NCBI GenBank assembly: GCA_037042915.1
Contig: CM073198.1
Location: 2,852,001 to 2,916,000, forward strand
Direction: 5' to 3'
Source of the DNA: Auricularia sp. M13
Taxonomy: Eukaryota > Basidiomycota > Agaricomycetes > Auriculariales > Auriculariaceae
Length of the DNA stretch: 64,000 nucleotides
A model generated the notes under the pieces. It had not been told where the DNA came from. It did no database searches and saw nothing but the letters and a program-made list of their open reading frames with translations. Both the position numbers and the translations under genes were made by a program. Of the stretch, positions 1 through 64,000 are shown piece after piece (positions within the stretch are counted from its first letter, which is position 1; every line of letters starts with the position of its first letter).

Positions 1-1800
1 TGGACCAGCCCAGGTCCTTCGACTGTAGGTGGTGGATGTAACGAAGCATCTCCGTCTCGGAGTGATGCTTGTTGAAGACCGCGTGAGGAAGGATGTCGGA
101 TGACCGCTGGACGTTGATAGGAATAGCGCTGGTAGACGGTGGCAGCAAATCAGCTGGTGACGCAGAAGCTCCGGTAAACACGGCGACAAGGTCGGTCAAG
201 TCCTTGAGGGAGACACTCTCGTCAAGCGTGACACCCAGATGTCCATTGTCGATTTGACGGAGGTTGATGCCTTGCGCGACGGCCCGCTGCTGGATAGCCG
301 CCGCTTGTTCCGGCGCCGAAATCGTTAACGTGTCGAAGAATGCGGAGTTGACGACTGTGAGCCCTGCACGTTCGACTTGTTGCTTGAGGATCTGAGTGAA
401 GGCGTGCACCTTGCCTGCGATGGCACGCAAGCCCGTGGGGCCATGGTAAACGGCATACATGGCAGCCATGTTCGCCAACAGAGCCTGCGCCGTACAAATG
501 TTGCTCGTTGCCTTCTCGCGCCTAATGTGCTGCTCGCGAGCTGGAGAGTGTCAGATAAATGCTGCAGCCATGGGTGGTTGAACGTACTCTGGAGTGCAAG
601 ACGATATGCCGGCTGACCCATCGTGTCCTTACTTAGTCCGATGAGGCGGCCTGGCATCTTGCGTTTCAGAGCGTCCTTAACGGCAAAGAAGGCGGCATGC
701 GGTCCTCCGTAGGCAGCAGGAACGCCAAACCGAGCAGAGTTACCCAACACAATATCGCACCCCATTCACCGGGCGGTTTCAGCATCGTCAGAGCAAGAAG
801 GTCCGTCGCGACGCTGAGCAGAGAGCCGTTCGCGTGTACCCGCTCCGCCAAAGCCGTATAGTCTGCAACATGGCCATTCACGTCGGGATACTGGACCAAC
901 ACTCCAGAGACTTCGGGGGTAAGCTGGTGCGAGAGGACGTCGGAGACCACGAGTTGAATGCCAAAACCTTTCGCACGCGTCCGAAGAACTGCCAGAGTTT
1001 GCGGAGCAACACCACGATCGACGACGAATGTCCGTTTCTTCGATCCGGAGACCGAGTACGACATGACCATCGCTTCCGCAGCAGCAGTGGCCTCATCCAA
1101 GAGAGACGCATTTGCGATATCCATGGCCGTGAGGACATAACCATCGTCTGGTAATTAACTAAAGACTCGAGACGACCTACAATCACTCAGCATGAGCAAT
1201 GAACATATCAGCGTAAAACACGCACCCTGCGCTATCTCTGGCTGATAAGGCGTGTAGGGTGTGTACCATGCAGGGTTTTCAAGAATCTAGATAACAGAGT
1301 CGGCCGACGCAGCACACTACCGCCCGCGGGAGAAGACGCACATTGCGAAGGATAACAGGCGGCACTACGGCGTTGTGGTAGCCCATGCCGATGTAGCTCC
1401 TGAACACCTTGTTCTGGCCCGCAAGCTCCTTCGCACGGTCCAGCAGCTCGGACTCGGTCAAGGACGGGATGGTGTCGTTGCTGACGGTGTCGGCGGCGAT
1501 ACGGATGTGCTTCGGGACTGTATCATCGACGAAGGCATCCATGGTGTCATAGCCCAGGTACTTGAGCATCTTAGCAACCTCGTGCGAGTCTGGGCCGATG
1601 TGTCTGTCCGCGAATGTGTCGAGCGGCGCGAACACGGGATGAGCATAATCCGTCGCCGTCGAGAGCGCTCGCAAGCGGGATGGAACGAAGCGGGCCTGGC
1701 CAGGGCGCCGGCCAAGCGAGAGCGAGGATAAGCTCCGCAGTGACGCGGGGAGCGAGCGTCGAGCGCGCGAGACGAGACTGGCCGCCGGTGCACCCTGCAT
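1..1800 (-). CDS. GCV2: Glycine dehydrogenase (decarboxylating), P-protein of the mitochondrial glycine cleavage system; C-terminal part beyond window
   Basis: PLP enzyme that decarboxylates glycine and passes the aminomethyl group to the H-protein in the mitochondrial matrix. Four exons are readable: 1800-1342, 1286-1226, 1177-588 and 540-1, with GT-AG introns of 47-55 nt. Exon 1 starts with an Arg/Ser-rich presequence and then the family block [17 protein letters not shown]. Exon 2 carries [19 protein letters not shown] and exon 3 [13 protein letters not shown]. Later come [20 protein letters not shown] and, in exon 4, the [14 protein letters not shown] block. The PLP-lysine region lies outside the window. 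Two one-base losses break the frame in exon 3, near 1134 (CC where CCC is expected) and 760-763 (four C on the + strand where five are expected). Otherwise the family sequence is continuous, so I favour sequence error over a pseudogene. A TATA-like element lies near 1895-1903, about 95 bp upstream of the ATG. Confidence 0.93.
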
Positions 1801-2366
1801 TTGGCCGCTGGGAGGGCAGGCAAAAAAACGGGGGCGGCCTGTCGCGCGGGTAGGCGGTCAAGGGAAGCGAGGGCAAGGAAGGTCGCCGCGCCCTCTTATA
1901 TGTACGTGACGGTCGAGCTCGGTGGAATGGATTCGTACTCCACAGAGACATATCCAGCCCTTGTAGCGCGAGTTTACACAGCGTTCCCCGCTAGGTTCCT
2001 GTTCTAAAACGTTTTCGCACATCGAGGGAGTATTGAGCATGCAATATGCAGTAGATTGCATGAGGAGAAGAGGCTGAGGAGGAGAGGGTTCAAAAAGTTT
2101 TTCTCACAGCCAAATGCTGGCTCGGTTGTCTGGCGTGGAACAGGCGCCGGGAGGATCAAGCGCCCGTTATTTTTGTAGCCAAGAAATGGGTTGTGCATAC
2201 ATTGAGAATCGCCAAAGTACAAAAATCAGTACAAAAATTCTAAAGGGACAAGAGCAAGTCCATCCGCACATGCCCATCTCGCAAACGATGTAGCGGACAG
2301 ACTTTCGGCACTCGCACTGAGCGAACGAAGAACCGTTAATCTCCACATGTAAATGTCGTTGCTCAC
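1801..2366. other. Intergenic: GCV2 promoter and 3' flank of the DUF1741 gene
   Basis: No convincing gene. The right-hand gene ends at 2367 and GCV2 starts at 1800, both on the minus strand. The part next to GCV2 holds a minus-strand TATA-like ACATATAAG at 1895-1903. ORFs here lack any family signal. Confidence 0.6.
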
Positions 2367-4772
2367 TCACAGATCTGTGTCTTCCTGAGCCTCCTCGCTG
2401 TTGCTCATGCCAAATATCCCGTCTCTATCGACTTCGGCGCGTATGGAGGCCATGACCGCTTCGACCGTCCTGCCGCTCGCATCTTTGCCTGCGATTTTGT
2501 CTCGGTAATGCGAGATCACCTTCTCAAGCTCGGACATAGCGCGAGACGCGCGGAGCACAAGGCTGCCCTTGCCTCTTTTCTGCGATATCGACCGTGTTGA
2601 GGCATACGGAAGAGCCCCTTTGTGCTTCTCGAGCACGTGGTGCGAGCGCACCAGCTCGTACAGATACTGGTGAACCGCGGCAGGCGTTGGCAAAATGCTT
2701 CTGAAGCTAGCAATGCAGAACGTAGGAGTATGATGGTCTATGATGCTGTCAGCGACATTAGCAAGGTGGACAAACGAACACAACTCACGAGGTGGACCAA
2801 CTCGTCGGCCCGCGCAGTGGATGCAATGTCTACCTTGTTGGCTATGAAATCTAGCAGTCCAATCAAGCTCTTCCAAAGTTCCTCCCAATGATAACCTAGG
2901 AACTTGTCATCCCGAATCCCCTGGGACGAAATGCCTAGCTCACTGAAACGTTTCCTCTCATTATACAGATATTGCAGCGTCCGATGCAAGATTCCAATAC
3001 AGGTTCTTGGGGGTAATCAGCGGACGAAGCGGGCTTGCGAATGATACTACATACATATACGATGTAACTTCTAGTCGTTTCAGCATATTGTGTCGAATCC
3101 ACAGTAGGCAAACATCCAACAGCGATGCTAGGGCTGGTCGCGGCTTCACAGAAAGCGGTAGCTGAGGTTCTCGCTGCAGGACGCGAGTGTCTTCGTAAGT
3201 GCGCGTTCATGTACGCTGAGTGAGCCATACGCACTTGTCGACAGATCCAGATGTCCTTCTTGCCCTTGGGTTCCGCCGTCATTGCATCCAAGATATTTGT
3301 ATACGATGCACAGGTAGCCAAAAGTTTTAGACAGAGGTGTGCGTACGCTGCCCCGCGCGCCGATGACGAACCGTGTGTCAGAATATACGACGACAAGCTG
3401 AGCACGGAGTGTAGACACGGATGCACAGTGGTAGAAGCTTCGTCCAGAGCATCGGCGACCAGGACAGCACGGAATGCGTTGCTTTGAAGCATAAACTCGT
3501 GAAGGGGAAATAATACAACTGCCTGCGCAGGAGGTCTGCAGGCACAATTAGTTATCCGATGGTTGAGTGCAATTGAAAGACGCACAGATGCTTGTACATT
3601 TCACGCATATCAACATGCGTAGCAGCAAAAGCCTTGTCTGGCCGCAGACTTGTCATCAAGCTGCCGAACGACGCGATGAGCGTTGGGGGCGTATCATCCG
3701 ATACGTCCTGGTACAGCCTAGCAAATATAAGCCCATAGGCGACGAAACGACAAGGGGACATACTTCACCGCGCTGGCGCAGATAACCTGCACGCTGACGC
3801 AGATTTGGGCGAGCGCCGCGTCATCGCTGACCTCCTTAATGCCTTTCAGGAAGGGATTCAGCGTGGCCGCATCGGACTTGTGGTAGTTTGCCAACAGTGT
3901 CAGAAACAGCGCACACTCGGCGGAGTAGGATGCGCTTTGCGATGTTCGAAGAACCTTGACGTGCCGTCAACGTTGGGCAGGTCTGATACGGCTGGCGGAA
4001 TGGGGTGCGCACCGACAGGCTAATAGCAAGAAAGTCGGTGACTCGCATGAAGAAAGCACCAGGACTGAGCTGATTCACGCCGCACATGAATACCTGCGGT
4101 CGGGTCAGCTCGTTCGCGTGCTGGAACCCGAGGTTTACATACCACCGCAATCTGAAGAGCGCGTCGCCGGTACGGTGCTGAGGCCGTCTTTAGCTGCAGC
4201 TGCCTATACGCGCGTCGAACGGCATACGCGGAAGTGTATCGTCAGAAACAAGCTTTTGGATAGTGTCTACGAAACTCTGCAGGTTACACGTCAGCAGCAG
4301 GCCAGACGAAGGCCCGACAGCGAAGGTACCATGAAGATGGGTTCGGCCTCTGCGACAGACCCGGCGAGCACCTCCATGATCTCCCAACCGGACATATTCT
4401 TGGACAGTACTGCGCGCAGGAGGACGACCAGAGTCTCGAGTGCATTGCGCTTCTGCGGTTTGTCGACGGGCTCGTTCCCAGCAAACGACACGGCGGTTTG
4501 AAACAAGGCGGCAATGACAAACTGCAACCACGGGGCGGGTCAGCGTGCGCTGTAGAGCGCGTTGAGCGTACGCGGTGCCGGTGGAGACAGTCCTCGCTCG
4601 ATAGGCTTTGCAGCGTCGCCGACAGCCAGTCGTGTCGCACATCCAGCGCGAAATGGTCGGCCCAGAACGTGGCCGTGTCTGCATTGGGCTGTATGCGCTC
4701 TGGCGTGAGGCCTTGCAAGAGCTTGGTGTAGTTCGAGTCAAACTTGGAGAAGAGCTTGATGTTGCGCGCCAT
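2367..4772 (-). CDS. Armadillo-like helical protein, ARMH3/C10orf76 family (DUF1741)
   Basis: Multi-exon gene with an ATG at 4772, opening MARNIKLFSKFDSNYTKLLQ, and a stop at 2367. Readable segments in order are an N-terminal helical block (FWADHFALDV), a middle block with FVIAALFQTAVSFAGNEPV, a block around VCGVNQLSPGAFFMRV, and a C-terminal part containing YHWEELWKSLIGLLDFIAN and a PAAVHQYLYELVRSHHVL stretch. The EELW-xxLIxLLxF pattern near the C-terminus is what I recognise from ARMH3-type proteins, which in animals act at the Golgi with GBF1 and PI4KB. A matching fungal role is inference only. No signal peptide or membrane span is evident. At least six short introns split the gene and I did not place all of them exactly. 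Family assignment is likely; cellular role unproven. Confidence 0.75.
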
Positions 4773-5033
4773 TCAGGCGCACCAAGGAGACAAGAGCACC
4801 GGACGCCCGGAAAGCGCTGGCTGGATCGGATTCAGAGGGTCTTCAACTCGACACGAATGGCTTTGTGGTCGCGAGACATCGCAGTCATTGATTTCTTTGC
4901 TACTCGTACTGGAATGAAAAGAACTAGCATGATACAGTCGTGTGAGGTCATGAGAAAACAGACAGAATAGAGAGTGACAACAGAGGAAAGCAGTCCTGAC
5001 AGCTGATGATGCACCAGTGCAACGAGAAGATAG

Positions 5034-5636
5034 TCAATGATGAAGACGAGGGACCATGACGGCCAGTACGGCGATAGCAGCAATGAGGAAGAGGAAGGCG
5101 ATGGAGGCGTAGAGGCATCGCTTGGCCCACTTGACTTCGGTCGCGCGGAAGAACGGCAATGAGTTTTGTGCGCTCCTCCTCGGTTTTGGTCTCCTCCCAG
5201 CTGGCTGGCGGAGTGAGGTTGGACATCAGGATCTATGGAGCGTTCGTGAGTACTGGTAGGGCCGTGAGATCGGGAATGCTGCTCACCGATGCGCCAACGA
5301 AGAAGAACAGAGGGAAGAAGAAGCCGTAGCAGAACAGCTGCTTGGCGAGCGTGTTGGGCTCGCCGATTTCTTCGCGTTCGATGTATGGGGGTGGTGCGGC
5401 CGAGCGCGTATACGGCGGAGGACATCCGTGGTGGTCGCGGCATCAACTGGCGCGGAGATAGCGGCTCCGGCTTCGGGCGTTGGCTCCGGCTCTGGCGCAG
5501 GCGTGGTGGGCGCGCTAGGCGCGGGCGACGACGGACGAGAGGTCGATGCATCTTCGTGCAGGGCGGGGCTGGCGGGCGCGGCGGCGAGCGGTGCGTCAAC
5601 GGCAGGGGCAACGGCGGCGGCGGCGACGGAAGACAT
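5034..5636 (-). CDS. Small membrane protein with Pro-rich N-terminus and two PPxY motifs
   Basis: ATG at 5636 and stop at 5034-5036, with one clear intron (GTGAGC...CCATAG, about 5288-5232). The N-terminal 70 or so residues are Ala/Pro/Thr-rich. Two PPPY motifs then appear (DVPPPYTRS and APPPYIEREEIGEPN) in the frame that leads into the first hydrophobic helix, LFCYGFFFPLFFFVGAS. After the intron come a charged loop (WEETKTEEERTKLIAV) and a second helix, CLYASIAFLFLIAAIAVLAV, ending HH. Two indels must be allowed: one base missing near 5420-5421 (CC for CCC) and one extra near 5147-5148. PPxY motifs bind WW domains of Nedd4/Rsp5 ubiquitin ligases, so an adaptor or cargo role is inferred. I know of no named family for this protein. 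Confidence 0.65.
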
Positions 5637-6170
5637 GGCTTGGAGTGAGGGCGAGGGCGAGGCGGGCAGACCACTGCGGGATGGGGATGCAGCAGCGCGC
5701 GCCCCGCCCCTTTTATAGCAGCGCGTTTGCACCACACATCGCTGTCCCACCGCTCGATGCAATCGCTCGTCGTCGTGGTCCTGAGAGGGAGGTACGGTTG
5801 TTGACGAGTGTGGATGCCTTCCTATTGTCCCCTCACTGCCGATCGCACCGATAGGCACATCCTTTCGGCAGCTGTCTGGAGAACGCCGAAATTTGACAGC
5901 CGAGCCATGCATTGCTCCATTCACTTGCTCTGACACGCACGCAGCCAAACCCTCCTGGACTCCTTGATGCCAGCATCGCTCTCCATGCTCTCCAGGCACT
6001 CCTGCAACCTGCATTCCCGGACGTCTCCGTTCTGATATTACTAGCGCGCGGCCAATATCGATGTGCAACGGTGATGCGGGCGCTCGTTTCTGCCCCAATC
6101 TGGCTCTGGATGACAGTGGAAGCCGCGGCCTGGTATCATCAAATACCCCTCTTGCTATCTGCCCGCCACC
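5637..6170. promoter_or_regulatory. Divergent intergenic region between the PPxY protein and the permease
   Basis: The two genes point away from each other, so this 534 bp should hold both promoters. The permease start has a strong Kozak-like context (GCCACCATGTCTGC). No recognisable operator or gene was found. Open frames here are low-quality. Confidence 0.45.
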
Positions 6171-8970
6171 ATGTCTGCTGCTGGTGCTGCAGAGCTCGAG
6201 CGGCGCGTCCAGCGAAAAGGGTTCTGCCCTCGTCGCGGACGCTGAAGCCGCGTCTGTGCGTTCCCAACGTTTAAACGATGACCTCGCACCAAATCAAGGG
6301 TTAGCTCGACAAATGAGTAGCAGGCAAATATCCATGATCAGGTGCCTTGGCGTCTTGCTGTCTAACGCCGAGGATATTGTCTTATTCGAGTCGCAATCAT
6401 AGGTTAGCCTCCCATCACTGGCAGCTCATCTTCTGAGCAATGCACGTGGCCTGAACTTACCCTGCCAGCATTGGGGCAGTAATCGGGACCGGTGCGTAGG
6501 TACCACTGAAAATATTGCGTGTTGATTGGTGCCATTCCCATGAAAACCTAGGATTGTTCGTTGGGACGGCGTCTGCCCTGCGTGCGTTTTGTTGTTTTCT
6601 GCATCGAGATCCCACCGACATCGTCTGTAGATAACGGTGGACCCCTGGGTCTTTTTCTCGCCTATGCAATCGTACGCTTCCAGTTGCAGCTGATAGTTTG
6701 TCAAGATCTCAGATCAAAACAGATGGGTTCAGTATGCTACTCGGTCATGTATGGTCGGTGCTGCACACTGCATAGCCCCGCCTCATCACGTTCCACGTCC
6801 CAGGATTAGCTTAGGCGAAATGGTCGCCTTTCTTCCCATTGAAGGAATGCTTGTTCTACGCTCGCCAATGAACTGGCAGACCCCTGATGAATGATGCAGG
6901 CGGACACATACGACTCGCGGGGCGTTTTGTCGAACCCGCTTGGGGGATGACGATCGGCTATTTCTACTGTAGGCCTATCCCTTGATGTTTAATTCGCGTC
7001 TCATCCTGAGTAGGCTATTTTCTCACGTCAGTCCACCTTTGATTTCTTGTCCCACCGGAACCGACCTCCCACGTAGTATCGCAATGCCAGCCGAGCTCAG
7101 TGCGGCAGCGATTATCTTCGATTACTGGACGGACAGTCGCGTCAACAACGCGGTTTACATCACTGTGTGCCTTATGTTTGTCGTTTCTATCAATTTCCTC
7201 GCAGTGCGGTGGTATGGCGAGGCAGAGTTCGTTTTCGCGTCCATCAAGGTACCGTCGAGTTTTTTCACGTGAGATGAGGGGCACTTGGATGAAATTTCCT
7301 AGGTTATTACAATTGTGGGACTCGTTGTTCTCGGCGTAGTCATCGACCTGGGAGGCGGACCTTCGCACGACAGGATCGGCTTCCGGTATTGGAAGAGTCC
7401 CGGCCCCTTCGCGCAATATCTTGAGATCCAAGGCGCGTTTCTCCCGACAGTAACTTTTTACTGTTTGCTAACCTATTTATCAGGCTCACTGGGACGGTTT
7501 CTGGGCTTTGTCTATTGCCTGAATCAGGCCACATTCTCGTTCATCGGAACAGAAGTAAATGGGATTCCTCGCTCCTCATACATTGCTGACGCCGTATTGC
7601 TAGATTGTGGCAATTGCTGCAGGAGAGACAAAAGATCCTCGTGAGATTTTCCTTGTCGTGGTCAGGCTGCCAGTGACCACCGACGCTGCTGCAAGGGCGG
7701 ACTCTTCCTCGCGCGATCAAGAGCGTCTGGATAAGGATAGTTTTGTTCTACATTACAGGTCTACCGTTTTCATTTCCCCGAGTCTCTGGTTTGCTGAATA
7801 TCTCCAAGGAAGCCTTCGTTATCGGCCTCCTCGTTCCATCCAACGAGCCCGGCTTATCACTCGGAGCTCATGATGCAAGAGGCTCTCCCTTCGTGCGCCT
7901 CATCTCACTGTGACTTCTACTCCTGCTTATCGCTGCCAGGTCATTGCGTCAGTCACTCATCCTGTCCCGCCAATTTTATTGACGGGAACCTCAGCATTGA
8001 GAACGCCGGCATAAAAGTCCTTCCCTCCATCATCAATGCGTGTCTTCTGACAAGCGCATGGTCCGCTGCCTCAAGCGACCTGTACACCAGCTCACGGGCA
8101 GTCTGTGCGTTGTCCCGCCTTCGGCAGTGTCCTTTTCGACCTATTGACCCCAGCTAGATGGGCTCTCACGCTCTGGACATTTACCAGCAATTTCTCTCGT
8201 ACCTCATCAAGAGGCGCGTTTTGTCGTTCATAAATCACTACTCCGCTCACGCGCCTATAGGTCTACCATTCGTCGCGGTCGCCTTCTGCGCAGCATTCGG
8301 CCTGCTTGGATATCTTGCCGTCAGCGAGACAGCTGGCAAGGTCTTCGGGTGAGGCATCACGCTTTTCTTCATCAAGAATGACAAACGACTGACCGTGCGC
8401 CGAAGCTGGCTCGCGTCGCTCGTCGCAATGAGCGGCCTGATGTGCTGGATAGGCATCACCGTCAGTTACATCCGTTTCCATCGCGGCCTCAAACGGCAAG
8501 GTAACGGATATCCGGCTGCCCAGAATACTTGGATTGAGAGGCAAACTTTCTGTTGCAGGCATCGACCGGAAGACGCTGCCGTATGCCTCGACGCTGCAGC
8601 CTTACGCCGCGTGGTATGCCTGCATTGCGTGCATAATACTAGGCTTTGTCCGTAATATCAAGCATAACATTTGCATGCTCTCATATAACTCCTTCCATGT
8701 CTAGTTCAGTGGGGTTTCTGTTTTCCTCCACGACCGTCAGTGCTGCTCTCTGCCGCACGCTTGTCTCACTCTTTTTCAGAATGGGACACCTCCGTATTCG
8801 TAACCAACTATCTTCCAGCAATAGCGTATGACTTGAAACTCTACGCGATACCCGCGCACTGATGCTCTGTACATCAGGTTTCCCGTTGTTTATGTTGTGG
8901 CGAAAGTAGTACTCCGGTCCAAACTCGTGTCATTGGACGCGATGGACTTCACGACTGTTCATGAACTATA
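6171..8970 (+). CDS. Amino-acid permease (APC superfamily, fungal YAT type)
   Basis: Plasma-membrane proton/amino-acid symporter family. At least ten exons can be strung together. An N-terminal cytosolic tail ends in ARQMSSRQISMIS and is followed by IGAVIGTGLFVGTASAL (TM1) and NGGPLGLFLAYAIV. Then come ISLGEMVAFLPIEGGHIRL, EPAWGMTIGYFY, IAMPAELSAAAIIFDYW, TFSFIGTEIVAIAAGETKDP, RRTLPRAIKSVWIRIVLFY, VLPSIINACLLTSAWSAASS, FGLLGYLAVSETAGKVFGWL and IDRKTLPYASTLQPYAAWYA. The last exon (8878-8970) ends TTVHEL and a stop. These blocks match YAT transporters at the expected spacing for 12 TMs. Oddities: the Kozak-context ATG at 6171 is one base out of frame with the N-terminal tail; the donor at 6845 reads GA instead of GT; the exons around 6980-7090 and 8220-8260 do not join cleanly. 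These may be assembly indels. Substrate unknown. Confidence 0.88.
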
Positions 8971-9144
8971 ATAACAGGAATTGTTGCCTGATTCACTACT
9001 TTCAATGAGAGGATTGACATGTGAGGCAGCGACGCGCAACAGTCGGATTATCCCGGCGTGCATAGGTCCCATACGGGCACGCCTTAAATAATAAATATAT
9101 CGGACACAGGTTGTGTTACACCGGGAATGAGCGCATTCGCCACA

Positions 9145-10605
9145 TTAAAGGCGGGCACGGGCAAGCAGAATCCGAACGCCGAGGTCGTCAAGAATCTCCT
9201 CAGACCCACCACCAACCACAAACACGCGCAGGTCCCGACTGATCTGTTCCACATTCTTCCCGTGCCCATCCTTGGTCATACCAAGACTGCGTAAAGGCTG
9301 TCAACATTTCGGGTCTAGAGTGGTCGAGTGTACCCACCCTCCGAAAATTTGCTGCGCCTCGCGACAACACAATTCTAACACTTGAGCAGAATGCACTTTG
9401 AGCAGTGCAAGCTTAGCTCCGATGACAGGATCCTGCATCGCTCCTGGACCAGCGGATTCGTAAACGAGTTGCTCGAGCCATGCATGGGACGACTGGACGG
9501 CGCGCTCCATCTTGGCCAGTTTTGCCTTGATGACCTGGTTCTGCGCGAGAGGCTTTCCGAACGTCTTGCGCCTCAGCGCGTGCGCCGTTGCGTCGTCCGT
9601 GCATATTCTGGCGAGCGCGATGGAGTTCACGGCCAGAGCGAGACGCTCGGGGTTGAAGTTGGCCATGATCATCGCAAAGCCGGTACCAGGTTTGCCGATC
9701 AGGTTCTCAGCCGGCACTCGCACCTCGTCCATCGTAATGAGGGACGATCCCGAGGCGTGCAGCCCGGAGACGCGGACTCTCCGCCGCTTGACGCCTTGCG
9801 CGTCGAGTGGGATAATGAGGAAAGATATTCCCCCGGCGCCCGATCCGCCGGTGCGCACGGCGGTCGTCATGTAGTCCGCGAAGAGCCCGTTCGTGATCCA
9901 CTTCTTGCCGCCGTTGACGGTGTAGTACTTGCCGTCCTGGGACAATACTGCGGTCGTGCGACTGTTGGCGACGTCGGACCCGCCCTCAGGCTCGGTGATG
10001 CCGAGGCAGAATCGCACCTCACCGCGAACGGCGCGTGGGAGGAACTTTGCACGCTGCTCCTCGGAGCCGAAGTTGAAGATGGGTGCGGTTCCCAGCATGG
10101 TGCCGCTCATGAGAGCCTGATACCGAAGACATCGGCGCCAATTTCAACGAAAGGCATTGCAGGCGCACCCAAATGACCCCTGTGTACGCGCAGCGCCCGA
10201 GCTCCTCTCCAAGCTGCGTGTCATATAAGGACCAGGATTTGTGAGCAGGCCGTGGGACGCACTATCAAAGTATGGAACGCGTCCCATTCTGCATTCGTCG
10301 TCGGCGCCGGCGTCCTCAACACAGCACGTGATAAAGCGCACCGTTCTCCGCGATGTTGGCTGGACGCGCGACACCGCCGCGGTATTTGTCGGGCAGGAAG
10401 CAGAGGAGCATGCCAGCCTGGGTGTAGCGCTTAAAGACGTCGACGGGAACGTCGCCCTTCTCTTCCCATTCCTGCGCGTGTGGCAGCAGCTCGCGCTCGA
10501 CGAACCTATTTCGGTCAGACAGTGGGCGTGGGCTGAGAGCATGGCGACGCACTGGCGGATATGGGCGCGCAGGGCTTTGTGCGAGGGTTTGTAGTACAGC
10601 GACAT
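9145..10605 (-). CDS. Acyl-CoA dehydrogenase family flavoprotein
   Basis: FAD enzyme of the acyl-CoA dehydrogenase fold. ATG at 10605 (MSLYYKPSHKALRAHIRQ). An intron (GTGCGTC...AAATAG) follows, then FVERELLPHAQEWEEKGDVP and the N-terminal helical domain with LCFLPDKYRGG. The main exon carries the FAD/substrate block FCLGITEPEGGSDVANSRTT, GGKKWITNGLFADYMTT, MDEVRVPAENLIGKPGTGF, the helical C-domain RKTFGKPLAQNQVIKAKLA and REAQQIFGG. A last exon gives EQISRDLRVFVVGGGSEEIL and stops at 9145. The length of about 430 residues is normal for the family. The RVFVVGGGSEEIL end matches bacterial-type and fungal acyl-CoA dehydrogenases, but the substrate chain length cannot be read from the sequence. 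No clear mitochondrial presequence or peroxisomal SKL end is seen. The gene shares a 134 bp promoter with the plus-strand gene at 10740. Confidence 0.9.
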
Positions 10606-10739
10606 GGGCGTTGGAAGCAGGGACCTGCGCCGGCCATCATGCGGTCGGCTGGAAGGGAGCTTCGGGTTCGGGTGGCTTTGCGCGCTCCGCGGTCCGAGCC
10701 TTGCGACCCTTCTTTGCCCGCCGCCGCCGCCGTGCCAGC
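10606..10739. promoter_or_regulatory. Short GC-rich bidirectional promoter
   Basis: Only 134 bp separate the divergent ATGs at 10605 (minus) and 10740 (plus). There is no TATA box. The region is GC-rich with a pyrimidine-rich and GCCGCC-repeat stretch before the plus-strand ATG. Confidence 0.55.
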
Positions 10740-12389
10740 ATGGACTCGCCAGTCGAGCCGACAACGTCGCTGCTGCTGCCGCCCGCAGAGCTGCCCCTGC
10801 ACAGCCAGCCGCTGCCCGCGCTCATGCCCTACGTGCGCAGCCTGCCGCAGGACCACGCGCCGCGCTTCAGCGACCTCAAGCACGACAGCTCGATGTCCGA
10901 CACCAGCGCCAGCGTGCGCGTCGCGTTTGGCCTGCTGGCCCTGCTGTATCTCATCTGCGAGCCCGAGGACGCCCTGCCGCGTTTCGCTAACCCCTGGGAC
11001 GAGTGGCAGGAGCGCAATCGGCGCCATGCACGCCACGCCAACCTTGAACAGGCCGTGCTTAGCTACTGGCGCGAGTTCGAAGAGGACGAGGGCGAGAAGG
11101 ACATCGAGGAAGTCCTGTGGACCGAGTTCCTGCTCGACGGCGACAGCACCAAGGTCTTGCGCGGTGAGCGCCCTGTGCTCGCTAAGCAGCACCAATGACG
11201 CCGACACTGAAACGCACGTTCATACAGTTGTGGACTTCCTCGCCGACCCACGCGTGCCTCCAGCCTTGCTATGCCAGGCGCCCATAGAAATTGCTTTGTT
11301 ACGGTCCTGGGAACGTGGGGTCCCTGCGCGGTGTCGCGTCGTTGAATCGACAGAGCCGCCGATACTGCAGCGGTACGACAGCATCACAACACCTCGGTCA
11401 GTTCATCACGAGATAACCGTAGTGTTACTCACAACAATAACAGCGTTGCGCATACCATAACGCTGGGCATTCAGCTGTTTTACCTGTATCTGGTCGCACA
11501 TTATGTGCTTTGGCCCAACGTCATTACCATTTACACGAACGATGCGACAGACGGCGACATCGACTACATCTCCAGCCCACGCGAGGTTCTCATTGTGCTC
11601 TTCTCGCTATCCGCCGTACTTGGCCTGCCTGCTCGAGGCCAATCTTTCGCGTCGCTGCTCACGTTCCTCTCCTTCCTCTTCTCCTTCCCCGACACGCCCA
11701 AACCCAAGACAACGCCGTTCGCATTGCTCCTCTTATCACTCATCCTTCACACCTTCGACCTGCACTTCTCGCTGCCCACACCAGCTTTACTCATGAACCC
11801 GCCCTTCATACTGCCGCTCCTCACCTTGTATCGCCTTCTCCTTTCGCGCGTCATGCGACCGGCATTCTACTTCTGCGCGCCAGTCATTCTCGGCGCGTGT
11901 GTAATGCTGTCCACCTCACTGGACGACATTCAGCTCATTGCGAAGCCCGTCTACACCGTCCTCAGTCTCGCCTCCGCACCTGAAGAAACCCGCTTAACAT
12001 CGCTGATGATTCTCGGCTTGGGCATCGCGCTGTTCTTCTACCTCGTGCACGGCGTAGCATCGATATTCCCAATAGCACTTGCGCCGCCACGGCCAGAGGA
12101 CCCGCGGAAATTGGTGTCTCCATGGGACGCCTACGACCGCGAGATCGGCATCGTCGCGCGCAGGTCGTTCATCGTGACCCTTCTACGATACAGTGAACCG
12201 TATTTCTTCCCGCCGACCATACGCCTGGTCGTCGTGGTGTGCGTCTCAGCACCCGTCGGGGTCATCCGGCTGCTGGGGAAACGCGACATGGCGCTGCATG
12301 TCCGGGATGGCGTGCAGTCGCTCTTGTGGCGGGCGCTCATCGGCCCCGCTGGCCTCGTTATCGCAGGATTCTGGAGATGGCGTCGGTAG
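10740..12389 (+). CDS. Polytopic membrane protein of unknown function
   Basis: ATG at 10740 (MDSPVEPTTSLLLPPAELPL). Exon 1 (10740-11163) has a hydrophobic segment VRVAFGLLALLYLICEPEDA and an acidic stretch (EEDEGEKDIEEVLW). An intron ends at 11227 and the next exon begins VVDFLADPRVPPALLC. The exon structure between about 11280 and 11440 is unresolved. A long C-terminal exon runs to the stop at 12389 with about six further hydrophobic helices, for example QLFYLYLVAHYVLWPNV, SLASLLTFLSFLFSF-like and MILGLGIALFFYLVHGVASI. A conserved-looking PWDAYDREIGIVARRSFIV loop and an Arg-rich end (GFWRWRR) follow. I do not recognise a named family. It is probably a fungal multi-spanning protein of an internal membrane. 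It is divergent from the acyl-CoA dehydrogenase, but that alone does not show a functional link. Confidence 0.7.
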
Positions 12390-12762
12390 CGACTATCCCT
12401 GAGCTTTTTTGTGCACCTCAAGGACTCTTTTCTGCCATGCTCACGTTGACGACACTGTTTACGACTCTAATTTTGTCATCTAGCGTTGCGGATTTCTTTC
12501 TTGCTCTGTGCAATCTCATCGACATGCATGTACTGATTGAAATTCCAATCGGGTTGCATTCTCATGTGCCCCGTCACGAGGTCGAGCCCAGACTTTGCAG
12601 CTGCTCTCGGGTTTGTCCTCCGCGGGAGCCAGCGTGCGAGATGCGAGATTATCGATGATCGCGGAAGCTGTGAATGACGTCGCGCTAAAGTTGGAGGATG
12701 CTTCAAAAGGGGCTCGTCCCAGGCACCAGCTGTTTGCTTCCTTCCACACCCTTCCCTCGACC
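12390..12762. other. Intergenic: 3' flank and promoter of the beta-flanking gene
   Basis: A 373 bp stretch between two plus-strand genes. An ORF with MIAEAVNDVALKLEDASKG reads through to the ATG region but lacks family support. It is most likely 5' leader. Confidence 0.5.
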
Positions 12763-14032
12763 ATGGTGCGTGTCTATCGACCTCACTCTGACCTGCCGAG
12801 AAGCTGACATCTCCCTTGAATCACAGGATAACTTCGTAAACCTCGCAAAGCAGGGCCTTGACGCCTACTCGAAGTCGCATGACAATGTCAGCCAGACAGG
12901 CCAGCATGGCTCCCAGAGCGACAGCGGTGCGCTCCCACTTTCACCCAATGCGGAAGGTGGCTGGTGCTGACGATTGGCGATTGGATCTGGTATAGATGTG
13001 CGCAAGACGGGCGGCGAGGAGTACAACAGGCGCGACAGCACGCCTGAGCCCGACAGTGCGTTGCGCATCCGCACCGCTGAGATTTGTCTTGATCTTACTC
13101 GCGTTGCGCACTTCTAGTCGACGACGACGCCGCCGTGTCGCATGCCAACCAGCAGGCAGGCAGCTCAGGCGACAGCTCGCTCTTCGCCCAGGTCTGCGCA
13201 GCTGCCTATCTCTTACTATTAGCTAGCACTGCACTAACCGTTCGCTTCCCACAGGCTCTCAGCTTCGCCAAGTCTAACCGCGTACGCTCACCCGCTCTAC
13301 TTGCCGAGGGCCCAGACTGAGTGGGTGCGCATGTAGGGCGAGCACAAGCAGCCAGTGGACGAGGCCAGCGTCGTCAACGCGCACAAGGCCGCGTACCAGG
13401 ACAACAACGCTTCTGGACTCGACGCTACCAGCATGGGCAGTGCTGCCGCGCTGCAGGTGCGCACCCCGCCGGTGCCGGAACGCACTAGCTTATTCTCCGG
13501 TTGTGGCAGGTCATGAAGATGTTCACGTCTGGCGGCGGAGAGGCCAAGAGCGCCGGCACGTCGCAGAGCCAGGTGAGAGCGATTGTCTGTTGTCACGATG
13601 TGCGGAATGCTCATCTGGCCAGTTCATCGCGATGGCCATGAGTGAGGTGCGTATATGCTCTCTCGGCGTACGCTATCCGCCGACCTGTCGTGTCATACAT
13701 AGGCCTCGAAGCTCTTTGACAAGAGCGGCGGTGCAGCGTCCGGCGACAAGGTTGGCACTCTGCTCTGCTAAACGCCTCTTCCGTTACTGAATCCGTCACT
13801 GCAGCAAGATGCTGTGAACGGTGCTGCTATGACCGTCGTCAAGCTGCTTGTCCAAAGCAAGTTCAGCGGCGGAGCCATCGGTGGCAAGGACTCTGGAGGC
13901 ATCGGAGCGCTCGGATCCCTCCTCGGTGGCGGCGGTGGAGGAAGCAACCAGCTCCTCGGTATGGTGCGTAATTATCTTTAACGTTTAGAACGCGCATGTT
14001 AAAGCGATTTCCAGGCGGCCAAGTTCCTCTGA
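12763..14032 (+). CDS. Beta-flanking protein (mating-type A locus flank, beta-fg)
   Basis: Basidiomycete protein first named for its place beside the A mating-type genes; its biochemical role is unknown. The first coding exon is only the ATG (12763-12765). A 61 nt intron follows and exon 2 opens DNFVNLAKQGLDAYSKS. Later exons give DSSLFAQALSFAKSN, GEHKQPVDEASVVNAHKAAY, ALQVMKMFTSGGGEAKS, QSQFIAMAMSEASKLFDKSG, and the Gly-rich GALGSLLGGGGGGSNQLLGM. The last exon is AAKFL and a stop at 14032. The alternation of short amphipathic Ala/Ser helices and the Gly-rich tail is as I know the family. At least eight small introns are present. Its position with MIP and GCV2 nearby supports the call and marks a mating-type-A-like neighbourhood. 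Confidence 0.85.
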
Positions 14033-14449
14033 GTACAATTTCAAGAAGGATCGTGGCGCGAAATGAGCGCATGTATAAAATCTGTGTAACTTACTGTGCA
14101 ATGGACGATATTTCTTCTTTGACTGGGATCGTGGGTGTGGGAGAGGTGTGAAGTCGAAGCGGCCGCCGCCGGCGCTTGGATACGGTCTTTGCAACATGCA
14201 CACATGTCATCCCGTTGTCCAAGCTCGTGCACATGATACGTAGCGGCGAGGTCGCAAATTACAACAGCACAGGCCCCAGCCCGACATGAAGCCCCGGCAC
14301 CGGGCCGTGGCGGCCAAGAACAATGGCTGGAATACAATAGCAGACTGGGCGGCTATGCGCGCGCCACTATATTTCTCTCTCGTCCCACGGTCCCAGTTCT
14401 CTAGATACTCTCCTTCTCGTCGCCGCGCGACCGCCCGCTCGCTTCACTC
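14033..14449 (+). promoter_or_regulatory. PRM1 upstream region with TATA-like element
   Basis: No gene in this 417 bp. A CTATATTT element at 14369-14376 lies about 75 bp before the PRM1 ATG and is followed by a long CT-rich leader, the usual layout of a fungal core promoter. A second TATAAAA occurs at 14074-14080, much farther upstream. Confidence 0.5.
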
Positions 14450-17400
14450 ATGACTGACGCTCACTTTGATGCCCACCCCACGTCGCTGAAGCCCTACCTT
14501 ACGCTACCACAGCTCTTTTCCCTAACCTGGCTGGCCTACCCAGTGCTCTCACTCCTCTTCGTCGCTTTTCGCCTTCAAATATCCTCGGCCGATGCCCAGA
14601 ACGCAGTCGCAGACGCGAAGGGCTCGCTCTTGACCAGCTGCAAGGCTGCTGAAACCGCCGCTACCGGCGCCGCCAGTCTGCCCCGCTTCCTCGCACAAGG
14701 GACGAACGCGCAGATTGTCGACGCGGTCAACGGCACGCTCAACGCAGCGCGCGCAACCCTGATTCTGTCGCTCACGATCATGGAGGCGGTCATCGAGTTC
14801 ATCGTTGACATGTACCGATCGACATTCCTCTGCTTCCTCGAGCTCGTCGTCCGCGGTGGTCTCTCCATTCTGATCAGTGCCTCGGAAGAGGTATGCTGCT
14901 CTCTGCCCGCTACGCTAAAACGTCTTGCTCACCTCCAGCACAGATCACCAAGTTCCTGCAGAATACTCTCGGGGGCATCGCGTACGTCATGTCCGCCATT
15001 TTCCCACCCCATCTCACTCGTGGCTCTCAGGAATTCGATTCGCAACGATGTATCTGCTGCAAACAACGCGATCAACAAAGCCATTGACGCGATTAACAAA
15101 GTCGGCTCAATCTTCGGCGGCGGTATCAACATTCCCCAAGTCAGCCTTCCCAGCCTGGACGCGCTGGAAAATATCAAGATTCCGAATGACTTCACGAATG
15201 CCTTGATATCTCTGAATTCCACCCTTCCCACTCTTGACGAACTGCGGGATGCCATTGACAAAGTGTAAGTGGGCATGTTCCCATACTGGCCTTGCACGTA
15301 CTGAAACATGGCCATCTAGAATCGAGGTTCCATTTGAAGGCCTCAAACGCGACATCAACGAAACCTTCTCTACCATTCACTTCGACGCCTCTGTTTTGCC
15401 TGTCCCTCAGCAAAACACCCTCGCGTTTTGCTCGACTCTCGATACGTCCGTGGTTGACCGTCTGGGCGTCGACTTGCTCAAGGTCACGAAGATCGCCACC
15501 ATTCTTCTCGTTGTGCTTGCGCTGTTGCTTATTGCAGCCAACTGCCTGGTAGAATGGTACAAGTACCGTTGCCTGCAGGCGTCGTTGGAGCGGACGCGGC
15601 TGGCGTGGACGACCAACCCGACTGTTGCACACACCGGTGGAACTGGCGCGCCATCTGTGCGTTTGACGGATTACAACCTGATGGAGCTGCTCGCGGCTTC
15701 TCAGCATCCTCTCCTGACGCACCTTGCGAACCGCATCTCCGCGTTCTTCAAACTTTCGGTCTCGCAGCACATCCACGTCCGCTGGTTCTTCTCCTATGTT
15801 TTCCACCCGCCTGCTCTGGCATGTCTCCTCATCGGTCTTTTCGGCTTGATCTCTGTCGAGCTGCAGATCGCTGCGCTTGGTCCCATTGCACGTCGTTACG
15901 AGGGCGAGGTCGCTAACACAGTCGCCGACTTCACGAGCAACATCGCCGCCTCGATTAACGATTCCATGCGCAATGAAAGCACGGCGTATGCTACCGCAGT
16001 CAACGGGCAGGTGGACGGGATCCAGTCTACCATCAACGACGGCATGTTTGGCTGGGTCAACGGCACGACGTCCACGCTCAACAACACCCTCGTCACGTTC
16101 TACGCGGAGGTCCAGAATACCGTCGAGACTGTTTTCGGCGGAACCATCCTGGAAGGTCCGGTCCAGGAGTTCGTCCGCTGCCTCCTCGGAACGAAGGTGC
16201 AGGCATTCGAGAATGCTCTAACATTCTTGCACGACAACCTGCACATCAACGTGCCGCGCGTGGGCGACGATGTCTTCATGATGAACCAGGCGACCGTCGA
16301 CGAAGTCACGCGTCCCATCTCGCTGGCTGCGGTTGGCGACCAGAGCAAGGACGGCGACGACGGGGGTCTCGTGGGCCGACTCATCACGCGCTACGTGGCC
16401 TCCCTCAAGAAGGAGCGTATTATGTTCCTCATCTTCCTTGGTCTCTGGGGCTTCGTCGTCCTCATTGCCATCGGGATCATTATTTGGCATTCCTATGGAC
16501 GTCCTCTGCTGGAACGACGCCGCAAGCAGCGCTGGCAACGCGAGGCCAGAGCCTTTGACCGCGAGGGCTCGCCGTGGCTTCGCGATAGCGAGGGCGCTAA
16601 CCTTCACTCGGATGCACCGTCTCACGCTCCTCTGAACCCCACGTCCAAGGCCGTCCCTGCCGCCAACGAGAAGCTTGGCTACAGCGACGCGAAGCGGCGC
16701 AACATCAGCTGGGACTCGTTCATTGACGCGCCTGTGTCCAATGAGGCGCCGCAGCGCTCCTCTCCCATAGCCAAGAAGCTAGGGAAATATAGGCGCGGGA
16801 AGCACCTGGACGAGCAACTCGTTCCTGACGGGTACGAGCAGCCGAGCTCGGTGTCTGCGCCTGGCGACAACGACCTCCCGCCGCCTGGATGGTGGACGCG
16901 TCTGGCGGGTGTCTTCCAGCGTCAGCGCTCGTCCAGCTCTGGGGATGAGGATTGGATCGCGCCGCCGACGAACAGCCCGGCCGTCTTTTCCGCACGGCCC
17001 AATCTCACGGTCGACACGCAAGACCAGCCCGCTATGATGTCCCGGGGCCCTTCAGCGTCGGTGCCGTTCGCGCAGGGTCTTCCTCCGACTCCCAAGTTGG
17101 GCTCTGTGCCTCCGCGTCCGCCCCCGAAGACTGTGACGGGCGTCGAGCAAATGCGGTTCCCCGCGCCGCCCAATTCGACGCCGGTTCCCCTCCACCACGC
17201 GTTTGCTCGCCAGGTGCCCGCCGACACGCCGCGCTCGCCGACGGACTTCATGACGCACTCTCGCGGGTCAAGCTTCCCGACGTCCCCACCGCCCGTTCCG
17301 AGCTTCGCGTCCTTCGGTAACATGGCTGGTGTTGGCGCCCTGGGCGGAGGCTCGCCCCCGACCAGGGTCGTTTCCTGACCGCCCAACACACACATCATGC

Positions 17401-17521
17401 ACGCAGGTCCTCGCAGAGCATTGACCCCGGTCGCAAGGCCACCAACCCGTTCGCCACGCCATTTGACGAGCCGGCCGTGACACCGTTCTCGGACGCCGCG
17501 CAGGTTGCAGCCGCGACGTGA
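14450..17521 (+). CDS. PRM1: Plasma membrane fusion protein Prm1
   Basis: Integral membrane protein that promotes plasma-membrane fusion of mating cells or hyphae in fungi. ATG at 14450. The first segment is YLTLPQLFSLTWLAYPVLSL (TM1), followed by an extracellular helical region. Further spans are LTIMEAVIEFIVDMYRSTFL, VTKIATILLVVLALLLIAAN, HPPALACLLIGLFGLISVEL and IMFLIFLGLWGFVVLIAIGI. The two extracellular loops between them are rich in Asn-linked glycosylation sequons (for example NGTTSTLNNT). The cytosolic tail of about 300 residues is Pro/Ser-rich. An intron at about 17367-17406 leads to a last exon with NPFATPFDEP (an NPF motif that EH-domain endocytic proteins can bind), ending at 17521. 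The order and spacing of spans match Prm1. It lies inside the MIP/beta-fg interval. Confidence 0.9.
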
Positions 17522-18232
17522 GCGCACATGGACACACATTTATTTCCTTACGCCCGGCCGAGCCAGCTAATTATCTCCCCTCCTTATGACTTTGCTTTCA
17601 TTAGTCTCCCCCCTTTTGCTGTCTCTTGAATTTGAGCACACGGAATGTATCATCTACCGCCTGTCTGTCCCCTATGTAGCATAAATACAGAGTCTGGGAT
17701 TCTCGTGGGATTTTCTTGCGGCGTGGTCTTCAGTGAGTCGCTGCGCCTTCGAATTAAATCGAGCCAGCAATGTTCCTACATACGCCGCTCATTGCGTGAA
17801 CCCGGCGGCGTGTCCTGTCGGGTCTCTGTCAGCAGTGCAGCCCAAGCGCGGGCTGTCCCAACACATGGTCGTGGTCGACCACGCAGTATCCTTTGAGCAC
17901 CAATTGAGCACTCTCCAGGCTTCAATGTTCATGCCCGAACCTTGGATTTACACTACGGGGAGTCCTCATCAACGCATTTTCATACCCTGCGACTGTTAGG
18001 GTGGTGTTCACAAGTTCTTTTCTGCAACACGGTCACGAGTGCCGGTAGCGGTGCTATGTACGTTTGCATGGTTCCCCGCGGGAGATAAGGAGATCTAATC
18101 TCGACATGTTAGCATGCCAAAGCATGTTTGCGTGGTGGGAGTACAAATGAGCGAGACCGTTCGTTGCCGTTCGATGGATTTCCATATGACGATTGGGGAT
18201 CGTCATCGACGTGGTGCGGTGGAAGCAGACTA
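17522..18232. other. Convergent intergenic region, no gene seen
   Basis: About 710 bp between the PRM1 stop and the NR2C2AP stop. It should contain both 3' UTRs. I looked for homeodomain (WFxNxR), pheromone (CaaX) and tRNA signals on both strands and saw none. Confidence 0.55.
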
Positions 18233-18741
18233 TCATTGTGCCGCAGAGGCCGTCGCGAGGCTGGCGCCATCGATGCCATGCAGCTGGAGGTCATACAGCG
18301 TAATGCGTCCAAAAAGTCTGAGCCATCCTGGAAGACCAGCTTGATCGCGCGCACGGCGCCAATGTCGGCTGGCAGGTCGAACGACTGCTGCCTGTTCACG
18401 TCCTCGGGAAAGACGCGCGCTACGGGCTGCCAGTCCTCAGTGTCGCGCTGGACGAAGAGCGAGGTCGTACGGCCGACAAAGCCGCCCTGGAAGGTGAGCA
18501 CGAGCCTCTGGGGACGACTGGGGCTGCGAAGGCCAGCGAGACGGACGCGGGCGCGCCCTGGGATGGGTGGTGATGGGAGAGTGAGAACTGGGATTTACGC
18601 GGGTTCGGGGTATGACGCAAGAGGCCGGGAGACGGACCTCTTTAGGGGTGCCTGAGCACCAGCAAGTATCCAGATTCCCATCCACGAGGTTCCGTTTGCC
18701 ACTGGCCTTGTCCAGCGAGCTGCTCACGCTTGACGGGCCAT
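18233..18741 (-). CDS. NR2C2AP-like (nuclear receptor 2C2-associated protein) discoidin-type beta-sandwich protein
   Basis: Small single-domain protein of about 150 residues. The readable order is VSSSLDKASGKRNLVDGNLD, TCWCSGTPKEVRLP, an intron, then FQGGFVGRTTSLFVQRDTED, FPEDVNRQQSFDLPAD and AIKLVFQDGSDFFGRITLYD, with the stop at 18233. This pattern (DG..DTCW.S, FQGGF, FEDATDFFGR-like end) matches human NR2C2AP and its fungal relatives, which have a galactose-binding-like fold; the fungal function is unknown. Two one-base losses are needed: one just after the ATG at 18741 (near 18728), and one in the A-run 18311-18315, where restoring the sixth A recovers the family C-terminus. The ATG sits only 69 bp from the divergent PTP ATG. 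Confidence 0.72.
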
Positions 18742-18810
18742 TTCAGCGACCGCCGGGCCTCGTGCTACCTGCCACCAGCCACCGCTCACCTGACTCGGAC
18801 GCTGCTGTCG
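18742..18810. promoter_or_regulatory. Very short divergent promoter (NR2C2AP / PTP)
   Basis: Only 69 bp lie between the two inferred ATGs. Transcription of each gene must start within this stretch or within the other gene. No TATA element is seen. Confidence 0.4.
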
Positions 18811-20265
18811 ATGAGAGAGCGCATCGGACGCCCGCGGCTTGTCGGCGCGCTCAAGAAGCTCACGCTCACGCTCGACCAGGACGCGCTGGCCGCCGTGGGC
18901 AACTGTCCAGACTCGGCCGTGTGCGGCGCCGGAACCGTGCCCGGCGGAGGCATGTCCCACCGCTCCGAGTCTGTCTCCAGCACCGCGTCCGCGAGCACCA
19001 GCAGGACCAACAGCTCCCTCGACTCGCTCGACGACGTCGCCGACGACTACTGGCCCGCCGCACCCGCAATGAGCTCGCGCCAGGCCCTGACCTCCATGGC
19101 CAGCCACGCGCCCGGCTGGCTGCACAACGGCCACTCGCGCAGATTCGTCTCCCAGGCGCTGGATGCGCTCGATCGCCGCGACGCTATCCGCCAGCGGGCC
19201 ATGGCCCAGAGCGCCCGCCGGAGACGCTCTGGCTCGTCGTCGTCGATGTCCTCGTTCGACGCGGAGCTCGCCGCCGGCCTGCCACAGGAGCTGGCCGCCT
19301 ACTACGCCTCCGCAGAGGGCCTTGCGCCCGAGAACCAGCGCAAAAACCGCTACTGCGACATTCTGCCATTCGACCGCACTTGCGTCCATGCGCCCTATCT
19401 CAAGGGCACCGTCCATCCCGCCGGCGACTCGCGCTATCTCAATGCAAGTTTCGTGCGCGAGCTTGCTGGCGGCAAATACTGGATAGCCACCCAAGCGGCC
19501 CTGCCCTTCACCGCCCATGCATTGCTTTCTCTTCTGCTGCAGCCCGTGGAGTTGCCCAACGGGACTTCGCAGCAGGTCCGCACGATTGTGCAGTTGACAG
19601 TTAGTCAGGAATCGGGTCGCGTGAAGGCGCATGCGTATTTCCCCGATGCAGTGGGTCAGACGATGACCCTCGCCCCTGAGCCCACAGCAGGCCCAATGCC
19701 CCAGATATCGATAACGCTCCTGGCGCAGCGCGAAATCCAGGAGGCAGACGCCGTGGTCTCCACGTTACGCATATCCGCGCCCGGTGCCACGGACCACGTT
19801 TTCAACCACCTGCTCTACACCGCCTGGCCCGACCACGGCGTCCCGGCCCAGCACCAGTCGCTCGTCCGATTCGTGCGCTTGGTCGACAAGATCAACCGGG
19901 ATCCGCGCTCAATCCATCCCGTCTTCCCGCCAGCACCCGTGCCGCTGCAGGCGAGCAAGGACCCGAACGCATACCCGCCCGTCATCGTCGGCTGCTCGGC
20001 CGGAGTGGGCAGGACTGGCGCATTCATCGCCATCTCGTCGTTATTACGCGCGCATAACCTGCTCGACGAGGATAGTAAGCCGCAGACGCCGGGCTTCAAG
20101 CCACCTGGGTTGCCCGCCTCGCCGCTCGGGCCCATGGACCCCGTCTTCCAGAAAGACATGGTCGTCGCCGAGGTCGACTCGCTCCGCGAGCAGCGCAGTA
20201 GAATGGTACAGACCCAAGGACAGATGATGTTCGTGTATGACGCTGTTGCGTCCGCTTTTCAATGA
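18811..20265 (+). CDS. Protein tyrosine phosphatase, classical PTP domain
   Basis: Single-exon gene of about 484 residues. I chose the ATG at 18811 because the frame's earlier start is not an ATG and would collide with the divergent gene. The N-terminal 170 residues are Ser/Ala-rich, with an alpha-helical LGALKKLTLTL-like start. The PTP domain has KNRYCDILPFDRTCV, DSRYLNASFVRELAGGKYWI (substrate-loop region), the WPD loop TAWPDHGVPAQHQSLVRF, and the P-loop VGCSAGVGRTGAFIAISSLL with catalytic Cys at codon 19993-19995. The Q-loop region QTQGQMMFVYDAV closes the domain. The usual His before the catalytic Cys is Gly here (VGCSAG instead of HCSAG). A Pro-rich insert (PPAPVPLQASKDPNAYPP) precedes the P-loop. 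Substrates cannot be told from sequence. Confidence 0.92.
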   Translation: MRERIGRPRLVGALKKLTLTLDQDALAAVGNCPDSAVCGAGTVPGGGMSHRSESVSSTASASTSRTNSSLDSLDDVADDYWPAAPAMSSRQALTSMASHAPGWLHNGHSRRFVSQALDALDRRDAIRQRAMAQSARRRRSGSSSSMSSFDAELAAGLPQELAAYYASAEGLAPENQRKNRYCDILPFDRTCVHAPYLKGTVHPAGDSRYLNASFVRELAGGKYWIATQAALPFTAHALLSLLLQPVELPNGTSQQVRTIVQLTVSQESGRVKAHAYFPDAVGQTMTLAPEPTAGPMPQISITLLAQREIQEADAVVSTLRISAPGATDHVFNHLLYTAWPDHGVPAQHQSLVRFVRLVDKINRDPRSIHPVFPPAPVPLQASKDPNAYPPVIVGCSAGVGRTGAFIAISSLLRAHNLLDEDSKPQTPGFKPPGLPASPLGPMDPVFQKDMVVAEVDSLREQRSRMVQTQGQMMFVYDAVASAFQ

Positions 20266-20429
20266 GACCCCATCCCAACCGGACAATGTCAATCAGCATC
20301 GCTTCCCTCTCGCTTTCCCCGCTCGTATTTCTCTGGGTATTATCATTGTACAGTAGAAGAGTGAAAACACTGTATAACGAGACTTGTGTGCCATAAACGA
20401 ATCGCATGCCTCCTCATCCACTATGTCTA

Positions 20430-22882
20430 TCAGTGTGAATGTGCTGACCATCCTTGACCTGAACCGTCGTCCTCTACACGCCACTGCCCGACGAGCTTCA
20501 TCGCAGCCTCGTCTCCGCTCTCCAGCTCCGGCATATCCAAGACGGCGGCCAGCATTGCCCATGGATCCTTCCCGCCACCGTATCGAAGGACTTCTCTCCG
20601 CAACTTCTCCCCTGCGCTGCGCTCCAACGGCGATTGCGCAAAAACACGTTCCCATACTGCCCGGGCAAGCGCCTTGTCGAAGATGTAGGAGTAGTACGTC
20701 GCTGCATAGCCATATAAGTGACCGAACCGCGTCTGCCAGCTTGTACCCTGCGCGTATGGCAGGACGCCCCACTCGTCCTGTAGGCGGGCAAATATGGCCG
20801 TCGAGTCGAACGAAGGCGACGACGCGAGCGGGGAATGTACAACTGGTCCAGCGTCGCGAGAATGATCTGCGAGTGCGAATCTATCGCTGCACCAATTGCT
20901 AGGTCCGAGTTGGGAGAGCGCATGTGTACCATAGAGTGCGATTCGGGGCGGCGGAAGAGCGATAAGACGTCGGGGGACGAGAGGAAGAAATGCTCCATGA
21001 GCAGGGATGGCAGTTCGACAAAGTCGGTGGCGCAGCGTGTGCCGCAAACGTTTTGGTAGTCGGTGCGGCCAATCATTGCTGAAAAATGTTAGGCACAAGA
21101 GACAAAAAATGGTACGAAATCTCACAATGGACGGCGTGACCCATCTCATGCACAGTCGTCATCACGTCCGACCACTCGAGGTTGGCAGCACCTGCCTGTG
21201 TTGGCTGCGGGAAGTCGCACAGCAGCACCACCACGGGGAGCTGGTATCTGCCCGGTCGACCGCGTACAGTGTGTTCTGGCACTTGCAGTCCTGCGTCGGG
21301 TTCTGGAGGGCGAGCGCCGTCCACATAATCGCCTTGAGCATCATCGTCGTCCACTCGACGCGAACATCGCACGGTGTAATGCGCGGCTCCAGAAGCCTTG
21401 CCCGGTCTGCTGAATAAGTCCGCATAAATATAGCCTACGAGACCTTCGTCCTCGTCGATGACCTCCAGCTTGCGGACGTCCTCGTCCCAGACTTCACCCG
21501 GCTGCAGGCCAGCCGGTCGTAGAGATATGCCGAAGAGATGGGTAAACAGGCGTGAGAGTCCATAGAAGACAGTACCCGGTGTGAGATTGGGCAGAGACAC
21601 GGGAGCAGCAGTTGAAACGCGCGGCGAGTAGAACTCTCGATCCCACGCATACACCGGTGGCGTCTCCGACAACCCTAGATACTGCCGCTTTCGCTCGGCT
21701 ATGGAGCGTACGTCGGCAAGAGCATGTGGACGTGATTGGTACAGCTGAGCCTGGAGGAAGGTCATGACATTTTCTATGAAAGTTGAATCGTCAGGAACAT
21801 CGCAAAGCAGATGAGAGCAGACAGACCTGGCGTTTTGGTCATTTTATCATCCAACGCAACATGCGCATAGCTTGGTTTGCCAGTCAGACTGGCCAGTTGT
21901 GCCCGCGTCTTGAGCAGCTTCTCCAGCACGTCGATTTCCTGTTGGGAACTCGAATTGGTCGCGACATATAGTGCCCGCCGAGTGGCCTCATCGGGAACAG
22001 AAGCCATGATCATGCGAGCCTCTGACGTGCCAGGGTAGACTGGAACCGTGTTGCTCGTCCGCGCTGGCAAACGCAATCGGCTCAGCAGCCCGGCAGTGCC
22101 AGTCTCGCGCAGCGCAGAAGCCGGAAGTGAAACGGCGGGTCGAGGAGCACTGGCCTGGTTGACAAAGTCACGTCCCAACGAAAATATCTCGGACGACAAT
22201 TGAACGAAGCGTGTCCGTAGGTGGGGTGGCAGGTCTATGCCCGACTTCTCAAAATCACGCCAGAAAATGAGAGCAGTCTCGCGTGCCTCCGGTGTGAGGT
22301 TGGACGCGATGTCCGGCGTAGAAAGCACAGTCTTGAGCACCTGTGAGAATGTCATAAATATATAGGGAGCTGGAAGTGCAAAATACTGACATTATAAAGA
22401 TCGACGTGAGTGTTGAGGACGTTCATATACTCGTACAAGGTTGCATACGCGTCGTTGGCGGCGTCAATCCAGCGCGGGTCGGGATGCGCATGCCTGACGA
22501 GTTCTGCAAGGTCTATAACACCGCATAGCACATTGCTCAAGCGGTCCAGATTCTTTACGACTTTGCGCAACTCTGTGGCTGAGCCCGGAGCGCGTAATAT
22601 TCGATCAACCAGAGACTGAGCTTTCTTCAGCGCTGCGTCGGCCACTTGTCGAAAGGCGGACGGGTGTGTGAGCGTAGGCTGGAGGAAAAGACCAGTTGTG
22701 CCAGCAGCGTAGGTGCGAAACCAGCTTTTAGTTTGTGGCCGGTCGAAGAAATCTACGATGCTCTCGTCATCTTGAGACGGTGGCCGTACAGCTGCGGAGG
22801 ACGCATTGCGGTTTCGAGGGGTCACAGGACATATTCGTCTGCGCGGGACTGCAAGCCTTGCAAGCCTGCGAGTCGTGAGCAT
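20430..22882 (-). CDS. MIP: Mitochondrial intermediate peptidase (M3 metallopeptidase)
   Basis: Zinc oligopeptidase that removes an octapeptide from MPP-cleaved mitochondrial precursors. First ATG at 22882 ([20 protein letters not shown]), a typical Arg-rich presequence. The N-terminal exon has [20 protein letters not shown]. Middle exons carry [51 protein letters not shown] and [17 protein letters not shown]. The catalytic exon has [14 protein letters not shown], which contains the HExxH zinc site. The C-terminal exon covers [20 protein letters not shown] and [20 protein letters not shown], and the gene ends at 20430. Length and order match fungal Oct1/MIP. MIP is the best-conserved marker beside the HD (A) mating-type genes of Agaricomycetes. 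Here its neighbours are the PTP gene (convergent) and a WHIM1 protein gene. Confidence 0.93.
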
Positions 22883-23040
22883 AAGACGGGCGTAAAGATG
22901 GCGCGCAAACAATCGTCACGGTCGCCAAACTGCCGGGTCACCGAGTCTCGACTTCAGTTTCATCGATATTTCAACATGAGCATGTTCAGTAGTAATAATG
23001 TACAGATAGAAGCAGGCAAGCAGGTGAAAGCACAGGAAAG

Positions 23041-25092
23041 CTATTTGTCGTCATCCGAGATGTCCATGTCTACGCTTGTGGCAGAGGAAGCCGCAGTCCG
23101 CGCGTCGCTCTCTTTCCGCTGTCCAAAGGACCCCTCGTCAACACTGGTCTCAGTGCTTTTATCTTCCCCTGGAGCAGCATCGTTCGTCTGTTGCGGTGCA
23201 CCTCCAGGAGTACCGACAGTCTCCACCGCATAAACCTGTAGACTGGATTTTAATCCATGCACAAACGATAAGAAATGTGATCGCACCCAGAATTTACTCT
23301 TCTTCTTCCCCGCGACCTGTTCAACCACCTTTTCGTTGTCTTTGACGATCTTGTGCTTCTGCGCGATGACAGGAAAATGGCCGCCGGTCGCAGGCAGCTC
23401 TATCGCCGGTGGGGATTCGGAGACCGTCCGCACGCGTTTGGCTGGCCGCTCCTTCTCCTTTTCAGCGGCGGCGGCCGCTGCCTGTCGCGTGCTGCGACGT
23501 TCGCCATACAGGCCAACGTCGTCGTATACAGCGGATGAGCGTTTACCGTTACCGTTGACGACTGCTTTACGCGTTGACCGCCTTGGAGCAACCGAACCCG
23601 ACGCCACAGACTCAAAATCCATGTCATCTTCCTCGTCGTCTTGATCCTGAAAGTTGTAGTCATCTCCACCATCGTCCTGCTGCAACGCTATCAATATCGA
23701 CACTGATAGCGAAGAAAATGCGAGCTCACGTCGCTCGCAGGGTCATTATAAACGTAGTCGGGTTTCCTCGTCGCACGGCGGGTTCTTGTCCCGCGTACTT
23801 CCGCAGCCTGTCGCGCAAACTCTGCCTCGCGCTCCAGCTTCTTCTTATGTTTTTGAATACGCTGCAATAATGTTAGACAATGTGACGGACAGAGCAGAAA
23901 TAGCAGCATACAATGACCTCCTGCTCAACGATCTCGGCTCTCCCTTCCAGATATTTGATCAATTCGAGGTGCATGTTCTCGAATTTCTTCCTCTTCGTGC
24001 CGGGCGGCACGTCTGGCAAAGCTTCCTTGAGGTCATTGATAACGGTCTTGTACTCTGAGATAGTCGAGGCTGCGGTGTCGAACGTAGCGGTCACCTTCCA
24101 CGGATTGCTAGACACATATATCCGTGGTGAGTCTTCATGTAGACAGTGAATGGTAAGGGGAAACGCGAAAGTCAGCCTCGGGACTCTGGTCTCGCCCAAA
24201 CGAATCATAACGTACCATCGACAATCCAATAACGCCGCCGACTGAGATCCTGTCCGATTGGAACCAAGCTCAACCGCTCCTTACTCTCCGGGTCGTCCGG
24301 CGGCGGAGGCTTGGGAGTTGGGTCGCCCGGCTTCCGCTTGTGTAAGTTGTGTTGAACGTTCCAGGCAATGTCGATCTTCTGGCGGATATGAGCGCAGTGG
24401 GAGAGCTGCCATTCCACCAGTTGTCGTAATACTCGCAGCTGCGAATTGAAGAGAGCGGGTGTGAGCCATGTGGCAAGACGCGAGCCAAAATCGGCGACTG
24501 ACCTTGGTATCCCATGGTGCCGAGAAGAACCCGACCTCCTCGAGAGGATTCACGTTCGCCTCGACCTCATCGTCCCAGAATACAGACCGTTCAGGCAATT
24601 TGAGGTACTCGGCGACTACCAAGGACACGGTATGCGATATGGATTCCGTACTGCAGCCGTCCAGCACCAGCATCGACCGCATGAGCCACAACGACAGCCA
24701 CCAGACGCGACGCATTACTGGACTACTCACGCGACATTGCCTTTCTTAGGACGAAGATTCTTGACGAATCGTAGGAGAATTTGTTCGAGAACGGGTTCCG
24801 GCTGGTTGGACAACAGCGCGGCCTCCAGGCTGACGCGGACGACGAGCACGCGTTTTAGCACAGCACATGGACAGCACAGACACACGACGTACTCCATGGC
24901 CGTATCGAGCCCCTGCACTGGGGCTTTCTCGTTGCCATTCACGAGAAAGCGCTGGACGAAGGTATAGACAAATGTCGTCTCCCATCTATCTCGCGGATGG
25001 GTCGCTGTCGACGGCGGACACACGTGGCCTTGCTTGTAAGGCTTGTCGACTATGCCCAAAGTCGTAGCATCGCCGCGCTTGGTCGCTTGCAT
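23041..25092 (-). CDS. WHIM1-domain chromatin-associated protein
   Basis: ATG at 25092 (MQATKRGDATTLGIVDKPYK). N-terminal exons give FVYTFVQRF and LEAALLSNQPEPVLEQILLR. The middle, split by introns, has SLQFAAASITTTGGM-like and HCAHIRQKIDIAWNVQHNLH, then LSLVPIGQDLSRRRYWIVDG, which is the WHIM1/DDT-associated signature (…IGxDRxxxRYW). Next come RIYVSSNPWKVTATFDT, KRKKFENMHLELIKYLEGRA and a charged coiled coil RIQKHKKKLEREAEFARQAA. The C-terminus is basic/acidic with RRSTRKAVVNGNGKR, AEKEKERPAKRVRTVSESPP and a DISDDDK end at 23041. In other organisms WHIM domains bind ISWI remodellers and linker DNA. A nuclear role is likely from the nuclear-localisation-like KRVR clusters, but partner and complex are inference. 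Confidence 0.75.
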
Positions 25093-25397
25093 GTTGACGA
25101 CCGCGGTACTGGCAGCGATTTTGTACGAACGGTGGTGATGGTTCAAAGCCAAAGACGAAGCGTCGGATTGTATATAAAGTACATAGTAAACATGCGGAGC
25201 ACCCTGATCTCATGTAAAATGGCGCAGGAGAGCACAGAACGCGCGATACAGCAGCATTTGCTACTCAATGCGACCACAGGGAAGCCCGCAAGAGACGCAG
25301 AAGCTGAGGGAGGCCACAATACCATCTTCGAATGTCCTGGGTTCAACATTAATCCAAGAGACTGGTCGCCATCGCAGTTCTTCGAAGGTGATGTATT

Positions 25398-26002
25398 TTA
25401 ACCAGGTCCAACCTGAGAAAATAGGTGAGACACATCAAACTGCAGGTGAACGCGATCTCGCTTACCTTCGGGATGTCGTGGTGCTCACTGAGAGCTTCCA
25501 GTTTCGAGTTGAACTCATTGACGCGCTCCTTATGCGTCTTCGTGGCTAGCTTTGCCACACGTTTGGCGAGCTGACAAGTCACGCGCAGCGGTTCAGCGGC
25601 AACGCGAGGGAACGAGAAGGCACACATCAGCTATGGATCATCTAATCCGAGTGGGATGCACACCCGCTCTTTCTGTATCTCTTCAAAGCGCCTCTCCGCG
25701 TCTGTCTTCTTGTCGCCACCAGTTTTGCCTGAAGACGCGCCGGGTGAGGCGCGTGCACTACTGGGACCAGATCCCGAGCCAGACGGCTCATTTGAGGACT
25801 TAGCAGCCTCTGAACTTTCGACTTGTCCAGATTGCGACTTGGCCTGCGATTTCGAGGAGGATGATTTCTTCTTTCTATGGGCTGAACATTAGGACCTGGA
25901 GGTTCGGGCGGTTGAATGGAGAACTTACTTTTTCGCTACGCCACCATCGGCTACGCCTTTGAGTTTGAGAGAGCCGCCGGGTCGAAAGTCATAGTCGGAC
26001 AT
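25398..26002 (-). CDS. FAM32A homologue
   Basis: Short basic protein, ATG at 26002. The N-terminus FRPGGSLKLKGVADGGVAKK matches the PLKLKGV core of FAM32A. A Lys/Ser-rich linker (KKKSSSSKSQAKSQSGQ) with a GSGSGPSS stretch follows, then AERRFEEIQKERV. The conserved end is KLATKTHKERVNEFNSKLEA and LSEHHDIPKVGPG, with the stop at 25398. This last exon is joined by an intron whose donor directly follows IPK. Human FAM32A is found at the spliceosome active site (C* complex), where its tail reaches the 3' splice site. A splicing role for the fungal protein is an extrapolation. Two or three introns split the gene. Confidence 0.85.
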
Positions 26003-26322
26003 GCAGTACCCCGGAGGGTGATGGTCAGAGGCAACCTGTGACGGAGGCAAAGCGCGGAGTCCGGATTCCAGACATGCCACTGAGTGGGCCGTGCCAAACT
26101 TCGTTCACTTCCGGAGCTCCAAGGTTGTTATTGCAGTGATGGCACGAGGCCAAGACCTGTCGTGCGTGCGCAAACGAAGAGCATGACCGCAACGCAAGCT
26201 CCGAAGAACGCGTTTCCCAAAATGTCTATGCCACTCCCGTATCAATAAAAGACAAGATGCAAGTAAGAACATGCTGAAAATAATTACGATGCGACAGAGA
26301 CTCAGAGGTGCATAAGTTGATA
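26003..26322. other. Intergenic, no gene seen
   Basis: About 320 bp between the FAM32A start and the stop of the TMEM115-like gene, both on the minus strand. It is moderately AT-richer than its neighbours and probably serves as the FAM32A promoter. Confidence 0.45.
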
Positions 26323-27605
26323 TCAAGAGCCAGTTTGCTCTACGGAGGGAGCCTTTCCCTTTCCTTTTACGTCCTCTACCGCCTCGGGCGCAGGGCTGGG
26401 GGCCGCTTGCTCACCTGCCGGCGCTGGAGGGTTATTGTTCGGAGCAGACGAGGTCGATGCCACGTTAGCGTTCTGCAGGCGTTGGTCAAGGGCCTTGAGA
26501 GCCATCGCACTAATGGCATGTCAGCATTGGCCCTGTTTATCCTATGGCACTAACCGTCTGCGCTCAGCCTCTGCACGAGCACCACCTGGAGCATTATGTC
26601 CTGCCTCGAGATCTGAAGGACTGCCACCGAATGGTCGCACGAGGCGTATTCTTACAGCGGCATTGTAGGCCACGTTAGACGCAGCAGCAATCGGAGGGCT
26701 ATAACAAGCTGAGCAAGAAAGCGAAGTTAGAAATCAAGCATACGCACTGGACAAACGGAGGGAACCAGTGAACGAATGCGAATGTTTCGCTGCGATCCCC
26801 ATATGTGTCCCCGCCGGTTTCGCTTCCAGAACGCTTATAGAAGCGAAGATACACCCAGCTCACGAGCCAGCCAAACTGAATTAATATCCAGGGTGCTTGG
26901 TAGCCTATCAAGCAAAGGACGGTTGATATAGTAACGTAAAGCATAGGAAGGCGCTATGGGACGGGTCAGCTAGGTCAAGCGGGCCAAATAATACACGCGC
27001 CTTCACGCGAATGCGCAGAACGCCTAGCAGTTGAACTTGATGTTCCGGTATGAGCTGAGTAAACGCGACCAATATTCCGGTATGTACTGCCGACAGCCCA
27101 AAGTACTGTTGGCCATATCTGTATGTGAGTGTTAGCGTGCAGAGACAAGCTTCGGCGGCGAGACGCACAGGAAAACGTCTGGCATTCCAATGACGAGATA
27201 TTCTAGCCAATTCACTGCACAAGCGATGGCGTTGGAGATGACACCGGTCAAGAGAATGAATTTGATCAATTCCACGGAGCCCCAGAGTCGTTCCAGGTAC
27301 CTGCAGCAGGATATCATGAAGATAAACGAGAATATCCACTGTAGATCATGAATAAGAGCGGATAAAGCAGAATATACGTGTCTGCGTACAGATATCACGC
27401 TCAGTTCAACGAAAAGCGCGGTCGCAAAGGCCCATGGGTATAGGAGGCTGGCGCCTGGGACGACGGTCAAGACAGGTTGTGGTGTATACTGTCGCATGTC
27501 AAGCCAAGAGTACGCGCATGGCACCACAATCATAAGACCCGCAATCGCGCGGGTTGCGGTCGGTATAGAGCTCAGGTATTGCAGCGGCGTCGAGAGCACG
27601 GCCAT
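26323..27605 (-). CDS. TMEM115-like rhomboid-family Golgi membrane protein (DUF1751)
   Basis: ATG at 27605 (MAVLSTPLQYLSSIPTATRA). Predicted spans include AIAGLMIVVPCAYSWLDM, SLLYPWAFATALFVELSVIS, the YLERLWGSVELIKFILLTGV block, NAIACAVNWLEYLVIG, and the GWLVSWVYLRFYKRSGSETG block followed by SETFAFVHWFPPFVQ. The C-terminal cytosolic part carries RAEAERRR and ALKALDQRLQNANVASTSSA and ends in a Lys/Gly/Pro-rich stretch at 26323. The LE.LWG.xE, SW.YLRFYxR and RRxxALKALxxRL blocks are shared with animal TMEM115, a pseudo-rhomboid Golgi protein linked to retrograde transport. No rhomboid catalytic Ser/His pair is visible. At least four introns are present. Confidence 0.85.
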
Positions 27606-27804
27606 GGTCGTGGTTTGGCGGCGCGTGCAAGCAGCTCGACGGATTCGAAACTCCGGTCCGCCGTTCTGTTCGACTACGCTCTGGACGCGGCCAACACAGA
27701 GGTTCCTGCTGCTGGTACTGGTGGCTGCTCTTCGGTTTGCAGGGATGCTTTTTTTCCATTAACGTTATCGATGCGAATTGGCCGCTGGTCGCTCTTGTGC
27801 AAAG

Positions 27805-28304
27805 TCACGCCAGCAAAAAACTCCAAGGCCGCTGCATACTAGGGGGTGTCACAGCTGTAGAAACGATGCCTTGTCGAAAAGTCGAAACGCCGGCAGCCGA
27901 AAATGAACTCATACTTTCTTCAAGCAGGGACAGTTTGGAGGTCCTTGACAGCTTAGGCGTTGCAGCGGCTGTTCCGACAGGCCGCTGTCGAAACGTTTCG
28001 ACGTTGGTGTTTCGACTCGTTTCGAGAAATCTGGTGTTCTGAGAAATCGGCTGGGATTCCCCGATAGAGAAGAGTGCATCGTCACCTTGCTGGGCTCGTG
28101 CGTAGCGTTTGCGTTGCGCTCGACGCAAGTGTCTTTGGGGAGGTTGCTAGTCATCCGTCGACACAGGACGACGAACATCGTCATGGCTACGTTTTGGTCC
28201 AGCGCAGAATACCAGCTCGGTTGTGCCCAGCTCTCTAGCAGTCCCTTCATCTCGGACTGGAGATTCGCTGGCATGGGCTCGCGCTCCTTGCAATAGAACG
28301 ACAT
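27805..28304 (-). CDS. Small protein of unknown function (frame break near 28126)
   Basis: ATG at 28304 (MSFYCKEREPMPANLQSEMK). The first half reads LLESWAQPSWYSALDQNVAM, TMFVVLCRRMTSNLPKDT. The more protein-like continuation is in the neighbouring frame, RRAQRKRYARAQQGDDALFS, IGESQPISQNTRFLETSRNT, then a Ser/Thr-rich tail ending PWSFLLA at 27805. Joining them needs one extra base near 28126, in line with other one-base losses in this window. Staying in the first frame gives a stop at 27909 and a less natural tail. I recognise no family. There is one possible membrane-associating helix (VAMTMFVVLCRR) and a basic patch after it. Confidence 0.45.
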
Positions 28305-28851
28305 GGGTGTGTCAAGGATACGGCGGTTCGTGCATCTGACTGTCCTGGGCCTAGTAGTGCGGGCCGTGCCACCAACGGACCGCGCAAGCGCGCCGTCGTC
28401 TTGTACGACGCCACGTATATCGTCTTGAAGTACTTGTTCGCACTAGTCACGGGGTCACAGGTTCATGCATGCGTGCCTCCCAGATTGAGTCGCGTCGATC
28501 TCACAGTCCCGCGACAACATCGGCGAAATGGGGGCAATCACAGAGCCCTTTTCAGGTCGCGTCGAGCAAAGCTATATACCATTTCAACTGCTTCGCTCCA
28601 ACGACGCTCATTCGCCGAGACTTGTACTGGGACGCGCACATGGTTGAATCTACTCATACTCTCAGACACCCGCTTTCCTCTCCTCATATGGCTCGAATAT
28701 GAAATTCCTTTCTCGATGCTCGCTGACTCCTCGGAAGCCAGCAGACAGCGAATGCTCCCCGTGCCATGATGCTTGCCGCCTCGCGATCCCGCTGACATGT
28801 GAGTGTCGACGCCCATGGGACTCGATAAAAGGAGGTTGCCTGACTGTAGCG
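28305..28851 (+). promoter_or_regulatory. Upstream region of the GH74 gene
   Basis: A 547 bp region between the divergent small unknown gene and the xyloglucanase. A CTATATA sequence lies at 28572-28578, and GATAAAAGG just upstream of the ATG at about 28825. I found no repeated operator that would identify the regulator. Confidence 0.35.
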
Positions 28852-31800
28852 ATGGCGCGACGTGGCATCATGTTTCCCACCACCTTGCTCGTCGCTTTGC
28901 TCTCCGCGGGATCTGGGTTCGCGGCTGTCTCCACGCAGGCATACAACTGGCGCAACGTCAAGATTGGCGGTGGCGGAGGATTTGTGCCAGGCATAGTCTT
29001 CAACCCGAGCGAGAAAGGCCTCGCCTACGCCCGCACCGGTGCGCGCATAAGAATACTCTTCCACTGACATTGAACGAGATCGCAGACATAGGTGGCGCGT
29101 ACAAACTGAATGCAGACGATACATGGACACCATTGCTCGATTGGGCAGACGATTCCCGATGGTAAACGTCTCGTTTAAATGATGTTAGCGCTATCTGAAA
29201 TTTTCCTCAAGGAATTACTGGGGAGTTGATGCATTGGGTATGTATGCTAGCGTTCGATGCCATTTCCTCCGCGAAGCTGAACCATCCGCAGCGACTGACC
29301 CTGTCAAGACGTCCAACTTGTATCTCGCTGTTGGTAAGTCAACGACGGCTGGCGTATCACCAATCATTGACTGTCTTCAGGCGTAAGTAACGTCATTTTG
29401 ACAGGCAGTCAAGTTTGGCTTAATGACTTTGCCTGAAGATGTACACGAATAGCTGGGACCCGAACAACGGCACCATCTTGCGCAGCTCAGATTATGGTAA
29501 AACCTGGAGCGCGACAACGCTCCCATTTAAACTGGGAGGAAACATGCCAGGTGTGTTCGATACGACTTTGCATGATGCAACGCTGATTTCCCTAGGTCGG
29601 GGCATGGGCGAGGTAATTGTACTTCGTTCGAAGCGGACGGCGGGTTATAATGCAGCATGTTCAGCGGCTTCAAGTCGACCCAAACCTGAATTCGATTCTA
29701 TTCTTCGGCGCGCGATCCGGCAATGGGCTTTGGAAGAGCACGGATAGTGGTGTTTCATGGTCAAAGGTGACCTCGTTCACGAGCACGGGCAATTATGTCC
29801 AAGATAAGGTAACGTGTGGAGCGTCCCGTGAACGTTAAAAAATCAATACTAAATAGTAAACGCAGACCGACATCACTGGTTACGCTTCTGACATCGTTGG
29901 CCTCACTTGGATCGAGTTCGACAAATCGTCTGGAAGCGCGGGCAAAGCCACACCGCGCATCTTTGCCGGCGTTGCCTCTAATGGAACATCCAACGTTTTC
30001 ATGTCGAACGATGCGGGCTCAACCTGTATGGTCTTTGCGCACCATTGACTGTTATACGCTCACGTAGCTCTCTGCAGGGACGGCTATCCCTGGTCAGAAC
30101 ACACAGTTCTTCCCCCATCGCGGTGTGATCTCGTATGTTGAGCTCTGTCCACGCCTTATATCTGGCTAAGCAACTCAAGGCCCGGAGAAAAGTCGTTATA
30201 TATTGCGTATGCCGATGGAGCTGGCCCGTAAGTCCACTGCATTCTGCATGGACTCAACGACTCAACGTCTTAGATACGATGGCACTTCTGGTGTCCTGAT
30301 GAAGTAGGTCCTTATAATCCACATTCGCCTAATATGTTCCTAATCGTCAACAAGATATAACATCTCATCGGGCACCTGGACGAATATCACGCCTGTCAGC
30401 GGAAGCGATCTCTACTTCGGATTCGGCGGTCTTTCCGTAAGGCTCAGGCGCATTGACTGAGCACGGGTATTCATTTGAACTTTTCTAAGGTCGACATTCA
30501 AAAGCCCGGCACCGTCATGGTCGCGGCCCTTAACTCCTGGTGGCCAGATCTTCAGAGTGAGCTATACGCGTACGTATGAGCAGATTAGTTAACTGTCTTC
30601 AGTATTCCGTTCCACCGATGGTGGTCAAACTTGGTCGACCCTATGGAATTGGGTTAGTTGCGAATACGTGTACCATGCATCTTCGTTGGCTCACGAACAT
30701 TAGGTGTCGTACCCTACCCTGGCTCGCAATTACAAGATCGACCAAACCTTGGCGCCGTGGCTAGCAACTACAGCGAAAGGCCCCACAGACGTATCGGGAC
30801 CTGGTGACACCAAGCAGGCTGGCTGGATGGTCGAGTCGCTTAGTATCGATCCGTTCGACAGCAACCACTTCTTATATGGGACAGGAATGACCGTCTATGG
30901 GAGTCGCGACCTTCTCAAGTGGGATTCCGCGCACAACTTTACTTTAAAGAGCTTGGCCGATGGCATTGAGGAGTTCAGCGTGCAGGCTTTGGTCAGCCCT
31001 CCGACTGGCCCAAGCCTTTTGAGCGCTGTCGGCGACGACGGGGGTTTTATGCATACTTCCCTGACCACTGCCCCCGCCGAATGGTTCACCAATCCCTCTT
31101 GGGCCACCACCAGTGAGCAATCATCCAAATTTGTGATACAGAGTCTACGTCTGATTTTATCATGATAGTTGATCTCGACTACGCTGGAAATAAGCCCACT
31201 AACATTGTTCGTGTCGGAAATAATCAAGGTTCTGCCGACAAGCAGGTCGCACTGTCGACAGACTCTGGAAAGACCTGGCAGGTATGGTCAGAACGCACCG
31301 CGCTCGCCGAAGTTTATCATCGTTTTCAGATGGACTATGGCGCCCCAGACAACATTACGGGAGGGAAAGTTGCGCTCAGCGCTGATGGCGACGCTGTCCT
31401 TTGGCGCACAGGCAGCAATGGCGTGATGATTTCTCGTTACACCAATCAGTTCTCAGCCGTTCCTACTCTGCCATCTAATGCCGCCATTGCGTCGGACAAG
31501 AAGAACAACAGCATATTCTACGGAGCTTCGGGCAACAAGTTCTACATTTCATGGACGTTGGTGTTTCATTCGCAGCCACTGCCGCAACTCTTGGTTCATC
31601 CACATCTGCTGTTAAAGTCGTCGTTAACCCGAACGTCACTGGCGACGTCTGGGTCAGCACCGACAAGGGTCTCTTCCACACGACGACGAGTGGCTCTAGC
31701 TTTACAGCTATCTCTGGCTTTACTCAAGCCTGGGCCATTGCCCTCGGTGCACCAAAGGCCGCTGGTGGATACCCGTCCGTGTTTGCTGCAGCTACCTTTG

Positions 31801-32445
31801 GCGGCGAAACAGGGTACTTCAGGTCTGACGACCAAGGTTTGAACTGGGTGCGCATCGACGACGCTGCACATCGCTTCGGGTCTGCCAGCGCAAATTGTAT
31901 AACCGCGGACCTCCGGTGCGGATATAACTGACGCTGAGAACATCGAACTAATGGCTGCTTCAGCGTCTACGGTCGTGTCTATATCGGAACCAATGGTAGC
32001 ATTTATCTATCCACCCCAATGAAATTGACAGTTGGCGGCAGGACGTGGTATATTCTACGGTGAAGTTACCGGCTCGCAGCCGCCGCCTACGTCGACGGCT
32101 ACGTCCACAACCTCGACTGCTTCCTCCTCTTCCGCGACAACAACCCGCACTGCGACGACGTCGAGCAGTACTAGCAGACCATCCAGCACGGCATCCTCAA
32201 CGTCGACATCCACCGCGGCCGGCCCCACTCAGACTCCCTATGGACAATGCGGCGTACGCTTCATACATGGATAAAAAAATACATTAACTCATCAATATCA
32301 CAGGGCCAGGGCTACACAGGACCGACAATTTGCCCGTCTGGATTTAAGTGCCAAGTCTCCAATGACTGTAAGGACGCATTACTAGGAATGCGCCCAATCT
32401 GAAACTCAACCATGCCCAGGGTACTCCCAGTGCGTGCCGTCGTAG
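28852..32445 (+). CDS. Secreted xyloglucanase, glycoside hydrolase family 74 with C-terminal CBM1
   Basis: Cleaves the beta-1,4-glucan backbone of plant xyloglucan outside the cell. ATG at 28852. A signal peptide MARRGIMFPTTLLVALLSAG, with cleavage near GFAA, is followed by YNWRNVKIGGGGGFVPGIVF. The first catalytic Asp block is TDIGGAYKLNADDTW, rebuilt across an intron. The two seven-bladed propellers show BNR-like repeats such as LRSSDYGKTWSATTLPF, LWKSTDSGVSWSKVTSF and FRSTDGGQTWSTLWNW. The second acidic block is AVGDDGGFMHTSL. A Thr/Ser-rich linker leads to a CBM1 with YGQCGGQGYTGPTICPSGFK, its last exon ending WYSQCVPS at 32445. At least ten introns. The D..GGAY and GDDGG aspartates match the general acid/base pair of the family. 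It is flanked by unrelated genes. Confidence 0.94.
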
Positions 32446-32565
32446 GATCACAATGCAGGCGGGCGTGCGCCGGCAATGACTCTTGTCACTTGTGTTACTA
32501 TTATCATTTGGGGCCTTCCTTGGCTTCCCAAGCCTTGCGTGGAAAATTCAACACCTTTCTTCGTG

Positions 32566-34412
32566 CTATCGAGACGCAGGACGCACCTCAAATATCCGAC
32601 GTCTATCCTGTAGCCGTATGCGCCTGCAACCCGTGACATTGACGCTGGCGAGTTTCTCGCACTTGGACAGGATTTGAAAAATGCCTTCCGCTATCATTGT
32701 TAGCACATGTTGCAAGAAACGGGAGATCTGTGAGACATACAAGAAATGAGGGTGCTTTCCAAGTCCAGCACGCGCAGCTCGCGACAGGCTGAGATAAACG
32801 GCGCAGCGTCATCGTCGACCTTGGTATCCGACAGCACAAGGTGCTCAAGAGCAGGTACTACGTCCTCGTCGTCAGGCTCAGGCACAAGAGTGACCAGATC
32901 AGTCGCTTTCAGATCGCGAACGGTGCCCAGATCCAGGAACTGTAATCCCTAAGCTATGAGTACGGTATCCAAAGTCAAATAACGGCCCGACCTTGCACTT
33001 CCTGCCAACTCGCCTGATGAAATCCGCCATAGCAGAGGTCTCGCGCGGCGGGCGCTCCGGGATAGTGACAGAGGGACTAATGGTAAGCCTCTCGAGCTTT
33101 TCGCACTTGACCAGCTCGTCTGTCACAGCTCGTAGGACGGCGGGACCAAGTGCACCGGCACTAACGAGGAAAGAACCTGCTGATGCGCCGCCCAGATGAG
33201 CTATATTCAGCGTCCTCATCGACGAGGCAAAGTGCGGCAACGTCTCGAGCAACTCTGAGTGTGTCGTGGGCGTGTTGTATATCGAGAGCTTCTCGAGGTG
33301 CGGAACGGTCGCACCGCACAGCGCGAGGTTGAAGTGCACGTTCGAATGCGACAAGTCGAGGCGTCTCAGATTGGGAAAGTAACCCAGAAAGGAACGGTAC
33401 ATCGTGTCTGGCGTGATTTGCATTGCGCGCAGCTTGAGGTTCGATATCGACTGGCAATTGCGGGATCCACGCCCTCACTAGCTTCTCTTGCGGCTTTGAC
33501 GAGCGCAAGAACGGGCTTGAGCGAAGTCTTGCTGAGGTGCGGAATACTTGCAAGCTTGACGGTTTCAAGTTTAATGCATGAAGTGACGAGGAGGACGATG
33601 CTATCCGTGGTGGCCTGCGTAGAGCTGAGGTTGACGTAGACGAGATTCGGACAGTGCTTGGACGCACTGGCCACGGCGAGTGGCCCCACGGCTTTGCAGT
33701 CCCTAGGACTATCAGGCGTCCATGCATACTGGCAAAGCCGCCGCAAGCATACCTGAGCACAAGCCGTTCGAGAGCAGGCAGCTTTGCCAGGAGTTTAGAA
33801 GCTGCCTCGTCGGATAGAATCTTCGCTGAGAATCCGATGAGCTCCAGGCCACGCAGGGTGCTCGCAGATGCCACCCTCGGGATCGAAGCTATGGTTGCGG
33901 CACCGACGCCAGGCAAGTCACTGTTAAGAACGATAGGGTCGCCTCTCAGAAAATACTATGATGCAGCATGCATTCAGACAATGGCACCCAGTTTCAAGCA
34001 TAAATACACAGACTGTTGTGATCAACGTGTGACTGAGTAATGTCGGTTTCTGTGCCCTCAGTTGGGCGAATAGGCGCGAGACGAGCTGAGCTGGAAGACT
34101 GAGCAGCAGCGCCTTCGTTTCATCCTGCTGGGCGCTGCCCTTGAATAATGCCGCTATGTTGTTGGCCGCCACGCGAATTGCAAGGCTTGAAAGACTTTGA
34201 CATACGCCTGGTGTAGGCACCGTGCGCGTAGAGTAGCTGACTACACTGTTCGCATCGCCGAATGTCAAGTCCTCATCCTCATCCGCTCCAAATCCTCGCC
34301 GCGCCCGAGCGGTTGCTTCTCGCCCAGAGTCAGAATCGGAATCCGACGATACACGTCGCCTCTTCCTGGAAGGAGCATTGCGCGCTGTCGCCGACTTGCG
34401 TTTGGGTGGCAT
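32566..34412 (-). CDS. Leucine-rich repeat (RNI-like) protein
   Basis: ATG at 34412. The first 60 residues are basic then acidic (MPPKRKSATARNAPSRKRRR and SDSDSDSG), a probable nuclear-localisation signal. A helical block QSLSSLAIRVAANNIAALFK follows. The LRR part then runs STLRGLELIGFSAKILSDEA, LPALERLVLR, CPNLVYVNLSSTQATTDSIV, LETVKLASIPHLSKTSLKPV, FPNLRRLDLSHSNVHFNLAL, HLEKLSIYNTPTTHSELLE, ALEHLVLSDTKVDDDA and CRELRVLDLESTLIS. A last exon CEKLASVNVTGCRRIRLQD ends at 32566. At least five introns. The cysteine-containing LRR style resembles F-box and Rad7-like LRR proteins, but no F-box is visible, so substrate-receptor function is only a possibility. It converges on the GH74 gene with 120 bp between stops. 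Confidence 0.8.
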
Positions 34413-34532
34413 GCTTTGACTAGATGACGAAACCAGCTCAAGTAGCGGAACGAGCCGAGTATATGCGACAAGCTAGTACATTTCATTCGGATTCTTTTTC
34501 ATGCCTATTCTACAGTGGTGCTATTGGGGACT

Positions 34533-35630
34533 CTACGAAGCGGGGAACTGGCCAAGATTGAGATGCAGCACCTGAGCAGACATCGTTCCGCTCATCATGT
34601 TGCTCGCAAGGAACACATAGGCAGGGCCCAACTCCGCCGGTTGCGCCATGCGTCCTCGAAGCGGTGGTTTGCCGAGCTCCCAGCCTTCCATCTCCTCCTC
34701 GGACCTGCTTGCGGGCTGCAGCGGAGTGTATACGGGCCCGGGAGCGACACCGTTGACTCTGATGCCCTTCGGAGCCAGGTGCGCTGCCAAAGCACGCGTG
34801 AAGGAGACGATTGCGCCTTTAGTCGACGAATAATCGATCATGGCAGGTGAACCACGATAGGCGACAACGCTCGCGGTGTTGATGATCGACCCTCCGCGGG
34901 GAATGTGGGGGATGGCGTGCTTCGTGAGAGCAAACATGCCAAGGATGTTAGACTCGAAGGTCGACTTGACCTGGCCCATGTCGATCTTGGAGAAATCGGT
35001 TTCCTTCATCTGCTTTGACGCGTTGTTAACGAGGACGTTGATGCGGCCGTACTCCTTGACGTGCGCGTCCACGACCTTTTTGCACGATTCTTCGGCTTGG
35101 AGGTCGCACGGAATGAGCAAGCACTTCTTGGACCCATGGGGGTTCTTGGCGATGGCATCTTTGACCCACTCTGCGCTGTAAATGTATTAATACAGGGAGG
35201 CAGACCACGATGCGGTACAACTGACTCTTTCTGCTCTTCGGGCAGGTAGGCAATGGAGACGTTCGCGCCTTCTCGTGCCATCATGAGGGCTGCGCTCCTG
35301 CCAATGCCACTGTCGCCTCCAGCTGTGTGACACCGGTCAGGAAAGATGCGTCATGGGGTGGAAGGTGCACGTACTGATCAGCACACTGGTGCCGTCCAGC
35401 TTGCCACTGCCCTGGTATTCCTGCAGATACGGCTGGCCGTTGTTGTCCCACATTTCGATCTCGAGATGGTAGGCGAGTGGGTCCATCTTGTCGTCTCTGC
35501 CTGGGAGGTCCTGAGACTGCGCTTCAGGCTTGTAGTTCTTGTATGCGGTCACAATGCCGTCCTGCAATGGTTGAGCAAGTTGGCGCGCAACGCAAGCTGG
35601 TATGGACGAACTTTTTCCGTAGATAGTCAT
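34533..35630 (-). CDS. Short-chain dehydrogenase/reductase (YhdG/glucose-dehydrogenase-like SDR)
   Basis: ATG at 35630. An N-terminal extension contains ARQLAQPLQDGIVTAYKNYK and a LDGTSVLI strand, and the Rossmann dinucleotide motif TGGDSGIGRSAALMMAREGA lies across an intron. Then follow VSIAYLPEEQKES, CDLQAEESCKKVVDAHVKEY, the NNAS motif in INVLVNNASKQMKETDFSKI, the active-site Ser in INTASVVAYRGSPAM and the YSSTKGAIVSFTRALAAHLA block, which holds the YxxxK catalytic pair. IRVNGVAPGPVYTPLQPAS is the substrate loop, and the end LASNMMSGTMSAQVLHLNLG stops at 34533. It is probably a NADP(H) oxidoreductase. The long N-terminal extension with PAAxxxxAQPLQDG is typical of a sub-family of fungal and bacterial SDRs. 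Substrate unknown. Confidence 0.92.
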
Positions 35631-35928
35631 GGCGCGAATAAGCGTTGGATGAAACAGTCTGTGGGGATGAGGGCGACAGAGGCTGAGAGGCTGGGCTCTT
35701 ATAGCTGTCTGAATGAGTGAGAGGCGGAGCATGAGCAGGGTGATGACGTCGCAGTGGCACCCTGCGGTCAATTGACGTTCAGCGACATTCTTTCCTAAGG
35801 CTGATTTTCCAAGCGTAGAGTTCGGTCTGTCGCGGGCGCAAGAGCATTACAATATGCAATCGTGAGGCCAGGCGCGAGTGCAAGTTGCAGATCAAGAGAC
35901 GCGGAGCAAACATGTACAAACGGCTGTA

Positions 35929-38900
35929 ATGCTCTCCAGACCGCGTGGGCCGTCGAGGGCGTCACGTTTCAAAGGCCTGTCCATAGACTCCAATGTCGCG
36001 GCCTCGCACGATATCTCCAGTCCATACACGGGACCGCCGTTCTCGCCCTCGTCAGGACGCACGCCCAAAGTCGAAGAAGACCTGAGTCGTGTCGAGCCCG
36101 ACGACCTGTTCATACGTTTCTCCGTGGCTGAAGTCAAGAACATACAGGCCAAATTCAGGTATGCCGTGCCTATTGCGCGCGAACGTCTGGTGACAATAGC
36201 TGGAGACGCGAGGCCGATGCGAAGCAGGAAGAGCTGCGGCTCATGGTCGGGTACGCATACCACTCCGCGTCTTTACATGAGCTTACCCTGCGTAGGGAGA
36301 GATACAGGGATTTGCTTCAGGCGTCCACCAGTATAATGACCATTTCTAGCGCGTCCAATCGCGTGGTCGCGTTGTTGCACGACATGAAAGTAGCCTGCAC
36401 ATCCGATCAGAGCACGCTGCCTCAGCCAATTCCAAAGCCAAAGCTTCAACCGCAAGAAGGTTCGCTGCTCTGCACTTGTACCAACGCAATGCTAAGTTGT
36501 GTGCTGCAGATGCCCAGCTCAATGTCCTGCAATCGCTTTCAGCACATATGAAACTGCTTCTTGACGCACCCGAACATCTATGGCTCTTCTTGGAACAGCG
36601 CAAGTTCCTCCATGCCGCTTGGTTATTCTTGCTTTCTCGCGTTGTTTACCGTGTCCTGGTTAACGCCGATGGTGACGGCGAGGAGAGCGTGTGGCAGAGC
36701 CAAGGAATTGATGTTCTCGTCAGTCGCCTTTCCACCGCAGACGTCTTCAAACTGAAGGTCGGCGTCCGCAGGAACAATTCCCGTTAGTGCAAAGGCAATG
36801 GGAATCCATATCCCACTTTCGCGCAAATATCTCTCATAAAGCAACGCATTCTCTCCGCGAACACGGGATGTCTGCAGCCGTGCGTACATGCTCTTCATCA
36901 ATTGACTGGGGCTAATACAGTGTCCATATGCAGGACACCTGCTCGACGCTCGTCACGCTCCATCTCCTTGAATCTCTTCCACTCAACGATACCCTGTCCC
37001 ACCTCCTCGCACAACGCAGTAGGACACTCAACGCGCTCCTGGCACGTGACTCTGTTCTGGGCTACGACCTGCAACAGCAAGAACCCAAGAAAGACGTTGT
37101 TACAGATGTCAGCGACGTACTCAGCTCCGTGCTCGATGTATTGAGCAGCACGGTTGGCGTCGCCCGGGCCATCTTCAGCAGTTCGACCTCCTCACCGTCG
37201 CTCATCGAGCGACGGCTGCGCGACATACAGACTTCCGGATCGCCCACTAAGCCTGAAGCCGACAGCGACCTTGAGCAAAGCCTCACCACTCCCAACATTC
37301 TCGCTAGTCTGCCCTCCTCGACGCATCTGCTCACGCTACCCCCGTCTATTCAATCCTACCGCCCATATATCGACCTCGATCCGTCGGCACACGCACAGAT
37401 ACCCGACCTTGAGGTGAAGGTCCATGAATGGTTCGTCCGCGGCGTCGAGGGCGTCGAGAAACGCATTGGCAGCTGGTTTGCCATGCTTTCCTCCATTACG
37501 GAAATTTGGTCCGTTCGCTCGCGCGTGCTACAGCGTGCGGGCACGCTTGAGGACTCTGATCGCGCCAGACTCGGCGCGCTGCTCGACGACGCGTGCAAGA
37601 AGCGCGCGGCGGAAGTCTGGGACGTCAAATTCGGCGAGATGGAAGCGAAGTTGAAGACAGGGCTGCAAGAGGTGCTGGATGCCTTACAAAAGGGCGGCGC
37701 GGCCGTGCAGCAGGGTAAGGGCGTTCTATACCCCCAAGTTAGCAAAACTCATTCCTGTCCGTCAGATACGGTGCCGGCTGTGCACGTCTTCTCGTCGCAC
37801 CCGCCGCCCTCGCTTTCGCTGGTCGGAGCAAATCCCGCACTCGCGGTTAGCTCCTTCCAGTCGTACAAGGCCACGCTGCAGCAAAAACTCACTGGTCGCT
37901 CCCCTCTACTGCATGGACTTTTACAGGATATGGAGTGGCTTGCGGCGAGGGAAAAGAAGGACCTCGCCGTGTTGATGTCGAAGCAAGATACTGAGTATGT
38001 GCTTTCATGCTCTCCCTTGAGTTACGCTGATCACCTATTTAGTCCCCTTGCGGTAGAAATGCACGCGCTTTACGATCCCGTCGTCTATGCCGCATGCCAG
38101 CGGTCTCTCGACCTCCTTTCTTCAGCAATGCGCGATGAAGAGTCTCGGGATGCGAGCAGTATGTAAAGGCTGCCTGCAACTACCACAAGCTTGCTCACTG
38201 GACGTGGTAGCACTCAACGGCGTGCTCTTCATTGGCCGTCTTTGTCATGAGATGACAAGATCCTCAACTTTTGTCACAGACCTGCATTTATCACCGGCTT
38301 CGAAGTCTGGTATGTTCATCCGTCATCACAAAATTCAGGAGTTTACCTATATTTCCAGAGTTCAGCGCGCAGTTGGCAAGCGTCCACTCTCGTTCTTTAG
38401 CCATTTGGCAACGCTCAGCGGTTCGTGCGGCAATTGCGTTGTACGATGTTCCTGTAGCCAAGTCCGCCAAAGCGCACGATTTCCCGCTTCCCTCTCAGCC
38501 CTCTGGTGGAATTATTGAAGGGCTGTCATCCTTGGTGTCGTCGAGTCAGCGGCTTGGCCTTGGACGCAGGGACTTGGAAGGCTTGCGACCAGTGCAGTCT
38601 GCACTGGACGAATTCGTCGATAAGATTGCGGAGCGAGTTGCGTCGTCGCCCCTGACTCGACACTGGTCTCCGCAACTGGCTCAGGTCCTCTGGGACCTCG
38701 AGTTCGTCCTTCGCATTCGTGATGTTGGTACGAACCACGATGCCGGTCATCAACAAAACGGGGCTACGGATGCAGCTCATAAATTGCATAATGAGGTTTG
38801 CTTCGACCAGGCTTACTATGTCTTCCATTGTCTAACCATTCTTGCAGCTGCATGCAATCATGCCGAAATCCATTCGCGCTCAATGGCACTCGCACGTGGA

Positions 38901-39502
38901 AGCCACTGTCCCACAACAATTGGGCCGAACACAAATACTATTGGCTCCCTTGCTGAGCCTGAGCGCATGGGATCGGCTCACATCTTCAGCGACCACACGT
39001 ACTCCGTTACTGCGGCTCGGGGCGCCGCAGGCTACCCAGGACGCGCGTCTGGAGACAGGACCATCGCATGTACCCAGGTTTGTTCTTCTTGCATCATAGA
39101 CTTCTACCCTGTTTTGGAACTGGAGCTGCGTTGTCTTGCCGGTCACTGTTCGGCCAATTCGATGCGGCGATGCACAACTCCCTAAAAACTGGAACAGTGC
39201 CAAAGGACGCCATGCCCCGACACATGTGTCACTGTGCGTCTTGCTGTTGGGGTGGAGCTACCCTCCGCGTCCCTCCGTCTGTGCGCTTTGCTGTCCGGGC
39301 CGCGTCGCTTTTGGATGAGAGCGAATACGTCTTCGTGCTCCCAGCGTCTCCTCGACCCTGTTGCCAATTCTGCAAAACCAATACGCAGGCTGTTGGCTGC
39401 TCTCGGAATGCCCCGCATGTTTGCTGCTCCCCACAGTTTGCGACTCGCGCGGGTTCAATCGAAATCCCGCAGTTCTTGCCTCTTCCATTGAGCCTTCAGT
39501 GA
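35929..39502 (+). CDS. COG1: Conserved oligomeric Golgi complex subunit 1 (COG1)
   Basis: Subunit of the COG tethering complex, which acts in retrograde traffic within the Golgi. ATG at 35929 (MLSRPRGPSRASRFKGLSID). The Vps51/COG1 signature is DDLFIRFSVAEVKNIQAKFR, then across an intron RREADAKQEELRLMVG and ERYRDLLQASTSIMTISSAS. The middle has LCAADAQLNVLQSLSAHMKL, LFLEQRKFLHAAWLFLLSRV, TLVTLHLLESLPLNDTLSHL and a long single exon with IGSWFAMLSSITEIWSVRSR. The C-terminal half has LQDMEWLAAREKKDLAVLMS, DVPVAKSAKAHDFPLPSQPS and RRDLEGLRPVQSALDEFVDK. The last exons (about 38800-39502) are less clear; the stop at 39502 after FLPLPLSLQ is my best reading. Of about 900 residues, most is helical. 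Divergent from the SDR gene with 298 bp between ATGs. Confidence 0.87.
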
Positions 39503-40598
39503 CCTAGCTTGCAACCCACCCCGCGGTGCCGCGATACTGCGAGGCATTTTTGCCTGATCCTGGAGGCTTACAATGCATCCTGATCCCCCCGGTGGCCACT
39601 GCGCCCTGAAGGTTCAAATCACACGTGCTCGACGCATGTCCATGAGCTCAGGATTAACGACGCTCCCGTCCAACTCGTTCAATCAGCCTATCACAGAAGA
39701 GCGCTGTGCTGTTGTGGCGCTCATCGAACTGTGGTAGCCCTCCCTGAATGGGTACTGCCCAAATCTGGACGACGCGCGTGTGATATCACAGCTGGCGCGG
39801 AGTCGCGCATTTCTGGGCCGACCTCCCCCTTTGCGCTGTGGCGTTGTTGTGTCCGTCGAGTTTCGTATCGGTTTGTCGTGCATGCATGAGAAAGGACTAA
39901 GGCGCTCGTTATGATCACCGGACGCGATTGGGCAACATCTTGAACCAGGGATGGTACTTTCCCGCTTTAGTTCCCCCTGAGCGCTGTGCGAAGATGCATC
40001 GGTGTCTAACATTACAACTCGAACCTGATAGCTGCTGCGGGAGTCCGCTGTGGCAAGGGTTCCCTTATAGACCCCAACAACTGTTCTGCTTCCTGGCCGC
40101 ACAGGACCGATTTTGGGGCTGGCCAGTGACCCAGAACGTCAATGTCGCGATACCAGCGTGCTGTTCTTCTCTCTTCAACGGCATTCCGACCACTTGGCGG
40201 GCGTCAAGTGAGTTACTTACTCATTTCCGGACGCTGCACTGGTCGATGTGCTAGAGAACATGTGGTTTCATTGGTCTTATTGAAACGACCACACTGAGTA
40301 CTCTATATTGGTTTGGGATGTGAAAGGAAACCCCAGTCGTTGATGTGCGAACGAACCAATTTCATCAGCAGTGCAAACGACCTCTCCTATGTCAGGCCCG
40401 CGTAGTTCATTTACACGAATATAACGTTTCAAGCGAACTCAAGCCCCCATAATTTGTGGCGATAGCACGTTATCCCCACACCCCGAAGACGCGGATTTAT
40501 CCAGTAGCGAGCTCGGTCACTTGTCAACTCGGAGTCATTTGCTTCTTGTTCCGTTCCCAAACAATGACTCCCAGCTGACTCCTATTACCCCTCCTTGA
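39503..40598. other. Long intergenic stretch without a recognisable gene
   Basis: About 1.1 kb. ORFs on both strands (for example 39928-40254 plus and 39683-40102 minus) show no family signal, no repeat structure and no splice-joined extension that I could support. A B-box-like GGTTCAAATC at 39611 has no tRNA fold around it. This may be the long 5' region of the exonuclease gene or hold an unrecognised gene. Confidence 0.4.
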
Positions 40599-40682
40599 AT
40601 GCTTTTGGGATCAGGCATCATACGCTTTACTCAAGCTCCATTATTCTGTTCTCGTCTTCGCCGAAGTTTCTCGCATTCCGCA

Positions 40683-41461
40683 ATGACCGAGCCCAACCTG
40701 CGGTACCTCTGCGTCCTCGATTTCGAAGCTACCTGCGACACGACTGTGGCTCCCTCCAACTGGGACTTAGAGAAGCAGGAAATCATCGAGTTCCCGGTAC
40801 TGGTCTACAATATCGACAGTAGGAAGGTCGAACAAACATTCCATGAATATGTGAAGCCGCAACTGCAGCCCAAACTCACGAAATTCTGCCATGACCTTAC
40901 CGGTATCGAGCAAGTCAGTAACCCAATTCAAAATCATCTGGCCAAAAGTAACATATTCCCGCAGAGTACAGTCGATAAAGCAGACCCTTTCGAGGCGGTT
41001 TGGAAACGATTTCTTGCTTTCCGGCGTGACAACCTCCCAGAAGATATCGACTCCTTTGCCTTCCTGACATGCGGTAACTGGGACTTGAAGACTATGCTGC
41101 CGCTTCAGCTGGCGCACGCGAGACAGGCTGCCAAGGGCATGCCAGCATCGCAGCTCGACTCAGACCTATTCACGATGCCGCCTTTCATGGACCATTGGTT
41201 CAATATCAAGGCACACTACAAGGCTCTATACAAGCGACAAGGCGGAGGGATGGCATCCATGCTCACTGGGCTGGGAATAACGTTGGAAGGAAGGCACCAC
41301 TCAGGTATGAGGCCTGAGGTTCCTGTCATGTCAATGTTGCAGCTCTCATCCGAGAGGCAGGCATTGACGATTGTAAGAACATTGCCCGGATTGTCACCCG
41401 GATGCTCGAGGACGGATGGCAGCCGCGGCACCCACGAGAGCGCTACGGCGCAGCACGATGA
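40683..41461 (+). CDS. ERI1-family 3'-5' exoribonuclease (DEDDh)
   Basis: Three exons; stop at 41461. The nuclease core shows ExoI (RYLCVLDFEATCD, the first Asp and Glu), FHEYVKPQLQPKLTKFCHDL and TGIEQ, then across an intron STVDKADPFEAVWKRFLAFR. ExoII is FLTCGNWDLKTMLPLQLAHA with the Asp after NW. SMLTGLGITLEGRHHSG follows, and ExoIII in the last exon is IDDCKNIARIVTRMLEDGW with the His-x(4)-Asp pattern HHSGID. All five DEDDh residues are present. ERI1/ERI3-type enzymes trim 3' ends of histone mRNA, 5.8S rRNA or small RNAs; the target here cannot be told. A second in-frame ATG at 40599 would add a basic 28-residue leader that might direct a mitochondrial isoform. No SAP domain is seen. Confidence 0.9.
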
Positions 41462-41504
41462 AGTGACAACAAAGCAGTGTATTCCAAGTAGAAAAATTCA
41501 CCAC

Positions 41505-42536
41505 TCAGTGCCGCTCGGACTCGGGACGTACGCCGAGCTTGTGTCGCCGACGATTCCACCAGTTGGGCTCCCAAAGATCGCCTCGAGAGATGGCGACCGT
41601 ACTGCTCTTTGGATGAGCTGGGTCCATCTTGGGAAGACGCTCGCCAGATAGTTGATAACGCTGGTTGTCCTCGCGCTTCAGCTTGTCCAAGTCGGTCCTT
41701 TTCAGACCTTCTGTTACAACACGCTGCAAGCCCGCGTGGGCCTCCGGGGTCGCCATGAGGCGCTCCTGAAGAACGATGAGCGGCCAGTTCACGCAGGGAA
41801 ACAATTTAGACACACCGCGTAGTCGCGCGCACGCATGCCGAACTCGGCCACTTCCTCTTTACTGCGGTAACGCAGGGCCTTCATGACATTTAAGCGCGTG
41901 TAATCCCTCAATGGACTTTTCTCCGCCAACGGCGTTGAGGGCGAGATGTCCTTGGAAATCAGTTGTGCAATGGCCGCAGCGTCCTGGATGTCGATGTGCG
42001 TATTCTGACCGCGAAGACTTCGGCCATAAAGCTCCCAGCCCACTGCCCGTGCCGTTATGTCGTATTTAAGGTCGCTGGGATTGTCGACCAGCTCGAGAAT
42101 CGCGTGCGGCGCGTTGTCGCCGCGACGGTTGCCGAACTTGTGTATACGCGTATAACCTCCTGGTCTATCGGCGTAGCGGAGGGCAAAGACGTTGAAAAGC
42201 TTTGGCACCATTGCGGGCTTAAGCAAGAATGCTCCTGCGCGCTGCATGTGCGCAACGCTGCCCTTCTTGCCCAGCGTAATGATCTATGCAAGCTCATTAG
42301 CCAGAGCACTGCGCGCCAACCTCATGCGCACGGACAAACCTTTTCAGCAAGACGGGCTGCCTCCTTTGCTTTTGGGATAGTGGTCTTTATCCGCTCATGT
42401 TCGAAGAGTGAAGTTACTAAATTTCTGCACGGGTCTCAGAGACGGGGACCAACGCATATGCACACACGCACCTCAATAGTAACATACGGTGGGACGAAGA
42501 GCGCGAGAGCTTGCGGAAGTGGCTGCCATGCTTCAT
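41505..42536 (-). CDS. Mitochondrial large-subunit ribosomal protein bL17m
   Basis: ATG at 42536. [20 protein letters not shown] is the universal bL17 start. Across an intron [20 protein letters not shown] follows, then [47 protein letters not shown] and [17 protein letters not shown], which complete the bacterial-type L17 domain. A fungal mitochondrial C-terminal extension begins [20 protein letters not shown] and ends [20 protein letters not shown] with the stop at 41505. It lacks a long cleavable presequence, as is common for yeast MRPL8-type proteins. Three or four introns. It is divergent from a possible small plus-strand ORF whose ATG lies only 19 bp away. Confidence 0.93.
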
Positions 42537-42555
42537 TGCGACGCGACTGCACGCG

Positions 42556-42845
42556 ATGCAACGAGAGCAGCGGAGAGGTTAAATAAATTCCGCCACGCGT
42601 TTGGATCCGTTTCCTTTCCCATTGAAGCCGGACCAGAAGCGTGGACATCGAAGATTCAGATAAGGTACTTCGAGAGCTCCAGTCGAGCACAGTGTAAGAA
42701 ACAACGGAGGTCTATTCGCGGGAGATTGGACAGCATGTACAAAGCAAAAGCATATTCGCAACAACATGATGATTTAGTAGCCGAATTCGAACCTGGGCAA
42801 CCCCTTGAACCTGCCAGCGAGGTTGACGACGAAGAGGTCTCCTGA
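42556..42845 (+). CDS. Possible small protein (79 residues), unknown
   Basis: A two-exon model fits without a frame break: ATG at 42556, exon 1 to 42577, a 50 nt GT-AG intron 42578-42627, exon 2 to the stop at 42845. It begins MQREQRR, then has a basic stretch KKQRRSIRGRLDSMYKAKAY and an acidic end PLEPASEVDDEEVS. The frame also reads open through the intron. No family recognised. It would be divergent from bL17m with almost no promoter space, so it could be chance. Confidence 0.3.
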
Positions 42846-42864
42846 GTATGGGAATTGCGCTGTA

Positions 42865-44116
42865 TCACAGAGAGTCAGTTACGGGACTAGACCATAGTCT
42901 GCTGAAGGCATTACCTTGCTTATGGGCCGGTCCGTTATTGGCGCCGCAGTGTGCAGTGGTGACGTACAGCTGATCCAGATTGGGTCCTGCAAACGCGTAA
43001 ATTGACGGTCAAACATTCCTGAGCACCACACATACCCCCAAAGCAGCACGAAGTCACAGTGTACACCTTGGGGAAGATGACTTCGAAGTCAATAGCACCG
43101 TTCCGTTTATGCCGAGTGATCCTGGAGTTGCCCCACCTGCGATTGCGGAAAGAGGTTCGCGAACGAAGAGTCACGTTCTAAACGTAGCCACAAACCTGGC
43201 ACTCCAAATGCACCCTTCGGTGTCGATACACAAACCATCGCAGTACGTATTGGATGGATAGCCAAGAGCGCAAGCGTCAATGAAGGTCCGACGGTTGGAC
43301 ACCCCGCCGGTGTTGATGTCGTAGTCGTACGCGTAAATGTGATTGACCAGCGAGTTGGTGAAGAACCTTGACGAAGGGTCAATGACCGACTTCACGGTCA
43401 CACGACCCAGCTCACAGAGTCTTGTCATCTGCACTCCAGCCCAGGCCATTGCCATCCTGAATGCAGATTAGCCGCCGGAGACCTGAATATCTCCAAAATT
43501 CTCACAGTGAAGCCCGTGTCCAGCACGGTGCAGTTGCCCGTCCTTGGGTCATAGGAATAGAGCTTGCCAGGGACCTTGCCGTCGGCGGACTGAACAGTAC
43601 CAACAACAAACCGGCCACGTCTGTCGCAGGCTCCATCGTTGAAGCGTGTATATGGCGCCTCGCTCGGGGGAAGCGGTTTCTTTAGATACGACAGTGTGCC
43701 GGCGTTGATAATTGCAATTCCCTGAGCAGTAGCGCATGCGAGCTGGGAATGGTTAGCCACAGCGCTTGCACCGAACCTAGCACTAACTCCAGTGCCTCCT
43801 CTGCGCAGAGCGAGACAAGTGACCGGTTCGTTGAACTGGTCGACGGTAAGGCGAGCCGTGATCGTGTTATAGTGCAGGACCTAGACCGCGTTCAGCGAAT
43901 CCGTGCATGGGCCAAGAACGTGGAAAGGAGCGGGCCTGGCGCTTGAGAATGTCCACGAAATGGAGAGTCGACGTGTAGGCGTCCCAGAGAGGACCTATTG
44001 AGAGACGGCCGGAATGAGCAGCGAGCAAAACACGCTCCAAGACGCGACATTCCTTCCCCGAGGGTGCACGCGGTGCGCAGGATGGGGTCAGAGACGGTAA
44101 GAGATGGAATGGACAT
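42865..44116 (-). CDS. SMP-30/gluconolactonase family lactonase
   Basis: Six-bladed propeller enzyme family with a single metal site. ATG at 44116 (MSIPSLTVSDPILRTACTLG). The first metal ligand Glu is in the TLGEGP motif, which an intron interrupts. LWDAYTSTLHFVDILKRQ follows, then FNEPVTCLAL, NDGACDRRGRFVVGTVQSAD, YSYDPRTGNCTVLDTGFT and the second metal block NGLGWSADDKTL. Next come FFTNSLVNHIYAYDYDINTG, the third ligand region CDGLCIDTEGCIWSAR, and then VIFPKVYTVTSCCFGGPNLD, QLYVTTAHCGANNGP, ending SPVTDSL at 42865. Introns of about 45-50 nt join all blocks in frame. No signal peptide. The reaction is probably hydrolysis of a sugar lactone; the exact substrate is unknown. Confidence 0.9.
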
Positions 44117-44314
44117 GGGAGGATGGGGAAAGTTTGGGTGGTCGCGATGCTCATTTATGTCTTGGGGCTAAGGCACCCAGATGCGTTACGACGATCGGCG
44201 AAAGTTGTCAGGGATTGTGCTTGCAAGCGTAACGGAGCAGATATCGAATTTCTTTATTTTGAGCGGGCGTTATGTAAAACAAGCGCAATCTCACGAGGGA
44301 GAAGATGGCGCGCG

Positions 44315-44907
44315 TCAATGCGCTGAAAAGGAAAATTGTCAGACCAAAAGAGAGGACGTGTGGCGATACAACACGCACCCTCAGGCGTCTTGCTGATGTA
44401 CTCAATTGCTGCAGTGATGGGAAACGACGTCAGGTGGCTTGGTAGAGCGAGCGGCACGGCACTGTACCCTGCTGGACCGTTGTGATAGCGTCAGCCTCCG
44501 CGTCTGGGATCTCGACGCCAAACTCCTGACGGGGAAGGACGCGTTAGCGGATGGGTCGCGTGAGGAGTGGGTAAGCGGACCTCTTCTATGGCCATCACGA
44601 CTTCGACCGCGTCCAGGCTGTCGAGGCCGAGGTCGCTCGCAAAAGAAGCCGTTTTCGAGAGCTGGGCCCATTAATGTGGGACAGTGAAGGGCGGCGGGCG
44701 TGCCATTACCTTTGCCGGGTCGACCTTCTCAAAGCTCTTCAACACGTCCAAGATACGCGACTCGACCTGGCTCTCAGAAAGCCCTGCGGCCGCCGAATAT
44801 GACGCAACCCGCAGGCGCGTGACAGCAGCGGCAGCCACGGGACGCTGCAGGGCGCGCGCGGCGAGGGGGCGCGCTACTGTGCGGAGGGATGCGCGGAGTG
44901 CGAGCAT
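44315..44907 (-). CDS. ACP1: Mitochondrial acyl carrier protein
   Basis: Carries acyl chains on phosphopantetheine for mitochondrial fatty-acid/lipoate synthesis, and in many fungi is also a complex I subunit. ATG at 44907. An Arg/Ala-rich presequence MLALRASLRTVARPLAARAL extends to about residue 35. The carrier helix 1 is ESQVESRILDVLKSFEKVDP. Exon 2 has LSKTASFASDLGLDSLDAVE with the DSL motif whose Ser takes the prosthetic group, then VVMAIEE. Exon 3 has FGVEIPDAEADAITTVQQ and exon 4 AIEYISKTPE. A 56 nt intron (44378-44323) separates a last coding exon of only 8 nt that supplies the final His and the stop at 44315. Without that splice the frame gives an atypical tail, while PEAH at the end is the usual form. 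Confidence 0.93.
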
Positions 44908-45483
44908 GCTGAAGTTTGGAACGGGAAGCTGGTCGGACTTTGGCCGTCGCTCCCAGCCTTTTCCTCGGACATCCACCGTCTCCTGCCCGCGGTCGCCCCG
45001 CCCGGCGAGCAGCACCTTGCTCCTATTGCGACCAGCACGGCCTAGACTCGTACTTATCCGCGATCCCCCGTACTTTGGTTATCTGCGGTGCCGTCGTGCC
45101 TGTAATCTTCGGCATTCACGTGTGAACTCTGGCTCTATGAAACGTCCCCTTCGGCCAAAAGCTATCTTGGCTTCTCCTTTTATGATCTGGGGCCGAGATC
45201 CTGTTTTTTTTCTGAGACGGCTTGCACACGTGCATTCACACTCCGTGCAGGCAAACTCTGGAGCGCCGCAGTGCTTGACCGCTTGGCGTCACCGAAGCTT
45301 CATTCCAACCCCCACACCCCTGACCGTGTTTCTTGTTTGCTGCTTTATCGTCCCGGGCGCATGGTCAAGAGAGGAGACTCCCAAGTTCTGCGGCCAACAG
45401 GCGCCACGCTCGGGCATGCTCGTGACGAGTCGTTTCTCTATTGGAAGACGCAAGGCTGGCTTTCTGTACCTGCTAATGTTACC
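44908..45483. other. Intergenic: ACP promoter side and AspRS 3' flank
   Basis: A 576 bp region. A long plus-strand open frame crosses it but reads antisense through the ACP gene and has no family features. No structural RNA seen. Confidence 0.5.
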
Positions 45484-47747
45484 TCATGGCTCTAAGCGCC
45501 TCGGGTCGCGAGGGAACAGCGACGCGCGCCGGATATTGTTGAGCTTCAGGAAAAGCATCAGTACCCGCTCCAAACCTGCCAAAAGGCGTGATTAGCCCGA
45601 AATCATGCTGCAAGCCGAGATACTGCACGCACCGATACCACCTCCGCCGTGGGGAGGGCATCCCATCTTGAATCCGTCGACGTAAGCCTTCATTGACTCC
45701 GGGTCGATGCCCTTCTTCCGCATCTCCTGCATGAGCAACTTCGCGTCATGGATACGCTGTGCTCCGGAAAGGATCTCCTCGCCGCGCATGAAGAAGTCGT
45801 ACGAGTTGGACAGGGCCTAGAGATTTTGTCGGCAAAATACTGAGCTCGCCGCGACCTTCGCACGATCGAGACCGCAACTCACCGGGTTATTGGGATCGGC
45901 CATCGTATAGAACGGCCGGAGTTCCATTGGAAACTTGTCGATAATAAAGTAATCCGTCTTGTACTTTTCCCGGACGAGTCTTCCCAAGCGCTTTTCATTC
46001 TCCGTGCTAAACACGAGTTGTGGAGCGTAAGAACCGCAGCAGTCCGTGCAGGGGACAGAAAACATTACGCACTTGATGTCGTCCAGCGTGGCACGGTCGA
46101 CGCCGTCCGCAACAAGTAGGTCGACGGCCTCGGCGAAAGTCAGCTTGAGCGTGCCTTCAGGGCCCTCGCGCCATATGAATTCTTCTGCCGGGAACTGCCT
46201 GTTCACGATCTCGATTTCCGTCTTGTAGTTCTCGCGCAGGCTGCGGAAGATGTGCAGGAAGAGACTGTCAAGCAGCTCCATGACCTCGTGGTAATGCTCT
46301 TCAATCGTCATTTCCAGATCGAGCCCGATGAACTCGGTGAGATGACGGTGTGTAAACGAGTTCTCCGCACGGAACACTGCCAGCAAGATTAGCTATGCAC
46401 TGAATTCAAGGATGTGTGTTTGGCGGTGTCGTCGTACCTGGCCCGATTTCGTACACCCGCTCGAAGTCGGCGGCAATGGCCATCTGTTTAGCCAGCTGAG
46501 GGCTCTGCGCGAGGAAGGCACTCCCTAGAACGTAACGACAGATCAGATCCAGTGGACCTCGCGTCGGGAGCTGACACGCGGACCTTTGAAATATTGAACC
46601 TTGAATACAGATGCGCCGGATTCGGTTGCTGCACCCTGGAGTTTCGGGCTGTGAATCTCAAGGAAGCCGTTCTTGTGAAGATGTTCGCGGAACAAATCGG
46701 TGACTACTGCTTGGAGCTTGAAGATAGCTTGGTTCGTTTGTGTCTGCGGGTTCAGGTCAGGGAAAACTGTATTCTATGCTGTGATGAATGTGCACGTACG
46801 CGAAGGTCGAGCACACGACCGTTCAGACGTGTGTCAATGTTAACGCGGTTGAAGTCGGTGCCTTCAATCTGGTAGTCGGCCTCGGCACGGTTCGCATCCT
46901 CCAAACTGAAAGGAAGGTTGCCATCAAGGCCGGCAATGAGATGAAACTGCAGGGCAGGTTAGAAAGTTCGAATCTGTAACGCGATCTAAGCGAGTGCATG
47001 CACCTTGGAGATCAAGATCTCGACATCCTTCACCGACGCGCTCTTGATCTCCTCCTTAGTCTTCTGAACGACACCTTTCCAGTTATGTTTCAGATCGTAG
47101 TGATCATGGGTCGCATGATCCTGGCACACCTTCCACAAGCACGATAGACTCGGGCAACAACGATGCTGACCATTTCACCATCGGCTTCGAGACCTGTTCC
47201 GCCTTGACCACCATGAGACCTTGGATAGACGCTGTCTTCTGGCGCAGGTTGAGGAAGAGCATGTTGGCGCCCTGGGCGCGAGAGGTATTGATGCGCGCGC
47301 GGAAGAGCACGGTCTTGCCCTCATCGTTCGGCGTGAGAGTTGCGATGCTAATCCGCTCGCGTTCTACAGAATTGTGAGCTGAGGCAAGATGCCCAAACAG
47401 TATGCGACTGACTCGGGCGCTCCTGGGACTGGTTCAGCGGCAACGGGCCATAGAAATCGACCGCGAAATCCTGCAGGGCGTGCACATTGAAGATGCATGC
47501 ATACAGCGCAAGTCGAGTGCACGTACCACTGCTGGCGGGGGTGCAGACGCTGCTTGTGATGCTTTCTTGGCGTCCTTAGCAGCAGCCTTCTCAGCTTTCT
47601 TTGCGGCCTTCTTGAGCTCGCTCTTGGACGGGCCCTTGGGTTCATCGGGCGCGCTGCGGGAGTGGCGTCTATGAACCGTAATCGATGATTGGCGATGAGC
47701 ACTCACCCCGATGCTGGCGGCGGGACTGGCTCCTGCGGTTCAGACAT
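45484..47747 (-). CDS. DPS1: Aspartyl-tRNA synthetase, cytosolic (class IIb)
   Basis: Charges tRNA-Asp. ATG at 47747 ([13 protein letters not shown]). Exon 2 gives a Lys/Ala-rich helical extension, [20 protein letters not shown], typical of fungal and animal cytosolic enzymes that bind tRNA non-specifically. The anticodon-binding OB part has [20 protein letters not shown]. Class II motif 2 is [60 protein letters not shown] and [10 protein letters not shown] follow, then [20 protein letters not shown]. Motif 3, [20 protein letters not shown], is rebuilt across the last intron (GTGCGTG...TTTGGCAG) and ends [14 protein letters not shown] at 45484. No mitochondrial presequence. Divergent from the mitochondrial aspartate aminotransferase gene, 136 bp apart. 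Confidence 0.94.
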
Positions 47748-47883
47748 GGACGAGAGCAGAGGTCAGAGTGCAATAAGTAGACAGTGACTCGAACGCTGGG
47801 CCAGACGCTGGATAGATGCACCGCCGATTTCGGACGGCAACTCCGCAGACCAAAATCTTTCACCTTCGTTCAACCGTTTCCTA
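47748..47883. promoter_or_regulatory. Bidirectional promoter between AspRS and aspartate aminotransferase
   Basis: 136 bp between divergent ATGs (47747 minus, 47884 plus). No TATA box; CT-rich just before the plus-strand ATG. Both products use aspartate as substrate or product. Confidence 0.55.
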
Positions 47884-49431
47884 ATGCTCGCGCTGCGCCG
47901 TCTTCCCGCGGCTCGCCGCGCTGTCGGTCTTCGCTCTGTCTCCGTCTGGTCTGCGGTCCCGGCAGGCCCGCCAGACCCCATTCTTGGTGCGCGGTCTCGA
48001 CGCGTCGCATGCTTGCCGCGTGCGTTAACGGCCCGTGTACAGGCATCACTGAAGCGTTCAAGGCGGACAAGGACCCGCGCAAAATCAACCTTGGTGTTGG
48101 CGCATACAGGGACGAGAATGGCAAGCCATACGTCCTGCCCAGCGTTAGGAAGGTGCGTGTCCTTTGGCGTCTATTGCACGCTCGCACTCTCTCACAGCGC
48201 GTATTGCAGGCTGAGGAAATTATCACGGCCGCCAAGACCGACAAGGAGTACCTCCCGATCACGGGTCTCGCGGACTTCACCCAGAACGCGGCCAAGCTTG
48301 CGTACAGCGCTGAGAGCGCCCCGCTGAGCGAGGGCAGGGTATGCTTCAGTCGACCACAACGAGTGAATAGCAGGGGACTCACGCGTTGCGCAGATTGCAG
48401 TCACGCAGTCCATCTCTGGTACTGGCGCCCTCCGCATTGGCGGTACTTTTATTGCGCGCCATTATCCCCATTCGAAGACCATCTACGTCCCGAACCCAAC
48501 CTGGGGCAACCACCTTCCGCTGTTCCGCGACTCTGGTCTCGAGTTGAAGCAGTACAGGTATTTCGACAAGAGCACTGTCGGCATTGACTGGGCTGGCCTC
48601 ACGGAGGACCTCAAGGCGCGACCCTTCACCTTCCCATTTGATCCATTCCACTGACGCGAGATTGATACCTCCAGAATGCGCCGGAGAAGAGCATTGTCCT
48701 CCTGCACGCCTGTGCTCACAACCCTACTGGTGTCGACCCCACGCAGGAGCAATGGAAGGAGCTCTCCGACATCGTCAAGGAGAAGCAGCTCTTCCCCTTC
48801 TTCGACATGGCCTACCAGGGCTTCGCCTCGGGCAACACGGCCCAGGATGCGTTTGCCGTCCGCCACTTTGTCAAGGAGGGACACCAGGTCGCGCTTGCTC
48901 AGTCGTTCGCGAAGAACATGGGTCTGTACGGCGAGCGCGTCGGCGCGTTCTCCCTTGTCACCGCGGACCCGGAGGAGAAGGCACGCGTCGACAGCCAGCT
49001 TAAGATTGTCATCCGTCCGATGTACTCCAACCCGCCCATCCACGGCGCGTTGATTGCTTCCACGATCCTGGGTTCCCCGGAGCTTTACTCGCAGTGGTCA
49101 GTTGCTTCACTTGTTGAACGTGTGCATCAGCTAACTCATCTCCAGGGAGAGCGAGGTTAAGGGCATGGCAGAGCGCATCATCAGCATGCGTGAACACCTG
49201 TACAACTCCCTGACGAACGAGCTCAAGACGCCGGGCGAGTGGGGCCACATCAAGTCGCAGATTGGCATGTTCAGCTTCACTGGCCTTAACCCGGCGCAGA
49301 CCAAGGCGCTCGCGGAGAAGGCGCACGTCTACATGACCGCGGACGGGCGCATCTCGATGGCAGGCCTCAACAGCGGGAACATTGGATATTTCGCGGAGAG
49401 CGTGGACAAGGCCGTTAGAGGGAACCTGTAG
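47884..49431 (+). CDS. Aspartate aminotransferase, mitochondrial
   Basis: PLP enzyme exchanging amino groups between aspartate and 2-oxoglutarate; part of the malate-aspartate shuttle. ATG at 47884; presequence [20 protein letters not shown]. Then [34 protein letters not shown], and across an intron [20 protein letters not shown]. Next come [75 protein letters not shown] and the PLP-lysine block [20 protein letters not shown]. The last exons give [60 protein letters not shown] and end at 49431. The order and the HNPTG and [14 protein letters not shown] blocks identify the family with certainty. Five introns are evident. The basic N-terminus supports the mitochondrial form. Confidence 0.96.
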
Positions 49432-49658
49432 GTATGCTCCTGTTGCTAATTATTCCATAGAATTGCACAGTAGAGCATTCGTGCATCTTCATTTTCTCTT
49501 TCCCCTAATTTGGCGAAGGGGTTGCCTTTTGCGGCTCGGGGGCAGTCCGCGGCAAGATGTCTTGTTTTTAGATCCGACTCCTGACGCCGTCACCTTTCTC
49601 CTCCTCCTCCTTCTCTCCCGCCTCAAGACACCCGCAAGCTCCCTCTGACGACTCACTC

Positions 49659-52550
49659 ATGTCCGCAGCCATGTCCTCCGCGCCGGCAACGGCAACAACG
49701 CCCATCTTCGAGCCGCCCCGTCCAGCGCCGCCGCGGTTCGGTCCCCAGTCCACGCGCTGGGAAAAGGAGAAGGCCGCGGCCGGCAACGCGTTCGACTATC
49801 CTGAGGATCCCAAGGTCATTGGCTTCTGGGCCATGGGAGAGACCGTCGGGAAGGGCGCCAGTGGTTTGTACTGTCTTCGCCCATGTCGCCGGTGCGACCC
49901 CTGACTCTTCTCCCCGATAGGACGCGTACGGATCGCACGACACACTCGCACAGGCAAGGTCGCCGCGGCCAAAATCATCCCCGCCAAGGAGGTCGCTGCG
50001 TCGCGCGCATCGCTCGCTGCCGCCGCCGCCAAGGCTGAGAAGCAGCGGATGGGCATTGAGCGCGAGATCTTGATGATGAAGCTCATGGACCATCCCAATA
50101 TCATGCGCCTGTATGATGTTTGGGAGAGCGACAAGGATCTGTGAGTTTGTATCTCATGTCACGTCCTCCGCGGACTCTCTAACACCATGCCAGTTACCTT
50201 ATCCTCGAGTACGTCGAAGGAGGCGAGCTCTTCGACTACCTTGTCAACAGGGGCAAGCTGCCCGTCGCTGAAGCGCTCAACTACTTCAAACAAATCATTG
50301 CCGGGCTGCACTACTGTCACTCGTTTTCCATCATCCACCGCGACCTGAAGCCAGAGAACATCTTACTGACCGGGCCAAACCTGCAGAACATCAAGATCGC
50401 CGACTGGGGTATGGCGACGCTTCAGCTGCCATCCAACCAGCTGGAGACCTCGTGCGGCTCACCCCATTATGCGAGCCCTGAGATCGTCAACGGGCAGAAG
50501 TACGAGGGCGCGCCGTCCGACATCTGGAGCTGCGGCGTCATCCTCTTCGCACTTCTGGCCGGACGGTTGCCGTTTGACGACAAGAATGTCCGAGCGCTGC
50601 TGGACAAGGTCCGCGTTGGCAAGTTTGCGTTTTCGAGTTCGATCGAGCCTCGCGCGAGGGACCTGATATCTAAGATGCTGGTGGTCGATAGCTCCAAGCG
50701 CATTACGGTTCGTCCGCGCATTCATTCGTGCCTTTCAGCACTGACTTTATTCCTAGATGGCCGAGATCCTGCAGCATCCCTTCATGCAAATGGACACTCC
50801 AGGAATTGGGCCGACACTCCCAGCCCCGCCGGCCCTCGACCAGGAAGTACTCATGCGCCCTCTGTTGCCGGGTGAAATCTGCGAGACAAGCTTTCAAAGT
50901 CTCATGGTCATCTGGCGCGATAAGGTCACGCAGGACACTCTTTTCGCCGCCTTGACATCGCCTGGTCGTAATTTCATGAAGTCGATATACTATCTTCTCC
51001 TGCGCTATAAGGAGCGGAGCATGGAGGAGTACAACATGAACGAGGATTACGGTGAGTTTTACTCTGTTTATTATTGACGCGGAGCAGATGCTGAAAGGCT
51101 GTAGATGGAAGTGCTCGTCCCCATACGCAGGCGCTTGCTCCTCGGCGTCCAGCAATACGGCCAGCGCCTCCTTCTCCAGCAAAGCGTGCATCGGCAGTCC
51201 CGTCACCCACGCCAGGCCGCCCTCGCTCAGGAAGCAGACCAAAGAGCAGTCACCGCCCGAAGACGTCCATTGGCTCGGCAGCTGCGTTTGCGAGTCCTCA
51301 GCCGCCTACGCCCCAGCTGCCGCGGATCAAGGTTCAGGTTTCGCCCGAGCGTCTGTCTGCTGCTGCAGACAGGGCTGGCGTGAAGTCACCCATTTCGCCC
51401 GTTTCACCGGCGAGACCGAGAGCAGCAGCTACGAGCACGACCGCGCTCGGGTTCATTATTCCTCCAATTGTTCACGACCCTGTCCTGCAGCAGACGATCG
51501 ACAACCTCGCCGAGCAGATCAACACGCTGGTGCCCAAGCACAACGCGCAGCAGAGTAGCGAGTCGGTCGCAATCGCCGCGCCGTCAGTGAAGCGGAGGGA
51601 GACCATGCCGGCCCACGAGGGCAAGGAGAACGTCCGCACCAGGTCGACTATGGGCCCTCCTGAGATGATTCCGGCACATGCCCTTGCTGCGAAGCGGAAG
51701 GACGACGATATGCCCGGGGCATACCATACCATGCGCAGATCGACGATGCCGTCGCCGTCGCCTGTCAGTCCCGCGCTCAGCTCTGCGACTGCACAGGCCG
51801 TACCTTCCACGTCGACGCGCGAGCCTGGTTCTTCGTCGGGTGACAAGCGGAAGAGCAAGCGTACGTATTACCAGTCGTGTGGTGACCCGCGGCTAATCAC
51901 TGAGCAACAGCTACGGCGCTCGACCTGTCCATGCCAGGCAAGCACAGCCGCCATTCGAACATGTCCATGCCCTCGCCACACCCGTCTCCCTTCCTCGCAA
52001 CGCCTGTGGTCTCCGAATTCCGAGGCTGGTTTACGAATCTATTCAACTGGAAGGCGCAGACGTACCAGTTGCAGTCGCGAGAAAACTGCCTCATCAGTCG
52101 CGACATTGCGGCCAAGATCCTTACTCCGTTTGGCGTTATCTGCGGTCTCGAAGACATCGAGGGATGGGGCGTGCTTCGCTGCAAAATCGAGGAGACTCTT
52201 GGTTCGTTTCCGCTAGACTTGATAGGGGTTTTTACTGATGTCGAAGCGTAGATTCCGCGGGAAACGCGACAAACAAGGGCGTCAGGTTCAGGATCGAATT
52301 TGCGCCGACGGGTGGGCTACCGAATAGCCCATATGACTCCATTGCAACCCTCGTTCTCGAGAAGGGTGCTCTCTCGGCATTCAAAGGTGCTTACCAGTAC
52401 CTCAAGGCCCATTGGACGTAAGTGTGGTCGACCTGGTGGTACACATAATGCAGTTCTGATGGGTCTTTCAGTTTGGACATCCTTCCTGCGCGCACCTCGG
52501 GCGAGCAATGGATCGAGCTGGAGAAGGACCACGCCACTCCCGTACAATGA
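49659..52550 (+). CDS. Ser/Thr protein kinase of the Gin4/Hsl1 (Nim1) septin-associated type
   Basis: ATG at 49659. Kinase domain: Gly-loop GETVGKGASG, Lys block GKVAAAKIIPAKEV, EREILMMKLMDHPNIMRLYD, YLILEYVEGGELFDYLVNRG, HRDLKPENILLTGPN, then ADWGMATLQLPSNQLETSCG with DWG in place of DFG. The activation loop and APE-like SPHYASPEIV follow, then SDIWSCGVILFALLAGRLPF. The C-lobe ends at about residue 335. A long Ser/Pro-rich linker carries KEN in HEGKENVRTR, a candidate APC/C degron as known for Hsl1. The C-terminal domain, FRGWFTNLFNWKAQTYQLQS and GVRFRIEFAPTGGLPNSPYD, resembles a KA1 membrane-binding domain and ends DHATPVQ at 52550. At least seven introns. Roles in septin organisation and G2/M control are inferred from the family. 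Confidence 0.9.
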
Positions 52551-53524
52551 CCCTACGTGCCGTCTGAGGCCGTCGGTCGAGTTCCATCTTTCTTTCTTAT
52601 TTACCACGAATGCTTGCATGCATCGCGTTGTCGACAATGTAATCTTGCCTCGAACATGTGCACATCCCCATTATTGAATTCTTTCGCGTACTGCATCCGT
52701 GTGGCAAGCTGTTATGTGGCAGCTTTCGAGGGCCCCCGAGTTCCATGATCACACTTGTTTGGGAACTACGTAGTCGTTGTCCATCCCGAGGTATTCAGCC
52801 GCATCTGTGTTGGGTTCTACTCTCGGGGATGTATGTAATGTCCATTCTTATCGATTAGTCTCGTGAATGTCCCGCGACCATGGACATGTAAACACGCGGT
52901 CATTCAAGCCCTGCGTCTTTTTGGAGCATGGGCAAACACGAGCATGCAGATACAATTGTCGAGCGCGTGGTGATTGGGTGCGAGAAGGTAGACTGCCGGT
53001 GGCTAGCAGCCACCAGAAATTTCGTGAGTTTCGGCGCTCAAAGCTCAATGCAAACCTCCAGATTGACGATAGACATGCTGCGGTGAACGTAATGTAGAGA
53101 AGGTCTCGGATGTATATGGAGGTCATTACGAGTGCGGAGGCATGCAGATTGCAGACGGCAGGAATCTGCGCGGAAACCCCCAGCTAGCAACGACCCATAC
53201 TATGGACTCGGCTGCTGATGTTCCAAAGCGTAGACGCCGCATCTGAGGCTGAACCAGATTGTCCGACGGAGTGTGGGCAGAGCTGATGGCGCAAGGATGC
53301 TGTATCGGGCGGTCCTCATGCAGGTTGCCAAGAGAGGAGTCGAAGCAGAGTGCGGAGCTGCAACAGAACCTCAACGTGGACATGTATTGAATATTAGGTG
53401 GACGAGGGACAGCGAATCGAGGTGGTCGTCAAGAAGGATGGGGCTTGAGCTGATAATATTACAACGATGCTAACACCGAGCGAGCGAGCGAAACGAGCAT
53501 TGCCAACCGGAGTCCAGAGTCCGT
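52551..53524. other. Convergent intergenic region without a recognisable gene
   Basis: About 970 bp between the kinase stop and the NPC2-like stop. Both 3' UTRs should lie here. ORFs are short and without family signal. A short tetranucleotide run (GAGC) occurs near 53478-53490. Confidence 0.5.
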
Positions 53525-54212
53525 TCACCAGAACTTGGGCTTTCCGGGAAGGAAGTCGAGCTTGAGGTCGAGACAGACCATGGGTTCGTCCTCTTCGGTG
53601 TACCCCCGCACGTTGATAACGAATTTCGCTGGCACGCGGAATCAGACTGAGCGATAGGCCCAGACGATGATACTAGGGCATACCTGGCGGGACTTCCTTG
53701 GGAAGCTCAACGGTCTGGGTGATAGTGTAGGTGCCTGGCTCCACAGGGCACTGAGGGTCGACGTTGGCCCGCTCGGCCTCGTCGCAGACGTCGAATGTCT
53801 TCTGCAGGAGCTTGATAAGGCCGACCTTGACCGTCACATCTGCGTAGGTGCCGGGCTGCAAGTTAAGCAAGTCAATTGAAAGGTGGGATGTGTGCATTGC
53901 AGCGAACGAACGTTGAGCTGCTTCTTGACGGTGCCAGTTGCTACAATGGTCACATTCTCGCCGGCCTTGGGCGGGTCTGGCGAGATGTCGATGGTCTTGA
54001 TCTCGATTGCGTCGTCGGAAGTGCCTGCGCGTCGAACGGTATATCAGCGCTGGGCGGCCACGGGTCTCTTGGCAAGCACGCTGACCGCAATCAATAACGG
54101 TGACCTTGTCCGAGTACGTGCCCGCCACCAGGGCCATCTGGTTCACTGCCGCTGCGTGTGCCACCAGGGGCAGGACGGCGGCGGCAGCAACGAGCAGGAG
54201 TCGGCGGAGCAT
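53525..54212 (-). CDS. ML-domain (NPC2-like) phosphatidylglycerol/phosphatidylinositol transfer protein
   Basis: Small secreted or vacuolar lipid-binding protein. ATG at 54212; signal peptide MLRRLLLVAAAAVLPLVAHA. Exons then give a Cys-containing segment with KVTVIDC, TSDDAIEIKTIDISPDPPKA, GENVTIVATGTVKKQLN, PGTYADVTVKVGLIKLLQKT, FDVCDEAERANVDPQCPVEP, GTYTITQTVELPKEVPPG and AKFVINVRGYTEEDEPMVCL, DLKLDFLPGKPKFW with the stop at 53525. The Cys pattern fits the three disulphides of ML proteins, and the IxxxxxSPDPPKxGE and CPVExGxYT blocks are those of fungal PG/PI-TP (Npc2). Three introns. Length of about 175 residues is normal. Confidence 0.94.
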
Positions 54213-54334
54213 GTTGCAAGACTGAGGAGAGTGGCGGAGTACGTCACGCCGGCTCGGGGACCGTGTCCGCTGCGCACCGCCTGGTTCCTGTACTCTTGCC
54301 TTGAACCTCATTCTACACCTCTTCCTGTCCCGCA
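54213..54334. promoter_or_regulatory. Bidirectional promoter between NPC2-like and MARVEL-like genes
   Basis: 122 bp between divergent ATGs. It contains TACGTCAC at 54240-54247, which resembles an ATF/CREB site; whether it is used is unknown. Confidence 0.45.
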
Positions 54335-55598
54335 ATGGCAAAGGATTACTGCTGGTACGCATTGTGAGCACGCCCGCGGCCTGCCTAAACCCGCCTGTTT
54401 CAGTTGCGCCATCCCCATAATCAACTTTGGAATATACGCCACGCTTGTTGAGCAATTCGTCGTCGCCATTGTCGCAGGAACCCTCGCCATTGGGACTCCA
54501 TCTAGTGCGTATTCCTCATCCCAGCGACGATGCCCTATAGCTCATTGCCTCGCTCGCAGTTGTATCCTACAACGCGCCGTCTTTCGGGCCCTTAATCTTC
54601 GCCGCAGCATGCTATGTCCTGGCCGTTGCTCAGATATTTGGCTTCATTGCCGTTCACAAGCAGAAGGCGGCTCTGTTTTCGCGCTATACCCCGCTGCACG
54701 GCTTCCTGACCCTTGTCGTATTCGCCATTGCCGGCGCATTCATCGGCATCTCCGCCTCTAATCACAGCAAGGCCGTTGTCAGCTGCCAAAAGAACTTCTA
54801 CGCTACCCCAGACGACCCGGAAGGTACCAAGGATGAGGCCAATGCCGTGTGCAACATCTTCGCTTGGGTCGGCATTGGTTGCATGGGCGGTCTCTGGGTT
54901 CTGCTGGGCATTTTGCAGGTGCGCTCAGCTGTTGTCAGAGCGTCGCGGGTCCCTCACCATTCCCATTGCAGATCTACTTGTATACTGTCATATCTGCCTA
55001 TGGCTCAACGCAGCGGGCTGATAAAGCCAAGTACTACAACATTCAGAATGCGAACCAACAGGTCGCTGGTGGTCCGAACGATATACAGCTTGCGGAGCGC
55101 AGCGGGAAGGCTTCTGACCCGTGGGACACCCGGCCGTCAACCTCCGCAGACGTCGGCGGTGCTGCGGGCCGCGGTGCTCACGGCAGGCAGAACAGCTACG
55201 GTCAGCAACCTCCACACGGAAGACAGAATAGCTATGGCCAGCCGCAACCGCACGGGCGTCAGAACAGCTATGGCCAACCGCAAGCTGCATATCAGGTCTC
55301 TGGTGCCCTTCCGCCTGGTGCAGCCGCACCACGCAGCCGCCAGCCCACGGTAGACACCTACAGCGATCCCTATGCCCCCCAGCAACCATACGGCGGCCAG
55401 CAGTATGGATACGACTACAACGCGTACGGCGCTTATCCACCAGCGCACGTTGCTACAGAGGCGCCGACACCACGGGTCGGCGCGTACGGGCTGCCCCAGC
55501 GCGCAGATTCGGTGGCCACAGGCGGCGCAACGCTTGTGGCTACGCCTGAGCAGACAAAGTACCACCCTGGTGCGTCAGCTTTGTATGCGCGAATTTAG
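54335..55598 (+). CDS. MARVEL-like four-span membrane protein with Gln/Tyr-rich tail
   Basis: ATG at 54335 (MAKDYCWYAF across the first intron). Membrane spans: CAIPIINFGIYATLVEQFVV, a SYNAPSFGPLIFAAACYVLA block, HGFLTLVVFAIAGAFIGISA and NIFAWVGIGCMGGLWVLLGI. A conserved-looking luminal loop (SCQKNFYATPDDPEGTKDEA) lies between spans 3 and 4. The cytosolic tail of about 220 residues holds three direct 12-residue repeats (HGRQNSYGQPQP type, 55179-55286) and a low-complexity region rich in Gln, Tyr, Pro and Gly (QQPYGGQQYGYDYNAYGAYP), ending YHPGASALYARI at 55598. The four-TM arrangement and tail are typical of fungal MARVEL/Nce102-like proteins of plasma-membrane domains; the exact family is uncertain. 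Confidence 0.8.
55179..55286 (+). repeat. Three direct 36 bp repeats encoding HGRQNSYGQxxx
   Basis: Each unit encodes 12 residues beginning HGRQNSYGQ. The three units differ at synonymous and last-codon positions (QPP, PQP, PQA ends), so they are not a recent perfect duplication. Confidence 0.85.
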
Positions 55599-56224
55599 CG
55601 GGGATGCTAACCCGGATCGCTTGGGTGCATGTTCGCAACGGTGCAGCGGAAGGCTCGTTCGGACGCAAGACGCCCCGGGCACAGGAGCCATACGCCTTCA
55701 CCAGCGAGTACGCGCACAGCATGTCGTCTCACGATGCCAACTCGGTGCGTCGTGGCTAGACAGCTTGCGCAACGAGCGATGCAGCTACGTATACGCATCT
55801 GTGTGATCGGGGTGATTGCGGCTGCAGAAGCCGCTCGAAGGACGCTTTGCTGCGAAATGTATTGTACATTACGACAGCTCGTGACGACATGAGGACATTT
55901 GCGATAGACATAGGACCCTTTTCCTTTTCTATGATGACTGGGAGGAGCCTTGGGACAATGGGAAGATACCTAGTGCGAGCGAGTTGCAACAGGGGCTTTC
56001 TGACCTAGTATGTTGCTGATTTCTGTTTTGGGTCCAAGGACCGTGAAAGCTCCTGAGTCCCTTTGCACTTGCCCATTGCTCAGGTTTGTGCTCGCTGTGC
56101 TTCCAGTTCTCTTGTTGATTGTCCAGATTGGTCGCTTCTCTCCGTAGTTGGCGATTGCCGAAACTACGGTTTTGCGGGCTGTTGCGATTTCCTTGTCCGC
56201 GTTGCCCGCCGGTAGCCTGAAGGG
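55599..56224. other. Intergenic: 3' flank and RhoGEF promoter, no gene seen
   Basis: 626 bp between two plus-strand genes. The open frames present have no support from splice sites or families. Confidence 0.5.
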
Positions 56225-59200
56225 ATGGACATCGACGACCAGCCAGACTCGCCCACGCTGGGCTGGCGGACGAGCGTCGACACGCATAGACACGGTGGGC
56301 AGGCAACCTGCGCGACCGGCTTATTTGACTGACTGAATGGCTTCCTTTACTGTTGTTTCTTTGCCATTTGCTTTACAGGTGACCCCGACGAGACTGCTGT
56401 GCTCTCCACCAGCACCAGCACAGGCGTTATGGAGCGGCAGCCATCGCAGTCGGCATTCTCGTCGAGCACCATATCTGCCCGACGGTCGCGCGCGCAGCAG
56501 CACGAGCGGCAGTCAGCTCCGGACATGCATCACACGCTGTCGATGAGCCACACGCCGCCAAGCTCGCGCCCCCACTCACAGCACAAGTCCTCGTACAGAC
56601 AGGACCAGCATTCCACGCCGCCGCTACCGGATGCGCCTTCATTCTTCCGCTCAGACCCGTATCCCAATGCGCCGCCATCGCTCTCGTCCAGCATGTCCGG
56701 CTCGACGTCGACGCGCTCCAGCGCATACACCTCGCCCGGCTCCACCGCTGCTGCAGACTACGCCCGCATTGCCATGCCCAGCAGCGACGAGTATGGCGAG
56801 CTGGCGGAAACGCTCCATGGCGACGACGACAAGCCTCCACTGCACGCTAGCTTATACGGCCGCGAGCGCCAGGGCTCTGAGTCTTCCCACGATCTCGATA
56901 ACCAGCCTTCAGAACCAAGCCGCTGGTCCGAATCCTACACGAGCAGCACCCGCTCACGTGCGAGCTCGTGGGTCGGGAACGGTGGCGAGCTGAAGCCCAA
57001 GCCAAGCTACGACTGGCACGCCGCGGGCGAACGCAACGAAGAGATACTTACGACGGATGACGAGGACACCGAGGACGAAGACGGCTTCGCACAGGCAGCC
57101 GCTGTCGCTGTCGTCGAGGATGGCAGGGGGCTGATCGTTCATGGCCAGGGTGTGCCTGTCGGCTCGCTCCAGGTCATGCCTGGTATGCCTCGTGTCCATT
57201 CCACATTTCTCTTCACCCCTGGCTGATCAGCGTCTAGGGACAACGCACTTGTTGCTCGCTTCATCGCTCACGCCCAACCAACTGCCATCATTTTTGGTGC
57301 AGACGCTCCCGAGCATCAGCAGCTCGCTGCTAGCACTCGATATCTCCGCCAACTTCCTCGTCACTCTCCCGCCGCCGCTCGCGTCATGCGTCAACTTGGA
57401 GGAGCTGAACGTCGCCGCGAACCCGCTCCGCGCACTCCCGAGCTTCCTCTCGAACCTCACCTCCCTGCGCGTTCTCATCGCGGACTCGACCGGATTGCAG
57501 GTGTCTTCGATCCCATCCTCGCTCGCCTCCTTGAGCAATATTCACACTCTCAGTCTCCGGCGCAACAAACTGCACGCGCTGCCAGCTTGGCTATGCTTGT
57601 TGCCGAGTTTGGAGACCTTGCTTGTGGATGGCAACCCGTTCACAGGGCCTTGGGAACCTCTTGTCCAACCACTGCTCACCAAGATACCGATGACGCCCAT
57701 GTATCCGCCTAACACGCCCGCGCTGGGAACCTACCCATCAGACGACATATTAGACGACTCGGCACCGCCTAGCGCGGACCCGGCCACTTCCTCGTACTTT
57801 CCCAATGTTGAGCCAGACCATGAAGATCAGACGGTCAGGTACTCGGACTATAGCAATCGCAATGCGCCGCCTCAGTCCAACTCGAAGTCAATGTACGAGC
57901 ATCCATCCTCGCCCGGGTCGCCAGGCTCCACGTCGGAGCGCCATGTATTGACACGAAGGGGGACTGCACCCAGCAGGCCCTCTCGAAACCCAGCCGTTGT
58001 ACAGCATCTGGCCGCGCTAGAGCCCGCAGGCTCCTCTCGTGGTGCTGCTGCCGCAGAGAAGCGCGAGTCCGATGACGAACAGACGTCCTCGCGTGGTTCG
58101 CTTCGTCGCATGCGCTCTGCCGCAGAGCTCCGTATGGCTTTGGAATCGGCCGAGCGGCCAGAACGACCGCCCATGTCTCGCAACGGATCGTCCGCGGCTT
58201 CGCGCTACCAGAACATTTTCCCTGCAAATCTGAACGCCGAACTCGACGTCAACGAGGATCCAGACTCGCGTGCGTCGCAATATGGCTCCGTGTCGAGCCG
58301 CCGTCGCATGGCGCGCGCAAACACGACGACATCTTTGTGGGACGACAAGGCAACGCCGCTTCCATCTACTGCAGGGGCGACGATGGATAATGAGGGGGGA
58401 CCAGGGTATGGTGGCAGCCACATCAAGAATGCGAATGCGACCACCAAGCAGGGTCGATGGGGCTTCCTCAAGAAGATGAGCATGGGCAAACTTAAAGGCG
58501 AGATGGGCCGCGGTGAAGGGTCCACCACCCCGAATACGGTGTCACCACCGCGTCCAAGGACCGCCGGCGGCGGCGCCAGTGAACCGATGGCACCGATACG
58601 CCGTGGTCTCCCCAGCGAATCCGCCATTGATCTGTCCGCTTTGGGGCTGCAAAGCTCGGCTTCATCCTCTGCCACCTCCTCCTTCAATCCCAGCCCAAAT
58701 CCCTCTCCTGGACTCCGCAACCAGCCCTCAGTGCCCAACCTAGCCATTCCCGCTGCGCAGTCATTGCAGCCTTCTCCGGCATTGTCGCCACCCTCGCCAT
58801 TCCTTATGCCTCCTGGCCCTACCCCACGTTCAGCGAAGCGTCGCTCGTTTTTACCTCTCGACCGTCCCATCGTCGTCTCCACAGCGGACACACTTACGCC
58901 ATTGTCAATCCCTCCCAGCTCGTCAAGGAACACTACCGTCGTAGGCGATGAGGATCCCGACTTGGACGCCAAGTCACCGTTCTCGGAGCCAACACCGCAG
59001 AGTGCGACGCCCCCCGATCCACGAATGAGCGGGACCCCACAAACGCGAGCTTTGCGCTCCGTTATGGCGTACTTACGAGATTTATCGGACCTTAGCGCCG
59101 TGAGCAAGGGTTCGGTGAACGGGACGGCGACGTCGAGCGTAAACTTGTTGACTGCGCTCAGCCAGGACATGAGCTTGGGAATGGGTATGGGCATGGATGA

Positions 59201-60802
59201 TCCGTCGCTGAGACAGCGCAGACCGACCATTGGCGAACGTGTGGTTTCCGACGGCTCGTTTGCAAGTTCATCTTCGGATCCGAAGGACGGCGCGGAAGGG
59301 AATGCGGAGGATAGGAAGTACAAGGAAGACAAGTCCAGGCGCGCTATGATTGTCCGCGAAATCGTCGAGTTCGTTTTGCGAATTATTCAGTCTATTGATT
59401 ACTGACGTTCCTTTATAGGACGGAGCGCACCTATGTCAAAGGTTTGCAAGAGCTCGTCGACATATACATCAAGCCAGCTGCCGTCCCTGTTTCGGTGCTG
59501 GGTAACACTAGTGGGAAGGAGACTGTTGTGCCGCCCCAAGAGCGCAAGATCGTTTTTAACGGCCTGGAGAGCCTCTGGACATTCCACAAAGACTCCTTCC
59601 TGCCTGCATTGGAGGCCGCTGCTGTGCCTCTGTTTGCTGGCTCCGACGACGAGGACGGACATGTGTCAACGATGGTGGCCATCACCATCGCCAATGTCTT
59701 CCTCTCGCATGCTGCATTCATGAAGATGTATTCCACATACATTAAGTACGTTTGACATCTCTTGAATTGGCCAGTATACTCACTTCCTGCAGCAATTTTG
59801 ATAATTCGTTACACCGCCTGAAGGAATGGACGAAGAGCTCGCGCTCTCAGACTACCACGCCCGCCGTTACTCCGAACATGAGCAGCCCTCCTTCGCCGCC
59901 AACTGCCATGGATCTTTCGACATCCTCACTGTCGACAAATCAGCGCAAGAGGATCAAGGCGTACTTGAAACGGTGTCGCGTTCATCCCCGCCATAGTCAG
60001 CTCAACTTGGAAGGTTACCTTCTGCTGCCTATTCAGCGTATACCGCGGTACCGCCTTCTTCTAGAGGAACTGGTTCGCGCGACGCCTCCGAAGCCGAATA
60101 CCTACGATGACCCCCTCGACCGCGCCCTCAACGAAATCTCGTCCCTTGCGAATAACATGAACGAGGGCAAGCGTGATGCAGAGTGGCGCAAAAAGCTGGT
60201 TCACTGGCAGACCAGAATTCGTGGCAAGTTTCCCAGCCCGCTTGTGCAACCCCATCGGTATGTTTCCATAGCGCAATATTGTTACGATGCTGATAGACTT
60301 CGATAGTCGGCTCATCATGGACGGGCGCCTCCTGCTCACACGCGTCGTCAGGAAATCAGTGACCGCCTGTGATGTGGTGAATCCGGGTGGCGAGAAGACA
60401 ACTGTGCAAGTGGACTGTCTCATCCCGGAGCTTACTCCGAGATACCTCGTTGCCATCCTCTGCAACGATCTCCTCGTCTTATGCAAGGATCCGTCAGGTG
60501 GAAAGGATCCAAACACATTAGTCGACCTCTGGGCGGTCTTGCGTATGCAGACTCTTCCTCAACCGGCGAGCGTCGTTCATGGCAATGGTGAGCCCTCAAG
60601 AAGGGCTGGTGCCTTAACTAACACTTGTCACTTTAGTCTTGCGCATCGTCGATAACAAGGCCATACTGTATTTCGACACAACGTCGTCCTCGGAGGCGCT
60701 AACCTGGTCTCGCGGTATGCCTTCTACCGTGAAAGCTTGCATCAGTCACTCACACTGAATTCAATAGCTATCAACCTTCATGTCCCTGCCCTGAAGTCAT
60801 GA
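56225..60802 (+). CDS. Rho guanine-nucleotide exchange factor with LRR, DH and PH domains
   Basis: ATG at 56225 (MDIDDQPDSPTLGWRTSVDT); an intron ends at 56378. The N-terminal 300 residues are Ser/Pro-rich with an acidic TTDDEDTEDEDGFAQ stretch. After an intron at about 57183-57236 come at least five LRR units, for example LLALDISANFLVTLPPPLAS, CVNLEELNVAANPLRALPSF, NLTSLRVLIADSTGLQ and NIHTLSLRRNKLHALPAWLC. A long disordered Ser-rich stretch follows to about 59300. The DH domain spans KYKEDKSRRAMIVREIVE, then TERTYVKGLQELVDIYIKPA, and RCRVHPRHSQLNLEGYLLLP with IQRIPRYRLLLEELVRATPP, its signature helix. The PH-like part (RLIMDGRLLLTRVVRKSVTA, RYLVAILCNDLLVLCKDPSG) ends WSRAINLHVPALKS at 60802. 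It probably activates Rho1, Cdc42 or Rac; which one is unknown. Confidence 0.9.
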
Positions 60803-61158
60803 CCTATGCACCTCGCCGTCTGATCACTTGGAATCTGTTTTATTACACACTTCACTGGCCCTCTGCATTCATCCATAGCTCATTCATGCCCGAATTACCT
60901 GTCCTCCCGCATCGTCGCTCAGCCTCACACTCGTTCGCTGTATCACGCTCGTTCGTCCTCTCCGGATCCGCATCTGTGTCAAAACTATCTCATGGGTTCA
61001 TGCAATGTCCTCTCCTTTCCATCTCTCTCTCTCTCTCGTTTCTTATTTGTTTATCAATCATCCTGCATAGCTGTCCTATAACTACGTACATGAGCCCTAA
61101 GTTGTACCGACTATCCGCGGGTCAACGGGCGTTCTGCAAGTTGTGGAACACGCCTGCT
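60803..61158. other. Convergent intergenic region with (TC)n run
   Basis: 356 bp between the RhoGEF and IPI1 stops, probably both 3' UTRs. It is rich in C and T on the plus strand and includes a TC dinucleotide run. No gene supported. Confidence 0.5.
61022..61037. repeat. TC dinucleotide microsatellite, 8 units
   Basis: Perfect (TC)8 run within the 3' flank of the RhoGEF gene. Confidence 0.8.
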
Positions 61159-64000
61159 TTACAAAACGTATCCAGCTTCATCAGTACCATTGACCGCCCA
61201 TGCGACAGCTGCCCGCAACTCAGTAGAGTCTCCGTGCCGAGCGAGGGTGATTGCCACATCCAGAGCTAGTCGTGACAAACTCCCTGCGCCCTGCGAGCAT
61301 GCGGCGGCTCGCAATTTTGCAAACGGGCCGGGTAGTTTGCCTCGCGTTTGGTGAGTGATCATGAAGTAAGGGCACAGACGGCTGGTCATAGTATTGTAAA
61401 CCTTCGGCAAAGAGTAAGTACCATGGCCACCAATGAAAGACATCAACTGACCGCAGTGGGTTGAGCCGAACGTTGCGAGAATCGCAGCAGGAAGATGAGG
61501 ATCGTCTACAGGTAAAATGGTGAGCAGTGACGACGGGTGTAGCAATGTTATCGACCTCTGTCAACGCCAGGTTGGTATCTCCAAGCTCCCAGCACAGCTT
61601 CGGAAGTTCTGCCAGCCATCGCTGGACGTGTGGCGAGAGCGTCGGAGGTAGGCGGAACAAGCCATTATATTGACGCTCAGATTGCAGCTGTAGGTTTCGG
61701 TGAGCTTGCTGTGAAAAGGAAGCGGGACATTCTCACAAGTAACAAGCGGGCTACAAAGGACGTCGCTAAAGGCTTGACTGGCCCGGATGTCGAACACTGG
61801 ATCGCATGCTGCACGGTCGCAGAGAAAACCTCGTCTTGAGTCGAGTTCGCCGACGACGATGAATTAGACGAGTTCAGTAACGACCAGATGCTAGGTAATA
61901 AGGAACGGTAAGCATCCGCGGATAGGGAGTAGGCGACTTTGCTCTGAACCACGGTCAAGAAGGTGCGTGGATGGATGTACAGATGTACGCACCGTGTCGA
62001 GAAGTCCAATCACAAAGTCAGAGATCCTTTCCACTTGCGCGGTAATCTCCAGCGGACGCCGCCGCTGCTTTCCTTTTCCGTTTGGACGGGCGCGATGGTC
62101 CTCATTCGCGACGGAGGTTGATGCATTGTGCTCCAATGCGTACAGACCTGTAAGCTCGCAATAGATGAGATTAAGTCGTTGCGCCGAGGTTGCGAGCTAG
62201 TCCGCGTCAGCGTGTTGTCAGTCAAATGGTTTGGGGCGCACTTGGTGGTCACTCCCTGATACATGAAAGGGGAAATAGGTTTCCATGTACCCTAATAGAG
62301 ATTGAAGGTCGGACATGGCTGTGTGTACCGGCTCCCCGCGCTAGAGGGGAGCATTAGAAGGACTGAGTGAAGGACAAGTACCACAGAGCAGCATACCAGG
62401 TCCCCAGAACGGAAGATCTGCGCGTAGAGTGTTCGCGTAATTTCCGCGACGACGACTACAGTGTCGATATCCATCTGGACTGATGGCGCTGCGCGAGCCT
62501 GGATAGACGTCAACGACGGCGCCCCTTCTAGGAAGGCTGCAGTAAGCATAGGTTGGATGGAGTGTGCCAATGCCTATGTCAAATGATGAGTCATTTATGC
62601 AGGACCTACGGTGTACTTACGGCGGTGCGTAATGCTGACGAGTATCCAGACGATGTCGATGCTGAGCTTGCCTGCGCTGACGAAGTCGCTTCTGCTGCTT
62701 CGGTCAGGTGCAGATATTCCCAGCAGCTGGCACGCGCGGCGGCTAAGAATGCATTTCCGTTGTCGGGCTCTTCGTCGTCCGGTTTCCAGACGGTCACTTG
62801 TTGATCGGAAGAGGACTGTTCGAACACCCGAAGAAAGGCTTCGAATGCTTGACGGGTGTTGAAAGATGGCGCAAAAAACCAGGTTGGGATTGTAGAAGAA
62901 TTGTTTTCCTCCTCGCCAACTGCATGACGCATGAACACGGATAGAGAGCGCAGTACGAGCAACCTGGACTGCAAAGCTGAATATAGCAACACAGGTACGT
63001 GGCAGGAGCTTACAGCAGGTGATAGGACAGCGCCTGATGTTGGAGGAGTGTCTAGGAAGATTATCAGCCGCTTGATAAGAGCGAAACCAGCCCACGGTTA
63101 CCACTGGATTCGCCACGAGAAGAACTAGCGTTCAAAAGGGCCAGATATCCACTGAGCACTCTTCGACCGTCAGCAGCACTGCCTGTGTTGCCAGATGCCT
63201 CGGACCAGCCGCGAGTTACAACGTCGGGCACCGCGGCGAGCAGTACATCGAGGAAGCGAACACCGTCGACGCGAATCTCGGGAAAGATATGTGTTTGTGC
63301 CGAAGTCACAAAAAGGAGGAGAACCGGGGCATGGGGCCGCACGGTGTCCTGAAATAAGGTCAGTACCAAAGGCCACAACACGACGACAATGCTGACAGGC
63401 GAGACCGACTCAAAAAACCACGAGAAAAACGACAAGAGCGCTTTGCGCACTGACGCATCCTGCATAATGTATTAGGGCCGTCAAAAACATGCTTCAATCG
63501 GGGCATACCTCGTCTGTAACCAAGGGCGCACAAAATCGGAACGTTTGAGTGAGAGAGCTCTCGAGGAGTTGAGGATGCGCCTTCAGGAGCTCCTTCAGTC
63601 CAGAAATAGCGTCTACGCAAGTTTAACCCCTTGGAAAAACGGAACGCTGAAGAGAGTATGTACCTTTGCGGACGGTGGCATTGTAATGCTTGAGCTGTAC
63701 GAAGAGCTCGTCTATGCTCAGATTTCGGCGTGTCTTGGGGCCCCGTCGTCGCTTTTATCTGCAGTGATACTTTGCGAAGGTAGTGCGATTGCTACGCCGC
63801 GATGTCAGAAAGGCGCTGCAAGGGGCTCGTGCTGGGAATGAGACTCACATCGCGCTTTGAAGGACGTGTCGACCGCATTCGCAGCTGCAGCTTTCCCTTT
63901 GCCGAGCTTGAGCTTTGCTTTCTACGCGACGCGTCAGATCGCAGCCCAGCATCGCAAGCGCACAACAGACTGACTGAAAAGTCTGCCGCCTTTTCTTTGC
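61159..64000 (-). CDS. IPI1: IPI1/TEX10-like pre-rRNA-processing protein; 5' end beyond window
   Basis: Component of the Rix1 complex for 60S pre-ribosome maturation and ITS2 processing. The partial first exon gives KEKAADFS, then across an intron KAKLKLGKGKAAAANAVDTS. The next exons read IDELFVQLKHYNATVRKDAI, SGLKELLKAHPQLLESSLTQ, TFRFCAPLVTDE, and DASVRKALLSFFSWFFESVS with HIFPEIRVDGVRFLDVLLAA VPDVV, which together are the conserved IPI1 N-terminal armadillo block. The C-terminal two thirds, down to the stop at 61159 (VAWAVNGTDEAGYVL), are helical and poorly conserved: PEDDEEPDNGNAFLAAARAS-like, SLTSIQARAAPSVQMDIDTV, ERISDFVIGLLDTVRTSV and HCGQLMSFIGGHGTYSLPKV. About ten introns. The start codon lies to the right of 64000. 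Confidence 0.88.

What the first reader, a model, noticed from the sequence alone, without database searches (positions are those of the whole stretch)
12763..22882. MIP and beta-flanking gene linked, but no homeodomain mating-type genes between them
In many Agaricomycetes the HD1/HD2 genes of the A locus lie between or right beside MIP and beta-fg, with glycine dehydrogenase also close by. Here GCV2, beta-fg and MIP sit within 23 kb, but the 6.4 kb between beta-fg and MIP holds PRM1, an NR2C2AP-like gene and a tyrosine phosphatase. I saw no WFxNxR homeodomain motif on either strand anywhere in the window. The HD pair may have moved, been lost, or lie just outside.
Basis: partly seen in the sequence, partly recalled or inferred. 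Interest (0 to 1): 0.75.

Follow-up and report, generated by a model that had tools for sequence, protein, structure and literature searches.

The report
Known two-part mushroom mating-type A region
The stretch carries marker genes that sit near the mating-type genes of mushrooms; the mating-type genes themselves lie about 50 kb to the left, just outside the window, as already published for wood-ear mushrooms, so the finding is ordinary.

Summary
Glycine dehydrogenase (GCV2), beta-fg, PRM1-like, NR2C2AP-like, a tyrosine phosphatase and MIP lie in that order, and no homeodomain (HD) mating-type gene was found between beta-fg and MIP or elsewhere in the window. The HD genes are not lost. Two divergent HD1/HD2 pairs lie on the same contig, left of the window: pair 2 at C6:2,809,500-2,813,674 (38 kb from the window edge, about 51 kb from beta-fg, 59 kb from MIP) and pair 1 at C6:2,768,419-2,772,727, 36.8 kb further left. 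The genome matches the published Auricularia sp. Qinling M13 assembly. The same layout is published for Auricularia heimuer: two HD pairs 36-41 kb apart, mip and beta-fg on one side, beta-fg 51.9 kb away, mip 6.3 kb beyond (PMC7151073). Pheromone-receptor matches were found only on another contig (C7). Verdict: real, ordinary, already described for the genus. The HD1 helix-3 variant is a small side observation.

The parts
1..1800 (-). 5' part of the glycine dehydrogenase (GCV2) gene, which runs on to the left of the window (model C6:2850567-2853800)
   Evidence: GDC-P 1.4e-41 on window:8-538 and GcvP2_C 1.8e-33 on L026:8763-9233; gene model
   Evidence: DUF7721 82.2 bits against cut-off 27; position and spacing as published for A. 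heimuer
14450..17521 (+). PRM1-like membrane protein, 955 aa model
   Evidence: gene model, sequence printed; no informative Pfam match; name rests on recall
18298..18733 (-). NR2C2AP-like gene, two exon readings seen by eye, ends approximate
   Evidence: six-frame translation, places of four peptides; no Pfam match on the ORFs tried there; name rests on recall
18811..20265 (+). protein tyrosine phosphatase, single exon, 484 aa
   Evidence: Y_phosphatase 3.4e-39; 81% identical to Auricularia subglabra protein
   Evidence: Peptidase_M3 on 3 of 3 exons tested: 6.7e-40, 2.1e-9, 1e-23

Best explanation
The window holds the one-sided flank of an ordinary mating-type A (HD) region of Auricularia. 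Two HD1/HD2 pairs, each gene with an open reading frame over its predicted exons, lie left of the window on the same contig, and beta-fg and MIP lie together about 51 and 59 kb to the right of the nearer pair. By the established mechanism for basidiomycete HD genes (general knowledge), HD1 and HD2 proteins from different mating partners form a heterodimer that switches on the dikaryon programme; beta-fg, MIP, PRM1-like and the phosphatase are linked bystanders. Shown here: gene content, order, distances, HD1/HD2 identity by homology. Inferred: function and compatibility.
For: Spliced N-terminal parts of both HD2 proteins match Homeodomain (PF00046) at 2.8e-13 and 1.1e-10 and the full models carry WFQNRR. 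HD1 of pair 2 (519 aa of its main exon) has four relatives, among them 'Homeodomain mating-type protein HD1-2' of A. heimuer (95% over 66% of the query) and two HD1 proteins of A. auricula-judae (71% and 61%). HD1 of pair 1 has five, among them HD1-1 of A. auricula-judae (52% over the full length), HD1-1 of A. heimuer (63% over 43%) and an Exidia glandulosa protein (34%). Each pair is divergent, with 175 and 90 bp between the predicted starts. Distances here: 36.8 kb between pairs, about 51 kb to beta-fg, about 59 kb to MIP, 6.4 kb beta-fg to MIP; in A. heimuer A14-8: 36.7, 51.9, 59.5 and 6.3 kb (PMC7151073). Genome searches with two HD1 relatives found only these two HD1 genes. Assembly size, contig number and longest contig equal those given for Auricularia sp. 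Qinling M13 (PMC12113221; contig length).
Against: The HD1 pieces do not reach Pfam's Homeobox_KN cut-off (17.4 and 21.9 bits against 24; single exons were given, that of pair 2 cut just inside the domain), and the named A. heimuer HD1-1 (P0128) has no homeodomain match either. Mating_C and Mating_N gave no match in this genome (those searches rang in no control either); of the relatives only P0124, from an unnamed source, passes the Mating_N cut-off. Gene models are home-made; the HD1-2 C-terminus and one HD2-2 intron are uncertain. No expression or mating data.
Confidence: 0.95

Rival explanations
1. The HD genes were lost from this region, or moved to another chromosome, leaving only the flanking markers.
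For: No HD gene in the window by tblastn with 13 HD proteins; the classical neighbours beta-fg and MIP have other genes between them.
Against: Two HD1/HD2 pairs on the same contig, and no HD1 match elsewhere in the genome at E up to 0.01 (only the best candidates are scored). The other homeobox hits lie in 10 fetched loci in which no HD protein matched at E 1e-3.
Confidence: 0.02
2. The layout is an assembly error: a wrong join between beta-fg and MIP, or between the HD pairs and beta-fg.
For: The M13 strain has 2.34% heterozygosity (PMC12113221), so the contig may be a mosaic of two nuclei; reads could not be examined.
Against: No N in the window, and the spacing is close to that published for A. 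heimuer A14-8, with conserved synteny reported in A. subglabra.
Confidence: 0.03

Closest known systems
MAT-A of Auricularia heimuer (PMC7151073, J Fungi 2020; passages seen)
   Same: Two HD1/HD2 pairs 36-41 kb apart; mip and beta-fg together on one side, as also reported there for A. subglabra; beta-fg about 52 kb from the nearer pair; 6.3 kb between beta-fg and mip.
   Different: Another strain (Auricularia sp. Qinling M13) with other HD alleles, HD1-1 above all: against A. heimuer P0128 about 46% in residues 1-234 and 63% in 383-672. The four distances differ by under about 1 kb from strain A14-8; strain Dai 13782 differs more (41.16 and 67.6 kb).
matA of Flammulina velutipes (PMC3140503; abstract seen)
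   Same: HD genes split over two subloci 73 kb apart.
   Different: Three HD genes rather than four; according to PMC7151073 mip and beta-fg flank the HD genes there.
A locus of Coprinopsis cinerea and similar mushrooms (as summarised in PMC7151073)
   Same: Same marker genes (mip, beta-fg) beside HD mating-type genes.
   Different: There mip and beta-fg flank the HD genes and mip is within 1 kb; here both lie on one side, 51-59 kb away.

Membership tests
Basidiomycete HD mating-type (A) locus | HD2 gene with a canonical homeodomain | tested here: met
   2 of 2 HD2 proteins match PF00046 over cut-off; WFQNRR in 2 of 2
Basidiomycete HD mating-type (A) locus | HD1 gene with a homeodomain | tested here: inconclusive
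   Homology to named HD1 mating proteins is clear, but the Homeobox_KN score of the exons given is below cut-off and helix 3 is atypical
Basidiomycete HD mating-type (A) locus | Divergent HD1/HD2 pairing with a short shared upstream region | tested here: met
   2 of 2 pairs: 175 and 90 bp between predicted starts
Basidiomycete HD mating-type (A) locus | Linkage to MIP and beta-fg | tested here: met
   Same contig, about 59 and 51 kb from pair 2
Basidiomycete HD mating-type (A) locus | High allelic divergence and segregation with mating type | not testable with these tools
   One haplotype found; HD1-1 is 45-52% identical to three Auricularia proteins aligned over 83-100%, which fits but is no population test
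Basidiomycete HD mating-type (A) locus | Pheromone-receptor locus unlinked to it (tetrapolar layout) | tested here: met
   5 of 5 STE3 matches at E up to 0.1 lie on C7, in two places about 41 kb apart, a different contig from C6; whether it still controls mating is not testable, and A. heimuer is speculated to be bipolar

The most novel reading that the evidence does not exclude
In Auriculariales the HD1 mating protein has lost the canonical homeodomain recognition helix: 11 of 11 HD1 sequences (2 here, 9 from the database, both subfamilies, Exidia included) have W[LM]NxxR, with the Asn one position early, and 0 of 11 have WFxNxR, while 2 of 2 HD2 proteins keep WFQNRR. HD1 would then serve mainly as partner and activator, with DNA contact left to HD2.
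Probability: 0.35. Interest if true: 0.3.

Novelty: already known. Interest (0 to 1): 0.1.

Why it matters
It gives the MAT-A map of the Qinling M13 genome, whose paper holds neither 'mating' nor 'homeodomain' in its main text, which is of use for breeding markers. It also shows that motif scans on unspliced sequence miss HD genes in this lineage, so 'no WFxNxR found' should not be read as loss. Biologically it repeats a published arrangement.

Tried and rejected
Pfam Mating_C and Mating_N over the whole genome gave nothing and rang in no control, so they are not used as evidence. The Homeobox_KN hit on C3 and the other PF00046 hits were considered as moved HD genes and set aside: 2 of the 13 PF00046 matches, C6:2769877 and C6:2810864, are the HD2 genes of the pairs; the other 11 and the C3 hit lie in 10 fetched loci in which no HD protein matched at E 1e-3. 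The Flavi_NS2A and Mating_C (on an ORC gene) matches are below cut-off and were taken as chance. The E 0.009 tblastn match of P0126 at window 55035-55154 lies outside the homeodomain and was taken as chance. Polyporales was my first guess for the organism (search terms); the 81% match to A. subglabra and the assembly figures corrected it. The paper on A. heimuer Hei29 (PMC11856363, passages) has no mating text and other assembly figures. Polarity of the layout (ancestral or derived) was not tested.

Full report
Where the window lies. The window is G000:C6:2852001-2916000 of a 52,096,326-base assembly in 14 contigs. Its tyrosine phosphatase is 81% identical to the Auricularia subglabra protein. 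C1 is 9,420,553 bases long. The paper on Auricularia sp. Qinling M12 and M13 gives M13 as 52.10 Mbp, 14 contigs, longest contig 9,420,553 bp (PMC12113221, passages seen). The window is therefore taken to be from Auricularia sp. Qinling M13.

What is in the window. Glycine dehydrogenase crosses the left edge. Then come beta-fg (DUF7721, 82 bits), a PRM1-like membrane protein, an NR2C2AP-like gene on the minus strand (read by eye), a tyrosine phosphatase and MIP on the minus strand. Beta-fg to MIP is 6,448 bp. The names PRM1 and NR2C2AP rest on recall; the link between DUF7721 and beta-fg rests on position.

No HD gene in the window. tblastn with 13 HD proteins (four of this genome, nine relatives) at E up to 10 gave 47 matches, the best at 0.009 and outside the homeodomain, the next at 0.27. 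Whole-genome searches at E up to 0.01 with P0126 (HD1-1 type) and P0121 (HD1-2 type) gave four matches each, 8 of 8 on C6 at 2.7706-2.7726 Mb and 2.8116-2.8135 Mb. Those searches score only the best candidates (6 of 6 each), and no such search was run with HD2.

Where the HD genes are. Pair 1: HD2 at C6:2768419-2770421 (minus) and HD1 at C6:2770597-2772727 (plus). Pair 2: HD2 at C6:2809500-2811495 (minus) and HD1 at C6:2811586 to about 2813674 (plus), where the last stretch is placed by a tblastn match of P0121's C-terminus. The HD2 proteins match the Homeodomain profile over its cut-off. The HD1 proteins match named Auricularia HD1 mating proteins, though their exons stay below the Homeobox_KN cut-off. 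The pairs are divergent, with 175 and 90 bp between starts. They are 36.8 kb apart, and the nearer is about 51 kb from beta-fg and 59 kb from MIP. The two pairs have diverged far: HD1s are 26-27% and HD2s 34% identical over the aligned parts.

Known already. The A. heimuer paper (PMC7151073, passages seen) reports two HD1/HD2 pairs 36-41 kb apart, mip and beta-fg on one side of the locus and not flanking it, beta-fg 51.913 kb from HD1-2, mip 6.32 kb further, mip-to-HD distances of 59.5 and 67.6 kb in two strains, and conserved synteny with A. subglabra, where mip and beta-fg are also on one side. M13 matches strain A14-8 within about 1 kb at each of the four distances; Dai 13782 is further off. 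The paper speculates that A. heimuer is bipolar, with receptors no longer controlling mating. Here 5 of 5 STE3 matches are on C7, at about 1.495 and 1.537 Mb, a different contig from C6.

Why the motif scan failed. In both HD2 gene models an intron begins right after the codon of the W of WFQNRR, so no unspliced frame shows the motif. In HD1 the motif is absent: 11 of 11 HD1 proteins have W[LM]NxxR and 0 of 11 have WFxNxR. The 11 are related, and HD1_2 and P0122 are nearly the same over 467 residues, so they are fewer independent cases; P0124 comes from an unnamed source. A regex of the same kind over the 194 kb that hold both pairs, and over 10 further loci, returned nothing. I did not find this variant named in one search for it (listing only), which is weak evidence that it is unreported. 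That HD1 leaves DNA contact to HD2 is an inference.

Limits. One haplotype only: M13 is reported with 2.34% heterozygosity, yet the two genome searches found one copy of each HD1 gene, so the partner nucleus's A alleles are not in the assembly or were not detected. Function is inferred from the family. Gene models come from a small home-made predictor and hand-checked splice sites. Papers: passages or abstracts only were seen, no whole text.

Noticed in passing
L018:8597-9691 (HD1 of pair 1), L023:2-1558 (HD1 of pair 2): Helix 3 of HD1 reads W[LM]NxxR in 11 of 11 HD1 proteins examined, not WFxNxR; the Homeobox_KN profile matches these exons only over positions 2-24 of 40, below its cut-off.
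   Followed up: partly
G000:C7:1494922-1495901 and C7:1536717-1537722: STE3-type pheromone-receptor matches in two places about 41 kb apart and in opposite orientation, the likely B locus, on another contig.
   Followed up: no
L023:2215-4889 and L022:5812-7190: A glycogenin-like glycosyltransferase (Glyco_transf_8) sits beside HD1 of pair 2, and an ORC subunit with an adjoining NDK-like reading (by eye) beside HD2 of pair 2.
   Followed up: no
whole genome G000: Only one copy of each HD1 gene was found although the strain is reported with 2.34% heterozygosity; the second A haplotype seems collapsed or left out of the assembly.
   Followed up: partly
G000:C6:2135025-2135975: Three separate homeodomain-like matches within 1 kb; no mating HD protein matches there at E 1e-3.
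   Followed up: partly
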